Source: Phenylobacterium aquaticum
Lineage (GTDB): Bacteria > Pseudomonadota > Alphaproteobacteria > Caulobacterales > Caulobacteraceae
Assembly: GCA_947378305.1 (NCBI GenBank)
Contig: CANCJJ010000001.1
Location: 186,001-250,000 of the forward strand
Reading direction: 5' to 3'
DNA: 64,000 bases
The notes beneath the pieces were generated by a model that did not search any database, was not told the origin of the DNA, and saw only the letters and a program-made list of their open reading frames with translations. Shown here piece by piece: positions 1-64,000 of the stretch (the first letter of the stretch is position 1; the number at the start of each line of letters is the position of its first letter). Made by a program: the position numbers and the translations under genes.

Positions 1-525
1 ATCCGTCAGCAAGCGCAGGCGTTCGCGCAGGGACTTTTCATAGGCCTGGGCATGGGCGGCATGGCCGGGCTCGGCGGCAAAGACCAGACGATCGAAAAAC
101 CGCCGCCGGTCACTGGCCCCTTCGAGGAACAGCCGGTCCTGGGCCGGTGTCAGCCAGACCTGGCGGGTCAGGTCGGCGAGGCGTCCGGGGGGAACGGCCT
201 CCCCCTCCAGCCGCACAGTGCGCCGGGCCGCCCCGGCCTGATCGAGGCCCGTGCCAATTCGGGTCGTGTCCCCGTCGCTGGACACCGTTGCGGCCACCGC
301 CCAGGCCAGGCCTTGAACCTCTCCCGGTCCGCGTCGGCCCATCTCGGACAAACTGGCATTTCTGAGGCCGCGCCCGGGGGACAGGAGGGAGATGGCCTCC
401 AGCAAATTCGTCTTTCCCGCGCCATTCGGGCCAACCAGAAAGACCGGTCGCCCGTCCAGGGCCAGCTCCGCCCGGACATAGGCGCGGAAATCCGTGAGGA
501 TCAGATGGGTCAGGACCGTTGTCAC
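1..525 (-). CDS. recF: DNA replication/repair protein RecF (partial, runs off left edge)
   Basis: Minus-strand frame from a GTG at 525 reads [57 protein letters not shown]..., with a Walker [10 protein letters not shown]; open to base 1; downstream of dnaN. Confidence 0.9.
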
Positions 526-580
526 CGCCCCACACTAGAGAGGTTTGACTCCAGACGGAACCGGCTTGCGGGCGCGGAGC

Positions 581-1699
581 CTAGACCCTCAGGGGCATGA
601 GCACATAGCGCACGTCCGGATCGGTCGGATCGAGCACCAGGGCCGGATCATTCGGCCCGCCAAAGCGGAATTCCGCCTGTTCGGCAGTGATCTGGTCGGT
701 CACATCCAGCAGATAGCGGGCATTGAAGGACAGCTCGAAGCTGTCCCCCGCATAATCCACCTCGATCTCCTCGACCGCTTGTCCCGCCTCCATATTGCGG
801 ACGGTCAGAATCACCCGGCCAGGCTCGATGGCCATGCGCACAGAGCGGCTCTTCTCTGCCGAAATCGTCGCCACACGGTCAACGGCGCGGGCAAACAGCT
901 TGTTATCCACCATCATGACCCGGGTATTGTCCCGGGGAATGACCCGCATATAGTCCGGGAAGCTGCCATCAATGACCTTGGAGGTCAGGGCCGCCCCGCC
1001 AAATTCAAAGCGCACCTTCTGGGCGCTCAGGGCCAGGTCGACGGTCTCACCGGCATCATCCAGCAATCGGCGGGCTTCATTAATGGTCTTGCGCGGCACG
1101 ATCACGCCGGGAGTGCCAGCCGAGCCCTCCGGGGCCGTCATTTCCGCCAGGGCCAGACGGTGGCCGTCCGTGGCCACGGCGCGCAACTTGGCCACACCGC
1201 TTTCCATCACCGTGTGCAGGTAGAGGCCGTTCAGATAATAGCGGGTTTCTTCCGTGGAGATGGCAAACCGGGTCTTGTCGATCAGCCGGATCAGGTCGGA
1301 AACATCCACGCCAATCCTTGCCGACAGACCGTCGGCGGACATGACCGGAAAGTCCCCGGCCGGAAGCACGGGCAGGTTGAAGCGCGAACGCCCCGCCGCG
1401 ACGATCAGGCGCGGATCATCGCCGGAAAACGACAGGGAAACATCCGCCCCCTCGGGCAGCTTGCGCACGATTTCGTAAAGCGTGTGGGCCGGGGCCGTGA
1501 TCTGTCCGGGCTGGTCGACCTGGGCATCGGCCTCGTCGATGATCTCCAGGTCCAGGTCCGTGGCCGAAAAGCTCAGACGATTACGGTCCGCCGACAAGAG
1601 CACATTCGACAGAATCGGAATGGTATTGCGGCGCTCAACGGCGCTTTGCACATGTCCGAGCGCCTTGAGAAGCGCGGCCCGTTCAATTGTCAGCTTCAT
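581..1699 (-). CDS. dnaN: DNA polymerase III subunit beta (sliding clamp)
   Basis: 372 aa, MKLTIERAALLKALGHVQSAVERRNTIPILSNVLL..., C-terminal YVLMPLRV typical of DnaN. Confidence 0.97.
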   Translation of the reverse strand: MKLTIERAALLKALGHVQSAVERRNTIPILSNVLLSADRNRLSFSATDLDLEIIDEADAQVDQPGQITAPAHTLYEIVRKLPEGADVSLSFSGDDPRLIVAAGRSRFNLPVLPAGDFPVMSADGLSARIGVDVSDLIRLIDKTRFAISTEETRYYLNGLYLHTVMESGVAKLRAVATDGHRLALAEMTAPEGSAGTPGVIVPRKTINEARRLLDDAGETVDLALSAQKVRFEFGGAALTSKVIDGSFPDYMRVIPRDNTRVMMVDNKLFARAVDRVATISAEKSRSVRMAIEPGRVILTVRNMEAGQAVEEIEVDYAGDSFELSFNARYLLDVTDQITAEQAEFRFGGPNDPALVLDPTDPDVRYVLMPLRV

Positions 1700-1705
1700 G
1701 GTCTG

Positions 1706-1770
1706 GTCCGAATTTGCTGCCCGCCGGTGGGCGGGACACCCCTGTCCCCGATCACTCGGGGGATTCGGAC
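1706..1770 (-). ncRNA. Candidate structured dnaN leader element (closing stem plus two or three hairpins)
   Basis: Minus strand: GUCCGAAU / AUUCGGAC (8 bp closing stem) encloses CCCCGA-GUGA-UCGGGG, a linker ACAGGGGUGU, and CCCGCC-CACC-GGCGGG; ends 6 nt before the dnaN ATG. Confidence 0.5.
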
Positions 1771-1801
1771 TTTAATCATTTGTGCGCCAGACGAAAGGGG
1801 G

Positions 1802-2407
1802 TCAGGCGCGGGTATCCACCGTTCCGCCCGAACCGGCCTCGCTTGCGCCCGGATAAGTTGCACCGCCTGCCTTGTCTTCAGGCCCGGTCGAGCCCTTGGC
1901 CGCCACCACAACCATGGCCGGACGCACCAGTCGGCCCAGCAGTTCATAGCCCGGCTGCAGGGTCTGGATAATGCCGCCGGCCGAGACCTCGGTGGTGGGC
2001 TGTTCCATCATGGCCTGATGCTTGTGCGGATCGAACTTCTCGCCCTTGCCCGGCAGGACCTGCTTCAACCCGTTGGTTTCAAAGGCATTCAACAGGGCCT
2101 TCTCGGTCATCTCCACCCCGACCAGAAAATTCTTCATGGCACTGTCAGCGGTCTCGGGCGGAGCCGCCAGGGCGCGACCCAGGGTATCGGCCACTGTCAA
2201 AAGGTCCCGGGCAAATTTCTGAATGGCAAAGGCGCGGGCATCATTGGCCTCGCGCTCGGCCCGGCGCTTGGTGTTTTCCGCATCCGCCGCAAAGCGCAGG
2301 ACCTGTTCCTTCAGGACTGCATTTTCGGCGGCCAGGGCCTCCATATGGTCAATCGCCGCGTCAGCAACGGCATTGATCTCTTCATCGGGCCTTTGGTCGT
2401 CTGACAT
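1802..2407 (-). CDS. grpE: Nucleotide exchange factor GrpE
   Basis: 201 aa; RFAADAENTKRRAEREANDARAFAIQKFARDLL and HQAMMEQPTTEVSAGGIIQTLQPGYELLGRLVRPAMVVVA are GrpE signatures; adjacent to hrcA. Confidence 0.97.
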   Translation of the reverse strand: MSDDQRPDEEINAVADAAIDHMEALAAENAVLKEQVLRFAADAENTKRRAEREANDARAFAIQKFARDLLTVADTLGRALAAPPETADSAMKNFLVGVEMTEKALLNAFETNGLKQVLPGKGEKFDPHKHQAMMEQPTTEVSAGGIIQTLQPGYELLGRLVRPAMVVVAAKGSTGPEDKAGGATYPGASEAGSGGTVDTRA

Positions 2408-2420
2408 TCGGTCGTCCTTC

Positions 2421-3488
2421 TTATCCGTTCGCCATCTGGCTCAGCACGCGGGCGGTATAGTCCACCAGCGGGATCACCCGGGCATAATTCAGGCGCGCAG
2501 GTCCGATCACGCCGATCGCCCCCAGCACCTTCTGTTGGCCCGTCATATAGGGTGCGGCTATGACAGCGGAACCCGAAAGCGAAAAAAGTCGGGTTTCAGC
2601 CCCGATAAAAATGCTCACCCCCTGGGCCTCGCGCACGTCATCCAGCAGGCCGATGAGCTGTTCCTTCTGTTCCAGGTCGTCAAACAGGCGGCGCACCCGC
2701 TCAAGATCTTCGGCGGTTTCCCGGTCGCCCAGCAGGTTGGCCCGGCCCCGGACAATCAGGGCCCGGTCGGCCCCTTCGCCCCCGCCCCAGGCGGCCAGGC
2801 CATCCTCGACCAGCCGGGCTGCCGTCTCATTCAGCTCCCGCCGCGCTAGAACCAGCTCCGAGCGAATATCCGCCCCGGTTTCGGCCAGGGTCTTGCCCCG
2901 CAGGCGGGTATTCAGAAAATTCGAGGCCTCTTGCAGGGCGCTCGGCGTCACCCCCGCCGCCAGCTTCATCAGCCGGTTTTCCACCGTGCCATCGTCAAAC
3001 ACCATGACCGCCAGGGCCTGATCGCCACCCAGGGCGACAAATTCCACATGTTTGACCCCGGAATCCCGCACCGGCGTCACCACAATCCCGGCCCCCCCGG
3101 CCAGACCGGACAGGACGGCCGACGCGGCATTCAGCGCCTCCTCAAAGGATTTGCCATTCCCCGCCAGGCGCGCCTCAATGGCCCGGCGGTCGGCCTCGCC
3201 CACATCCCCCACCTCCATCAGGCCGTCGACAAACAGCCGAAGCCCCGCATGGGTCGGCAGTCGGCCTGCGCTGATATGGGGCGCGCCCAGCAGACCCAGC
3301 TCGGTCAGGTCCTGCAAGGTATTGCGGATCGAGGCGGGGGAAAGCTGCACCCCGCCCCGGGACAGGGTTCGCGATCCGACGGGCTCACCGGTCGCCAGAT
3401 AGCTTTCCACCACGCGCCGAAAAATCTCCCGGGCGCGGGCATCCATGTCGGCCAGGGGCGATGAGCCAAAGATGAGCGGATTGATCAC
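2421..3488 (-). CDS. hrcA: Heat-inducible transcriptional repressor HrcA
   Basis: [52 protein letters not shown], typical HrcA N-terminus; GTG start at 3488 proposed (longest ORF extends to 3554). Confidence 0.95.
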
Positions 3489-3592
3489 GTGTTTGCCACT
3501 GATGGTTTGAGACCCATGGACGGGACCTCTCCTATCTAGGATAAGCCGCCTCACACCGGGCGCAAGGCGCCGTGCTTAAAGATGAGGTCCCC

Positions 3593-4315
<723 letters not shown>

Positions 4316-4354
4316 ATCGCAGAGACTGGCGCAACCCGAGTCTGCAGACACGAA

Positions 4355-4383
4355 AAAGGCGGCTGAGGGATCAGCCGCCTTTC
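4355..4383. terminator. Bidirectional intrinsic terminator-like hairpin
   Basis: AAGGCGGCTGA-GGGA-TCAGCCGCCTT, 11-bp perfect stem flanked by A and T runs, just after rph and downstream (minus strand) of the small ORF at 4427-4534. Confidence 0.75.
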
Positions 4384-4426
4384 TCAAATCCAGTCGCCGC
4401 CCCGAATGAGGGGCTGCTGCTTAACC

Positions 4427-4534
4427 CTAGAAGCGGTTCAGCAGATTGCGGAAGGCCGCAGGCGGCAAACGACCGATTTCAGCCGCGTAGGGGGCCATGA
4501 GTCGGACGAACAGGTTTTCAATAGCGCGAGCCAT
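4427..4534 (-). CDS. Candidate 35-aa small protein MARAIENLFVRLMAPYAAEIGRLPPAAFRNLLNRF
   Basis: ATG at 4534 preceded by AAAAGGATTGTCTC (SD-like AGGA), stop at 4427, then the hairpin terminator at 4355-4383. Below the ORF-track length cut-off. Confidence 0.5.
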   Translation of the reverse strand: MARAIENLFVRLMAPYAAEIGRLPPAAFRNLLNRF

Positions 4535-4555
4535 GAGACAATCCTTTTCTGCAAC

Positions 4556-4569
4556 GCAACAAATGTTGC
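4556..4569. promoter_or_regulatory. Palindromic operator candidate upstream of the 35-aa ORF
   Basis: GCAACA-AA-TGTTGC perfect inverted repeat within a TGC-rich stretch, ~22 bp upstream of the small-ORF ATG. Confidence 0.4.
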
Positions 4570-4718
4570 AGTGCACATAGGGCGGGCGGCGCGAGTGTGC
4601 AAGCGAAGCGGGCGGGAAATTGTCGGTGGCTCAAGCCTAAAGGGCGGAAACTGTTGCGGCGCGGCAAAAAAGTGACAGTGGCGCACCCTCCAAATATTCG
4701 ATGAGCCTGGCACCCCCC

Positions 4719-4925
4719 TCACTCCCCCCGATAAACCAGCAAATCCTCCGGCTGACAGTCCAGTTCGCGGCAGAGGGCGGCCAGGGTTGAGAAGCGGATG
4801 GCGCGGGCCTGGCCGGTCTTGAGGATCAGGAGGTTGCTGGCGGAGATTCCCACCCGGTCGGAGAGTTCGGTCAGGGACATGCGCCGGTCCAGCAGGAGCT
4901 GGTCGAGGCGGATTTCAATGCGCAT
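4719..4925 (-). CDS. Short XRE/Cro-CI family HTH transcriptional regulator (DUF2975-associated type)
   Basis: 68 aa MRIEIRLDQLLLDRRMSLTELSDRVGISASNLLILKTGQARAIRFSTLAALCRELDCQPEDLLVYRGE; HTH_3/HTH_26-like; overlaps the upstream membrane gene. Confidence 0.88.
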   Translation of the reverse strand: MRIEIRLDQLLLDRRMSLTELSDRVGISASNLLILKTGQARAIRFSTLAALCRELDCQPEDLLVYRGE

Positions 4926-5488
4926 CAGATGGTCAGCTCCGCCTCGCGTCTAAGCCGGGAGCCCTCGCGGAACACCTCGGCCAGGACGAACACCACCAGC
5001 ACGGAAAACCAGGCCGTCAGCGACAGGCCCGGTTGCAGGCCGTGGCCGCCGGGCCGCAGCACGGCGCGGGCAACAAAGACCGCATAGCGTCCGATCTCGA
5101 TCCCGGCCAGGGCCAGGGCGATGATCCGCAAATGGGTCACATTCACCGGATCAAACGGGTCCTTGGCCATGAGGGTGGCGAATATGCCCTGCCACTGGCG
5201 CACAATGACCAATATGCCAAACAGGTAGATGGAAAAGGCCGTCAGACGCCCCACCACCAGGGGCCACCTTTCCGGGGCTTCCAGTCCGGGCAGGTTGACG
5301 TGCAGCTCGCCCAGAAGCGCCGGGTTGAAGCCCACCACCACGGCAATGAAGATCAGCAATATGGCCGCCACCAGGCCAAACCACAGGGCGATATGCACCA
5401 CATCCAGCACGGTCTTCAGGAAGCTGGACACCGATCCCGGTCCCAGGGCGCGCATTTGAGGCATGGTCTGGCCTTTCGGTTTCTGCAC
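4925..5488 (-). CDS. DUF2975-family membrane protein
   Basis: About 180 aa with four hydrophobic segments, coupled to a YozG-like XRE regulator; the pair is a known DUF2975 arrangement. Confidence 0.75.
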   Translation of the reverse strand: MQKPKGQTMPQMRALGPGSVSSFLKTVLDVVHIALWFGLVAAILLIFIAVVVGFNPALLGELHVNLPGLEAPERWPLVVGRLTAFSIYLFGILVIVRQWQGIFATLMAKDPFDPVNVTHLRIIALALAGIEIGRYAVFVARAVLRPGGHGLQPGLSLTAWFSVLVVFVLAEVFREGSRLRREAELTI

Positions 5489-5564
5489 AACTCAATAGGA
5501 TCACACCCGGTTGAGGCCAGATATTTCTCCGGTCGTCCGCGTCTTTTTTTCAGGAAAGCCCGTC

Positions 5565-6164
5565 ATGGCCCTAAAGCTTGATCCCGGAACCCGGCTGGTG
5601 GTGGCGACCCACAATCCCGGCAAGGCGCGGGAGTTGGCGGAAATTCTGGAAGGCCGGTTCGAGCTGGTCACCGCAGGCGAGCTGGGTCTGGACGAGCCGG
5701 AGGAGACCGAGGCCAGCTTTACCGGCAATGCCCTCTTGAAGGCCCGGGCCGCCGCCCAGGCCAGCGGTCTGGTGGCCCTGGCGGATGATTCCGGCCTGTC
5801 GGTGACCGCCCTGGGGGGCGCGCCTGGAATCTATTCCGCCCGCTGGGCCGGGCCGGGCAAGGACTTCTATGTCGCCATGGACCGGGTCCGGACCGAGCTC
5901 AAGGCCCTGGGGACCGCCGACAATTCCGCCTGGTTTACCTGTGCCCTGGCCGTGGCCTGGCCCGACGGGCCGGCGGTGGTGGTGGAGGGCCGGATCGACG
6001 GCACCTTGTCCTTCCCGCCCCGGGGTGACCGCGGGTTTGGCTATGATCCCGTCTTCACCCCCCTGGGGGGCGACCAGACCTTCGGGGAAATGGAGCCGGC
6101 CATCAAGGACGCCATGAGCCACCGGGCCCGGGCCTTTGCCCAGTTAAAGGACGCCCTGCTTTGA
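5565..6164 (+). CDS. rdgB: RdgB/HAM1 family non-canonical purine NTP pyrophosphatase
   Basis: [28 protein letters not shown]...[27 protein letters not shown]1 family. Confidence 0.96.
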
Positions 6165-7318
6165 CCCCGCCCGCCCCGCCTCTGGGGGTCTATATCCACT
6201 GGCCCTACTGCGCCAAGATCTGCCCCTATTGTGACTTCAATGTTTGGAGGGCCCGGGGGCGGGAGGCCGAACAGCCCCGGTTGAAGGCCGCCATACTGGC
6301 CGACCTTGCCCGTCAGGCGGAACGGACCGGACCGCGCCGACTGGTCTCGATCTTCTTTGGCGGCGGCACCCCCTCCCTCATGGACCCGGACTGGGCGGGC
6401 GAGATCATTGCCGCCTGCAAGCGGCTTTGGACGCCGGAGCCGGATCTGGAGATCAGCCTGGAGGCCAATCCCACCGATGCCGAGGCTGACCGGTTTGCGG
6501 GCTTTGCCGCTGCCGGGATTGACCGCCTCTCCCTGGGGCTCCAGGCCCTGGATGACGAGGCCCTTCGCCTGCTGGGCCGCAACCATAATGCCGACGAGGC
6601 CCGGCGCGCCGCCCGGCTGGCTGGCCGGATCTTTCCCCGGCTCTCGCTCGACCTGATCTATGCCCGGCCTGGCCAGACCGTCCCGGACTGGACCGCCGAA
6701 CTGGGCGAGGCCATCGACCTGGGGGCCGAGCACATCTCCCCCTACCAGTTGACCATCGAGGCCGGGACCGCCTTTGATCGCGCCGTCCGCCGGGGCCAGC
6801 TCTTGCCCCCGCCCGAAGACCTGGCCGCCGATCTCTACGACACCACCCAGTCCGTCCTGGAGGCGGCGGGCTTCGAGGCCTATGAGGTCTCCAACCACGC
6901 CCGGGGCCGCAGGGCCCGCTCGCGGCACAATCTGGTCTACTGGCAGGGGGCCGACTATGTCGGGGTGGGGCCAGGGGCCCATGGTCGCCTCACCCTCGAC
7001 GGACAGAGACACGCCACCTTCACCCTCAGTCGCCCCCAGGTCTACATCACCCAGGTGGAAGGCTCCGGTCAGGGACTGGAGGCGGATGAAATCCTGTCCC
7101 CCGAGGCCGTCGCCCAGGAAAGACTCCTCGCCGGGTTGAGACTTCTCGAAGGTCTGGCCTGGGGGGACGTAACCGCCCTGGGCCTGTCTCCGGACCACCC
7201 TGTTGTCCACGCATTGATCATGCAAAACATGCTGGTTTCCGACCCAAAACGCCTGCGTTCCACGGCCATGGGAAGGCTGATTTTGGACGAAATTACACGA
7301 AAACTGGCCCTGGTCTGA
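6161..7318 (+). CDS. hemW: Radical SAM HemW (coproporphyrinogen III oxidase-like)
   Basis: [21 protein letters not shown] with CX3CX2C; TTG start overlaps the rdgB stop. Confidence 0.95.
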
Positions 7319-7362
7319 CTTGTCCTTGCCAAAGCCGCGCAAAGCGGTGAAGCCTGAAATCC

Positions 7363-8235
7363 ATGTCCCGACACCCTGCTCCGCCCCCCCTGTCAGACGC
7401 GCCCCTGGCCCCCGGCCTCTATCTGGTCGCCACGCCCATCGGCAATTTGCGTGACATTACACTGCGCGCCCTGGACGTCCTGTCGGCTGCGGACATGGTC
7501 CTGGCAGAGGACACGCGGGTGACGGCCAAGCTATTGAATGCTTACGCTTTATCTAAAAAGCTTGAACGCTATGACGAACACTCGGCGGATCGCGCCGGGC
7601 CAAAGGCGCTCAAGATTCTGGCCGAAGGGGGCACGGTGGCCCTGGTCTCCGACGCCGGAACGCCGCTGATTTCCGACCCGGGCTATCGCCTGGGCAAGGA
7701 GGCCATTGCCCAGGGTTCTGCGGTCTATCCCATTCCCGGAGCCTCCGCCCTGCTGGCCGCCCTGTCCGTCGCCGGCCTGCCCACCGACCGCTTCCTCTTT
7801 GCCGGGTTCCCGCCCCCGAAGAGCGCGGCCAGGCGGACATTTTTCGATGATTTATCAAGGGTTCGCGCGACTCTGGTCTTCTTCGAAGGTGGCAGCCGCG
7901 TCGCCGCCAGCCTCGCCGACATGGCCGCAAGCTTCGGCCCCCGGGACGCCGCCGTGGCCCGGGAACTGACAAAGCTCTACGAAACCGTCATCCGGGCCCC
8001 CCTCGATCAACTCGCAGCAAATCCGGCCCTGGATCATCCAAAGGGCGAAATCGTCATCCTGGTCGCCCCCGCCGAGGAGGTTGCGGCGACGGCCGCTGAT
8101 GTCGATCAGGCCCTGATGGACGCACTCCAGCGCCTGCGCCCGGCCGAGGCTGCCGCCGAGGTGTCCAAGGCCCTGGGCCTGCCCCGCCGGGACCTCTACA
8201 ACCGGGTCATGGCCCTGAGGGGCAAGTCTGAATGA
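7363..8235 (+). CDS. rsmI: 16S rRNA (cytidine(1402)-2'-O)-methyltransferase
   Basis: PGLYLVATPIGNLRDITLRALDVLSAADMVLAEDTRVTAKLL...VALVSDAGTPLISDPGYRL. Confidence 0.97.
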   Translation: MSRHPAPPPLSDAPLAPGLYLVATPIGNLRDITLRALDVLSAADMVLAEDTRVTAKLLNAYALSKKLERYDEHSADRAGPKALKILAEGGTVALVSDAGTPLISDPGYRLGKEAIAQGSAVYPIPGASALLAALSVAGLPTDRFLFAGFPPPKSAARRTFFDDLSRVRATLVFFEGGSRVAASLADMAASFGPRDAAVARELTKLYETVIRAPLDQLAANPALDHPKGEIVILVAPAEEVAATAADVDQALMDALQRLRPAEAAAEVSKALGLPRRDLYNRVMALRGKSE

Positions 8236-8606
8236 GCCAGGTCCGTCGCGACCGGGGGGACCGGGCGCGCCGGTCCGGCCGCCAGGCAGAAGTCTGGGCC
8301 GCCCTGTGGCTGATGGCAAAAGGCTATCGAATTCTGGGGTTTAGACTGAGGACGCCCCAGGCCGAGATCGACCTCCTGGCCACCCGGTCCGGCGCACTGG
8401 TGGTCGTCGAGGTCAAGCGGCGCCAGGACCTCAATACCGCCCTGGAAGCCGTCAGTCCCGACCAGCGCGAGCGCCTCCGCCGGGCGGGGGCAAGCCTGGC
8501 CCAGGGCCGACCGGCCTTCAGAAACGCCACGGTGCGACTCGATCTCGTGGCCCTCGCCCCCGGTCGCCTGCCTCGCCATTGTGTCGATGCCTGGCAAGGC
8601 GGGTAG
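8232..8606 (+). CDS. YraN family protein (UPF0102, nuclease-like fold)
   Basis: GRQAEVWAALWLMAKGYRILGFRLRTPQAEIDLLATRSGALVVVEVKRR; ATGA overlap with rsmI. Confidence 0.93.
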   Translation: MSQVRRDRGDRARRSGRQAEVWAALWLMAKGYRILGFRLRTPQAEIDLLATRSGALVVVEVKRRQDLNTALEAVSPDQRERLRRAGASLAQGRPAFRNATVRLDLVALAPGRLPRHCVDAWQGG

Positions 8607-8660
8607 ACTATCCGCAGGTTCAGGAAGATGGTTTAAGGCCCGGTCGAGAGGAAGCTGCCC

Positions 8661-9608
8661 ATGTCGCTCAAGGTTGCCATCCAGATGGATCCGCTGGAAA
8701 ACATCTCCATCCAGGGGGACACCAGTTTTGCCATGATGCTCGCGGCCCAGGCCCGGGGGCATTCGCTATTTGTCTACACCCCCGACCGTCTGTCCCTGGA
8801 AGAGGGCCGCGTCACCGCCCGGGGGCGCTATGTCAGCGTTCAGGACATTCAGGGCGATCACGCCCGGTTCGAGGCCTGGACCACCGTAGACCTGTCTGAA
8901 ATGGATGTGGTTCTGCTGCGCCAAGACCCGCCCTTCGACATGGCCTACATCACATCAACGCATTTCCTGGACGCCATTCATCCGGCCACCCTGGTCGTCA
9001 ACAATCCGACCGAGGTGCGCAATGCCCCGGAAAAACTGTTTGTCACAACCTTTCCGGGGGTGCAGCCCCCGACCCTGATCACCTCTGACCTGGAAGCCAT
9101 TTATGCCTTTCGGGCCAAGCATGGGGATATTGTCCTGAAGCCCCTGAACGGGGCGGGCGGATCGGGGGTGGCGCGCTTGCTGGCCGATGATCCCAATCTG
9201 GATGCCATGATGGACCTCCACCGCGCCATTGGGCGTGAGCCGGTGATTGCCCAGAAGTTCATTCCGGCGGTCTCAAAGGGCGACAAGCGGATTCTTCTGG
9301 TCGATGGCGAGCCCGTCGGGGCCATTAATCGCGTGCCAAGTGCGGGTCAGATCCGGTCGAACCTGGCCGTCGGTGGCCGGGCCGAGGCGGTTGAGCTCAG
9401 CGCCCGCGACCGCGAGCTTTGCGGCATTATTGGCCCCGAGCTGAAGCGTCGCGGCCTCATGTTTGTCGGGATTGATGTCATCGGTGACTTTCTGACCGAG
9501 ATCAATGTCACCTCCCCCACCGGGGCCCGGGCCCTGCAAAGGTTTACCGGCATTGATGCGACCCAGATCATGTGGGACCGGATCGAGGCCCTGCGCGCCG
9601 GACATTAG
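8661..9608 (+). CDS. gshB: Glutathione synthase
   Basis: [46 protein letters not shown]...[16 protein letters not shown]...[21 protein letters not shown]. Confidence 0.96.
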
Positions 9609-9621
9609 GCCGGAACAGAAT

Positions 9622-9636
9622 GTTCTATTTTTGTTC
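9622..9636 (+). promoter_or_regulatory. LexA/SOS box (alphaproteobacterial GTTC-N7-GTTC)
   Basis: GTTC-TATTTTT-GTTC, 56 bp upstream of the comM start. Confidence 0.75.
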
Positions 9637-9692
9637 TTGATTTGCACTAATGTTCATGCTGGATATTCCCGGGAATAACGGGGGACAGCCGC

Positions 9693-11219
9693 ATGGCCGC
9701 ACGCGTCGTAACCGTAGCGTTTCAGGGTGTTGAAGCCAGACCAGTCGATGTTGAGGTTCAACTCACCGGCGGCGAACAGAAGTTCATGCTGGTCGGGCTG
9801 GGCGACAAGGCCGTTGCCGAGAGCCGGGAGCGCGTAAGGGCGGCCTTTGCTGGCCTGGGACTGGCCATGCCCGGGCGACGGATCATCTGCAATCTGGCCC
9901 CGGCTGACCTTCCCAAGGAAGGCAGCCATTATGACCTGCCGATAGCCCTGGCCGTCATGGCGGCCATGGGCGTCATACCGCCAGACGCCCTGTCAGGCTG
10001 GGCGGCCATGGGGGAATTGTCCCTGGATGGCCGGATCGTCGCGGCTGCCGGGGCCCTGCCCGCCGCCGTGGCTGCAGGCAGTCTGGGGCTGGGCCTCATC
10101 TGCCCCCAGGCCAGCGGGGCCGAGGCCGCCTGGGCCGGAGAGACCCCGATCCTTGCGCCCGCCTCGCTGATCTCCCTGGTCAATCATTTCCGGGGCACCC
10201 AGATCCTGTCAGCTCCCGACCCCGGCCAGATTCTGGAGGGCGGACCGGTGCCGGACCTGCGCGACGTCAAGGGCCAGGAAAGCGCCAAGCGTGCCCTGGA
10301 AATCGCCGCAGCCGGGGGCCACAATCTCCTGTTCATAGGTCCGCCCGGGTCCGGGAAGTCCATGATGGCGGCGCGCCTGCCGGGCCTGCTTCCGCCACTT
10401 TCTCCGGCTGAGCTTCTGGAAACCTCCATGGTGCATTCCGTGGCGGGCCTGATTGCGCGTGGCGAACTGACCCGGGCCAGACCCTTCAGAACGCCGCATC
10501 ACTCCGCGACCATGGCGGCCCTGACCGGCGGCGGCGTCCGGATCAAGCCCGGGGAAGTCTCCCTGGCGCACAACGGGGTCCTGTTTCTGGATGAACTGCC
10601 GGAATTTTCCGCCCAGGCCCTGGATTCCCTGCGCCAGCCCCTGGAAACCGGCGAGGTTACCGTCGCCCGGGCCAATGCCCACATCCGCTATCCGGCCCGG
10701 TTTCAGCTGATCGCTGCCGAAAATCCCTGCAAATGCGGGCATGGCGGGGTGGGCCGGGGGGCTTGTGGCCGCGCGCCCCGGTGTCAGATCGATTATCAGG
10801 CCAAGGTGTCTGGCCCCTTCATGGATCGCATGGATCTGCAGATCGACGTGCCCGCCGTCAGCGCGGCCGACCTCAGCCTTCCGCCCCCCACCGAAGGGAC
10901 GGCCGAAGCCGCCGGGCGGGTCAGTGCAGCCCGCGCCCTCCAGGCCGAACGGGCCCGCGCCTCGGGTCGGGAGGGGGCCAGCCCCCTTAATGCCCGCGCC
11001 GACGGGGAATGGCTGGAAACCATTGCCGATCCAGAACCCGCGGCCCGTGCCCTCATGGCCCGGGCGGCAGAGGCCGGAGCGCTGACGGCCCGGGGATGGA
11101 CCCGAATTCTCAGACTGGCGCGAACCATTGCCGACCTGGACGGCGCAGGTCCCGTCGGGCGATTGCACGTCGCAGAGGCCCTGGCCTACCGGCGGGTTGG
11201 GCTCAGGGCTGAGGGCTAG
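9693..11219 (+). CDS. comM: YifB/ComM family Mg-chelatase-like AAA+ ATPase
   Basis: 508 aa; Walker A IGPPGSGKSMMAARLPGLLPPLS; FRTPHHSATMAALTGGG; CACGRAPRCQIDYQAKVSGPFMDRMDLQIDVP. Confidence 0.95.
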   Translation: MAARVVTVAFQGVEARPVDVEVQLTGGEQKFMLVGLGDKAVAESRERVRAAFAGLGLAMPGRRIICNLAPADLPKEGSHYDLPIALAVMAAMGVIPPDALSGWAAMGELSLDGRIVAAAGALPAAVAAGSLGLGLICPQASGAEAAWAGETPILAPASLISLVNHFRGTQILSAPDPGQILEGGPVPDLRDVKGQESAKRALEIAAAGGHNLLFIGPPGSGKSMMAARLPGLLPPLSPAELLETSMVHSVAGLIARGELTRARPFRTPHHSATMAALTGGGVRIKPGEVSLAHNGVLFLDELPEFSAQALDSLRQPLETGEVTVARANAHIRYPARFQLIAAENPCKCGHGGVGRGACGRAPRCQIDYQAKVSGPFMDRMDLQIDVPAVSAADLSLPPPTEGTAEAAGRVSAARALQAERARASGREGASPLNARADGEWLETIADPEPAARALMARAAEAGALTARGWTRILRLARTIADLDGAGPVGRLHVAEALAYRRVGLRAEG

Positions 11220-11344
11220 GACAGGGCGAAGGCCGGGTTGGAGAGGGCGGCCCAAACCCGGGGAAATATACCCGCTCGCTTGCCTTCCCTTCCCGAGACG
11301 GGCCGTGTAGCAACCAGATCACGCCCCCCGAAAAGTGCCCTGAC

Positions 11345-11977
11345 ATGAACGCCCTGCCCATCGATCTCGGCCGTTACCTGACCTTCATGGGGGTCATGGG
11401 AGTCATGGCCATTGCCCCCGGTCCAGCCAATGTCTTTTCCCTGGCGATCGGCGCGCAGAGGGGCCGCCGGGCCGCAATCCTGGCCATGCTCGGCATGAAC
11501 TCTGCGACCCTGGTCTGGTTTGCTCTGGCGGGACTGGGGCTGGGAGCCCTGGTTCTGGCCTTCCCCCTGGTGTTCAAATGGGTGGCCTATGCGGGTGCGG
11601 CCTATGTCGCCTGGCTGGGCGTTACGGCCATTCGGGGGGCGTTTCAGGCCCATGGCAAGATTCACCCCGGCACAGTCAAGATCGGGGCCTCAGCCTTTCG
11701 GGCCGGGTTTGCCGTGCAGATTTCAAATCCCAAGGTGGTCTTGTTCTTTACCGCAGTCCTTCCGCCGTTTCTGGACCCGCATCGCCCCCTGCCTGCCCAG
11801 CTGGTCAATTACGCCGCAGCCACCCTGCTCTTTGACGGCCTCGCCATGACAAGCTACGGCCTGGGCGGAGCCGCCCTTGCCCGGCGGCTGGAGGACCCTG
11901 GCTTTCGCCGGATTTTCCAGATCGGGGTGGGCTTGCTGCTCCTGACAGCCGCCGCCCTGATGGCGTTTCGGGAGTAA
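11345..11977 (+). CDS. LysE family translocator
   Basis: FMGVMGVMAIAPGPANVFSLAIGAQRGRRAAILAMLGMNSATLVWFALAGLGLG...FRAGFAVQISNPKVVLFFTAVLPPF. Confidence 0.92.
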   Translation: MNALPIDLGRYLTFMGVMGVMAIAPGPANVFSLAIGAQRGRRAAILAMLGMNSATLVWFALAGLGLGALVLAFPLVFKWVAYAGAAYVAWLGVTAIRGAFQAHGKIHPGTVKIGASAFRAGFAVQISNPKVVLFFTAVLPPFLDPHRPLPAQLVNYAAATLLFDGLAMTSYGLGGAALARRLEDPGFRRIFQIGVGLLLLTAAALMAFRE

Positions 11978-11995
11978 GGCCCCCAGCAAAAGCAG

Positions 11996-12046
11996 GGGCC
12001 TGTTTCGATCTGATAAGCCGGGCCCTGTTATCGGAACAGGCTCTAG
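11996..12046. repeat. Imperfect palindromic intergenic repeat, copy A
   Basis: GGGCCTGTTTCGATCTGATAAGCCGGGCCCTGTTATCGGAACAGGCTCTAG; CCTGTTTCGAT pairs with ATCGGAACAGG; related in inverted orientation to 13473-13524. Confidence 0.65.
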
Positions 12047-12113
12047 ACGTCATGCCCGGAGCACCTCAATCTGACGGTAAAGCCCGTTTCCCTGGGCTGA
12101 GATGAGGCCCTGA

Positions 12114-13475
12114 ATGTCCCAGCCCGACGATACCCCTCCGCCCCAGGCGGCCAAGCCTCGTCCAAGGGCGCAACAGGTCCTGACCGCGATCCGGCGCCCC
12201 AAGGTGGCCGTCATGCTGGCCCTGGGATTTTCATCCGGCCTGCCCTTCCTTCTGACCGGCAATACCCTTGGCTATTGGCTGAGGGATGAGGGCACCTCGC
12301 TAAAGGCCATTGGATTTCTGTCCTGGGTCGGGCTGGCCTATTCCCTGAAGCTCCTCTGGGCACCGATGATGGACCGGCTGGATGCCCCCATATTGGGCCG
12401 CTGGCTTGGACGCCGTCGGGGCTGGATGGTCCTGGCGCAAGTCCTGGTCGGCCTGGGCCTTCTCGGCATGGCCGCCATTGGACCCGGAGCAGGACTGACG
12501 CCCATTGGAATATTTGCGGTCATTGTGGCCTTCGCCTCGGCCAGCCAGGATGTGGTGGTGGACGCCTGGCGCATTGAGGCTGCTGCGACCAGCGAGGAGC
12601 TTGGCCTGCTGTCTTCGGCCTATCAGCTAGGCTACCGCGCCGCCCTCCTGGTCACAGATGCCCTGATCCTGGCCGTAGCGGCCCGGCTGGGATGGTCCCT
12701 GTCCTATGGCATGGCCGCAGCCTGCATGGCCGTTGGACTTCTGGCGACCCTTAAGGCCCAGGAACCCCTGCGCATGACAGACACGCGAGCGGAGGGCGCG
12801 CCCCTCTGGACCCCGCGTGGGTTTTTCGATGCGGTGGTCGGCCCCTTTATCGACTTTTTCCGGACCCATCGGGAGCTCGGCGTTTTGATGCTGGCGGCCG
12901 TCGCCCTCTACCGGATTCCAGACTTTGTCATGGGGCCCATGGCCAACCCCTTTTACCACGACCTCGGTATTACCAAGGATATGGTGGCCGCCGTCCGGGG
13001 CTCGGTCGGGCTGATCGCCGCCCTGGCGGGTATTACCGTCGGCGGGATCAGCGCGGTTCGGCTGGGATTTTTTCCGACCCTGATCATCGGGGCCATACTC
13101 CAGCCCCTTGCCGTAGCCTCCTTCGCCCTGCTGAGCCTGCCGGGGGTCCATCCCGGCTTGTTCGGGGCGATCATGGCCGCGGATAATTTCGCCATGAGTT
13201 ATGCCGGCGTGGCTCTGGTGGCCTACATGTCCAGCCTGACCGGGCTTGGCTATACGGCCACGCAATACGCCCTTCTGTCCTCCACCTACGCCTTGCTCGG
13301 CAAGTTCCTGAAGGGGTTCTCAGGGGCGGTGGTGGAAAGCCTTACCCTATCCCACGGGCTGATGGGGGCCTATGGCCTGTTCTTTGTCGGCGCAGGCCTG
13401 ATTGGTGCCCCGGCCCTGGTCATGTTTCTGATCCTGGCCAGGGCCCACGCCCGACTGGAGGCCAGGTCTGCCTAG
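12114..13475 (+). CDS. ampG: AmpG-like MFS transporter (muropeptide permease family)
   Basis: 453 aa; KVAVMLALGFSSGLPFLLTGNTLGYWLRDEGTSLKAIGFLSWVGLAYSLKLLWAPMMDRLDAPILGRWLGRRRGWMVLAQ. Confidence 0.93.
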   Translation: MSQPDDTPPPQAAKPRPRAQQVLTAIRRPKVAVMLALGFSSGLPFLLTGNTLGYWLRDEGTSLKAIGFLSWVGLAYSLKLLWAPMMDRLDAPILGRWLGRRRGWMVLAQVLVGLGLLGMAAIGPGAGLTPIGIFAVIVAFASASQDVVVDAWRIEAAATSEELGLLSSAYQLGYRAALLVTDALILAVAARLGWSLSYGMAAACMAVGLLATLKAQEPLRMTDTRAEGAPLWTPRGFFDAVVGPFIDFFRTHRELGVLMLAAVALYRIPDFVMGPMANPFYHDLGITKDMVAAVRGSVGLIAALAGITVGGISAVRLGFFPTLIIGAILQPLAVASFALLSLPGVHPGLFGAIMAADNFAMSYAGVALVAYMSSLTGLGYTATQYALLSSTYALLGKFLKGFSGAVVESLTLSHGLMGAYGLFFVGAGLIGAPALVMFLILARAHARLEARSA

Positions 13476-13524
13476 GGCCTGTTCCGATAGGCGGGAACCG
13501 GTTATCGGCTCGAAACAGGCTCTA
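13473..13524. repeat. Imperfect palindromic intergenic repeat, copy B (inverted relative to copy A)
   Basis: TAGGGCCTGTTCCGATAGGCGGGAACCGGTTATCGGCTCGAAACAGGCTCTA; contains the ampG stop codon; its reverse complement aligns with copy A. Confidence 0.65.
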
Positions 13525-13535
13525 AAGCGCTTGAA

Positions 13536-14069
13536 CTAGACCTCACCCTTGGCGCGCAAAATGCTTTGGCGAATGATGTCGCCGGTTTCCTCCGGGTCCG
13601 CCCAACGAACGATTTCCACGGACTTGCCCTTTTCCAGGTCTTTGTAGTGCTGGAAGAAGTGGGCGATTTGTTCGGTCAGGATGACGGGAAGGGCACGCCA
13701 GCTTTCCACGCCCGTATAGAAGGGGTGCAGCTGATCCACGGGAACCGCCAGAACCTTTTCGTCGTCCCCCGCCTCATCCACCATGATCAGGCAGCCAATG
13801 GGCCGGCACCGAATAATGGCCCCGGGGACCACAGGGGTCGGGCCGACGACGAGGATATCGAGCGGATCTCCATCGCCGGAGAGGGTGTGGGGGATAAACC
13901 CGTAATTCCCCGGATAATACATGGCGGTGTGCAGGAACCGGTCGACAAAGATCGCGCCGCTTTCCTTGTCCAGCTCATACTTTACAGGCTCCCCGCCCTG
14001 GGGGATTTCAATCAGGGCATTGACGTCATAGGGCGGATTGAAACCGACTGAAATCTTGTTGATGTCCAT
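13536..14069 (-). CDS. ppa: Inorganic diphosphatase
   Basis: MDINKISVGFNPPYDVNALIEIPQGGEPVKYELDKESGAIFVDRFLHTAMYYPGNYGFIPHTLSGDGDPLDILVV. Confidence 0.97.
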   Translation of the reverse strand: MDINKISVGFNPPYDVNALIEIPQGGEPVKYELDKESGAIFVDRFLHTAMYYPGNYGFIPHTLSGDGDPLDILVVGPTPVVPGAIIRCRPIGCLIMVDEAGDDEKVLAVPVDQLHPFYTGVESWRALPVILTEQIAHFFQHYKDLEKGKSVEIVRWADPEETGDIIRQSILRAKGEV

Positions 14070-14167
14070 GGGGATCCGCTCTCTTGCCGTAACGTCACCC
14101 TGTTGTTCAGGGCCAGGTGCCTATGGACCAAACCGGGCCTCGGGGGAAGGGGGCTGACAAGCGCCTG

Positions 14168-14250
14168 ACGATGGTCTATAGACGGTGCAACATCGTCCGT
14201 AGCGCTGGATTGCGCTTACGAGCGGCGGGCTTCGGCCCAGCCGCTTTTTT
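14168..14250 (+). promoter_or_regulatory. Structured 5' leader of the rimP-nusA-infB operon ending in an intrinsic terminator
   Basis: ACGATG...CATCGT stem (14168-14196), CGTA-GCGC...GCGC-t-TACG hairpin (14198-14220), then AGCGGC-GGGC-TTCG-GCCC-a-GCCGCT followed by T6 (14221-14250); rimP ATG at 14276. Confidence 0.7.
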
Positions 14251-14275
14251 GTTGGCCGGAGGTTCGGCAAGTAGA

Positions 14276-14827
14276 ATGCGCGGCAAGACTGCCGAAGACC
14301 TGAAGCTCCTGGAGCTGCTCGACCCTGTCGCCGAGGTGACAGGCTACGAGATTGTGCGTCTGCGGCTGATGGGCGGCGAACATGCCCGGCGGCTGCAAAT
14401 CATGGCGGAAACCCCGGAAGGGGAGATGAATGTCGAGGATTGCGCCCGCCTGTCCCGGGCCATTGCCGAGATCATGGACGCCGCCGACCCTATTTCCGGG
14501 GAATATACCCTGGAGGTCTCCACGCCCGGGGTTGATCGTCCCCTGACCCGCCTCAAGGATTTTGTGACCTTCGCCGGATACGAGGCGCGACTTGAGCTTG
14601 ACCGGGTGGCCGAGGGGCGAAAGCGCTTCAAGGGCATGATCGTCGGCGTCGAGGACGACAATATTGCCATTGATCTGGAAGGCGAGGAGGCGACCGCCCT
14701 GGTGCCTTTTGCCTGGATCGTCGAGGCAAAACTGATCCTGACGGATAAATTGATGCAGCGCGGGGCTTATATGCGAGCAGCCCGGCTGTCGGACGACCCC
14801 CCGCAAGACCCTTCTGAATCTGAATAA
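14276..14827 (+). CDS. rimP: Ribosome maturation factor RimP
   Basis: [45 protein letters not shown]...[44 protein letters not shown]. Confidence 0.95.
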
Positions 14828-14839
14828 GAGGACCATCCC

Positions 14840-16513
14840 ATGAGCCTGACCGGTATTTCAGCCAACCGGCTTGAGCTGTTGCAGATCGCCGAGGCGGTCG
14901 CCCGCGAAAAGTCGATCGACAAGGAAGTTGTCATTGCCGCCATCGAGGAGGCCATCCAGAAGGGGGCCAAGGCTCGGTATGGCGCGGAGCATGACATTCG
15001 CGTTCACATTGACCAGAAGTCTGGCGAAACCACGATCACGCGGGTGATCACCGTCGTTCCGGACAATGCCGTCTACGAAAATGAAGAGGGCGTCTCCGAA
15101 GACCCCGTGGGCATTCGCCGCCTGTCAGATGCCTTGCGGGATGATCCTTCGGCGGAGGTCGGCAAGACCTATGAGGAGGTTCTACCCCCCTTCGAATTCG
15201 GCCGGGTCCAGACCCAGATGGCGCGCCAGGTTGTTACCGGCAAGGTCCGGGAAGCCGAGCGCGAGCACCAGTATGAGGAATTCAAGGATCGCGTCGGCGA
15301 AGTCATCAATGGCGTGGTCAAGCGCGTCGAGTATGGCAATACCGTCGTCGACCTGGGTCGGGGTGAAGGCATTATGCGCCGGGATCAGTCCATTCCCCGG
15401 GAAAACTTCAATCTGGGCGACCGCATTCGCTGCTATATCTATGACGTCCGCCGGGAGACCAAGGGACCGCAAATCCTGCTGAGCCGCGCCCATGGCGGCT
15501 TCATGGCCAAGCTGTTCGCCCAGGAAGTTCCCGAAGTTTATGACGGCGTGATCGAAATCCGCGCCGTGGCCCGGGACCCGGGCAGCCGGGCCAAGATGGC
15601 CGTCATCTCCAATGACAGCTCCATCGACCCCGTCGGGGCCTGCGTGGGTATGCGCGGCAGCCGGGTTCAGGCGGTCGTTGCCGAACTGCAGGGCGAAAAG
15701 ATCGACATCATCCAGTGGAGCGGCGACGAGGCGACGTTTATCGTCAACGCCCTGGCCCCGGCCGAGGTCTCCAAGGTGGTGATGGACGAGGAAGACGAGC
15801 GGGTCGAGGTGGTTGTGCCTGACGAACAATTGTCCCTGGCCATTGGCCGGCGCGGGCAAAATGTACGCCTGGCCTCCCAGCTGACCGGCTGGCAAATCGA
15901 CATCATGACCGAAAGCCAGGAGAGCGAGCGCCGCCAGCGTGAGTTCACCGAGCGGACGGCCCTGTTCCAGGAAGCCCTGGACGTGGATGAAGTCATTGCC
16001 CAGCTTCTGGTGACCGAAGGGTTCGCCACTGTTGAAGACGTCGCCTATGTCGAAAATGCCGAAGTCGCCGCCATTGAAGGCTTTGACGAAGACACCGCCG
16101 AAGAAATCCAGGCTCGCGCCCGCGACTTCCTTGAGCGCGAAGCTGCAGAGCTTGACAGCAAACGCCGCGAGGCGGGCGTCGAGGATGCCCTGCTTGAAAT
16201 CGAGGGGGTTACCCTGCCCATCGCCGTGGCCCTCGGTCAGGGTGATGTGAAGTCCGTTGAAGATCTGGCGGGCATGGTCCCCGATGACCTGCGCGGCTAT
16301 TTTGAGACCAAGGGCGGAGAGCGGGTGAGGGAGCCGGGGATTCTGGAGTCCTTCAATCTCGACCCGGCCGCTGCCGAAGCCCTGATCATGCGCGCCCGCG
16401 TTGCCATGGGCTGGATCGAGGCCCCGCCCGAGCCTGAGGTCGAAGCCCAGATCGAAGCGGAACTGTCAGAGGAAGATATCGTCTTCGGGCAGGCCCCGGG
16501 TCGGAGTAACTGA
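14840..16513 (+). CDS. nusA: Transcription termination/antitermination factor NusA
   Basis: [41 protein letters not shown]1, KH and C-terminal acidic repeats visible. Confidence 0.98.
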
Positions 16514-16523
16514 AGCTAGACGC

Positions 16524-17234
16524 GTGACCGAACCCCAGGACTCACGGGCACCAGGCCCAAAGACCCTGATCCCCAAGACCTTGGCAGAAGCCTCACGGCA
16601 ACGCCGGGACCTGGTCACAGGGGAGGTCATGGCCGAGGACCTGCTGATCCGTTTTGTCCCAGGACCTGGCGGAGATGTCGTCCCGGACCTGGCCGCCAAA
16701 CTGCCTGGACGTGGCCTGTGGGTCGCTGCAGATCGCACTTCGGTGGAGACGGCCAGCCGCAAGGGGCTGTTTTCCAGGTCGGCCAAGACCCGGCTTGCAG
16801 CGCACCCGGATCTGGCGGATCAGGTGGACCACCTGCTGTTTCGACGGGTTCTGGACGGGCTCGGCATGGCCAAGCGGGCGGGGGACCTGATCTCCGGCTT
16901 TGAGAAGGTGGCTTCCGCCCTGGGGTCTGGCCGGGTTGCCTGGCTGATCGAGGCCAGCGACGGGGCACCTGACGGTCGCCGCAAGATCGGAAACGCCGCA
17001 AGGCGGTCGGCAAAACCGCCTCAGGTCCTCGGAACCTATTCGGCTTCAGAATTGGGTTTGGCCTTGGGCGGCGAGAATGTGATACACAGTGCCTTCCTTG
17101 CGGGGCGAGGGGCAGATCGTTGGGCAGTCGATGTCCGGCGGCTGTCCGGTTTTCGTCCGCTCCTGCCTCCGAGTTGGCGCGAGGAACCGCCTGACGAGAT
17201 TGCCATACCTCATGGCCGTCCAGGTGAATTATAG
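16524..17234 (+). CDS. ylxR: YlxR-type RNA-binding protein (DUF448) with L7Ae-like C-terminal region
   Basis: GTG start after nusA; RRDLVTGEVMAEDLLIRFVPGPGGDVVPDLAAKLPGRGLWVAADR...FSRSAK; sits between nusA and infB. Confidence 0.88.
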   Translation: MTEPQDSRAPGPKTLIPKTLAEASRQRRDLVTGEVMAEDLLIRFVPGPGGDVVPDLAAKLPGRGLWVAADRTSVETASRKGLFSRSAKTRLAAHPDLADQVDHLLFRRVLDGLGMAKRAGDLISGFEKVASALGSGRVAWLIEASDGAPDGRRKIGNAARRSAKPPQVLGTYSASELGLALGGENVIHSAFLAGRGADRWAVDVRRLSGFRPLLPPSWREEPPDEIAIPHGRPGEL

Positions 17235-17377
17235 GTTAGGGTCGGCGTAATCTGGCCTGACCAGGCAGGCATCGGGTGGTCATTGCGCCGCCAGGTGAAT
17301 GGAACAACTCCCTGTTCCGCCCGTCTGGATATTTTGAATGTGGCCAGGATCGCCTGGCCGGTATGTAAAGCGAGCGA

Positions 17378-20371
17378 ATGAGCGACGAGAACGAAAACGG
17401 CCGTCCCCCCGCCCCGGGCGGGCGTCAGCCTCTCACCCTGAAGCCCCGCGTGGGCGCAGGTTCCGTGAGCGCGGGCACAGTGAAGCAGAGCTTCAGCCAC
17501 GGCCGGTCAAAGACGGTGGTGGTCGAGACCAAGCGCGCGCGTGCCCATTCTGCCCCTCCCGGCAATCTGGCGTCGCCGTCCCCTGCGGAAAAGCGGGTTC
17601 TCGCCCCTGCACCGGCACCGGCCCCGCGCCCGGCCCCGTCAGCCTCGGCGGTCGCAGACGGCAACCTCTCCTCCGAAGAAGTCCGGGCCCGCCAGCGCGC
17701 CATCGAACTGGCCCGTGAGCAACAGGCTCGCCAGCAAGTCGAGGCCCAGGCCCGTCTTGAGGCCGAAGCGCGTGCCGCAGCGGCCGCCAAGGCCCCCCCG
17801 GTCGCGGCAGAGCCCGCAGTCGTCGCGCCGCCTGCCCCTGTCATGGCTGAACCGGCCCCCCCGGCCCCTGAGCCAGAGGCACCGCCCGCGATTGCTGAAA
17901 CGGCCAACCCTGCGCCAACAGAAGCGCGCCGGGCTGAGCCCGCAAGGCCTGAAACAGCCGCCCGTCCTGCGCCCTCCAGCCAGACCCGGACCTATGAGCC
18001 CTCACGCGAGCGTCGGGATGACCGGGCCTCGACCACCACCTATCGGCCCGAGCGAACGCCTGGCCGGTTTGAAAACACCAGCTTCGGCCAGCGCGCGCCG
18101 AGGACGGACCAGCCCAGACCCCCGTCAGATGCCCCGGCAGCCAGTGACAATGATCGGCCCCAGGCAGACCGCGGGGCCCGTCCCACCCCCCAGGGGGCAG
18201 AGCCTGTCCGCTATTCGGCCCTGACCCCCCGGCCCGCGCCGGGCCGCGACGGTCCGCGCCCGGGTGCCGGACGCGGCGGTCCTGCAAGGCCTGTCCCCAA
18301 CGCCCCCCCGGCCACCCCCGAAATCCAGCGCGCAACCCGCCAGGCTCCACGCCCGGGGTCGCTGAATATGGACCGTCGTCCCGATGACGACGATGACACA
18401 CGCCGCAAGGCCGCCAATGCCCCGGCCAACAAGGCGATCAGCCGCGTAAAGGGGGCCACCCAACGCCGCGAAGGTCGCCTGACCATCCAGGCCGTTGCCG
18501 GAGATGATGAAGGTGCCGTCGAGCGCATGCGCTCCCTGGCCTCGGTTCGCCGGGCCCGGGAACGTGAGCGGGAAAAGCGCAAGGGTGGCGGCCAGGAACA
18601 GGTTCGCGCGGCCCGCGAGGTCGTTATTCCCGATGTTATCACCGTGGCCGAGCTGGCCAACCGGATGGCGACCCGGGGCGTCGAAATCATCAAGTTCCTG
18701 ATGCGTCAGGGCGTGATGCTCAAGATCAATGACGTCATCGACAACGACACCGCCGAACTGGTGGCGACAGAATTCGGCCATACCGTGCGCCGGGTCTCGG
18801 AATCCGACGTCGAAGAGGGCTTTATCGGCGCTCAGGATGTCGATGATCATCTGGACCCCAGGCAGCCCGTCGTCGCGGTCATGGGCCATGTCGACCATGG
18901 CAAGACCTCACTGCTGGACGCCCTGCGCTCAGCCGATGTTGCCGGCGGCGAACATGGCGGGATTACCCAGCATATCGGGGCCTATCAGGTCCGGCTGGAA
19001 TCCGGCCAGAAGATCACCTTCCTCGACACCCCCGGCCACGCCGCCTTCTCGGCCATGCGGGCGCGGGGCGCAGATGTGACCGACATCGTCATTCTGGTCG
19101 TCGCGGCGGATGACGGGGTCATGCCCCAGACCATCGAAGCCATCCACCACGCCAAGGCGGCGGGCGCGCCGATCATTGTGGCGATCAACAAGATTGATAA
19201 GCCGGGGGCCAATCCGACCCGCGTGATCAACGAGCTGCTTCAGCATGAAATCGTGGCGGAGAGCCTGGGCGGCGACACCCAGATCGTCGAAGTCTCAGCC
19301 CTCGAAAAGCTTGGCCTGGACGACCTGCTGGAAGCCATTCTGCTCCAGGCTGAAGTCCTGGATCTCAAGGCCAATCCCGACCGGACCGCCGATGGTGTGG
19401 TCATTGAAGCCAAGCTCGATCGCGGACGGGGAGCGGTTTCGACGGTTCTCGTCAAGCGCGGGACGCTCAAGCGCGGCGACATTGTTGTGGCGGGATCCTG
19501 TTTCGGACGGGTTCGCGCCCTGCTGAATGAACGGGACGAACAGGTCGTATCTGTTGGCCCCTCCGAGCCCGTCGAGATCTTGGGCCTGGATGGGACGCCG
19601 TCTCCCGGTGAAGCCTTCGCCGTTGTCGAAAACGAGGCTCGCGCCCGGGAACTGACCGAGTACCGGACCCGTGTGAAGCGTGAAAAGGCCGGCACCCAGG
19701 TTGGCGGTGGCGTGACCATGGCCGACTTCATGGCCAAGCTGCAGGACAAGAAAATTTCCGAGCTTCCGGTCATCATCAAGGCTGACGTTCAGGGTTCTGC
19801 CGAGGCCATTGTTGGCGCGCTCGACAAGTTGGGCACTGATGAAGTCCGTGCACGGATTATTCTTTCGGGTGCGGGTGCCATCAGCGAAAGCGATGTCATG
19901 CTGGCCAAGGGCGCTGGCTCGCCCATCTTGGGCTTCAATGTCCGGGCCTCCAGCCAGGCGCGGCAACTGGCGGAACGCGAAGGCGTGGAAATCCGCTATT
20001 ACGCGATCATCTACGACCTGATCGACGACATTAAGGGCGTTCTTTCGGGCATGCTGGCACCGGAACAGCGCGAAACCTTCCTTGGCAATGCCCGTGTGCT
20101 TCAGGTCTTCGATATCACCAAGGTCGGCAAGGTCGCTGGCTGTCGGGTTACCGAAGGTGTGGTTCGCCGGGGTGCCCGGGTCCGGATCGTCCGCGACGAC
20201 ATTGTGGTGCTCGAACTTGGGGTCCTTCAGACCCTCAAGCGCTTCAAGGAAGAAGTGGCTGAGGTCACCAACGGCATGGAATGCGGTATGGCCTTCCAGG
20301 GCTTCCAGGACATCAAGGAAGGCGACACTATCGAGTGCTTCACAATCGAGGCCGTGAAGCGCAGCCTCTAG
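17378..20371 (+). CDS. infB: Translation initiation factor IF-2
   Basis: 997 aa; Pro/Ala-rich N-terminus; [21 protein letters not shown] GTPase motif; [18 protein letters not shown]. Confidence 0.98.
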
Positions 20372-20452
20372 GGCTGGGTCGCATTGGGTCCTTTGACGGG
20401 CCCCTTGAAATCCCGGCCCTGAGGTTCCTTGACCTCGCGAGGAGACAAGACT

Positions 20453-20956
20453 GTGTGGCGTTTTCTGGCAGCCCTTGGCCTGTGCCTGGCACTTGGTGCC
20501 TGCGCAACCGCAACGCGTTATTCCGCCGCGCGCGACGTGCATGCCCTTCTGGTCTCCATTCGGGATGAGGATCGTATGGGCTTTGAGGCCCACATTGACC
20601 GCCCCGCCCTGAAGGCCGAGATCGAGCAGCGACTGGTCAAGGCCTCACCCGCCAAGGCCAGGGGCCTTGATGGTCTCGCCGCAATCCTGGCACCACAGCT
20701 GGCCGGGGTAATCAGTGACACCCTGATTCAGCCCCGGGTCTTTCGGGCCATTGCCGATGACTATGGTTACAAGACCTCGACCTCCCTGCCCAATAGCCTG
20801 GCCATTACCGGTTTGTTGAAAACCCTGCCGGACGGCCGCATCTGCGCGACCCAGAAAAAGGATGGTCCGTGCCTTCTGGTGTTCACGCGGCAGGACGGGA
20901 CCTGGAAGCTGTCCGGCTTTGAAGGCGATATGAAAATGCTCAGGATTAAGCTGTGA
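20453..20956 (+). CDS. DUF2939-like lipoprotein
   Basis: GTG start with lipobox LALGACATATRYSAARDVHALLVSIRDEDRMGFEAHIDRPALKAEIEQRL; RBS GAGGA upstream. Confidence 0.75.
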   Translation: MWRFLAALGLCLALGACATATRYSAARDVHALLVSIRDEDRMGFEAHIDRPALKAEIEQRLVKASPAKARGLDGLAAILAPQLAGVISDTLIQPRVFRAIADDYGYKTSTSLPNSLAITGLLKTLPDGRICATQKKDGPCLLVFTRQDGTWKLSGFEGDMKMLRIKL

Positions 20957-21744
20957 CCTACGAAGCGGCGCTCGAGTCCTATGACAGGTCGGACTTTAGC
21001 TTTGGGGCCTGGACCCGGCCCGTCTATCGCCGAGGCGAGGGGCCAGCCGTCATAATCATCCATGAAATCCCGGGCTTGCACCCCCTGGTCATTGATTTTG
21101 CAGACCGGGTGGCGGCTGCCGGAATGACCGTCTTCCTGCCCAGCCTGTTTGGCGAACCGGGACGACCCGTTTCCACAGGCTATGCCCTGGGGGCAATCAT
21201 CAATGCCATCTGTATTCGCCGGGAATTCAATGTCTGGCAGACCGGGCGCTCCAGCCCCGTGGTCGACTGGCTGAAAGCTCTGGCACGCCAGGCCCATGCC
21301 GAGTGTGGCGGGCGCGGCGTGGGGGCCGTCGGCATGTGCTTTACCGGGGGGTTTGCCCTGGCCATGATGACCGAACCCTCCGTGGTCGCCCCTGTTCTGT
21401 CCCAGCCCTCCCTGCCCATGGCCGCAGGCTCCAGACGCCGGGCCGCCGGTATTGATATTTCCCCCGCCGAGATCGCCTGTGTCCGCAAAAGGTTTGAAGA
21501 CGAGGACCTGTCGGTGATTGGGCTCCGCTTCAAGTCCGATGCCCTGGTGCCAGAGGCCAGGTTTGACACCTATCGCCGCGCGTTTGGTGACAGGTTCGAA
21601 GCCATTGAGCTGGAGGACGAAGATGCGAAACCTTCAGAGCGCCCCCCTCATTCGGTCTTGACGGTCCACCTGAACGAGCAGGGCCCGAGCAAGGCGGCAG
21701 AATCCCGGGTCATTGCCTTCTTCAAGGAGAGAACCGGAGCTTGA
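20953..21744 (+). CDS. Dienelactone hydrolase family protein
   Basis: GPAVIIIHEIPGLHPLVIDFADRVAAAGMTVFLPSLFG...GRGVGAVGMCFTGGFALAM (nucleophile GMCFTGG). Confidence 0.9.
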   Translation: MTYEAALESYDRSDFSFGAWTRPVYRRGEGPAVIIIHEIPGLHPLVIDFADRVAAAGMTVFLPSLFGEPGRPVSTGYALGAIINAICIRREFNVWQTGRSSPVVDWLKALARQAHAECGGRGVGAVGMCFTGGFALAMMTEPSVVAPVLSQPSLPMAAGSRRRAAGIDISPAEIACVRKRFEDEDLSVIGLRFKSDALVPEARFDTYRRAFGDRFEAIELEDEDAKPSERPPHSVLTVHLNEQGPSKAAESRVIAFFKERTGA

Positions 21745-21850
21745 TCCGGGGACCTGCGGCTGGACTTCAACGGCCCGGGCGCGTAGTAGACGCCGCTTGC
21801 CTGAGCCGAAGTGTCCGAACCACTGGCCAGGATTGTGAGGCAAAAATCCC

Positions 21851-22273
21851 ATGAAACGTCCAGTCCGTCCGGGTCGCGGTGTCACCGTTGGACCCTCCCA
21901 GCGCCAGCTAAGGGCTGGTGAACTTACCCGTCATGCCCTGGTGGACATTCTCCGGGAGGAAGATTTCCCCGATGAAGACCTGAAGGGCGTCTCGATCACC
22001 CTCACCGAAGTGAAGATGAGCCCGGACCTGCGCCACGCCCTTTGCTTCGTCGAGCCCCTTGGCGGGGAACAGGCGCATATCGTTGTTAAGGCCTTAAATC
22101 GTCATGCGAAATTTCTGAGGGGCCGACTGGGCCGCTCTATCGAAATGAAGTTCACGCCTGACCTGAAATTTGTCCACGACGACACCTTCGATGCCGCCGA
22201 GCGCATGAACCGCCTGTTTGACGATCCGAAGGTGGCCCGCGACCTTGCGGCCCCTTCCGACGACGAGTCCTGA
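21851..22273 (+). CDS. rbfA: 30S ribosome-binding factor RbfA
   Basis: [57 protein letters not shown]. Confidence 0.96.
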
Positions 22274-22275
22274 GG

Positions 22276-23205
22276 GTGGGGCGTCGCAAGTCCGGTGAGG
22301 CGATTTCCGGATGGATCTGTCTCGACAAGACCTATGACCTGACCTCAACCCAGGCTGTTGGGCGCGTGCGCCGGATCTTCAATGCGCAGAAGGCAGGCCA
22401 TGCCGGGACCCTCGACCCCCTGGCTACGGGCATATTGCCCATAGCCCTGGGGGAGGCCACCAAGACCGTTCCCTTCATGATGGATGCGGACAAGACCTAT
22501 CGGTTCACGATTGAATGGGGCCGGACAACCGCAACCCTGGATCGGGAAGGCGAGACCCTGGCGGAGTCCGATGTCCGCCCTGCGAAGGCGGCCATTGAGG
22601 CCGCCCTTCCGGCCTTTGTCGGCGAAATCCAGCAGGTACCGCCCGCCTATTCCGCCATCAAGGTAGACGGAGAGCGGGCCTATGACCTGGCGCGGGCCGG
22701 GGAAGAGGTCGTGCTCAAGGCCCGTCCCGTCCTCATTCATTCCGCGCGCCTGGTGGGCCAGCCCGACCTGGACCATGCGGAATTTGAAATCTCCTGCGGA
22801 AAGGGGACCTATGTCCGCGCCCTGGTCCGCGATCTCGCCCTGGCCCTCGGGGCGTGCGGCCATGTCAGCGACCTTCGCAGGACACGAGTCGGCCCGTTTT
22901 CCGAGGACAAGGCGATAACACTGGAAATGCTTGAGGATTTCAGGCATAAGCCCGCATTCTTGGAGGCACTGCTTCCGGTTGAGACCGCCCTGGACGACAT
23001 CCCGGAGTTGGCCGTAACCGCCGAAGACGCCTTCAGGTTAAAGCAGGGACGGCCCATCGTTCTCGTTCCCCGACAGGTTGAAACCCTGAAGGCCCGGCTT
23101 CCCGCTGGCTCCCGAACTGTTTCAGCCATGGCGGACGGGGTGGTGGTGGCGCTCTGCGAGATGCGCATGGGTCGGCTCGAACCCACGCGGGTCTTTCATC
23201 TCTAA
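22276..23205 (+). CDS. truB: tRNA pseudouridine(55) synthase TruB
   Basis: [53 protein letters not shown]. Confidence 0.98.
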
Positions 23206-23225
23206 TCAGAGCGGAGACTTGACCG

Positions 23226-23495
23226 ATGTCGATTACACTCGAACGTAAAGCCGAGCTTATTCAATCCCATGGCCGGACCACCGGCGATACGGGTAGCGCT
23301 GAAGTGCAGGTTGCAATCCTCTCAGAGCGGATTTCAAACCTGACCGAGCACTTCAAGATGCACAAGAAAGACAACCACTCTCGGCGCGGCCTTTTGAAGA
23401 TGGTGTCTCAGCGCCGTCGTCTGCTGGACCATTTGAAGTCCTGTGACGTCGCCCGCTATCAGTCCCTGATCGAAAAGCTGGGTCTGCGTCGTTAA
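23226..23495 (+). CDS. rpsO: 30S ribosomal protein S15
   Basis: 89 aa [89 protein letters not shown]. Confidence 0.99.
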
Positions 23496-23502
23496 GGTTC
23501 AA

Positions 23503-23607
23503 CCTCGCCCGCAAGGGCGGGGGAGACCAACTCTATCTAGATCGCCGCCTCCCCCGCGACAGGCCGGGGGATTTATGGTGGCACCGGGTACCCAATTCGG
23601 GGGTGCC
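23503..23607 (+). promoter_or_regulatory. Multi-hairpin rpsO-pnp intergenic/pnp leader
   Basis: CCTCGCCC-GCAA-GGGCGGGG (23503-23522), TCCCCCG...CGGGGGA (23550-23571), GGCACC...GGTGCC (23580-23607) between rpsO and pnp. Confidence 0.5.
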
Positions 23608-23731
23608 TCATCACGCCGGGGGTTCAACAGAAATCCTCACCCCGCCTGTTTGACCGGAGAGGATTTCGGAAGTCCGACACCCAATCCACCCCCCGTCGGG
23701 AATACGCCCGCGGGTACAGAAAGTAGCAAGA

Positions 23732-25873
23732 ATGTTCGATATCAAACGCAAGACCATCGAGTGGGGCGGCAAGCTGCTGACCCTCGAAACCGGCCGCATG
23801 GCCCGCCAGGCTGACGGCTCCGTGCTCGCCACCTATGGTGAGACCATGGTTCTGGCCACCGCCGTTTTCGCCAAGAGCGCAAAACCCGGCCAGGACTTCT
23901 TCCCCCTGACCGTGAATTATCAGGAAAAGTACTACGCCGCCGGCAAGATCCCCGGCAGCTTCCCGCGTCGTGAGGCCGCCCCGAGCCAGAAAGAAACCCT
24001 GACCTCGCGCCTTATTGACCGTCCGATCCGTCCCCTGTTCGTCGACGGCTTCAAGAACGAGGTCCAGGTTGTGACCACGGTCCTCGCCCACGACCTGGAA
24101 AATGACCCCGACATCGTCGCCCTGGTCGCCGCTTCGGCCGCCCTGGTCATTTCCGGTGCCCCCTTCATGGGTCCCATCGGTGGTGCCCGCGTCGGCTATA
24201 TCAATGGCGAATACGTCCTCAACCCCACGCTCGAAGAGATGAAGGAGTCCCAGATGGACCTCGTCGTCGCTGGCACGAGCGATGCGGTGATGATGGTGGA
24301 GTCCGAGATCCAGGAACTCTCCGAAGAAGTGGTTCTGGGCGGCGTCACCTTTGCTCACAAGGCCATGCAGCCCGTGATCGATGCCATTATCGAACTGGCC
24401 GAACATTCCGCCAAGGAACCCTTCCAGTTTACCCCGGACGATACCGAAGCCCTGAAGGCCAAGGCCAAGACCCTGGTCGGCAAGGACCTGGCCGCTGCCT
24501 ACAAGATCGTCGCCAAGGGTCAGCGTCAGGACGCCGTTGGCCTTGCCAAGGCCAAGGCCATGACAGCCCTGGCCAAGTCAGACGCCAATCCTGACGGGGC
24601 CGATGCCCAAAAGCTGGCTGGCGTCTTCAAGGAACTTGAGGCCGATGTGGTTCGCCGCAACATCCTCGATACCGGCATCCGCATTGATGGCCGGACCGTC
24701 GACAAGGTCCGCCCCATCGTTTCGGAAGTTGGCGTGCTCAGCCGCGCCCATGGTTCGGCCCTGTTTACCCGGGGCGAAACCCAGGCCCTGGTGGTTGCCA
24801 CCCTGGGCACCGGGGACGACGAGCAGATGATCGATGCCCTCGAAGGCAAGTACTACGAGAAGTTCATGCTGCACTATAACTTCCCCCCCTTCAGCGTGGG
24901 CGAAACCGGTCGCATGGGGGCCCCTGGCCGTCGTGAAGTCGGTCACGGCAAGCTCGCCTGGCGCGCCATTCGTCCCATGCTGCCCAATTACGAGGACTTC
25001 CCCTACACCATCCGTCTGGTCTCCGAGATTCTGGAGTCCAATGGATCGTCCTCCATGGCGTCGGTCTGCGGGTCCTCCCTGGCCCTGATGGACGCCGGTG
25101 TGCCCCTGAAGAAGCCGGTCAGCGGTATTGCCATGGGCCTGATCCTGGAGAAGGACGGCTTTGCCGTTCTGTCCGACATTCTGGGGGATGAAGATCACCT
25201 GGGCGATATGGACTTCAAGGTCGCCGGCACCGAAGACGGCATCACCTCCCTGCAAATGGACATCAAGATCGCCGGTATTACCGAGGAGATCATGAAGAAG
25301 GCGCTGGAACAGGCCAAGGGCGGCCGCCAGCACATTCTGGACGAAATGGCCAAGGCCATGGAAGCCCCCCGTGCAGAACTGGGTGAATTCGCCCCGAAGA
25401 TCGAGACCATCAAGATTCCCGTCGACAAGATCCGCGAAGTGATCGGGTCCGGCGGTAAGGTCATTCGTGAAATCACGGCGGAAACCGGCGCGAAGATCGA
25501 TATCGGCGAAGACGGCACCATCCGTATTGCAGCGGCCGAGCAGTCCAAGATCGATGCGGCGAAGGACTGGATCAAGTCCATCGCTTCGGAGCCGGAACTG
25601 GGCGCGATCTACACCGGCAAGGTCGTCAAGATTGTCGACTTCGGGGCCTTTGTGAACTTCTTTGGGGCCAAGGACGGCCTGGTTCACGTTAGCCAGATCT
25701 CCAGCGAGCGCGTTGGCAAGGTCTCGGACGTACTGGAAGAAGGTCAACTGGTGAAGGTCAAGCTTCTGGGCTTTGACGATCGCGGCAAGACCCGCCTGTC
25801 CATGAAGGTCGTCGACCAGGAGACCGGTGAAGACCTCTCCAAGAAGGAAACTGCGGAAACCGAAGAGGGCTAA
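23732..25873 (+). CDS. pnp: Polyribonucleotide nucleotidyltransferase
   Basis: 713 aa; [76 protein letters not shown]-terminal KH and S1. Confidence 0.98.
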
Positions 25874-25897
25874 GCCCGCCTCGACTTTCTGAGAAAT

Positions 25898-25935
25898 GCA
25901 AAGGGGTGGCGGCCGTAAGGTCGTCACCCCTTTTT
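25898..25935. terminator. Intrinsic terminator between convergent pnp and the Lon-domain gene
   Basis: AAAGGGGTGGCGGCC-GTAA-GGTCGTCACCCCTTTTT. Confidence 0.85.
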
Positions 25936-25950
25936 CATGGGCAACGGACC

Positions 25951-26607
25951 CTATTGCAGGCTGCGGGGACCGTCCTCGTCCTCGTCGGGACCATCGATTT
26001 CCAGCAGCATGGTCAGGATTTCAAAGCGATCCGCCAGGGTGATGGCCTCAATCAGGGCCTGCTTCTCCATGGGCGAGAAGGGCAGGCCCATGGACAGGCT
26101 GGTGGTCAGGTCCGCCATGGGGGCTGTCAGGGCGGCTTTGGGCTCAATATCCATGTCGCGGCGGTTCAAATAGGCCTTCAGGGCGCGGGAAAAGCGTTCG
26201 CGATCCAGACCGGCCTCAAGGCGATCAGGCTCCGCCAGATCCTCGGCGAATTCGGCAAAGTCGGCCCGAACCTGGCGGTAGGGGGTCGGGATCGACAATT
26301 CCTCGCCCAGACGAAACCGGCAGACCCCGGTCAGGGTAATCAGGTAACAGCCATCCGAAGTCTCACTGAAGCTGGTGATCCGCCCCAGGCACCCCACCCC
26401 GACCAGCAGGGGCCGTGCAGGCTCTCCCCCCGCCGTCTGGATCATGCCGATCACCCGGTCCCCGGCCATGGCATCGTCGATCATGTTCAGATAGCGCGGT
26501 TCGAAGATCCGCAAGGGTAGTTCGGCACCGGGCAGGAGCAGGGCCCCACCGAGGGGGAAGATCGGAAAGACCTGGGGCAGATCGCTGATCTTCAGATACC
26601 GGCTCAT
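25951..26607 (-). CDS. LON peptidase substrate-binding domain-containing protein
   Basis: LPQVFPIFPLGGALLLPGAELPLRIFEPRYLNMIDDAMAGDRVIGMIQ. Confidence 0.93.
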   Translation of the reverse strand: MSRYLKISDLPQVFPIFPLGGALLLPGAELPLRIFEPRYLNMIDDAMAGDRVIGMIQTAGGEPARPLLVGVGCLGRITSFSETSDGCYLITLTGVCRFRLGEELSIPTPYRQVRADFAEFAEDLAEPDRLEAGLDRERFSRALKAYLNRRDMDIEPKAALTAPMADLTTSLSMGLPFSPMEKQALIEAITLADRFEILTMLLEIDGPDEDEDGPRSLQ

Positions 26608-26625
26608 GGACGGTCCCTTCCCGGG

Positions 26626-27522
<897 letters not shown>

Positions 27523-27588
27523 GGTCAGATTTCCATCCGGGAACCGTCCCGGTCTTGAGACTTATCTGTCCTACATGGCGCCTTGAGC

Positions 27589-28116
27589 TCAGGCCTTCAA
27601 CGTCAGATCGGAAATTCGCGCCACAGGGCCTGCAAAATCGACAACCAGGGGATCCCGGCCCAGGGCGGCCAGAAAGGCCCACAGGCCTGCCCGGCTCACC
27701 CGCGTGGTGGCGGTATTGGTCAGGGGGTGGAAATTGACCAGGTCGGCCTCGACCAATCTCTGGTCCAGCACCAGACGGACCCGCTGGCCCGGATCATTGA
27801 CCAGGGCAAAACAGGTGACGGACCCCGGCGTGACGCCCAGGGTTTCCGCCATGAGCTCCGGGGCCCCAAAGGACAGCCGCCCCGCCCCTATGACGGCGTG
27901 CAGGCGCTTGAGATTGATCACCGTGTCATCCCGGGCACAGACCAGCCAGAGCGTGCCTCTGGCATCCTTCAGAAACAGGTTCTTGGTATGCGCGCCGGGC
28001 AGGGTCGCCTTGATCGCCTCACCCTCGCCGACCCGAAAGACGGCGGCATGGTCGCAGGTGATGTGATCCACCCCGTGGGCATCGAAAAAGGCAAACAGGT
28101 CGGCGCGGGAGAACAT
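27589..28116 (-). CDS. YbaK/prolyl-tRNA synthetase-associated domain (trans-editing, ProXp-like)
   Basis: [72 protein letters not shown]. Confidence 0.9.
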
Positions 28117-28225
28117 GGCCCAGCCTTGCCCGGTTCGGGCGGGCTCGCAAGGGGCTGAGGTTGCAGTAGACGCGAGGCCGCCCGAATGGCTAATCATGGA
28201 GCTCACGCCTTGTCTGGAGGGTCTC

Positions 28226-28969
28226 ATGGAACTCGAATGCTATCCCACCGCCGAGCGGCCTCCGGAAATCGTGCCGGGGCGGCCCCAGCGGGCCTGGATG
28301 GACCGGTTTGCCGAGCGCCACCCCTATCGCTGCCTGCCCCTGGCCATGGCCAATACGACGGGCTGGGAGCTCTTGTGCCCCATGTCCTTCACCGCCGAGT
28401 GGAACGGCGGCCTGATGCAGGAAGACATCACCCTGACAACCGACAGGCCCCATCCGGATTTTCACAACTTCGCCAAGAGCCATTTCAGCCATGGCGTGAT
28501 TACCATGCACCCCGGCTATCTGTTCAGGACCCCGCCCGGCTGGTCCATGATTGCCCAGGGACCTCCGAACCACATCAAGGACGGCATCCAGCCCCTGGCG
28601 GGCCTTGTCGAGACCGACTGGCTCCCCTTCCCCTTCACCATGAACTGGATCTTTACCCGCCCGGGTCGGGTCCGCTTTGAAAAGGGCGAGCCCTTCTGCT
28701 TCATCACCCTGACCAAGGACAAGGAACTGGCCGAATTCCAGCCGGTCATCCGCTCCATGTCCCGCAATGCAGAACTGCGGGACCAATATGACACCTGGGA
28801 AAAACACCGGGCGGAATTCAACAAGAAAATCTTCCGGCTGGACCCCGAAGCCACCAAGGCCGCCTGGCAGCGGTATTACTTCAAGGGCGAATTCCCGGAA
28901 GAAACCGGTGAGGCCCCCAAGGATCACGTGAACAAGCGCCGATTGAAGGCACCTCGATTTATGGGCTGA
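28226..28969 (+). CDS. DUF6065-like protein
   Basis: [52 protein letters not shown]...[21 protein letters not shown]. Confidence 0.75.
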
Positions 28970-29066
28970 TTACGCCCGGCATGCAGGCGGCGGCTTGCCA
29001 AGCCGCGGGGGCTCTGCCATAAGCCCGGTTCTCGAATTTCGGGGCCGCCTGGCGGCTTCGCGGAGC

Positions 29067-29141
29067 GCGGGCGTAGCTCAGTGGTAGAGCACAACCTTGC
29101 CAAGGTTGGGGTCGAGAGTTCGAATCTCTTCGCCCGCTCCA
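29067..29141 (+). tRNA. tRNA-Gly(GCC)
   Basis: GCGGGCGTAGCTCAGTGGTAGAGCACAACCTTGCCAAGGTTGGGGTCGAGAGTTCGAATCTCTTCGCCCGCTCCA folds as a cloverleaf; anticodon loop TTGCCAA; CCA encoded. Confidence 0.97.
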
Positions 29142-29155
29142 AAAAATTCGATGAT
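29116..29155 (+). repeat. Direct repeat left copy (attL-like), overlapping the tRNA-Gly 3' end
   Basis: GAGTTCGAATCTCTTCGCCCGCTCCAAAAAATTCGATGAT; 39/40 identical to 30015-30054. Confidence 0.9.
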
Positions 29156-29221
29156 CCACAACATGCGGACGAGACCATGGGGCTTAGGTCCCTCACGGGC
29201 GTAAACCAATTTGGGCGGCTA

Positions 29222-29262
29222 TTCCCATGGCGGGAACTCTTGCTTGATTCCCAAATTGGGAA
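29222..29262 (+). promoter_or_regulatory. Tandem operator candidate for the TA pair
   Basis: TTCCC-ATGGC-GGGAA (29222-29236) and TTCCC-AAATT-GGGAA (29248-29262), centre spacing 26 bp, just upstream of the toxin start. Confidence 0.65.
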
Positions 29263-29278
29263 CTGGTATTAACGTCCA

Positions 29279-29581
29279 ATGAGACTGATTGCCCGCTCGA
29301 CCCTGGCAGCCTTCTGGGAGCTTCATCCCGAATCGAAAGCGTCACTGGAGCACTGGATTGCCGTCACCTCGAAGGCGCAATGGCAGACTGCGAGTGAGGT
29401 GCAGGCGTCCTTTTCGAAGGCAAGGGTGCTGAATGGCTCGCGCGTGCGCTTCGAAGTTGCGGGCGGTCATTATCGATTGATCGTCGCCTTCAAGTTTGAG
29501 GCGCAGATCGCCTTTGTAAAATTCATCGGCACGCACAAGCAGTACGATGCCATAGATGCGCTGACGGTCAGCGCCTTCTGA
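29279..29581 (+). CDS. higB: Type II toxin-antitoxin system HigB family toxin
   Basis: MRLIARSTLAAFWELHPESKASLEHWIAVTSKAQWQTASEVQASFSKARVLNGSRVRFEVAGGHYRLIVAFKFEAQIAFVKFIGTHKQYDAID; HigB_toxin-like. Confidence 0.88.
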   Translation: MRLIARSTLAAFWELHPESKASLEHWIAVTSKAQWQTASEVQASFSKARVLNGSRVRFEVAGGHYRLIVAFKFEAQIAFVKFIGTHKQYDAIDALTVSAF

Positions 29582-29592
29582 GGACCCGACCC

Positions 29593-29958
29593 ATGGATAT
29601 TTTCCCGATCAGAACCGACAATGACCATCGCGCGGCGGTGCAGGAAATCGAGCGGCTGTGGGATGCCGAGGCGGGAAGCGAAGCCTTCAACCGCCTCGAC
29701 GTTCTCGCCACCCTGGTGGACGCCTATGAAGCCAAACGCTGGCCGGTGGCCGACCTCGACCCTGTCGATACCATCAAGGCGGACATGGAGCTCAATGGCC
29801 GCTCCCTTGGCGACCTGACCAAGGTTATCGGCAAGAGCCGGGCAACCGAAATCCTCAAGCGCCGTCGTCCCTTGACCCTCGGAATGATCCGAAAACTCCA
29901 CAATGCCTGGCACATTCCAGCCGATCGCCTTGTGGCTGAGTATGAAACAACAAGTTGA
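29593..29958 (+). CDS. higA: HigA-like antitoxin with C-terminal HTH
   Basis: MDIFPIRTDNDHRAAVQEIERLWDAEAGSEAFNRLDVLATLVDAYE...GRSLGDLTKVIGKSRATEILKRRRPLTLGMIRKLHNAWHIPADRLV; immediately downstream of the toxin. Confidence 0.87.
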   Translation: MDIFPIRTDNDHRAAVQEIERLWDAEAGSEAFNRLDVLATLVDAYEAKRWPVADLDPVDTIKADMELNGRSLGDLTKVIGKSRATEILKRRRPLTLGMIRKLHNAWHIPADRLVAEYETTS

Positions 29959-30014
29959 GTGAGGCGGGGTTTCTGATTTTTGCGGCGGTAATCGCCCCAT
30001 GCAGGGTTAGGGCT

Positions 30015-30054
30015 GAGTTCGAATCTCTCCGCCCGCTCCAAAAAATTCGATGAT
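30015..30054 (+). repeat. Direct repeat right copy (attR-like), partial tRNA-Gly 3' end
   Basis: GAGTTCGAATCTCTCCGCCCGCTCCAAAAAATTCGATGAT; no intact tRNA around it. Confidence 0.9.
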
Positions 30055-30100
30055 ACCGCCTCGAGATCGATGACGGGCATCCCGGCCACCGGGCGCGCGA

Positions 30101-32017
30101 CTAGGACATATCCCCCAAATCCCGCTGAACCGCCGCCAGGACGCTTGCCCAGTCGCCCGGAACGGCCTGCCGGTAAAGTCTCAGGCTGGAATACCAGGGG
30201 CTGTCGGTCCGGTCTAATTGCCAGCGCCAGTCGGGGCTGTAGGGCAGGAGCAGCCAGGTGGGTCGGCCCAGGGCTCCGCTTAAATGCGCCACGGAGGTGT
30301 CCACGCTGATGATCAGGTCCATTTGGTCACACAGGGCCGCGGTATCGGTGAAATCCGTTAGCGCCGCCCCGGGCCAGAGGATGTCCGGGCGCCGGGCCAG
30401 GGCGGGGCGATCAGCCTCCCGCAGGTCCTTTTGCAGGCAGACATAGGTGGGACCGAGCGGAAGGGCCGGGATGAGGGTGTCCAGGGCCAGGCTGCGGTTT
30501 CGGTCATTCCTGTGCAGGGTGCCGCCGCTCCAGACCAGGCCTACGCGGGGTCCGGGGCGTCCCTCTAGCCAGGCGTCCCAGGCCAGGATCTTTGCCGGGT
30601 CGGCCTTCAGATAGGGACCGGGATCAGGCAGGGTCTCCGCCCGCGCGCCCAGGGCCAGGGGCAGGCTGAGCAGGGGGCAGTGCAGGTTGATCGGCGGCAG
30701 GGGCGATCCGCGTTCGACAATCTGGTCTACACCCTCCAGGGTCTTGAACAGGTCGTACAGGGCAGGTTCAGCCTCCAGCACTACCCGCGCACCCCGGGCC
30801 TTGAGATCAACCATATAGCGGCAAAACTGCAGGCTATCGCCCAGGCCCTGTTCGGTGTGGACCAGCAGGGTCTTGCCTGCCAGATCGACCTCACCCCGCC
30901 AGAGCGGCGCGTCAAGGCCTCGCGGAATCAGACCGAGCCCCGGCACCCGCCAGCGCCACTCATAGAGGGGAAGGCCCACTTCAAAGTCTCCGGCCACCAG
31001 ACAGGCCAGCCCCTTGCCCCAGTGCGCCTCCGCCAGGTCAGGTGCCAGGCTGATGGCACGGTCAAAGCTCTCACAGGCGGCGGCAATCTGGCGGGAATCG
31101 GTGAGCAGATTTCCCCGATTAGACCAGGCCTGAGCATGGTTGGGGTTGAGGGCCAGGGCCTGGTCCAGGCTGGCCAGGGCGGCCTCGAGCCTGCCCTGGC
31201 CCCTGAGCACAACCGCCTGGTTGAGCCAGGCCTCCGGATCGTCCGGGTGCAGGCCAATCGCCCTCTCGCAGCTTTGGAGCGCTTCGTCCCACCGCCCCAG
31301 ATCCTGAAGCACCATGGCCCGGTTCGACCAGACCAGGGGTGAATTGGCCTCCAGACTAAGGGCCAGGTCATAGGCCCCAAGCGCTGCGTCGGGCTGGTTC
31401 AGGCCCTTCAGGACATTGCCGCGATTGGCATGGGCGGCGGCATTTTCGGGCTCCAGACCGATGGCGCGGTCACAGGCAATCAGAGCCCCCTCAAGATTGC
31501 CCTGGGACCGCAAGATGGCCCCTAGGTTTAACCAGGCCGGAACCATGTCCGGGGCATTCAGGAGGGCCTGTTCATAGCAGGCAAGCGCGGCCTCAGCCTC
31601 GCCCCGGACCTGAAGCAGGACGCCCAGATTGAACTGGGCATTCGCCTGGGTCGGGTCCAGGCTCAAGGCCTGCCGGAAGGCCAGGATCGCTGCGTCCGGC
31701 TGGTCCAGCGCCTGCAAGGCAAGGCCCCGGTTGGCGTGGAGCGGGCCATTGTCAGGCACCTGGACAATGGCGAGATCGTACAGGTCGAGGGCCCGGGCAG
31801 GGTCGGCGGTCTGATAGGCCAGTATGCCCGCCAACTGGAGGGCTTCGGCATGTTCGGGGGCGGCCACCAGAACCTCGGCGTAAATCGCTCCGGCTTCGGT
31901 CAGAGCGCCGGCCTGATGCAGGGCCATGGCCCGCTGCAGGAGGTCAATAAATTCGGGGGAGCGCGCAGGCGACATGGCGGGTCCCGTTTGGAGGATTAAG
32001 GCCGCTTTGGATACCAT
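30101..32017 (-). CDS. Tetratricopeptide repeat protein with C-terminal glycosyltransferase-like domain
   Basis: Repeated 34-aa TPR units (AWLNLGAILRSQGNLEGALIACDRAIGLEPENAAAHANRGNVLKGLNQPDAALGAYDLAL...) then TLLVHTEQGLGDSLQFCRYM...SVDTSVAHLSGALGRPTWLLLPYSPDWRW. Confidence 0.88.
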   Translation of the reverse strand: MVSKAALILQTGPAMSPARSPEFIDLLQRAMALHQAGALTEAGAIYAEVLVAAPEHAEALQLAGILAYQTADPARALDLYDLAIVQVPDNGPLHANRGLALQALDQPDAAILAFRQALSLDPTQANAQFNLGVLLQVRGEAEAALACYEQALLNAPDMVPAWLNLGAILRSQGNLEGALIACDRAIGLEPENAAAHANRGNVLKGLNQPDAALGAYDLALSLEANSPLVWSNRAMVLQDLGRWDEALQSCERAIGLHPDDPEAWLNQAVVLRGQGRLEAALASLDQALALNPNHAQAWSNRGNLLTDSRQIAAACESFDRAISLAPDLAEAHWGKGLACLVAGDFEVGLPLYEWRWRVPGLGLIPRGLDAPLWRGEVDLAGKTLLVHTEQGLGDSLQFCRYMVDLKARGARVVLEAEPALYDLFKTLEGVDQIVERGSPLPPINLHCPLLSLPLALGARAETLPDPGPYLKADPAKILAWDAWLEGRPGPRVGLVWSGGTLHRNDRNRSLALDTLIPALPLGPTYVCLQKDLREADRPALARRPDILWPGAALTDFTDTAALCDQMDLIISVDTSVAHLSGALGRPTWLLLPYSPDWRWQLDRTDSPWYSSLRLYRQAVPGDWASVLAAVQRDLGDMS

Positions 32018-32118
32018 GCGCAGACTCCCGCGAACAGCCGGGGCCGGGCTTGCAGATTTTAGATTTGTTTTTGCCTCCGGACTGGGTCAAATCGGCAAAA
32101 CAACAGGATGCTGACCCC

Positions 32119-33276
32119 ATGAACCCCCAGGCTGAATTTGACATCATCGTCTATGGCGCAACCGGCTTTACCGGTCGGCTGGTGGCAGAGCACCTCGCCC
32201 AGGTCTATGGCGTCGGCGGCAAGGTCAAGTGGGCCATGGCGGGTCGGTCAGCGACCAAGCTGGTGGAGGTGCGGGACGAGATCGGTGCGCCTGCGGACAC
32301 GCCCCTGATCGTGGCCGATGCCACGGACCCGGCCTCGATTCGGGCCCTGGTCGGACGGACCAAGGCGGTAGTGACCACGGTCGGACCCTATCAGCTCTAT
32401 GGCTCGGACCTGGTGTCCGCCTGTGCCGCCGCAGGCACCGACTATCTGGACCTGTCTGGCGAACCCACCTGGATGGCGGAAATGATTACGGCCCACGAAG
32501 CCGCCGCCAAGGCCAGCGGTGCCCGCATTCTGTTCTCCTGCGGTTTCGACTCCATCCCCTTCGAACTGGGCGTCTTTCTGGTCCAGGGCATTGCCCGCAA
32601 GCGGCTTGGCCACCCCGTGGCACGGGTCAAGGGGCGGGTCCGGGACATGCGCGGGGGCCTGTCGGGGGGCACAGCGGCCAGTGGCAAGGCCACCATGGCC
32701 GCCCTTCAGAAAAACCCGGCCCTCATGGCTGTCCTGTTTAATCCCTTCGCCCTGACCCCGGGCTTTCAGGGCCCTGAACAGCCCAAGGGGGACACGGTAG
32801 CCTTTGACGCCGATGTCGGGGCCGAGGTGGGTCCCTTCATGATGGCCACCATCAATACAAAGAACATTCACCGGTCGAACCTCTTGCAGGGCCACGCCTA
32901 TGGCCAGGACCTGGCCTATGACGAAATGGCCATCATCACGCCGGGGGCCCAGACCGATTTCACCGATCTCGGTGGCGCGGGTGGTCCCCAGCCCGGCGAG
33001 GGCCCCAGCAAGGCTGAGCGTGAGGCGGGCTTCTATGACCTGTTGTTCGTCGGCATTGATGCCGATGGCACCTCCGTCAAGGGCTCGGTGCGCGGCGACA
33101 AGGACCCCGGCTATGGCTCCACCTCGAAGATGATCGCCGAGACGGCCATCTGCCTGGTCCTGGAATCCCCCGAGGTTGCCGGGGGCATCTGGACTCCCGG
33201 CGCGGCCCTGGGCCAGAAGCTGGTGGACCGCCTGGCGGCCCATGCGGGCCTGGTCTTCACTGACGAAACGGCCTGA
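32119..33276 (+). CDS. Saccharopine dehydrogenase-like / trans-acting enoyl reductase family protein
   Basis: MNPQAEFDIIVYGATGFTGRLVAEHLAQVYG...AVVTTVGPYQLYGSDLVSACAAAGTDYLDLSGEPTWM. Confidence 0.9.
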   Translation: MNPQAEFDIIVYGATGFTGRLVAEHLAQVYGVGGKVKWAMAGRSATKLVEVRDEIGAPADTPLIVADATDPASIRALVGRTKAVVTTVGPYQLYGSDLVSACAAAGTDYLDLSGEPTWMAEMITAHEAAAKASGARILFSCGFDSIPFELGVFLVQGIARKRLGHPVARVKGRVRDMRGGLSGGTAASGKATMAALQKNPALMAVLFNPFALTPGFQGPEQPKGDTVAFDADVGAEVGPFMMATINTKNIHRSNLLQGHAYGQDLAYDEMAIITPGAQTDFTDLGGAGGPQPGEGPSKAEREAGFYDLLFVGIDADGTSVKGSVRGDKDPGYGSTSKMIAETAICLVLESPEVAGGIWTPGAALGQKLVDRLAAHAGLVFTDETA

Positions 33277-33297
33277 CAAAGACCGGGTAAAGGGGCC

Positions 33298-33894
33298 CTA
33301 GCGGACCCGTCCGTCAACCGGACGCTGAAGCTTGGGGCCGACCTTTTCCAGGACGGCGCGGGCATCGAACTGGGCCGGATCTTCTGCGGACTTGGGGCCC
33401 TTGCCGACGAGAATTTCTGCCGTCGCCGTGAACTTTTCCACGGAGGTGACGTCGAGGCTGTTGTCGAAGACGGGGCCGGTCTGCCACGGGTCAAGGTTCC
33501 GCCAGCCATAGCGGGACCCGTAATAATGCCAGGTGGGGCTCCAATAGCCCATGCCATAGACATAATAAGGCGAGACCGACTGGATTCGGGCCATGGAGGT
33601 CTTGTCTGTGGCGCGATTGACCAGGGTAAAGTGATCAAAGCCCGCCTCGACGGTCAGCTCGGCCGCGCGATAGAGCAGATAGGTCTCGACGGTCTCGCGG
33701 GAGGTCAGGGTATTGCCGCTGAAGCTGACCCGGTACCGTCCCGGCTCGATTTGCGTGTCTGAATATCCACCGGCCACCGCCGAATGTTTCAGAATGGGCT
33801 GATAGGGCGTTGCCGTACCGCAGGCTGCGAGGGTCCCGATCAGGAACAGGCTGGCCGCCAGGGCAAATGATCTACGGATCATGTCAGTCTCCAA
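33298..33894 (-). CDS. CC0125/CC1285-like lipoprotein
   Basis: Lipobox IGTLAACGTATPYQPI...GYSDTQIEPGRYRVSFSGNTLTSRETVETYLLYRAAELTVEAGFDHFTLVNRATDK. Confidence 0.82.
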   Translation of the reverse strand: METDMIRRSFALAASLFLIGTLAACGTATPYQPILKHSAVAGGYSDTQIEPGRYRVSFSGNTLTSRETVETYLLYRAAELTVEAGFDHFTLVNRATDKTSMARIQSVSPYYVYGMGYWSPTWHYYGSRYGWRNLDPWQTGPVFDNSLDVTSVEKFTATAEILVGKGPKSAEDPAQFDARAVLEKVGPKLQRPVDGRVR

Positions 33895-33962
33895 TTCCTC
33901 AGTAAGCCTAACCCGGATCAGAACCAGCCCCCTTGACCAGGGTCAAGAGGGCCGGATTTAGT

Positions 33963-34367
33963 CTAGATTACGCCGCCATGCAGCAGATGCACGACCGCCT
34001 GATAAAGCGCCCCGAACAACAGGCCCGCGGTGGCCAGGGTCTGGACCATGAAGCCCAGCTCGCGCTTGGACGCATCCTTGGAATAGCCCAGGGCGTAAAG
34101 CACGCGCCCGACAATCCAGACCAGTCCGACCAGGGCGGCAAGCTTGTCGTTCCAGTAGGCGGCAAAGAGCCAGAGGGACGCCAAAAAGATGGGCAGCCAC
34201 TCCAGGGTATTGGCCTGAACGCGGACATAGCGCTCCAGCAGGGGATCGCCGGTCATGGCCGGGGCAGAAATACCAACCTGCCGGCGGACGCCGCCAATCC
34301 GGACCCCCATCCAGACATAGGCCAGCAGGGCCAGCAAGGTGACCAGGGCCGTTGCGTTATAAGTCAT
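33963..34367 (-). CDS. MAPEG family membrane protein
   Basis: RYVRVQANTLEWLPIFLASLWLFAAYWNDKLAALVGLVWIVGRVLYALGYSKDASKRELGF; MAPEG motif. Confidence 0.88.
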   Translation of the reverse strand: MTYNATALVTLLALLAYVWMGVRIGGVRRQVGISAPAMTGDPLLERYVRVQANTLEWLPIFLASLWLFAAYWNDKLAALVGLVWIVGRVLYALGYSKDASKRELGFMVQTLATAGLLFGALYQAVVHLLHGGVI

Positions 34368-34426
34368 GAGATCGCTCCTCCGATTTTTCTCGGCGGGAGT
34401 GTGCCACGGCCTTCCCTAAGCGGGTC

Positions 34427-35656
34427 CTAACGCCGATTGCGCTGATCCCGCTTGGCGGCGACCCGCAGGCGCAGGGCATTGAGCTTGATAAAGCCTGCCG
34501 CATCCCGATGGTCATAGGCCACCTTGCCCTCTTCAAAGGTCACCAGATCCTGGTCATAGAGCGACCAGGGGCTCGTGCGCCCGATGATGGAGACATTGCC
34601 CTTGTAGAGCTTGACCCGGACCTGACCGGTTACATGACGTTGGCTGTAATCAATGGCCGCCTGCAGCATTTCCCGCTCGGGCGCGAACCAGAAGCCATTG
34701 TAGATGAGCGAGGCATATTTCGGCATCAGCTCGTCCTTGAGGTGCATGGAGCCCCGATCCAGGGTGATGCTCTCAATCCCGCGATGGGCCGCCAGCAGGA
34801 TTGTGCCGCCCGGCGTCTCATAAACGCCCCGGGACTTCATGCCGACAAAGCGGTTTTCAACCAGGTCCAGTCGCCCCACGCCATTGTCGTGGCCCAGCGT
34901 GTTCAGGTGGGTCAGCAGGGTGGCCGGGGACATGGCAACCCCGTCGATCGCCACCGGATCGCCATGCTCGAAATCCAGGGTAAAGACGGTTGGCTTGTCC
35001 GGCGCATCCTCCGGAGATATCGTCCGCATGTGAACAAATTCAGGGGCCTCGACCGCCGGGTCTTCCAGAACCTTGCCCTCGGACGAGGAATGCAGCAGGT
35101 TGGCATCGACACTGAAGGGGGCCTCGCCGCGCTTGTCCTTCGTGATCTGGATCTGGTGCTTTTCCGCAAATTCCAGCAGGGCCTCACGGCTCTTGAAGTC
35201 CCACTCCCGCCAGGGGGCAATAACGTGAATGTCGGGCTCAAGGGCATAATAGCCGAGCTCGAAGCGCACCTGATCATTTCCCTTGCCCGTCGCGCCATGG
35301 CTGACCGCGTCGGCACCGGTCAGACGGGCGATTTCGATCTGGCGCTTGGCGATCAGCGGCCGGGCGATGGAGGTGCCCAGCAGATACTGGCCTTCATAGA
35401 CCGTATTGGCCCGGAACATGGGAAAGACGAAATCCCGGACAAATTCTTCGCGCACATCCTCGATGAAGATGTTTTCGGGCTTAACCCCGGCGGCCAGCGC
35501 CTTGGCCCGGGCCGGTTCGATTTCCTCGCCCTGACCCAGGTCGGCCGTAAAGGTCACGACCTCGGCCCCGTATTCGGTCTGGAGCCATTTCAGAATGATG
35601 GAGGTGTCCAATCCGCCGGAATAGGCGAGCACGACTTTCTTGATTTGGGCGGCCAT
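34427..35656 (-). CDS. argG: Argininosuccinate synthase
   Basis: [41 protein letters not shown]. Confidence 0.98.
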
Positions 35657-35752
35657 GGGGACATCCTCGATAGGGGTTTCAGGCGCGCCTTTAAAGGCGA
35701 ACGAGGGAACTTCACAAGGGCTAGCGTGCCCTTCAACAAAAAAGGCGGCGAA

Positions 35753-36130
35753 TTAGAGCCCGGGGGCAGGCTTGAGCGCGCCCTCTGCCTCCAGGACACC
35801 GAGGGCGGCCTTTAGCCAGCGCAGGTGAGCCACGGCCAGCAGGGGGGCGACCAGGGCGCGGATGCCGAACAGGATCATGACCTGGTCCGGAGCGGCATGG
35901 GGGGAGCGGTTCCCCACCACCAGGGCAAGACCCAGCACAAAGCCTGCGACCGGCATGATCAACAAGGCCAGGTTCCGTTTCAGCCGGACCCCCGGCCCGC
36001 CATCCTGGCGGAAGGTCATGGGCAGGGTTGTCTCCGGCGAGATCCGAGTCCAGGCGGCACGGGTGGCCGAGGCCATGACCGACAGGGCCAGAATCCACAG
36101 GACGTCGCCAATCACACTGAAGAGGGACAT
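35753..36130 (-). CDS. Small hydrophobic membrane protein, unknown function
   Basis: 125 aa with four hydrophobic segments; start overlaps the kup stop. Confidence 0.6.
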   Translation of the reverse strand: MSLFSVIGDVLWILALSVMASATRAAWTRISPETTLPMTFRQDGGPGVRLKRNLALLIMPVAGFVLGLALVVGNRSPHAAPDQVMILFGIRALVAPLLAVAHLRWLKAALGVLEAEGALKPAPGL

Positions 36131-38043
36131 CAGACGGTCACCTGGGTGCCAAGTTCGACCACGCGCCCCGGCGGAATCTTGAAGAAGTCTGTGGGGTTGG
36201 CCGCATTCCGCATGAGGAAGATGAAGAGCTTGTCCTGCCAGAGCGGCATGCCAGACTGGGCCGATGGCACCACCGATCGACGACCCAGGAAGAAGCTGGT
36301 GGCCATGATGTCGAACTTCAGCCCCTGCTTGCGGCAGAGCCCCAGGGCCTTGGGAATGTTCGGGCTTTCCATGAAGCCGTAGGAAATGGTGAGCTTCTTG
36401 AAGTCATCATTGATTGGGCCGATCAGGACCCGGTCCTGGTCCTTGACCCTTGGCGTTTCCGCCGTAACCACGGTCAGAATGATGTTCTTCTCGTGCAAGA
36501 CCTTGTTGTGCTTGAGGTTATGCATCAGGGCCACCGGGGCCATGTCCGGGTCGGACGTCAGGAAGATGGCCGTCCCCGGGGCCCGGTGGGGCACGCGGGC
36601 CTTCAGGATTTCCGACAGGTCGACCAGGGAAACCGAATCCTTACGGGTCTTTTCGGACAGGATCTGGGTACCCAGACTCCAGGTCCACATGACCAGGATC
36701 AGGATTCCGCCCAGCACTAGGGGCAGCCAGGCCCCCTCCGGAATTTTAAGCAGGTTGGAGGACATGAAAATCACGTCCAAGATACTGAAGAAGCCGGAAA
36801 GGGTCGCTGCCATCCATGTCGGCTTTTTCCAGAAATTGCGGACGATAATGAAAAACAAGAAGTTATTGACGAACATGGAGCCCGTAACCGCCACGCCATA
36901 GGCCGCCGCAAGATTGTGGGATGACCTAAAGGTGACCAGCAGCATGAGCACGCCAATCAAGAGGAAGGTATTGACCTGTGGGACATAAATCTGGCCCGCT
37001 TGGGTCTCTGACGTCCGACGGATGTCTATCCGAGGTAGCAGACCAAGCTGGACAGCCTGCTGGGTCAGTGAAAAGGCCCCGGTAATCACAGCCTGACTGG
37101 CAATGACACTGGCAGCGGTCGCCAGCAGCAAGACGGGCCAGTAGACCGCCTTGGGGATCATGTCGAAAAAGGGGTTCAGGCGGGCCGCAGGATGGGCCAG
37201 AACCAGGGCCCCCTGTCCCAGATAGTTTAACAACAGGCAGGGCAGGACCAGATAGAGCCAGGCGGCGCGGATTGGGCCCTTTCCGAAATGGCCCATGTCG
37301 GCATAGAGGGCCTCAGCCCCGGTGACGGCAAGAAAGACACTTCCCAGGATGATAAATCCCAAAAATCCGTTATCAATCAGAAAGATAATCCCATAGTGCG
37401 GCAGGAGACCGCGAATGATCGAGGGGTTATCGAAAATGTGAAACAGGCCCAGTCCGCCCAGGACGGCAAACCATAGAGCCGTAATCGGACCAAAGGCCCG
37501 CGCGACACTGGCGGTGCCCCGGGCCTGAACCAGAAACAGGGTGATGAGTATGCCTGCGGATATCGGCAGGACGAAGGGGGCCATGGTCTGGCCCGCCCCC
37601 GGCGCATCGCGAAGGCCCTCAACGGCCCCCAACACGGACACGGCAGGGGTGATGATTCCATCGCCATAAAACAGGGCCGCCCCGATCATGCCCAAAAACA
37701 GGACCATCTGGGATCGACGGCCCAGCGCCCTTTGCGCCAGCGCCATGAGCGCCAGGGTCCCGCCTTCGCCCTTGTTGTCCGCCCGCATCAGGAAGACGAC
37801 ATATTTGACGGTCACCACCAGGATCAGGGCCCAGGTGACCAGGGAGACAACCCCCAGGACGGACAGCTCGCCGGAGAGCCCGGCCCTCGAATGGGCCAGG
37901 GCCTCGCGCATGGCATAGAGCGGGCTCGTCCCGATGTCGCCAAAGACAACACCCAGGGCTCCTATGGCCAGGGCCCGGAAACTTTCCTTGTGGGGGTGAT
38001 GCTCTCCGTTTGAGTCGGAAGCAGTCTCAGCCGAGTCGGCCAT
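36130..38043 (-). CDS. kup: Kup family potassium transporter
   Basis: ALAIGALGVVFGDIGTSPLYAMREAL...RADNKGEGGTLALMALAQRAL...IGAALFYGDGIITPAVSVLGAVEGL. Confidence 0.97.
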   Translation of the reverse strand: MADSAETASDSNGEHHPHKESFRALAIGALGVVFGDIGTSPLYAMREALAHSRAGLSGELSVLGVVSLVTWALILVVTVKYVVFLMRADNKGEGGTLALMALAQRALGRRSQMVLFLGMIGAALFYGDGIITPAVSVLGAVEGLRDAPGAGQTMAPFVLPISAGILITLFLVQARGTASVARAFGPITALWFAVLGGLGLFHIFDNPSIIRGLLPHYGIIFLIDNGFLGFIILGSVFLAVTGAEALYADMGHFGKGPIRAAWLYLVLPCLLLNYLGQGALVLAHPAARLNPFFDMIPKAVYWPVLLLATAASVIASQAVITGAFSLTQQAVQLGLLPRIDIRRTSETQAGQIYVPQVNTFLLIGVLMLLVTFRSSHNLAAAYGVAVTGSMFVNNFLFFIIVRNFWKKPTWMAATLSGFFSILDVIFMSSNLLKIPEGAWLPLVLGGILILVMWTWSLGTQILSEKTRKDSVSLVDLSEILKARVPHRAPGTAIFLTSDPDMAPVALMHNLKHNKVLHEKNIILTVVTAETPRVKDQDRVLIGPINDDFKKLTISYGFMESPNIPKALGLCRKQGLKFDIMATSFFLGRRSVVPSAQSGMPLWQDKLFIFLMRNAANPTDFFKIPPGRVVELGTQVTV

Positions 38044-38202
38044 TCAGAATTCTCCGGAGCGCGCAAAAAGCGTCCCCTTGGCCAGCCCCATGCCGTCCTG
38101 AGCGCCGCGCGATACACCCTTTCCGAAAGGGGTTCAATCGTCGCCCGCATGTCACAGCGTCTCAGGCTTGCATCTGACCCAACAAACCGCCACATCTGGG
38201 AC

Positions 38203-38775
38203 ATGTTTATCCAGACAGAACCCACACCGAACCCCGAAGTCCTGAAGTTCCTGCCTGGCCGTCAGGTCATGGAGGACGGGTCCCGGGACTTCCGCTCAGC
38301 CGAGGATGCCCAGGCAAGCCCCCTGGCCGTCGAAATTTTTTCCATCAGCGGCGTCACCCGGGTCTTTTTTGGCGCGGACTTCATCACCGTGGGCAAGGAC
38401 GCCGATCAGCCCTGGACCCATTTGAAGGCCCCGATCCTGGCCGCCATCATGGATCACTTCACCTCCGGCAAGTCGCTCTTTGAGTCTGACGCTTCCGAAG
38501 CGGGCGGCCATGACGATGGCAGCTATGATGGCGAAACGGCCCAGGTCGTCGCGGAAATCAAGGACCTGCTGGACAGCCGTATCCGCCCGGCCGTGGCCCA
38601 GGATGGCGGCGACATCCTCTTCAACCGATTTGAGCCGGACACCGGCGTCGTCTGGCTGCACATGCGCGGGGCCTGCTCCGGCTGCCCGTCGTCTTCGGCA
38701 ACCCTTAAGGCTGGCGTCGAGAACATGCTGAAACACTATGTTCCGGAAGTTACCCGCGTCGAACAAGCCCTTTGA
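38203..38775 (+). CDS. NifU family Fe-S cluster scaffold/carrier protein
   Basis: MFIQTEPTPNPEVLKFLPGRQVM...LLDSRIRPAVAQDGGDILFNRFEPDTGVVWLHMRGACSGCPSSSATLKAGVENMLKHYVPEV (CXXC). Confidence 0.95.
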   Translation: MFIQTEPTPNPEVLKFLPGRQVMEDGSRDFRSAEDAQASPLAVEIFSISGVTRVFFGADFITVGKDADQPWTHLKAPILAAIMDHFTSGKSLFESDASEAGGHDDGSYDGETAQVVAEIKDLLDSRIRPAVAQDGGDILFNRFEPDTGVVWLHMRGACSGCPSSSATLKAGVENMLKHYVPEVTRVEQAL

Positions 38776-38799
38776 CCCTGGGGTATCGTTAGGTCCGCC

Positions 38800-39444
38800 A
38801 TGAAGGTTCTGGCCCTTGAGACCTGCCTGGCCGCCTGCTCGGTGGCCCTGCTGGACGGTGATGAGGTCATCGCCCGCCGAATTGAGCCCATGACCCGTGG
38901 GCATCAGGAACGCCTGGCCCCCCTGGTGGCTGAGCTTTTGGCCAGTGTCCGGTTTGACCTGTCCGGCCTGGACCGCATCGGGGTCACGGTCGGGCCGGGC
39001 TCCTTTACCGGACTGCGGATCGGCCTGGCCTTTGCCAAGGGCCTGGGGGCCGCCCTGGACAAGCCTGTCTGCGGAATCGGTGTCCTGGACGCCCTGGCCT
39101 GGCCGCATAGAGTCCATGAGGGCCTGGTTCTTGCCGTCCTGGAGGGGCCTCGGGACCAGGTCTATTTGCAAACCTTTCAGGCGGGCCAGTCGACCTGCAC
39201 ACCCGCCGCCGTTCCGGTTGAACTGGCTGTGTCCTGGCTGAAGATCCAGCCCAGCCTCATGGTCGGCACCGGCCTGGAGGCCCTGGCCAGCCTGCCGGCC
39301 GGGATTGCGCGTTTGCAACAGGGCCAGATTGACCCGGTTGACGTGGCCAGACTCGCCGCCCGGGCGATCCCGGGCGATCTCAAGCCCCTCTATCTGCGCG
39401 CGCCGGATGCCAAATTGCCGGGCGGCAGGGATCTTCCGGCATGA
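38800..39444 (+). CDS. tsaB: tRNA threonylcarbamoyladenosine biosynthesis protein TsaB
   Basis: MKVLALETCLAACSVALLDGDEVIARRIEPMTRGHQERLAPLVAELLA...RIGVTVGPGSFTGLRIGLAFAKGL. Confidence 0.95.
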   Translation: MKVLALETCLAACSVALLDGDEVIARRIEPMTRGHQERLAPLVAELLASVRFDLSGLDRIGVTVGPGSFTGLRIGLAFAKGLGAALDKPVCGIGVLDALAWPHRVHEGLVLAVLEGPRDQVYLQTFQAGQSTCTPAAVPVELAVSWLKIQPSLMVGTGLEALASLPAGIARLQQGQIDPVDVARLAARAIPGDLKPLYLRAPDAKLPGGRDLPA

Positions 39445-39899
39445 TCCGTCCTGCTGACCTGCCCCAGGAGGGTGCCCTGCTGGCCCAGATTCACGCCCTG
39501 GCCTTTTCGCCGGGCTGGGCGGCCCCGGAATTGACGCGACTGGCCTCAGGGCCGGGGGCCTTTGCCCTGGTGTCGGACGAAAGCGGCCTGATCCTGTGTC
39601 GCGCCGGGGGTGGCGAGGCCGAGATCATTACCCTGGCCGTGGACCCCGCCCGTCGGCGTCAGGGTCTGGGGCGCGCCCTTGTCGAGGCTGCGGCAATTTT
39701 GGCGCGGGATCATGGGGCAGAGGCCATGTTTCTTGAGGTTGCCGAATCCAATTTGGCGGCCTTAGCCCTCTATGCCCGGACAGGATTTGAGACCGTAGGA
39801 CGACGCCCCGGCTATTATTCCCAGACCGGCGGTCCGCCCGTTGATGCCATTGTCATGCGGTGGCACCTTAACAGCGGCCCGGCTTCGCCCTATTCTTGA
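39441..39899 (+). CDS. rimI: Ribosomal-protein-alanine N-acetyltransferase (GNAT)
   Basis: EAEIITLAVDPARRRQGLGRALVEAAAILARDHGAEAMFLEVAESNLAALALYARTGFETVGRRPGYY; downstream of tsaB. Confidence 0.9.
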   Translation: MIRPADLPQEGALLAQIHALAFSPGWAAPELTRLASGPGAFALVSDESGLILCRAGGGEAEIITLAVDPARRRQGLGRALVEAAAILARDHGAEAMFLEVAESNLAALALYARTGFETVGRRPGYYSQTGGPPVDAIVMRWHLNSGPASPYS

Positions 39900-40330
39900 T
39901 GGGAACCGAGCCAGGAGCCCCCGTGGACCGCATCGAGAACCTCTGTATCCAGCAGGGCATGCGCATGACCGAACAGCGCCGGGTCATTGCGCGGGTGCTC
40001 TCGGCGGCCCTCGACCATCCGGATGTCGAGGAACTGCACAGGCGCGCCTATGCCGTAGACCCGCATATCTCCATTGCGACCGTCTATCGCACGGTCCGCC
40101 TGTTCGAAGAGGCCGGGATTATTGCCCGACACGACTTCAGGGACGGCCGGTCGCGCTATGAAGAGGCCCCGGAAACCCACCACGATCACTTGATCGACAT
40201 GAAGACGGGCAAGGTTGTCGAATTCATGGACGCCGAGATCGAGGCCCTTCAGGAAGCCATCGCCCGCCGACTGGGCTATCGGCTCATCGATCACCGTCTG
40301 GAGCTCTATGGAATGCCGTTGGACGAATGA
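39896..40330 (+). CDS. fur: Fur family transcriptional regulator
   Basis: [62 protein letters not shown]...[20 protein letters not shown]. Confidence 0.93.
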
Positions 40331-41727
40331 GCGCCCCTGACGAGTTGCACCCAGGTCCCCTGGACCCCATAACGGCCACCATGTCCCCACCCAGCAAGCG
40401 CCTCTACATCAAGACCTATGGCTGTCAGATGAATGTCTATGACAGCGAGCGCATGGCCGATGTCCTGGCCCCCCTGGGCTATGCCATGACCCAGAGCCCG
40501 GAACAGGCCGATCTGGTGGTGCTCAATACCTGCCATATCCGCGAGAAGGCGACCGAGAAGGTCTATTCAGAGCTTGGCCAGATCCGGCGGATGAAGCTTG
40601 ACCAGGCCGCCCTCGGCAAGACCATGACCATTGCGGTGGCTGGCTGCGTCGCCCAGGCAGAAGGCGCGGAAATCATGCGTCGCCAGCCAGCGGTGGATCT
40701 GGTCGTCGGCCCCCAGGCCTATCACCAGCTGCCGGAACTGATCGCGCGCACCCACCGCGCCAAGGGCGAGCGGCTGGCCGCCGACTTTGCTGCCGAGGAC
40801 AAGTTCGACGCCCTGCCCACAAGCCGAAACCCGGGCGGTGTCACGGCCTTTCTCACGGTCCAGGAGGGTTGCGACAAGTTCTGCACCTTCTGCGTTGTCC
40901 CCTATACCCGGGGTGCCGAGTGGTCTCGCCCGCCAGAGGCCATCCTGGCCGAAGCCCGGTCCCTGGCCGAACAGGGTGTGCGGGAAGTCACCCTGCTGGG
41001 CCAGAATGTGAATGCCTATTCCGCCGAGGGCGGGCTGGCCGCCCTGGTGCGGTCCCTGGCCCGGATCGAGGGTCTGGACCGGATCCGCTACATGACCAGC
41101 CATCCCCGGGACATGGATGAGGCCCTGATCCAGGCCCATGGGGAGATCCCCGAACTCATGCCCTTCCTGCATCTTCCGGTGCAGTCGGGCTCTGACCGAA
41201 TCCTGAAGGCGATGAACCGCGCCCACACGGCGGAGAGCTATCTGAAGCTGATCGAGCGGGTTCGTCAGGCAAGGCCCGACATTGCCATATCCGGCGACTT
41301 CATTGTGGGCTTTCCCGGCGAGCGGGAGTCGGACTTCGAGGCCACCCTCGATCTGATCCGGGCTGTTGGCCACGCCTCGGCCTTTTCCTTCAAATACTCC
41401 AAACGACCCGGAACCCCCGCCGCCGCCCTCCCGGGCCAGGTGGACGAGGCGGTGAAGGATGAGCGTCTGGCCCGACTGAACGCCCTGCTGGACCTCCAGC
41501 AAAAGGACTTCAATGCCGCACAGGTTGGCAAGGTCCTGCCCGTCCTGTTTGAGCGGGCCGGTAGACATGATGGCCAGCTGGCCGGGCGCAGTCCCTTCCT
41601 CCAGGCGGTCCATTGCGACGGGCCCCTGGACCTGATCGGCCAGATTGTCCCGGTCAGGATTGATGGGTCCGCAAAGATGAGCCTGACCGGCACGCGGATT
41701 GGGCACGAGGATTTGGTGAATTCATGA
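40327..41727 (+). CDS. miaB: tRNA (N6-isopentenyladenosine(37)-C2)-methylthiotransferase MiaB
   Basis: [28 protein letters not shown]...[23 protein letters not shown]. Confidence 0.97.
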
Positions 41728-42677
41728 GCAAGTCGGCAGAGTTTTTCACGCTTTCCGACGCCACTGCCCACGCCGTTGTCGGCCCCTCCAGCCGACATGC
41801 CGCCCTCATCGAGGATGCCTTTGACGTCCTGATCGAAACCCCCGGTGGTGGTCTGGCCGTCAAGGGCGACAGCCGGGCCAGGGGATCGGCAAAACAGGTC
41901 CTCCAGGCCCTGGCAGAAAAGGTCGAGAAGGGCCAGGCCATTGCCGAGGCCGACGTCCGCGTCGCAATTGGCCGTGTGCGGGTGGGCCGGGGTTCGGCCC
42001 CAGGGGCCCTGCCCACCGGTCGTCGGGGTCAGGTCTCCCCCAAGACCGTGGCCCAGGCCCAGTATCTTCAGACCCTCTCAGATTGTGACCTGGTCTTTGG
42101 CCTGGGTCCCGCCGGAACCGGCAAGACCTTCCTGGCCGTGGCCCACGGGGCGGGCATGCTTTTGCGGGGCGAGGTCGAGCGCCTGATCGTGTCCCGGCCG
42201 GCAGTGGAAGCCGGCGAGCGGCTTGGCTTCCTGCCCGGCGACCTGTCTGAAAAGGTGGATCCCTACATGGCACCGGTCTGGGAGGCCCTGACCGACATTC
42301 TGGGCGTGGACCAGTTTCGGCGGCGACGGGACAAGGGCGAGATCGAGTTGGCCCCCATCGCCTTCATGCGCGGCCGGACCCTGTCCCATGCCTTTGTGAT
42401 CGTCGATGAGGCCCAGAACTGTTCGCGCCTGCAGATGAAAATGGTCCTGACCCGCATAGGTGAGGGCGCGCGCATGGTGGTGACCGGTGACCCCAGCCAG
42501 GTTGACCTGCCCCATGCCAGTGATTCCGGACTGGCCCATGCCGTTGGCCTGCTGGAAGGCGTGAAGGGGGTTGGCGTATCGCGATTTACCGCCACGGACG
42601 TGGTCCGACATCCCTTGGTCGAGCGGATTGTTCGCGCCTATGAGGGCGAAAAGAGCCCCTCCAGGACGGGCGCGTGA
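41724..42677 (+). CDS. phoH: PhoH family protein
   Basis: [66 protein letters not shown]. Confidence 0.96.
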
Positions 42678-43162
42678 TCACCATTGATCTTGAGGTCGAG
42701 GATGAGGCCTGGCTCCTGTCCCTGCCCAATGTCGAATCCCTGGCCCAGACGGCCGCCCGGGCTGCCCTGGCGGAGGCCGGACGCGAGGCAAATCTCGTCA
42801 TATTGCTGACCGGAGATGGCGAGGTTCGCGACCTCAATCTCCGCTTTCGTGCCCAGGACAAGGCCACCAATGTCCTGTCCTTCCCGGCCCCGGAAAATCC
42901 TGAAGGCCATCTGGGCGATCTGGCCCTGGCCCACGGGGTCTGCCTTCGGGAAGCTCTGGCCCAGGACAAGCCCCTGGCCCATCATCTGCAACATCTTGTG
43001 ATGCATGGCGTCCTGCACCTTATCGGCTATGATCACGAAACCGATGCCGAGGCCCTCATTATGGAGGATCTGGAGCGGGCAGCCCTGGCCGGCCTTGGGA
43101 TCGGCGATCCCTATGCAGAAGCGCCCGAGGCGGCAGAACGAGGAGACGATGGCAAGTCGTGA
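42674..43162 (+). CDS. ybeY: Endoribonuclease YbeY
   Basis: DKATNVLSFPAPENPEGHLGDLALAHGV...HHLQHLVMHGVLHLIGYDHETDAEALIMEDLE (HGXLHLXGYDH). Confidence 0.97.
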   Translation: MITIDLEVEDEAWLLSLPNVESLAQTAARAALAEAGREANLVILLTGDGEVRDLNLRFRAQDKATNVLSFPAPENPEGHLGDLALAHGVCLREALAQDKPLAHHLQHLVMHGVLHLIGYDHETDAEALIMEDLERAALAGLGIGDPYAEAPEAAERGDDGKS

Positions 43163-44045
43163 CGAGTCCAGCAAGGCCGCCCCCCGGAGGACCTTGCTCA
43201 CTGCCCTGGTTCAGCGCTGGCGCGGGTTAAGGCCCGGGCCCGTCAGTGTGATTTCCGACGCCGAGGCCCTGGCGGACGCCCAGGGCGGGCGACTGGTCGA
43301 TCAGGCCCAGGCCTTTCAGAACCTCAGGGTCGAAGACGTCATGACGCCCCGGGCCGATATTGTGGCCGTCGAACTGACCACGCCCCTCAAAGAGCTCGTC
43401 CAGCGCTTTGTCGAGGCGGAACACTCCCGTATGCCGATCTATCGGGAGACCCTGGACGATCCGGTGGGGGTGGTTCACGTCAAGGACGTCTTTAAGCTGA
43501 TGGCGGGGGCCGCCGCGCCAAAACCCCGCAAGGCCGGGACCGGGGACCTGATCCTGCAGAAACTCCGGCGCGATGCCCTCTATGTTCCAGCCTCCATGCG
43601 CGCCGCCGACCTCTTGCTGCGGATGCAGGGGACACGGACCCACATGGCCCTGGTGATTGACGAATTCGGGGGCACCGATGGTCTGGTCACCCTGGAGGAC
43701 CTGGTCGAAGCCGTGGTGGGCGAGATTGACGATGAACATGACGAAGCCCAGACGGCGGGCGTGATTGCGCGGCCGGGCGGGATATTCGAAGCCGACGCCC
43801 GAGCCCCCCTGGAAGAACTCGAAGCGGCCATGGGACAGGACCTGGCTCCGGCGGATCTTGAAGAAGATATTGATACCGTCGGGGGCTTCGTGACGGCAAT
43901 TGCCGGTCGGGTGCCACAGCGCGGCGAGGTGATCACCCACGCCGACGGTTTCGAGATTCAGGTCCTGGATGCCGATCCTCGGCGGGTGAAACGCGTTCGT
44001 ATCCGCCCGACGGCCCTGGTTTCGCCGACCCCTGTGTCCACCTGA
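43149..44045 (+). CDS. corC: CBS-domain hemolysin/CorC family protein
   Basis: NLRVEDVMTPRADIVAVELTTPLKELVQRFVEAEHSRMPIYRETLDDPVGVVHVKDVFKLM...GTDGLVTLEDLVEAVVGEIDDEHD. Confidence 0.94.
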   Translation: MASRDESSKAAPRRTLLTALVQRWRGLRPGPVSVISDAEALADAQGGRLVDQAQAFQNLRVEDVMTPRADIVAVELTTPLKELVQRFVEAEHSRMPIYRETLDDPVGVVHVKDVFKLMAGAAAPKPRKAGTGDLILQKLRRDALYVPASMRAADLLLRMQGTRTHMALVIDEFGGTDGLVTLEDLVEAVVGEIDDEHDEAQTAGVIARPGGIFEADARAPLEELEAAMGQDLAPADLEEDIDTVGGFVTAIAGRVPQRGEVITHADGFEIQVLDADPRRVKRVRIRPTALVSPTPVST

Positions 44046-44050
44046 CGATC

Positions 44051-45631
44051 ATGGGCTTGCGCGGGCGGGAGCGACTATTCTGCCTCCTGGCGGGGGCCAT
44101 GCCAGCCCTGGCCTTCCCGCCCTTTGGAATCCTGCCCGGCCTGGCGGGCTTTGGCCTCTTGCTGAGCCAACTTGACCGTGACGATCCCAAGCCCCGCTGG
44201 GCCGCCTTCCGGCGCGGCTGGCTGGCCGGTCTTGGGTATTTCGGGGTCAGTACCTGCTGGGTGGTGGAGCCCTTCTTGGTGGATGCCCGGACCTATGCCT
44301 GGATGGCGCCCTTTGCCCTGGTCCTCATGGCCACGGGCCTGGCGGTTTTCTGGGGACTTGCCGGGCTGATCTACAGAACCTTTCGTCCCAATGCGGCCTG
44401 GCGGCGCTGCCTGGTCTTTGCCGGAGCCCTGGCGGGGATGGAGTGGCTGCGCGGCCACGTCTTTACGGGCTTCCCCTGGGACCTTCCCGGGGAGGTCTGG
44501 AAATCCGGAACAGCCCCCTCGCAACTGGCCTCCGTCATCGGAGCCTATGGCCTGACCTTTGTCACCCTGGCCCTGGCGGCGTGCTCAGCGGCCTTTTGGG
44601 ACCGGAAAGATCGGGGCGACCGCATCTGGGCAGGCCTGGTGATCCTAGCGGGACTGGCGGGGCTCTATGGCTGGGGAAGCCTGCGTCTGGCGGAGGCGCG
44701 GCCCCCCGAGGTCACGGCCCCCGTAATCCGGTTGGTCCAGGCCAATATCGACCAAAAGACAAAATGGCGGGCTGAAAATCTGGACATGATTTTCGCCACC
44801 TACCTGGACCTGACGACGCGGCCCGGGGCGCGGACCCCCGATGTCGTGGTCTGGCCGGAAGGGGCCCTGCCCGCTGTGATCGACGACCTGCTGCAACCGG
44901 GCAGCCCCTATCTGTCGCGACTGACCCTGGCGCTCAAGCCCGGACAAACCCTGATGATGGGGGCCAATCGCGCGGGCTACGGACCCGAGGGCCAGACCCT
45001 CTATTTCAACAGTCTTGTTGCCCTCCGGCGCGAGGTCACCGGTGAGTTGAGCCTCTCCGGAGTTTACGACAAACACCGGCTGGTTCCCTTTGGAGAATTC
45101 CTGCCCCTGGGCAGGCTTGCCGGACAAGTGGGTCTGCGCAGCCTGGTCCACATGCCCGAGGACTTCACCCCGGGCCCCTCGCCGAAGATCATGACCCTGC
45201 CCGGCCTCCCCGCCCTCCAGCCCCTGATCTGTTACGAGGCCCTGTTTCCAGGCTTCATGGCCGAGGCCAGGGCCCTCGGTGGCCACCGGCCCGACTGGAT
45301 TCTCAATGTCTCAAACGATGCCTGGTTTGGCTCGACCAGCGGGCCCTGGCAGCATCTGAACATGGCGGGTTACCGCGCCATCGAGGAAGGCCTGCCCCTG
45401 GCGCGGGCCACGCCAACCGGCGTCACGGTCATGCTGGATGCCTATGGCCGGGCCGTGGGCGGGCACAGGCTGGGTCTGGGGTCCCTGGGCATTATTGACG
45501 CGCCCCTGCCGCGCGCGCTTGGCCCGACGCCCTATTCCCGTTGGGGCGATCGCTTTCTGTTCCTCATGCTGATTGGGTCGGCACTGCTTGCGGGATATAA
45601 AGATTTCTTTATAGGATTGCGGAAGGCCTGA
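44051..45631 (+). CDS. lnt: Apolipoprotein N-acyltransferase
   Basis: CYEALFPGFMAEARALGGHRPDWILNVSNDAWFGSTSGPWQHLNMAGYRAIEEGLPLARATPTGVTVMLDAYGR. Confidence 0.96.
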   Translation: MGLRGRERLFCLLAGAMPALAFPPFGILPGLAGFGLLLSQLDRDDPKPRWAAFRRGWLAGLGYFGVSTCWVVEPFLVDARTYAWMAPFALVLMATGLAVFWGLAGLIYRTFRPNAAWRRCLVFAGALAGMEWLRGHVFTGFPWDLPGEVWKSGTAPSQLASVIGAYGLTFVTLALAACSAAFWDRKDRGDRIWAGLVILAGLAGLYGWGSLRLAEARPPEVTAPVIRLVQANIDQKTKWRAENLDMIFATYLDLTTRPGARTPDVVVWPEGALPAVIDDLLQPGSPYLSRLTLALKPGQTLMMGANRAGYGPEGQTLYFNSLVALRREVTGELSLSGVYDKHRLVPFGEFLPLGRLAGQVGLRSLVHMPEDFTPGPSPKIMTLPGLPALQPLICYEALFPGFMAEARALGGHRPDWILNVSNDAWFGSTSGPWQHLNMAGYRAIEEGLPLARATPTGVTVMLDAYGRAVGGHRLGLGSLGIIDAPLPRALGPTPYSRWGDRFLFLMLIGSALLAGYKDFFIGLRKA

Positions 45632-45679
45632 CGGAACTCTCAGTCAGGACATACAACAGGTCTGTGCAGGAGCCACGTC

Positions 45680-46900
45680 GTGAGCCGTTCTTCCTATATC
45701 TTCACCAGCGAAAGCGTTTCCGAAGGTCACCCGGACAAGGTGGCGGACCGGATTTCCGATACCGTGGTCGATGCCTTTCTGGCGGTCGAGCCCGAGGCCC
45801 GCGTCGCCTGTGAAACCCTGGTCACGACAAACCGCGTCATCCTGGCCGGAGAAGTCCGCGCCGGGAAGCCGGGAGCCAGCAAGGCCGAGAACAAGCAATT
45901 GACCAAGGATATCGTCGCCAGCCTTGAACCCAAGGTCCGCGCCGCCATCCGGGACATTGGCTATGAGCAAAAGGGTTTCCACTGGGAAAAGGCGAAATAT
46001 GCCTGCCATCTGCATCCCCAGTCCGCCCATATCGCCATGGGCGTGGACTCCTCGGACAAGAAGGACGAGGGCGCGGGCGATCAGGGCATTATGTTCGGCT
46101 ATGCCTGTGACGAAACCCCGTCGCTCATGCCCGCAACCCTGCAATATTCCCACGACATCCTGCGCCGTCTGGCAGAGGTCCGTCACTCCGGGGAATGCCA
46201 GGTTCTGGAACCCGACGCCAAGAGCCAGGTCACCCTGCGCTATGAAAACGGCCAGCCGGTCGAGGTCCTGCAGATTGTGGTCTCGACCCAGCACAAGAAG
46301 AAGATCGGCCATCTGGCCACCAATCCGCGCCGCCTGAAGGCCGAAATCCAGCCCTATGTGGAAAGCGTCTTCCCGTCCGGCCTGATTACCCGCCGCACCA
46401 AGTGGCACGTCAATCCCACCGGCAAGTTCGAAATCGGCGGGCCGGATGGCGACGCGGGCCTGACCGGTCGCAAGATCATTGTGGACACCTATGGCGGCGC
46501 GGCCCCCCACGGCGGCGGGGCCTTTTCCGGCAAGGACCCGACCAAGGTCGACCGGTCTGCGGCCTATGCCTGCCGCTATTTGGCCAAGAATGTCGTGGCC
46601 GCGGGCCTGGCGCGCAAGTGCACAATCCAGATCAGCTATGCCATCGGCGTCGCCCATCCCTTGAGCTTCTATGTCGACCTGCATGGCGAAGGGGAAGTCG
46701 ATCCGGCCAAGCTGGAGCGCCTGCTGCCGGAATTGATCGGCGGCGCGACCCCCCGGGCCATTCGTGAGCACCTGCAGTTGAACCGGCCCATCTATGCCCG
46801 GACCGCTGCCTATGGCCATTTCGGGCGTCAGCCGGACAATGAGGGCGGCTTCTCCTGGGAAAAGGCGGACCTGGTCGATGCACTGAAGGGCCTGGCCTAG
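45680..46900 (+). CDS. metK: S-adenosylmethionine synthetase
   Basis: GTG start; [46 protein letters not shown]...[12 protein letters not shown]. Confidence 0.98.
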
Positions 46901-46913
46901 GCTGGACTCCAGC

Positions 46914-47585
46914 ATGGATGGCCACCGCCCCCTTCGCTCCTTCGGGCGTATAAGGTCACGGGTCATCAAGCCCCGTCAGGCCGCCCTGATGGAGACCCTC
47001 CTGCCTGAAATCCGCCTGCCCGCGACCCTGTTCCAGCCCCTGAGCCTCAGGCCGGAGTCCGACGCTGTCTGGCTGGAGATCGGCTTTGGCGGCGGGGAGC
47101 ACATGGCCGCCCAGGCTGCGCGCCATCCCGAAGCCCTGATCCTGGGGGCAGAGCCCTTCCAGAATGGCGTCGCCAGCGCCCTGCGTCACCTCGACGACCA
47201 GGGCCTGAACAATGTGCGCCTGCATGACGGCGATGTCCGGGACCTGATCGGCTGTCTGCCCAAGGCTTGCCTGGACCGGGTCTTCATCCTGTTTCCAGAC
47301 CCCTGGCCCAAGGCCCGGCACCACAAACGCCGCCTGTTAAACCCCGACCTGCTCGACGACCTTGCCCGGGTCATGAAACCGGGGGCCCACCTCAGATTCG
47401 CGACGGATTGGGCCGATTATGCGGACTGGACCCTGGAGCGGGTCCTCGCCGACGGACGCTTTGACTGGCCCGCCCAGACGGCTGCCGACTGGCGCACACC
47501 CCCGGCCGATCACATCACGACCCGATATGAGGAAAAGCGTCTGGGCGACTGTGACCCCGTCTTTCTGGACTTTATCCGCCGCTAA
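46914..47585 (+). CDS. trmB: tRNA (guanosine(46)-N7)-methyltransferase TrmB
   Basis: VWLEIGFGGGEHMAAQAARHPEALILGAEPFQNGVASALRHL...RVFILFPDPWPKARHHKRRLLNPDLLDDLAR. Confidence 0.96.
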   Translation: MDGHRPLRSFGRIRSRVIKPRQAALMETLLPEIRLPATLFQPLSLRPESDAVWLEIGFGGGEHMAAQAARHPEALILGAEPFQNGVASALRHLDDQGLNNVRLHDGDVRDLIGCLPKACLDRVFILFPDPWPKARHHKRRLLNPDLLDDLARVMKPGAHLRFATDWADYADWTLERVLADGRFDWPAQTAADWRTPPADHITTRYEEKRLGDCDPVFLDFIRR

Positions 47586-47589
47586 CGGC

Positions 47590-48423
47590 CTAGCTGACAT
47601 CCAGGCAGATGACCTGGGCCACCCGAAGGTCCCTTCGCAGGGTGTCTGAGACAATCCCGTAATTGCCGAGGGTAACGGATTCGCCCCGGGCGAAGTCTGC
47701 CGGGACCTCATGGGCCGCCTTCAGGGCCGCCGTCAGGGTTTCCGGCGCGGTGGTGTAGATCCGGCCCCTGCGTGGAGCCTCGGCGACCGTGACCCCAATC
47801 ACCCGGCCCGCACTGTCCAGGGCAGGGGCTCCGGACAGGCCCGCCAGACTGCCCTTCAACAGGTCCGTGCGACCGGTTTCCGCCCAGACCAGCACCGGTT
47901 CGGTGCGCGCGCCGCGCCCGCGAATGACGAGGTTTTCACGTCCCAGAAGTCTGGAGGTGGCTTCCCCGGGTTGGCCCTGGGGAAAACCGGGATGATAGGC
48001 TCGGTCTCCCCGGCGAAGCACCCGCTCCATGCCCAGTGGCAAGGGCGATGCGCCACCAGATGTCGTGAGAATGGCGACCTCGCCGCGGGGATCAATACTG
48101 ACCTGGGCGGCGACGCCCTGGCCATCGGCCACGACAATAGCTGCCCGGTTGCAACCATCGACCACATGGCGCGCCGTCACCCAGACCCCGCGATCGGCAA
48201 TGGAAAAGGCCGTGCCCGACCCCGGTTCGCCCTTGGCAGGCACCTCAACCACCACGGACGGATCGAAGGGCGAGGACGGACCCAGGGGAATGCCCTCGAC
48301 CCCGGCCACAGGCGGCGGCGCAGGCGGGGCATTGGTCTTTTCCCGCCGCCCCAAGGCAACAACCAGCACAGCGACCACAATCGCCAGGTAGACCAGCCAG
48401 TCGTTGAGTTTGGGAAAGTGCAA
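47590..48423 (-). CDS. Membrane-anchored trypsin-like (S1C-like) serine protease
   Basis: N-terminal TM; GSGTAFSIADRGVWVTARHVVDGC...DPRGEVAIL...GLSGAPALDSAGRVIGVTVAEA. Confidence 0.85.
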   Translation of the reverse strand: MHFPKLNDWLVYLAIVVAVLVVALGRREKTNAPPAPPPVAGVEGIPLGPSSPFDPSVVVEVPAKGEPGSGTAFSIADRGVWVTARHVVDGCNRAAIVVADGQGVAAQVSIDPRGEVAILTTSGGASPLPLGMERVLRRGDRAYHPGFPQGQPGEATSRLLGRENLVIRGRGARTEPVLVWAETGRTDLLKGSLAGLSGAPALDSAGRVIGVTVAEAPRRGRIYTTAPETLTAALKAAHEVPADFARGESVTLGNYGIVSDTLRRDLRVAQVICLDVS

Positions 48424-48481
48424 GCCTGTCCTCTAGACCTACTTTGCGACGAAGTTTGGGCGCGACCGTTTCATCAAGGCC

Positions 48482-48910
48482 CTAGCCGGCCACGGCCGCC
48501 GCGAGAATGAGGGCACTGGCCAGCTTGGCCCCGACCAGCAGGACGGCGGCAGACATCTCCCCCTCCTGGATGCGGGTGGGCAGGCCGTGCAGGATCAGGT
48601 CGACCACTCGAAAGACCAGCAATTGCACCACCACCGTCGATGCGCCCCAGATAAGGATTTCGACCACGGAGGTTGACGCCGTCAGAGACACCGCGAGGGG
48701 AATGGCCAGGCCCGCCAGGACGCCGGCCAGGGAGAGGGCCGCGGCGGAATTTCCTTCCCGGATCAGGGCAATTTCCCGCTGGGGCGTGAGCAAGATATAG
48801 AGCCCGGCCCCCACCATGAGAATGAGCAGGGTCATGCCTGCATGGAGCAGGGTCAGGGGAAAGCCTGAGGCAAAGGCCTGAAGTTCTGGCGACTGGGAAT
48901 GCGGAATCAT
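48482..48910 (-). CDS. DUF350 domain-containing membrane protein
   Basis: 142 aa; REIALIREGNSAAALSLAGVLAGLAIPLAVSLTASTSVVEILIWGASTVVVQLLVFRVVDLILHGLPTRI. Confidence 0.88.
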   Translation of the reverse strand: MIPHSQSPELQAFASGFPLTLLHAGMTLLILMVGAGLYILLTPQREIALIREGNSAAALSLAGVLAGLAIPLAVSLTASTSVVEILIWGASTVVVQLLVFRVVDLILHGLPTRIQEGEMSAAVLLVGAKLASALILAAAVAG

Positions 48911-48957
48911 CTGGGCCCTGCTGAATGTGTTGCTCTAGGTCCCACGCCCACCTGATT

Positions 48958-50142
48958 TCAGGAGGCCGGGACGTCTTCTGTCGCCGCACGATCAAGCGCC
49001 CGACGGGCACTGGCGCGCAGTTTCTCACTCTCACTCTTCAACTGGCCGCAAGCCGCCAGAATATCCCGCCCCCGTGGCGTGCGGATCGGCGAGGCATATC
49101 CCGCCCGATTGAGCACGGCCGCAAAGGCCTCAATGGTAGGCCAGTCGGAACAGACATAGGGACTGCCCGGCCAGGGGTTGAAGGGGATCAGGTTAATCTT
49201 GGACGGAATGCCCTTGAGCAGGCGCACCAGGGCCAGGGCCTCGGCCGGACTGTCATTCACACCCTTCAGCATGACATATTCAAACGTCACCCGCCGGGCA
49301 TTGCTGAGCCCCGGATAGCCGCGAATGCCCGCCATGAGATCGGCGATCGGATATTTCTTGTTCAGCGGCACCAGGACGTCGCGCAAGGCATCATTGGTCG
49401 CGTGCAGGGAAATCGCCAGCATGGCCTGGGTGCGGTGACCCAGGGCCGGAAGCTCAGGCACGACCCCGGAGGTCGAGACCGTGATCCGCCGCCGGGAAAT
49501 CGCAATCCCCTCATTGTCGGAAATGATGTCGATGGCATCGGCGACGTTATCGAGATTGTAGAGCGGCTCACCCATGCCCATGAAGACAATGTTCGACAGG
49601 CGACGATCGGCCTTGGGCGAGGGCCATTCCCCAAGTTCATCCCGGGCAATCTGCACCTGGGCTACAATTTCTGCTGCCGTCAGGTTTCGAACCAGGGCCT
49701 GGGTTCCAGTATGACAGAAGGTGCAATTCAGCGTGCAGCCAACCTGGCTGGACACACACAAGGCCCCCGAACGCCCCACATCCGGAATATAGACCGTCTC
49801 GACCTCAATCCCCGGGGCCATTCGGATCAGCCACTTTCGGGTCCCGTCATTGGAGACCTGCCGCTCAATGACTTCCGGGCGGGCCAGATCAAAATGGGCC
49901 GCAAGCAGGGGGCGGGTCTCCTTGGCCACGTCGGTCATGGCGTCAAAATCCGTGACGCCATAGTGATGAATCCAGCGCCAGAGCTGGGTGGCCCGCATCT
50001 TGGCCTTGTCGGGGCGGACAATATCGGCGGCCACCAGGGCCTCGACCAGGGCCTTGCGCGTCAGGCCCGACAGATTTGGCCGCGCAGGCTTGGAAGCCGA
50101 CACGGGCCGATTGGCCTGGGCAAGATCAACAACAAGGGTCAA
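48958..50142 (-). CDS. rlmN: Dual-specificity 23S rRNA/tRNA adenine-C2 methyltransferase RlmN
   Basis: [50 protein letters not shown]; start uncertain (TTG 50142 proposed; ORF extends to 50223). Confidence 0.95.
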
Positions 50143-50220
50143 GGGGCGCACTCTGAAGGACAGGCCTCTATATAGGTCATGCTGATCACCGCGACAAATC
50201 CGGCCTGAGGCCTGGAGCTT

Positions 50221-50234
50221 CAAACAAATGTTTG
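50221..50234. promoter_or_regulatory. 14-bp palindrome upstream of quinone oxidoreductase
   Basis: CAAACA-AA-TGTTTG perfect inverted repeat between rlmN and the oxidoreductase gene. Confidence 0.4.
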
Positions 50235-50308
50235 TCCGGAGGCTTCCGCCGCCTCGCCCCCTAAGCTAGCTTGCCGCCAACACACTGCGCCCCTGGGGAG
50301 AAGAAGTC

Positions 50309-51313
50309 ATGAAAGCGGTTTTGAGCAAGGTCGTTGGGGGTCCCGAAACCCTGGTTCTGGAAGATATTCCGGCACCGGAGCTCCGCCCGGGTGGAGCCCT
50401 GGTTCAGGTCAAGGCCGTCGGGATCAACTTCCCGGATGTCCTGATGATTGAAGACAAGTACCAGTCAAAGCCCCCCCGGCCCTTCGCGCCCGGCGGCGAG
50501 GTCTCCGGCGTTGTTACGGCTGTCGCCGAGGGCGTCACCAATGTGAAGGTTGGCGACCGGGTTCTGGCCCAGATCGGGTCCGGCGGACTGGTTGAACAAA
50601 TCGCCGCGCCTGCCAACCGGCTGACGCCAATTCCCGATGCCATGCCCTTTGACGAAGCTGCCGCCTTCATCCTGACCTATGGCACCTCCTATCACGGGCT
50701 CAAGGACCGGGGGCACCTCAAGGCGGGCGAGACCCTGCTGGTCCTCGGCGCCGCAGGCGGTGTCGGCCTTGCGGCTGTGGAACTTGGCAAGGCCATGGGG
50801 GCCAGGGTCATTGCCGCCTGTTCAACCCAGGAAAAGGTCGACCTGGCCATTGCCCATGGCGCGGATGCCGGCGTGGTCTATGGGCGAGGCCCGTTTGACC
50901 GGGATGGCCAAAAGCAGCTGAGCCAGTTGTTCAAGGATGCCTGTGGCGAGGCCGGGGCCAATGTCATTTATGACGCCGTTGGCGGCGACTATGCCGAACC
51001 CGCCCTGCGTTCCATTGCCTGGGAAGGCCGCTATCTCGTCATCGGCTTTGCCGCTGGGGAAATTCCGAAGATTCCGCTGAACCTGCCCCTTCTGAAGGGT
51101 TGCGACATTGTGGGCGTGATCTGGGGCAACTGGACCGCGCGGAACCCCGACCTGTTCCAGAAGGCCAATCTCGAACTCATGGACCTCTACAAGGCGGGCA
51201 AGATCCGGCCCCATGTGTCCGAACGCTTCCCCCTGGAACGGGCCGCAGACGCCATCGCCCACCTGGGCAGCCGCAAGGCCATGGGCAAGGTTGTCGTCAC
51301 CCTCGGCGACTAG
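50309..51313 (+). CDS. NADPH:quinone oxidoreductase family (MDR) protein
   Basis: MKAVLSKVVGGPETLVLEDIPAPELRPGGALVQVKAVGINFPDVLMIEDKYQSKPPRPFAPGGEVSGVV...LLVLGAAGGVGLAAVELGKAMGARVIA. Confidence 0.94.
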   Translation: MKAVLSKVVGGPETLVLEDIPAPELRPGGALVQVKAVGINFPDVLMIEDKYQSKPPRPFAPGGEVSGVVTAVAEGVTNVKVGDRVLAQIGSGGLVEQIAAPANRLTPIPDAMPFDEAAAFILTYGTSYHGLKDRGHLKAGETLLVLGAAGGVGLAAVELGKAMGARVIAACSTQEKVDLAIAHGADAGVVYGRGPFDRDGQKQLSQLFKDACGEAGANVIYDAVGGDYAEPALRSIAWEGRYLVIGFAAGEIPKIPLNLPLLKGCDIVGVIWGNWTARNPDLFQKANLELMDLYKAGKIRPHVSERFPLERAADAIAHLGSRKAMGKVVVTLGD

Positions 51314-51353
51314 GCCGAGCCACACATCGAAACGAACGGATAAGGGGAAGACA

Positions 51354-52214
51354 ATGGCAGGACGTCTGGATGGCAAGATTGCCATGATCACCGGGGCGGC
51401 GTCAGGGATTGGTCTGGCAACGGTCGAGCTGTTTGTGGCCGAGGGGGCCCAGGTCATCGCCGCCGACATCCAGGACGAAAAAGGGGCCATGCTGGAACGC
51501 CGCTTCCCGGACCGGGTTCGCTATGCCCATTGCGATGTCACGAGCGAGGCCGACATCGAGGCCGCAGTCGCCCTCGCGGACAGCGCCTTCGGGGGGCTGG
51601 ACATTCAGTTCAACAATGCCGGTATCTCCGACCGCATGGGTACCATCACCGAGGTGACCGCCGAGGGTTGGAGCTGGATTTTCGACGTCCTGGTCCGCGG
51701 CCCGGCCCTGGGCATGAAGCATGCTGTGCCCCTCATGCTGAAGCGAGGCGGTGGGGCCATTATCAATACGGCCTCGATTGCGGGACTTCAGGCCGGTTAT
51801 GGACCCATTGCCTATTCCACCGCCAAGGCGGGCGTCATTCATATGAGCCGGGCCGCCGCCGCCCAGCTTTCGCCCCAGGGCATCCGGGTCAATGCCATCT
51901 GCCCGGGCCTGATCGCGACCTCTATCTTCGGGGCCACCCTGGGCATGACCCGGGACGTGGCCGACCAGATGGCCGCCCTGGTGGCCCAGAATGCCAGCAC
52001 GGCCCAACCCGTGAAGAAGGCGGGCCTGCCCGACGATATTGCCCAGGCCGCCCTCTATTTGGCATCGGACGCCTCGGCCTTTGTCACAGGCACCCACCTG
52101 GTGGTCGATGGCGGCATTACAGTCGGCGGGCGTCACAGCTGGGATCAGACGATGATCTCCCCCTTTGCCGCCATCTTTGGCGGGGAATTGCCCCAGTCTC
52201 CGGATCCGGCTTGA
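51354..52214 (+). CDS. SDR family oxidoreductase
   Basis: MAGRLDGKIAMITGAASGIGLATVELFVAEGAQVIAADI...YSTAKAGVIHMSRAAAAQL. Confidence 0.94.
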   Translation: MAGRLDGKIAMITGAASGIGLATVELFVAEGAQVIAADIQDEKGAMLERRFPDRVRYAHCDVTSEADIEAAVALADSAFGGLDIQFNNAGISDRMGTITEVTAEGWSWIFDVLVRGPALGMKHAVPLMLKRGGGAIINTASIAGLQAGYGPIAYSTAKAGVIHMSRAAAAQLSPQGIRVNAICPGLIATSIFGATLGMTRDVADQMAALVAQNASTAQPVKKAGLPDDIAQAALYLASDASAFVTGTHLVVDGGITVGGRHSWDQTMISPFAAIFGGELPQSPDPA

Positions 52215-53152
52215 GCCCGTCAGACATCCCAGCGCCAGTCGCCGTCACCTGGCATTCGGGCCTTACCCCCAATGTGCGGGGCGCGCTCTGGATGCTGGCC
52301 TCGGCCCTGGCCTTTACGGTCATGATGACCCTGGTGAAGTTTCTGGGCGGTGACTATCCAGCCTCCCTGCAGACCTTCTACCGGCAGCTTGCAGGGTTCA
52401 TTGTCCTCTTGCCGGTCATCGTGCGGCACAAGAGTGCCGCCTTTGCCACCACCCGGCCCTGGATACTGATCTTTCGGTCCCTGGCCGGGACCGTGGGCAT
52501 GATCCTGTCCTTTTATGCCTTCCAGAAAATGCCCCTGGCCGATGCCAATGCCCTGTCCTTCACCCGGACCCTCTGGCTCGTGCCCCTGGCGGCCTTTGTT
52601 GTGCGGGAAAAGATCGGGCCCTTGCGGATTGGCGCGGCCCTTGTGGGTTTCTTGGGTGTTCTGGTCATGGTGAGACCCGGCGCAGGTGGCCATTTCGCCA
52701 TGGGCCTGCCCGCCCTGGCCATGCTGGCCTCCTCCTTCCTCTTTGCCCTGACCATTACCGGCATGAAGGTCATGACCCGGGATCACAGTCCCACCGTGCT
52801 TCTGGTCTGGTCCGCCTGTCTGGGCCTGGTACTTGCCATTCCGGGGGCCGTCATGGCCTGGCACTGGCCTGGCCCGATGGACCTGCTGCTCCTGGTCATT
52901 ATGGGTGCCATGGGGACCCTGACCCAGGCCTGCTATATTCGCGGCATGGCTGTTGGCGATGCCGCCGCCATGGCTCCAGTGGACTATACGCGTCTGGTAT
53001 TTTCGGTCCTGGCCGGTCTGGTTCTGTTTCACGAGCTTCCCAGCCCCTGGACCCTGCTCGGCGCGGGCATTGTCGTGGCCTCCGCCCTCTTCATCACCTG
53101 GCGAGAACATCAATTGGCCCGCAGCGCGCCCCTTGAGCCCCTGGCGCACTAG
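52211..53152 (+). CDS. DMT/EamA family transporter
   Basis: RGALWMLASALAFTVMMTLVKFLGGDYPASLQTFYRQLAGFIVLLPVI...; ten hydrophobic segments; TTG start overlaps the SDR stop. Confidence 0.9.
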   Translation: MSPSDIPAPVAVTWHSGLTPNVRGALWMLASALAFTVMMTLVKFLGGDYPASLQTFYRQLAGFIVLLPVIVRHKSAAFATTRPWILIFRSLAGTVGMILSFYAFQKMPLADANALSFTRTLWLVPLAAFVVREKIGPLRIGAALVGFLGVLVMVRPGAGGHFAMGLPALAMLASSFLFALTITGMKVMTRDHSPTVLLVWSACLGLVLAIPGAVMAWHWPGPMDLLLLVIMGAMGTLTQACYIRGMAVGDAAAMAPVDYTRLVFSVLAGLVLFHELPSPWTLLGAGIVVASALFITWREHQLARSAPLEPLAH

Positions 53153-53259
53153 CCCACTGAAGGGCGCCCCAAAGTCAGGGCTTTTGCCGCGCCGCCCGGC
53201 GGGTTAAAGGCTTTGCATCAACAGATAGACGATCCAACGAAAACGGGAGACCTGCCCTC

Positions 53260-54039
53260 ATGAAACTTGATTCCTCCATTGCCGCCGTCGTCACCGGCGG
53301 CGCCTCCGGCCTCGGTGAAGCCACAGTCCGTCAACTGGCTGCCCATGGCGTCAAGGTCGCCATCTTCGACATGAACGAAGCCCGGGGCGAAGAGGTCGCC
53401 AAGGAAGTTGGCGGCGTATTCTGCAAGTGCAACGTGACCTCCGACGCGGAAGTCGATGCCGCCTTTGAAAAGGCCCGCGCCGCCCATGGCCAGGAGCGTA
53501 TCCTGGTCAATTGCGCCGGGACGGGTAATGCCGCCAAGACCGCCAGCCGCGACAAGACCACCGGCGAGACCAAGCATTTCCCCCTGGATGCCTTCAACCT
53601 GATCATCCAGATCAACCTGGTCGGCACCTTCCGGTGCATTGCCAAGTCGGCCAAGGGCATGCTGGACCTGGAGCCCATTGACGGCGAGCGCGGCACCATC
53701 GTCAACACCGCCTCCGTGGCGGCTGAAGACGGCCAGATGGGCCAGGCGGCCTATTCCGCCTCCAAGGCCGGGATTGTCGGCATGACCCTGCCCATCGCCC
53801 GCGATCTGGCCGGCGATGGGATACGCGTCAACACCATTCTGCCGGGGATCTTCGATACCCCCCTGATGCGCGGTGCTCCGGAAGCTGTAAAGCAAGCCCT
53901 GGCCGCCTCTGTCCCCTTCCCCAAGCGTCTTGGGACCCCGACAGACTATGCGCACCTGGCCCTGACCATGATCACGAATGGCTATTTCAACGGCGAGGAC
54001 GTGCGTCTCGACGGGGCCATCCGTATGGCCCCGCGCTAA
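53260..54039 (+). CDS. SDR family oxidoreductase (3-hydroxyacyl-CoA dehydrogenase type II-like)
   Basis: MKLDSSIAAVVTGGASGLGEATVRQLAAHGVKVAIFDMNEARGEEVAKEVGGVFCKCNVTSDAEVDAAFEKA...YSASKAGIVGMTLPIARDLAGDGIRVNTILPGIFDTPL. Confidence 0.92.
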   Translation: MKLDSSIAAVVTGGASGLGEATVRQLAAHGVKVAIFDMNEARGEEVAKEVGGVFCKCNVTSDAEVDAAFEKARAAHGQERILVNCAGTGNAAKTASRDKTTGETKHFPLDAFNLIIQINLVGTFRCIAKSAKGMLDLEPIDGERGTIVNTASVAAEDGQMGQAAYSASKAGIVGMTLPIARDLAGDGIRVNTILPGIFDTPLMRGAPEAVKQALAASVPFPKRLGTPTDYAHLALTMITNGYFNGEDVRLDGAIRMAPR

Positions 54040-54056
54040 GACGACCTGAAACGTCC

Positions 54057-54100
54057 AATAGGTCCCCTTCTCTGCTCGCAGGGAAGGGGCAGGACCTGTC
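54057..54100. terminator. Hairpin between convergent SDR and malic enzyme genes
   Basis: AGGTCC-CCTTC...GGAAGG-GGCA-GGACCT inverted repeat. Confidence 0.45.
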
Positions 54101-54101
54101 C

Positions 54102-56387
54102 CTAGCCGTCTGCGAGATCCTGTTCGTAAGCAGCCAGGGTGGCCATCTGCAGGATCTTGGAGACCGAGGCCGAGAGGGGCGCAATCTGCACGGATTTTTC
54201 CAGACCCAGCAGAATGGGTCCAATCACCGTCGCCGCGCCAAGTTCCTGAACCAGCTGGGTTGAGATGGCGGCCGAGTGAATCGCCGGCATGACCAGAACA
54301 TTGGCTGGTCCCGTCAGCCGCATGAAGGGATAATTGGCCCGCTTTTCCATATCCAGGGCCAGGTCCGGCGGGATTTCGCCCTCATATTCGAAGTCGATGC
54401 CGTCCATTTCGTCCAGCATGGCCACGGCTTCGCGCACCTTTTCAGAGCGTTGGCCCATGGGATTGCCAAAGGTCGAATAGGAGAGGAAGGCGATCCGGGG
54501 CGTATAACCCATGGCCTTGACGGCGCGCGCGGCCTCAATGGCAATGTCCACCAGCTCTTCGGCTTCCGGCATTTCGGTCACACTGGTATCGGCGATAAAC
54601 AGGGTATGGCTCTTGGCCAGCAGGACGCTCATGCCAATGACCCGGCCATCCGGCTCAGGGTCGATGACCCGCAGAATCTCCTCAAGCGCCTGGTCATAGG
54701 ACCGGGTCACCCCGGTGACCATGCCGTCAGCGTGTCCCAGCGCCACCATGCAGGCGGCAAAGGAGTTGCGATCCTGGTTGATGAGCCGGACCACATCGCG
54801 CTTCAGATAGCCCTGCCGGGCCAGGCGGGCATAGAGGAAGTCTGCAAAGGCCGGATTATAGGCCGACACCCGGGCATTGATGATTTCGAGGCTGACATCC
54901 GCCGGATCGAGACCGGCCAGCTTCATGTTTTCCAGCACCAGCTCTTCGCGGCCGACCAGAATGGCCTTGCCAAGGCCCGCGCTCTGGAAGGCATGGGCCG
55001 CCCGGATGACGCTGGGCTCTTCGCCCTCGGCAAACACAATGCGCTTTTTCGGCGACTTCAGGACAGCCCCCTGGAGCTTCTGCAGGAAGCCCGCCGTGGG
55101 GTCCAGGCGCTGGGCCAGGGAGGCGCGATAGGCATCCATGTCCGCAATCGGCTTGCGCGCAACGCCGGTATCCATGGCCGCCTGGGCGACGAAGGGCGGG
55201 ATGTAGGAAATCAGTCGGGGATCGAAGGGGGAGGGAATGATGTATTCCGGTCCGAACTTCAGCTGAACCCCGTGATAGGCGGCGGCCACCTCATCGGGCA
55301 CATCCTCCCGGGCCAGCAGGGCCATGGCATTGGCGCAGGCGATCTTCATTTCCATATTGACCCGCCGGGCCCGGACATCCAGGGCACCACGGAAGATGTA
55401 GGGGAAGCCCAGAACATTGTTGACCTGGTTCGGATAGTCACTCCGCCCCGTGGCGACAATGGCGTCCGGACGGATGGCATGGACCTCTTCCGGTGTAATC
55501 TCGGGATCAGGATTGGCCATGGCAAAGATCAGGGGGTTGGGGGCCATGCTGGCCACCATTTCCTGGGTCAAAGCCCCCTTGACCGACAGGCCGATGAAGA
55601 CGTCTGCCCCCTTGACCGCATCGGCCAGGGTCCGGGCATCGGTATCCACGGCATGGGCGGATTTCCACTGGTTCATGCCCTCCGGGCGGCCCCTGTAGAT
55701 CACGCCGGTATTGTCGACGGCGATACAGTTTTCATGGGCCAGCCCCATGGCCTTCATAAGCTCAAGCGAGGCAATCCCGGCGGCACCCGCACCGCAAAGG
55801 ACCAGCTTTACGTCCTTCAGCTCACGTCCGGTTATGAAACAGGCATTGATCAGGCCAGCCGCAGAGATGATGGCTGTGCCGTGCTGGTCATCATGAAAGA
55901 CCGGAATGTCGAGCAGCTCCTGGAGTTCCGTTTCGATACGGAAGCATTCCGGGCTCTTGATATCCTCGAGGTTTATCCCCCCGAAGGTGACGCCGATATT
56001 CTTGACCACGGTAATGATTTCGTCCGGGTCCGTCGCAGAGACTTCGATGTCGATGGAGTCCACATCCGCGAACCGCTTAAAGAGGACGCTCTTGCCCTCC
56101 ATCACCGGCTTTGAGGCCAGGGCCCCGAGATTGCCCAGGCCCAGGATCGCGGTCCCGTTGGAAATCACGGCCACCAGATTGCCCTTGGCCGTGTAGTCAT
56201 AGGCGCTCTCGGGGTCTTCAGCGATCTTCAAGACCGGCACGGCCACCCCGGGGGAATAGGCCAGGCTCAGATCCCGCTGGGTCGCCATGGGCTTGGTCGC
56301 CGTTATGGCGATCTTCCCGGGCGTCGGGTATCTGTGGAAGCTCAGGGCTTCTTCGTCAGTGAAGGTACGCTTTTCCGAGTCGCTCAT
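54102..56387 (-). CDS. maeB: NADP-dependent malic enzyme with C-terminal phosphotransacetylase-like domain
   Basis: 761 aa; PGKIAITATKPMATQRDLSLAYSPGVAVPVLKIAEDPESAYDYTAKGNLVAVISNGTAILGLGNLG; C-terminal PTA-like region. Confidence 0.97.
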   Translation of the reverse strand: MSDSEKRTFTDEEALSFHRYPTPGKIAITATKPMATQRDLSLAYSPGVAVPVLKIAEDPESAYDYTAKGNLVAVISNGTAILGLGNLGALASKPVMEGKSVLFKRFADVDSIDIEVSATDPDEIITVVKNIGVTFGGINLEDIKSPECFRIETELQELLDIPVFHDDQHGTAIISAAGLINACFITGRELKDVKLVLCGAGAAGIASLELMKAMGLAHENCIAVDNTGVIYRGRPEGMNQWKSAHAVDTDARTLADAVKGADVFIGLSVKGALTQEMVASMAPNPLIFAMANPDPEITPEEVHAIRPDAIVATGRSDYPNQVNNVLGFPYIFRGALDVRARRVNMEMKIACANAMALLAREDVPDEVAAAYHGVQLKFGPEYIIPSPFDPRLISYIPPFVAQAAMDTGVARKPIADMDAYRASLAQRLDPTAGFLQKLQGAVLKSPKKRIVFAEGEEPSVIRAAHAFQSAGLGKAILVGREELVLENMKLAGLDPADVSLEIINARVSAYNPAFADFLYARLARQGYLKRDVVRLINQDRNSFAACMVALGHADGMVTGVTRSYDQALEEILRVIDPEPDGRVIGMSVLLAKSHTLFIADTSVTEMPEAEELVDIAIEAARAVKAMGYTPRIAFLSYSTFGNPMGQRSEKVREAVAMLDEMDGIDFEYEGEIPPDLALDMEKRANYPFMRLTGPANVLVMPAIHSAAISTQLVQELGAATVIGPILLGLEKSVQIAPLSASVSKILQMATLAAYEQDLADG

Positions 56388-56476
56388 GAGTGAGGCGAGT
56401 CCTTGTCGTCAGGAATAAATAGGGAAGTTCAGAAGGGGCAACCTACAGAGCCCGCCGCCCCGGGACAACCTTGGGA

Positions 56477-57124
56477 TCATCCCGCCATGCGGGCCGCCAG
56501 GGCTGCCTGCATCTCGCCCATGACCTTGGCCACCGCCGGATCACCTTGAACCTGCGCCCAATAGGCTTCCACCTTGCCATAGGGGGCAAGCAGGTCCGGG
56601 CGGGCAAACATCTGGGAAAACAAGGCGGTAAACATCAGGACTGGGGCCAGGGCTGCATCAGCCGTGGTCAGGGTGTCGCCCACGGCATAGCGATCGCCGG
56701 TCAAAAAGACATTCAGGTGGGTCAGGCCATCCCGCAGCTTGTCAAAGGCCCCCTCGACCACGGCGGCGTCGCGGGTGGCGGGGTTCATCTGGCCGAACAG
56801 GGTGCCGCCATGCGCCATGATGTAGAGCTCGGCGATCCGGGCGAGCAGACGGCTGCGGGCAATATCCGCAGGCTTGACCGGACGCAGGCCGCTTTGAGGA
56901 AAGGCATCGGCGAGAAACTCGACAATCGTATCGCTCTCCGGGATCACCGTTCCGTCATCCAGAACCAGGGCCGGAATCTTGCCCATGGGATTAATGGCCA
57001 GGTATTCTGGCGACTTTGTGCTGCCGCCGGGCGGGGACAGGATTTCGACCGGCAAGGCCTTGGCATAGATGGCAATGCGCACGCGGGCCGCAAAGGGGGA
57101 CAGATCGGCAGAAAAAAGCTTCAT
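56477..57124 (-). CDS. Glutathione S-transferase family protein
   Basis: MKLFSADLSPFAARVRIAIYAKALPVEILSPPGGSTKSPEYLAINPMGKIPALVLDDGTVIPESDTIVEFLADAFP. Confidence 0.94.
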   Translation of the reverse strand: MKLFSADLSPFAARVRIAIYAKALPVEILSPPGGSTKSPEYLAINPMGKIPALVLDDGTVIPESDTIVEFLADAFPQSGLRPVKPADIARSRLLARIAELYIMAHGGTLFGQMNPATRDAAVVEGAFDKLRDGLTHLNVFLTGDRYAVGDTLTTADAALAPVLMFTALFSQMFARPDLLAPYGKVEAYWAQVQGDPAVAKVMGEMQAALAARMAG

Positions 57125-57174
57125 TTTGGGCTCTCGCGGGAATGTATTTGCCTTGATAACAGGGTTCGTCAAAC

Positions 57175-58053
57175 TTGCAGCCCTGTTCCGGGCTATTCCT
57201 TGATCCACCAAGGGTGTTGACCAAAGCCCTGCCATCGCGAGACAAGACCAAAAGACCTTGTGGCTTCGGAGAGACCCCCCTGACTCCTCCCGTTCGAATT
57301 GCTGTTGCCGGAGCCTTGGGCCGTATGGGTCAGGCCGTGGCGGCCGTCGTCGAGGCCTCCGAAGGTCTGGTTCTGGCCGCCCGCTTTGATCGTCCGGGGA
57401 CAAGCGGGGCCGGTTTGCTGCCGCAGGATGAAGCCCTGGCCCTGGCCGATGTGGTCATAGACTTCACAACCCCCGCCGCGTCTGTAGCCCTGGCCCAGAC
57501 CCTGTCTTCGTCTGGAAAGATCGGACTGGTCCTGGGAACGACCGGGTTTTCGGACTCTGACCTGGCCGTCCTGGCGGACGCCGCCAAGACCGTTCCCATG
57601 GTTCGCGCTGGAAACTTCTCCCTGGGGGTCAATCTGCTCATGGGGCTGGTGGAACGTGCGGCCCGGGCCCTGGACCCCGCCGATTACGACATCGAAATCC
57701 TCGAAGCCCACCATCGGCGCAAGGTGGATGCCCCCTCCGGGACCGCCCTCATGCTGGGCGAAGCCGCCGCCGCCGGGCGCGGCCTGGACCTGTCTCAGGT
57801 CGCCGTTCGGACGCGTGACGGCATAACCGACCCCCGGCAAACCGGTGAGATCGGTTTTTCCGTAATCCGGGGCGGCGGTATCATTGGCGAGCATTCCGTG
57901 ATTTTTGCCGCCGATGAAGAAATCCTGACCCTGAGCCACTCCGCCCGGGACAGGAGCTTGTTCGCCCGGGGGGCTGTCGCGGCGGCACGCTGGGTCTGTC
58001 AGCAACCGCCGGGTGAATATGACATGCAGGACGTGTTGAATCTGAAATCCTGA
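57175..58053 (+). CDS. dapB: 4-hydroxy-tetrahydrodipicolinate reductase
   Basis: [32 protein letters not shown]...[26 protein letters not shown]; true start probably inside (N-terminal ~35 aa not conserved-looking). Confidence 0.95.
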
Positions 58054-58067
58054 ACCTGGAGGCAAGG

Positions 58068-59486
58068 GTGACAACCGATATTCTGGACCTGGATGCGACC
58101 GATCAACTGGCGGCCCTGGCAGCACGCAGAATAACCGCGATGGACCTCCTGGGCCTGGCCATGGCACGTCAGTCCCAGACCCACGATCAACTCAATGTCG
58201 TTGTCGCCACGGATACCGAGCAGGCCATGGCCCAGGCCCGGGCCAGCGATATGCGCCGGGCGAGAGGGGAGCCTCTCGGCGCTCTGGAGGGCCTTCCCAT
58301 GACCCTCAAGGACACCCTGGACGTCATTGGCATGCCGGCCAGTGCCGGGCTTGCCGCCTTGCGCGACCGCCGGTCTGGCGATTCCACGGTTGCCGCCCGG
58401 GCCCGGGCCGCCGGGGCCATTCTTTGGGGCAAGACGAATGTGCCGGTCATGGCCGGTGACTGGCAGAGTTTTAACGGCCTCTATGGGGCATCAAACAATC
58501 CCTGGAACCTGTCCCGGACGACCGGCGGGTCTTCCGGCGGTGCCGCTGCGGCCCTGGCGACGGGGATCACGGCCCTGGAAATCGGGTCCGACATCGGGGG
58601 CTCCCTGCGGGTCCCGGCCAATTTTTGCGGCATCTATTCCCACAAGCCGAGTTGGGGCGCTGTGTGCCAGCGGGGCCATGTTCCGCCCCATCCAGGTGCC
58701 CGTGCGCCCCGGGATATCAATGTGATTGGCCCCATGGCCCGCTCTGCCCGGGACTTGAAACACCTGTTTTCCGTCATTGCCGACCATCCACATCAGGCCG
58801 AGGCGGCCCCCGACCTCAGGTCCCTGCGGGTTGGCCTCTGGCTGGACGAGCCCCGCTTCCCCCTGGACCCGGAAGTCCGGGCGGTCATTGAAGCCTATGC
58901 GGCCAGTCTGGCTGCCGCAGGCGTTCACATTGATCCGGTATCAAGCCCGGTCGATTCCCAGGTTTTGAGGGATACCTATACCGTCCTCCTCGGGGCCATA
59001 CTCGGGGCCGACCTGTCGCCTGAGCAATATCAGGCCATGGCCGCCCAGAGACCCGCCCTCCTGGCCGCCAATGATCCCGCGGCGCTCAGTCTGCTGGCCT
59101 ATACCGCCTCGCATCTGGAGTGGATGGAGGCCAATGAAACCCGTGCCGCCCTGGTCGATCAGGTCGCCCTGGCCCTGGCCCCCTATGATGTGATCATTGC
59201 CCCGGTCTCACCTGTTGTGGCCTTTCCCCACGATCACGCCCCCTTCCGGTCCAGGCGTCTGACCCCCTCCACCGGCGAGGCCTTTACCTATAATTCCATG
59301 CTGGACTGGGTTGCCCTGGCCAGTCTGTGTCACCTGCCAGCCACCTGCGTCCCGGCCGGTCTGACTCCCGGAGGCATGCCGGTTGGCGTCCAGCTGATTG
59401 GCTCAAACGGGGCGGATGCGCACAACCTGGCGGTGGCAGAGTCGTTTTCGGCCATCCGGGCCTTTATTCCGCCGCCCATGATCTAG
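58068..59486 (+). CDS. Amidase
   Basis: GALEGLPMTLKDTLDVIGMPASAGLAALRDR...WNLSRTTGGSSGGAAAALATGITALEIGSDIGGSLRVPANFCGIYSHKPS (amidase signature). Confidence 0.95.
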   Translation: MTTDILDLDATDQLAALAARRITAMDLLGLAMARQSQTHDQLNVVVATDTEQAMAQARASDMRRARGEPLGALEGLPMTLKDTLDVIGMPASAGLAALRDRRSGDSTVAARARAAGAILWGKTNVPVMAGDWQSFNGLYGASNNPWNLSRTTGGSSGGAAAALATGITALEIGSDIGGSLRVPANFCGIYSHKPSWGAVCQRGHVPPHPGARAPRDINVIGPMARSARDLKHLFSVIADHPHQAEAAPDLRSLRVGLWLDEPRFPLDPEVRAVIEAYAASLAAAGVHIDPVSSPVDSQVLRDTYTVLLGAILGADLSPEQYQAMAAQRPALLAANDPAALSLLAYTASHLEWMEANETRAALVDQVALALAPYDVIIAPVSPVVAFPHDHAPFRSRRLTPSTGEAFTYNSMLDWVALASLCHLPATCVPAGLTPGGMPVGVQLIGSNGADAHNLAVAESFSAIRAFIPPPMI

Positions 59487-59510
59487 ATCGGCTCCGAAAG
59501 CCGGAGGCGC

Positions 59511-59966
59511 TCAGCGGCCGCCGGTCGATCCAAAGCCCCCGGTGCCGCGCACGGTCTCGTCAAGCCGGTCGACTTCAACCCAGCTGGCCTGAACCACAGG
59601 GGCCACAATAAGCTGGCCTATGCGATCCCCCCGGCGAACCGTGAAGTCCTCTTCGCCCAGATTGATCAGGATGACGTGAACCTCACCCCGGTAGTCGGCA
59701 TCGATGGTGCCGGGGGTATTGGCCTGGGAAATTCCTGACTTCAGCGCCAGGCCGGAGCGGGGCCGGACCTGGCCCTCAAATCCCTTTGGCAGGGCAAAGG
59801 ACAGGCCGGTGGGAATGGCGGCCCGGGCCCCCGGTTTCAGAACCACAGGCTGATCCTCAGGAACCGCAGCGCGCAGATCCATTCCGGCCGAATCTTCCGT
59901 CTCATAGGCCGGAAGGGGCAGGTCGCGATTATGGTCCAGCCGGACCACCGGGATCATGGGTCTCAC
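59511..59966 (-). CDS. dut: dUTP diphosphatase
   Basis: [87 protein letters not shown]...[10 protein letters not shown]. Confidence 0.97.
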
Positions 59967-61153
59967 GAAAGCTCCAGGGCTATGGTTTCAGCAAGTTTGC
60001 GCGCCACATCGGTCTTGGAGGTGCGCGGCCAGCGCTCAATGCCATCTTTTCGAAGAATGGCCACGGCATTGTCATCACCCCCCATGGTGCCGGCAATGGA
60101 GACATCATTGGCAATAATCCAGTCGCAGCCCTTTCGGGCAAGCTTGGCCTGGGCATAGGTCTCAACCTGATCGGTTTCAGCCGCAAAGCCTATGACCAGA
60201 CGGGGCCGGGCGGGGCCCTGGGACAGGGTGGCCAGTATGTCGGGATTTTCCACCAGGCTAAGGACGGGGGCTCCCTGGACGGTCTTTTTTGTCTTGGTGG
60301 TCGCAACACTTTCCGGTCGCCAGTCCGAGACCGCCGCCACACAAACCGCGATATCGGCAGGCAGGGCCGCCTGACAGGCCGCCAACATGTCGCGGGCCGT
60401 CTCGACATCCACACGCGTCACGCCCGCAGGTGTCGCCAGGGACACGGGTCCAGCCACCAGGATGACCTCTGCCCCCAGACTTGCGAGGGCTCCGGCAATC
60501 GCAAACCCCTGTTTTCCGCTCGACCGGTTGGTCAGGACCCGAACGGGATCGATGGGCTCCGCCGTCGGGCCGGCCGTGACAATGGCCCGCCTTCCCGTCA
60601 GGGGGCGGGCAAGGGGCGCAAGTCGGGCGAGAATGGCGGCAAGAATCTCTTCCGGCTCGGCCATGCGGCCCAGGCCGAACTCGCCACAGGCCATGTCGCC
60701 CTCGACCGGGCCAATCATCTGCACACCGTCAGCCTGTAGCTGAGCGAAATTGCGCCGGGTCGCGGCATGGTCCCACATGCGCACATTCATGGCGGGGGCC
60801 ATGAGGACGGGCTTGTCCGTGGCCAGCAGAACCGTCGTCGCCAGGTCATTGGCAAGCCCATGGACCGCCCGGGCCATCAGATCCGCCGTCGCCGGAACCA
60901 CAACCACAAGATCCGCCTGGCGGGACAACTGGATATGTCCCATCTCCGCCTCGTCGGTCAGGGAAAACAGTTCAGAATAGACCTTGTCTTCACACAGGGC
61001 CCCCAAAGACAGGGGCGTGACAAATTGCGCGCCCGCCGCCGTCAGGATGGGCCGCACGGCGATCCCGGCCTTGCGCAGGCCGCGAACCAGCTCAAGGCTC
61101 TTGAAGGCGGAAATGCCGCCGCCGACGATCAGAAGAATGCGCTTATCGGACAA
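59963..61153 (-). CDS. coaBC: Bifunctional phosphopantothenoylcysteine decarboxylase/phosphopantothenate-cysteine ligase
   Basis: [56 protein letters not shown] start at 61153 proposed (ORF extends to 61210). Confidence 0.95.
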
Positions 61154-61223
61154 GGCCCTAGCCCCTCTGCAACAGGCGGGTGTTTTATTCCAATCAGGGG
61201 GACTCGACAAACATCTACATTTT

Positions 61224-61238
61224 GTTCATAGTTTGTTC
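61224..61238 (+). promoter_or_regulatory. LexA/SOS box (GTTC-N7-GTTC)
   Basis: GTTC-ATAGTTT-GTTC in the coaBC/lipoprotein divergent intergenic region; overlaps GTTC-TCATC-GAAC. Confidence 0.65.
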
Positions 61239-61269
61239 TCATCGAACAACCCATGCGTGGAGAGGAAGC

Positions 61270-61863
61270 ATGTTAAAGGTGAGTTGGGTATTGACGGCCG
61301 GTCTCGGGCTCTTGGTTCTGGCCGGATGTGAGCGACCCTCGGCGATTGCGCCCCGGGGATCAGACGAAACAAGCCGCCCGTCATCGAGCGCCTACACGTC
61401 TGAGACGGACCGGTCGGGCAGCGGAAATTCGACCTCTGATGGACCTGCCCGGACCCGGGTTCAGGACGCGCCGGTCCGGCAGCTGAATGGCAAGCCAATC
61501 TGGTCGGCCAGCCGAAAGGGGTCGGCCGAAGAAAATGCGCAACGCAGCTTCCAGCGTAACGGTGAGGCCTTCGGCGCGCGCAGTCTGGATGACTATATCC
61601 GCAAGGCCCAGAGCTTCACCAGCCAGCCCCCTTCGGGAACCGAACGGCTGGAGCGAACCAATGGCGATGTCCTGCTTTACAATGCCAAGACAAATGTCTT
61701 TGCCGTCATGACCGCAGACGGGGCGCCGCGCGCCCTGTTCAAGCCCGATGATGGCCCGGCCTATTGGGCAAGCCAGAAGGCCCAGGTTCTGCAAAGGCAA
61801 ACCGCCAGGGCGGATCGCAGGTCCGGGCAAAAGCCATCTGGCGGTTCAGACCTAGCCCAATAG
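61270..61863 (+). CDS. Uncharacterised lipoprotein
   Basis: MLKVSWVLTAGLGLLVLAGCERPSAIAPRGSDETSRPSS: lipobox LAGC; upstream GAGAGGAAGC SD-like. Confidence 0.75.
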   Translation: MLKVSWVLTAGLGLLVLAGCERPSAIAPRGSDETSRPSSSAYTSETDRSGSGNSTSDGPARTRVQDAPVRQLNGKPIWSASRKGSAEENAQRSFQRNGEAFGARSLDDYIRKAQSFTSQPPSGTERLERTNGDVLLYNAKTNVFAVMTADGAPRALFKPDDGPAYWASQKAQVLQRQTARADRRSGQKPSGGSDLAQ

Positions 61864-63381
61864 GTGCAGGGTCAGGATCACTGTCAGCAGGGCCCCGGTC
61901 ACCAGGGTCAGGGCCGCGCCCGCAAGGCCGGCCCAGATCAGGGTCCTCGGGCTCGGTCGGGCGGCCTGTGCGGTCATGGCGGAAGAGGGCGAGCGGCCTT
62001 CCGCCTCCAAGAGGGCGGTCAGGTTTCGCAGGGCGCTTACCGCCTGATCCGCAAACCGCTTGACCTGGCTCAGGGGCGAGAGTTCCCGCAGCATCCAGCG
62101 CCGGACAACCGGGTCGGCCGCCGCCCAGATATCCAGGTCGGGCGAGATATGCCGCGCCACGCCCTCCGCCGTCATCATGGTCTTTTGCAAGAGGACCAGT
62201 TCAGGGCGAAGCTTCATGTCGAACAGGGCGGTGATCTCGAAGAGCTGGATCAAAACACGGCTCATGGACACGTCCTGGGCCGAGCGCCCGAAAACAGGTT
62301 CGCCGACGGCCCTCAGGGCCTGGGCGAAGATCGCCGAATCGTGGTGGCTCGGAACATAGCCTGCATCGAAATGCACCCGGGCGACCCGTGCATAGTCGCG
62401 CTCCAGAAAGCCCCAGAGGATCTCGGCCAGATAGCGGCGACCCTCAGGGTTCAACCGGCCAATAATTCCAAAATCCACCGCCTCGATCTGGGCCGGGGCG
62501 GAGACGAAGAGATTGCCCTCATGCAGGTCTGCGTGAAACACGCCATGGTCCAGGGCCTGGGCCAGAAAGGCCTGGATCAGCCGCCCGGCCAGGGCAGGTC
62601 GGTCAAGTCCGGGTTGGGCCAGGGCCGCCGGGTCTGAGAGGGCCATGCCCCGCGCCCATTCCAGGGTCAGGACCCGCTTGCCGACCCCCTCCCAGATAAT
62701 CTTCGGGGCCGACATATAGCCATCGCGGGCCATGACCTCGCCAAGCTCGTCCCCGCCTGCGGCTTCCAGCCGAAGGTCGAGTTCCAGTTCTGTTGCCGCA
62801 ATGACGGTTTCCACCAGGGCTAGCGGCTCCAGCCTCCGGGCCAGGGGCAGCAGGGTCTCGGCCAGGCGACCCGCCAGACGCAGAACCTCGGAATCCCGCG
62901 CAACCTGGGCCTCAACCCCGGGCCGCAGAATCTTGACCGCAACCCGGCGCCCATCCCGCAAAACGGCCGAATGCGCCTGGGCCAGGGATGCCGCCGCGAC
63001 AGGCGGACCAAACTCCTGAAAGAGGGCTTCCAGGGGTCGGCCCAGGGAGTGCTCCACAGCGTGGCGCGCCTGATCCATGGGAAAGGGGGCCAGCTGGTCC
63101 TTGAGGCGGGCAAGGTCCTGGGCAAAGGCCAGACCGAATATGTCCGCGCGGGTGGACAAAAGCTGACCAAACTTGATGGCAATCGGCCCCAGGGTCTCCA
63201 GGGCCCGCGCCAGTCTCTCACCCGGCCGGCCTGACCGGGGGCCAGGACCCGTGAGGCCCCGCAGGACGCGGGCAAATAGCCGCAGGGCGGGGGGAAAGGT
63301 GGCCTCCAGCTCGCGGGGCAGGAGCGCATCCTGTCGCGCCAGCCGCCAGCCGACCCCGATCAGCCTGAACCCGGCTCCCAC
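61852..63381 (-). CDS. ubiB: Ubiquinone biosynthesis ABC1/UbiB family kinase-like protein
   Basis: LGPIAIKFGQLLSTRADIFGLAFAQDLARLKDQLAPFP...VAAASLAQAHSAVLRDGRRVAVKILRPGVE...DHGVFHADLHEGNLFV. Confidence 0.96.
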   Translation of the reverse strand: MGAGFRLIGVGWRLARQDALLPRELEATFPPALRLFARVLRGLTGPGPRSGRPGERLARALETLGPIAIKFGQLLSTRADIFGLAFAQDLARLKDQLAPFPMDQARHAVEHSLGRPLEALFQEFGPPVAAASLAQAHSAVLRDGRRVAVKILRPGVEAQVARDSEVLRLAGRLAETLLPLARRLEPLALVETVIAATELELDLRLEAAGGDELGEVMARDGYMSAPKIIWEGVGKRVLTLEWARGMALSDPAALAQPGLDRPALAGRLIQAFLAQALDHGVFHADLHEGNLFVSAPAQIEAVDFGIIGRLNPEGRRYLAEILWGFLERDYARVARVHFDAGYVPSHHDSAIFAQALRAVGEPVFGRSAQDVSMSRVLIQLFEITALFDMKLRPELVLLQKTMMTAEGVARHISPDLDIWAAADPVVRRWMLRELSPLSQVKRFADQAVSALRNLTALLEAEGRSPSSAMTAQAARPSPRTLIWAGLAGAALTLVTGALLTVILTLHLLG

Positions 63382-63384
63382 GAC

Positions 63385-64000
63385 CTAGCTGGCCCAGCCG
63401 TGGTGCAGGGCGGCAACGCCACCGGTGAAATTCGTATAGCCGGCCCGCTGGAAACCGGCCTCGCGGATCATGGTCGCAAAGGTCTCCTGGTCCGGGAACC
63501 GGCGAATGCTCTCCACCAGATACTGATAAGACGCCCTATCCCCGGCGACATGCTCCCCAATCGCCGGAATGACCTTGAAGGAATAGGCGTCATAGGCCTG
63601 GCGGAAGGCTGGAGCCACAGGCCTGGAAAACTCCAGACAGAGGAAGCGTCCGCCCGGCTTGAGCACGCGACGTGCCTCGACCAGGGCCGCCGGAATATCC
63701 GTAACATTTCGGATTCCGAAGGAAATCACATAGGCATCGGCACAAGCATCCGGCAGGGGCAATCTCTGGGCATCGCCGACGCCCCAGGCCATTTCGGGTT
63801 CGCCGCCCTTGGTCCGCCCGGCAGCGATCATTTCTGCATTATAGTCCAGAACCAGAATCCGGGCATCCGGCCCGCCCCGACGGTCCTGTGCCCTCCGGGC
63901 CAGACGGGAAAAGCGTCGGGCCATATCTCCGGTCCCCCCGGCGCAGTCGATAATCGTCTCCCCGGGCTGGGGATTGAGCCGGGCGGCGACGGCATCTTTC
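63385..64000 (-). CDS. ubiE: UbiE/COQ5 class I methyltransferase (partial, runs off right edge)
   Basis: Frame open to the window end: [39 protein letters not shown]...[38 protein letters not shown]. Confidence 0.95.

What the first reader, a model, noticed from the sequence alone, without database searches (positions are those of the whole stretch)
29116..30054. Minimal TA island (higBA only) inserted at the 3' end of tRNA-Gly, with preserved 40-bp att-like repeats
Seen: GAGTTCGAATCTCT(T/C)CGCCCGCTCCAAAAAATTCGATGAT occurs at the end of intact tRNA-Gly (29116) and again 899 bp downstream (30015) with one mismatch and no second intact tRNA. The interval encodes only a HigB-like toxin and a HigA-like antitoxin. 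Established: tRNA 3' ends are common targets for tyrosine-integrase elements, which leave such repeats. Here no integrase is left, so this may be a TA-stabilised remnant or a non-autonomous mobile cassette mobilised in trans.
Basis: partly seen in the sequence, partly recalled or inferred. Interest (0 to 1): 0.7.

Follow-up and report, generated by a model that had tools for sequence, protein, structure and literature searches.

The report
Toxin-antitoxin islet at tRNA 3' end
A 0.9-kb piece of DNA carrying only one toxin-antitoxin pair sits at the 3' end of a glycine tRNA gene between two copies of the tRNA's end, and similar single-pair pieces sit at other tRNA genes in other bacteria, which suggests small cassettes that rely on someone else's integrase to move.

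Summary
tRNA-Gly(GCC) lies at 29067-29141; its last 26 nt plus 14 nt of flank recur 899 bp downstream (39/40 identical), and only a HigB toxin gene and a HigA-type antitoxin gene lie between. G014:C329, a congener contig, has the same two neighbours (DUF6065 gene, TPR gene), one tRNA-Gly and no TA, which is an empty site. About 35 congeners carry no TA there, and upstream of the distal copy there is no significant trace of a second tRNA. The right flank continues into the native spacer, the polarity expected of tRNA 3'-end integration. The own genome has no tRNA-Gly-targeted integrase, but congener G027 has a 3.9-kb integrase-bearing island at the same tRNA. The pattern recurs: single-TA intervals of 683-1124 bp bounded by tRNA 3'-end repeats were found at tRNA-Val (HigBA; MazEF) and tRNA-Met (BrnTA; a tandem array of two different HigBA-type pairs). 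Three of these were found without selecting for TA content. Best reading: a non-autonomous, tRNA-targeted TA cassette or CIME-like islet inserted by a tyrosine integrase acting in trans. A decayed larger island cannot be excluded. Mobility was not tested.

The parts
29067..29141 (+). tRNA-Gly(GCC), intact; integration target
   Evidence: ARAGORN; Rfam RF00005, 71.6 bits
29116..29155 (+). attL-like repeat: last 26 nt of the tRNA plus 14 nt of flank
   Evidence: direct repeat D1; att comparison
29248..29262 (.). operator-like palindrome TTCCCAAATTGGGAA upstream of higB; the same motif precedes higB in L118 and L101
   Evidence: read from the sequence; inferred HigA operator, function not tested
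29279..29581 (+). HigB-type mRNA interferase toxin, 100 aa
   Evidence: PF09907 4.5e-25; profile matches E. coli HigB 5ifg_A, 1.2e-10
29593..29958 (+). HigA-type antitoxin, 121 aa
   Evidence: No Pfam hit of its own at 0.001; family profile matches E. coli HigA 5ifg_B, 6.6e-8; PADLOC PD-Lambda-2_B N-terminal part, 6.5e-29
30015..30054 (+). attR-like repeat: displaced tRNA-Gly 3' end plus 14 nt of flank
   Evidence: 39/40 identical to 29116-29155; followed by the native spacer toward the TPR gene
28115..28969 (+). left flanking gene, DUF6065; synteny with tRNA-Gly conserved in the genus
   Evidence: PF19541 3.8e-103; 35 congeners
30101..32017 (-). right flanking gene, TPR protein with a C-terminal Glyco_transf_9 match; also next to tRNA-Gly in G014:C329
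   Evidence: Pfam; alignment

Best explanation
The interval 29142-30040 is a small integrative element whose only cargo is a HigBA toxin-antitoxin pair with its own operator. A tyrosine integrase recombined the element's tRNA-Gly 3'-end-like attP with the chromosomal tRNA-Gly. The tRNA 3' end and first bases of flank were restored from the element, and the original end was pushed 899 bp downstream. No integrase is carried, so integration and any excision need an integrase supplied in trans by a phage or island that uses the same tRNA. Once in place, HigBA addiction favours retention. Shown: repeats, content, empty site, polarity, recurrence of single-TA islets at other tRNAs. Inferred: integrase mechanism, mobilisation in trans, addiction. 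I favour acquisition as a TA-only cassette over decay of a larger island.
For: Empty site in G014:C329 (DUF6065 - single tRNA-Gly - spacer - TPR); right flank aligns to that spacer (shuffle p 0.006). HigB absent from this site in congeners; the nearest HigBs are 81% identical in Novosphingobium, 61% in the genus. Same-tRNA island with integrase in G027: 3938 bp, 50 nt of tRNA repeated. Viral contigs carry tRNA-Gly(GCC) 3'-half sites without a full tRNA, most with integrase-like ORFs nearby. Recurrence: L101 tRNA-Val 1124 bp HigBA; G432 tRNA-Val 935 bp MazEF; G471 tRNA-Met 683 bp BrnTA; L118 tandem tRNA-Met cassettes of 846 bp (PF05015 HigB) and 935 bp (PF09907 HigB) sharing an 81%-identical 108-nt end. 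G432, G471 and L118 cassette 1 were not selected for TA content. A 92% copy of the L118 cassette-1 interior sits in another context in G455. 9 of 80 best HigB loci (6 distinct tRNA sites) have a tRNA 3' end facing the pair, eight within about 0.2 kb and one (L118) inside the tandem array, none a 5' end.
Against: No integrase for tRNA-Gly in the own genome: the two other PF00589 hits look like the Xer pair found in all congeners, and the P4-type one adjoins a tRNA-Val(CAC) fragment. The draft is 91% complete. No second tRNA-Gly-bounded HigBA was found. Most HigBA relatives are not at tRNAs. Excision and transfer untested. Several comparison genomes are MAGs, and G014 carries two conflicting contigs at this site.
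Confidence: 0.55

Rival explanations
1. TA-stabilised remnant: a larger integrase-bearing island entered the tRNA-Gly and decayed until only the two att ends and the addictive HigBA pair were left (a classical CIME).
For: Larger islands occur at the same tRNA in the genus: G027 3.9 kb with integrase, G005 with tRNA and a 45-nt 3' copy on separate contigs, G315 with two motif copies 19 kb apart. CIMEs by decay and tandem accretion are described (PMC5704250). TA retention by addiction is established for islands.
Against: Decay should give varied contents and sizes. All six repeat-bounded intervals under 1.2 kb seen here hold exactly one TA pair with little spare DNA (56-225 nt from antitoxin stop to distal repeat in window, L118 and L101), at three tRNA species and with four TA toxin families. 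Different-TA cassettes in L118 share an end sequence.
Confidence: 0.33
2. Degenerate tandem tRNA: an ancestral second tRNA-Gly gene lost its 5' half, and the TA arrived between the two genes by another route.
For: Tandem tRNA-Gly pairs about 110-150 bp apart occur in sister genera and in congener G029.
Against: Upstream of position 30015 similarity to the tRNA drops to background (local p 0.22, anchored p about 0.08-0.10); Rfam finds no tRNA at the distal copy; the empty-site congener has one tRNA.
Confidence: 0.08
3. Illegitimate insertion or segmental duplication unrelated to an integrase, producing the repeat by chance.
For: No recombinase is present in the interval.
Against: The repeat coincides with the tRNA T-arm to 3' end, as in L101 and G432 and in integrase-bearing G027; the relatives of this TA show a 3'-end bias at tRNAs.
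Confidence: 0.04

Closest known systems
CIME (cis-mobilizable element; attL/attR without integration or transfer genes; PMC5704250 citing Pavlovic et al. 2004)
   Same: att-like repeats at both ends, no integrase, in a recurrently used integration site; tandem accretion seen in L118/G060
   Different: Described CIMEs are larger decayed ICE/IME derivatives. Here the whole element is one TA pair of about 0.9 kb, and no ICE/IME ancestor was seen
pdif / dif modules of Acinetobacter plasmids (PMC6449649, PMC13141974)
   Same: Small modules, often a single TA, bounded by recombination sites and thought to move by a recombinase encoded elsewhere
   Different: Boundaries here are tRNA 3' ends, not XerC/XerD sites; the location is chromosomal
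tRNA-targeted integrative islands and phages (P4-type tyrosine integrases)
   Same: Target, restoration of the tRNA 3' end, direct repeats; G027 is such an island at this same tRNA
   Different: No integrase and no other cargo
E. coli HigBA (HigB PF09907; structure 5ifg)
   Same: Toxin-first operon, homologous toxin and antitoxin
   Different: Location in an att-bounded islet
Integron gene cassettes and CALINs (PMC11389934)
   Same: Promoter-bearing TA cassettes in integrase-less tandem arrays, by analogy with the L118 array
   Different: Site is a tRNA 3' end; attC-like structure was not tested

Membership tests
CIME | attL and attR retained at both ends | tested here: met
   39/40-nt repeats at the tRNA 3' end and 899 bp downstream
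CIME | no integration or transfer genes inside | tested here: met
   only higB and higA in the interval
CIME | derived by deletion from an ICE/IME | tested here: inconclusive
   integrase island at the same tRNA in G027 but no intermediate seen
CIME | mobilised in cis with an accreted element | not testable with these tools
   needs excision and transfer assays
tRNA-targeted tyrosine-integrase element | intact tRNA at one end, 3' fragment at the other | tested here: met
tRNA-targeted tyrosine-integrase element | empty site in relatives | tested here: met
   G014:C329, same flanking genes, one tRNA, no TA
tRNA-targeted tyrosine-integrase element | carries its own integrase | tested here: not met
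   no integrase in the interval; own genome has only 3 PF00589 loci, none near tRNA-Gly
type II HigBA toxin-antitoxin | HigB toxin domain | tested here: met
   PF09907 4.5e-25; 5ifg_A by profile
type II HigBA toxin-antitoxin | adjacent HigA-like HTH antitoxin | tested here: met
   family profile matches 5ifg_B; orthologous antitoxins in L118 and L303 hit HTH_3
type II HigBA toxin-antitoxin | toxicity neutralised by the antitoxin | not testable with these tools
   needs expression
pdif module | bounded by XerC/XerD sites | tested here: not met
   by inspection, the repeats are tRNA 3' end plus flank
integron cassette | attC site | not tested
   no attC model was run

The most novel reading that the evidence does not exclude
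Alphaproteobacteria host a dispersed class of single-TA cassettes of 0.7-1.1 kb that use tRNA (and, in L094, ddl) 3' ends as attachment sites, accumulate in tandem arrays like integron cassettes, exchange TA content at the same tRNA, and are moved only in trans by integrases of resident phages and islands.
Probability: 0.4. Interest if true: 0.75.

Novelty: new variant of a known kind. Interest (0 to 1): 0.58.

Why it matters
How solitary chromosomal TA pairs travel is largely unexplained. If they ride as tRNA-targeted cassettes using borrowed integrases, this gives a concrete and testable transfer route, explains why some TA pairs sit at tRNA 3' ends, and supplies very small natural substrates for tyrosine integrases. 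The tandem array in L118/G060, where several TA pairs lie between copies of one tRNA end, would be a TA analogue of an integron array.

Tried and rejected
Degenerate second tRNA: weak, non-significant similarity and no Rfam match. Integrase of the own genome as helper: its nearby tRNA fragment is tRNA-Val(CAC), so the target differs. G032 and L128 tRNA-Phe, L117 tRNA-Val, L139 tRNA-Lys and the Novosphingobium tRNA-Met loci: TA at the 3' end but no distal repeat, so counted only as association. HigBA of viral contigs: none of 60 loci lies beside a tRNA. PADLOC PD-Lambda-2 label: the B match covers only about 120 of 402 profile positions, so no defence system is claimed. L104 'tRNA-Arg' looks like a false call. 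Literature searches in the held library found CIMEs, pdif modules and reviews of mobilisable elements, but no description of TA-only tRNA islets; subscription papers were not searchable.

Full report
OBSERVATION. The window holds one tRNA, tRNA-Gly(GCC) at 29067-29141. A 40-nt segment, 29116-29155, recurs at 30015-30054 with one mismatch. It consists of the last 26 nt of the tRNA and 14 nt of downstream sequence. In the whole draft genome the motif occurs only at these two places. In a sample of 397 genomes of the same order, 81 hold the exact 26-nt motif; apart from the window's genome, pairs are either about 110-125 bp apart or more than 19 kb apart. The interval carries higB (29279-29581, PF09907) and a HigA-type gene (29593-29958) related to E. 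coli HigA (5ifg), preceded by an operator-like palindrome TTCCCAAATTGGGAA at 29248-29262. Nothing else in it looks like a gene.

INSERTION. The DUF6065 gene - tRNA-Gly order is kept in all 35 congeners searched, and none has the TA there. One of them, G014, has contig C329 with DUF6065, a single tRNA-Gly, a short spacer, the same TPR gene and the same next gene, i.e. an empty site. The window sequence right of the distal copy aligns with that spacer (shuffle p 0.006 after removing the shared 14 nt) and runs on into the TPR gene. That is the polarity expected when an element enters the 3' end of a tRNA: the native flank ends up at the distal side. G014 also has a second contig, C262, in which the tRNA is followed by a different flank and no TPR gene. 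That flank resembles the inner left flank of the window's islet. I take this as strain mixture in a metagenomic genome and cannot resolve its history.

NOT A DEAD TANDEM tRNA. Tandem tRNA-Gly genes exist in relatives (G029; a sister genus), so this was tested. Upstream of the distal copy, similarity to the 5' part of the tRNA is not significant (p 0.22 local, about 0.08-0.10 anchored), and Rfam finds no tRNA there.

INTEGRASES. The own genome has three PF00589 loci. Two look like the Xer pair seen across the congeners; the third is a P4-type integrase next to the 3' half of a tRNA-Val(CAC). So no tRNA-Gly integrase is present in the 91%-complete draft. However, congener G027 has a 3.9-kb island at the same tRNA-Gly with a P4-type integrase and 50 nt of tRNA repeated, and several viral contigs carry a tRNA-Gly(GCC) 3'-half site without a full tRNA, most with an integrase-like ORF nearby. 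Helpers that use this site therefore exist.

RECURRENCE. HigB relatives were collected from species genomes (80 loci). In nine of them, representing six distinct tRNA sites, a tRNA 3' end, never a 5' end, faces the pair, within about 0.2 kb in eight and inside an array in L118. By my estimate (about 50 tRNAs per 4 Mb and a 300-bp reach) about 0.3 loci would be expected by chance. Two of these have flanking repeats. L101 (Aquibaculum arenosum) has tRNA-Val(GAC), a 33-nt repeat (32/33) and a 1124-bp interval with only HigBA. L118 (a Proteobacteria MAG) has tRNA-Met(CAT) followed by further copies of its 3' half at 5884, 6819, 11256 and a degenerate one beyond. The first interval (846 bp) holds a PF05015 HigB with an HTH antitoxin, the second (935 bp) the PF09907 HigBA, and the third (4437 bp) a Fic protein, a TacA/GNAT pair and a PIN/ribbon-helix-helix pair. 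The ends of the first two are 81% identical over 108 nt.

UNSELECTED EXAMPLES. Looking at the same tRNAs in relatives, without regard to TA, gave G432 (tRNA-Val, 935-bp interval, MazF/MazE only, then a second interval of 2204 bp) and G471 (tRNA-Met, 683 bp, BrnT/BrnA only). Most other relatives have no second copy within the stretch fetched. A 92% copy of the interior of L118 cassette 1 occurs in another arrangement in G455. G454 has an integrase-like ORF 155 nt from its tRNA-Met. In L094 the HigBA lies between the 3' end of ddl and a duplicated ddl 3' end, a protein-gene version of the same arrangement. All six repeat-bounded intervals under 1.2 kb seen here contain exactly one TA pair; three were found through HigB and three were not.

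MECHANISM. Shown by sequence: inserted islet, repeats at both ends, no integrase, polarity, recurrence. Inferred: a tyrosine integrase acting in trans joined an attP resembling the tRNA-Gly T-arm and 3' end to the chromosomal tRNA; HigBA then favours retention. The main rival is decay of a larger island to its addictive core. The compactness and the repeated one-pair content favour a cassette, but no excision or transfer was tested, several comparison genomes are MAGs, and the unselected sample is small.

KNOWN CONCEPTS. By anatomy the islet meets the two testable defining features of a CIME (att sites kept, integration and transfer genes absent; PMC5704250); descent from an ICE/IME was not shown. 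It works like pdif modules and integron cassettes in being a small cargo moved by a foreign recombinase, but it is not a pdif module because its boundaries are tRNA ends. I found no description of TA-only tRNA islets in the held library, which lacks most subscription papers. Verdict: a real insertion, new variant of a known kind, of moderate to good interest because the recurrence makes the transfer route of solitary TA pairs testable.

Noticed in passing
L118 4962-11256 and L252 (G060:C71:33000-48000): Tandem array at tRNA-Met(CAT): four further copies of the tRNA 3' half with HigBA (two types), Fic, TacA/GNAT and PIN/RHH pairs between them; deserves its own study.
   Followed up: partly
L094 5701-7914: HigBA between the 3' end of ddl and a duplicated, diverged ddl 3' end: integration into a protein-coding gene end.
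   Followed up: partly
L253 (G000:C20) 5375-6930: The own genome has a P4-type integrase beside a tRNA-Val(CAC) 3' half, flanked by large calcium-binding-repeat-like ORFs: another island remnant.
   Followed up: partly
L052 8065-12003 (G027): 3.9-kb integrase-bearing island with a 330-aa ORF of unidentified function as cargo at the same tRNA-Gly as the window's islet.
   Followed up: partly
L078 and L080 (G014:C329, C262): Two contigs of one MAG give tRNA-Gly with and without the TPR gene before the saccharopine-dehydrogenase-like gene: the site is variable even without the TA.
   Followed up: partly
L045 (G029): Tandem tRNA-Gly genes 153 bp apart; similar pairs in a sister genus.
   Followed up: no
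L303 (G454) 8938-11846: IS-type transposase ORF and a truncated copy of it next to an integrase-like ORF 155 nt from tRNA-Met.
   Followed up: no
G315:C1:1319245 and 1338405: Two copies of the tRNA-Gly 3' motif 19 kb apart in a congener: probable larger island at the same target.
   Followed up: no
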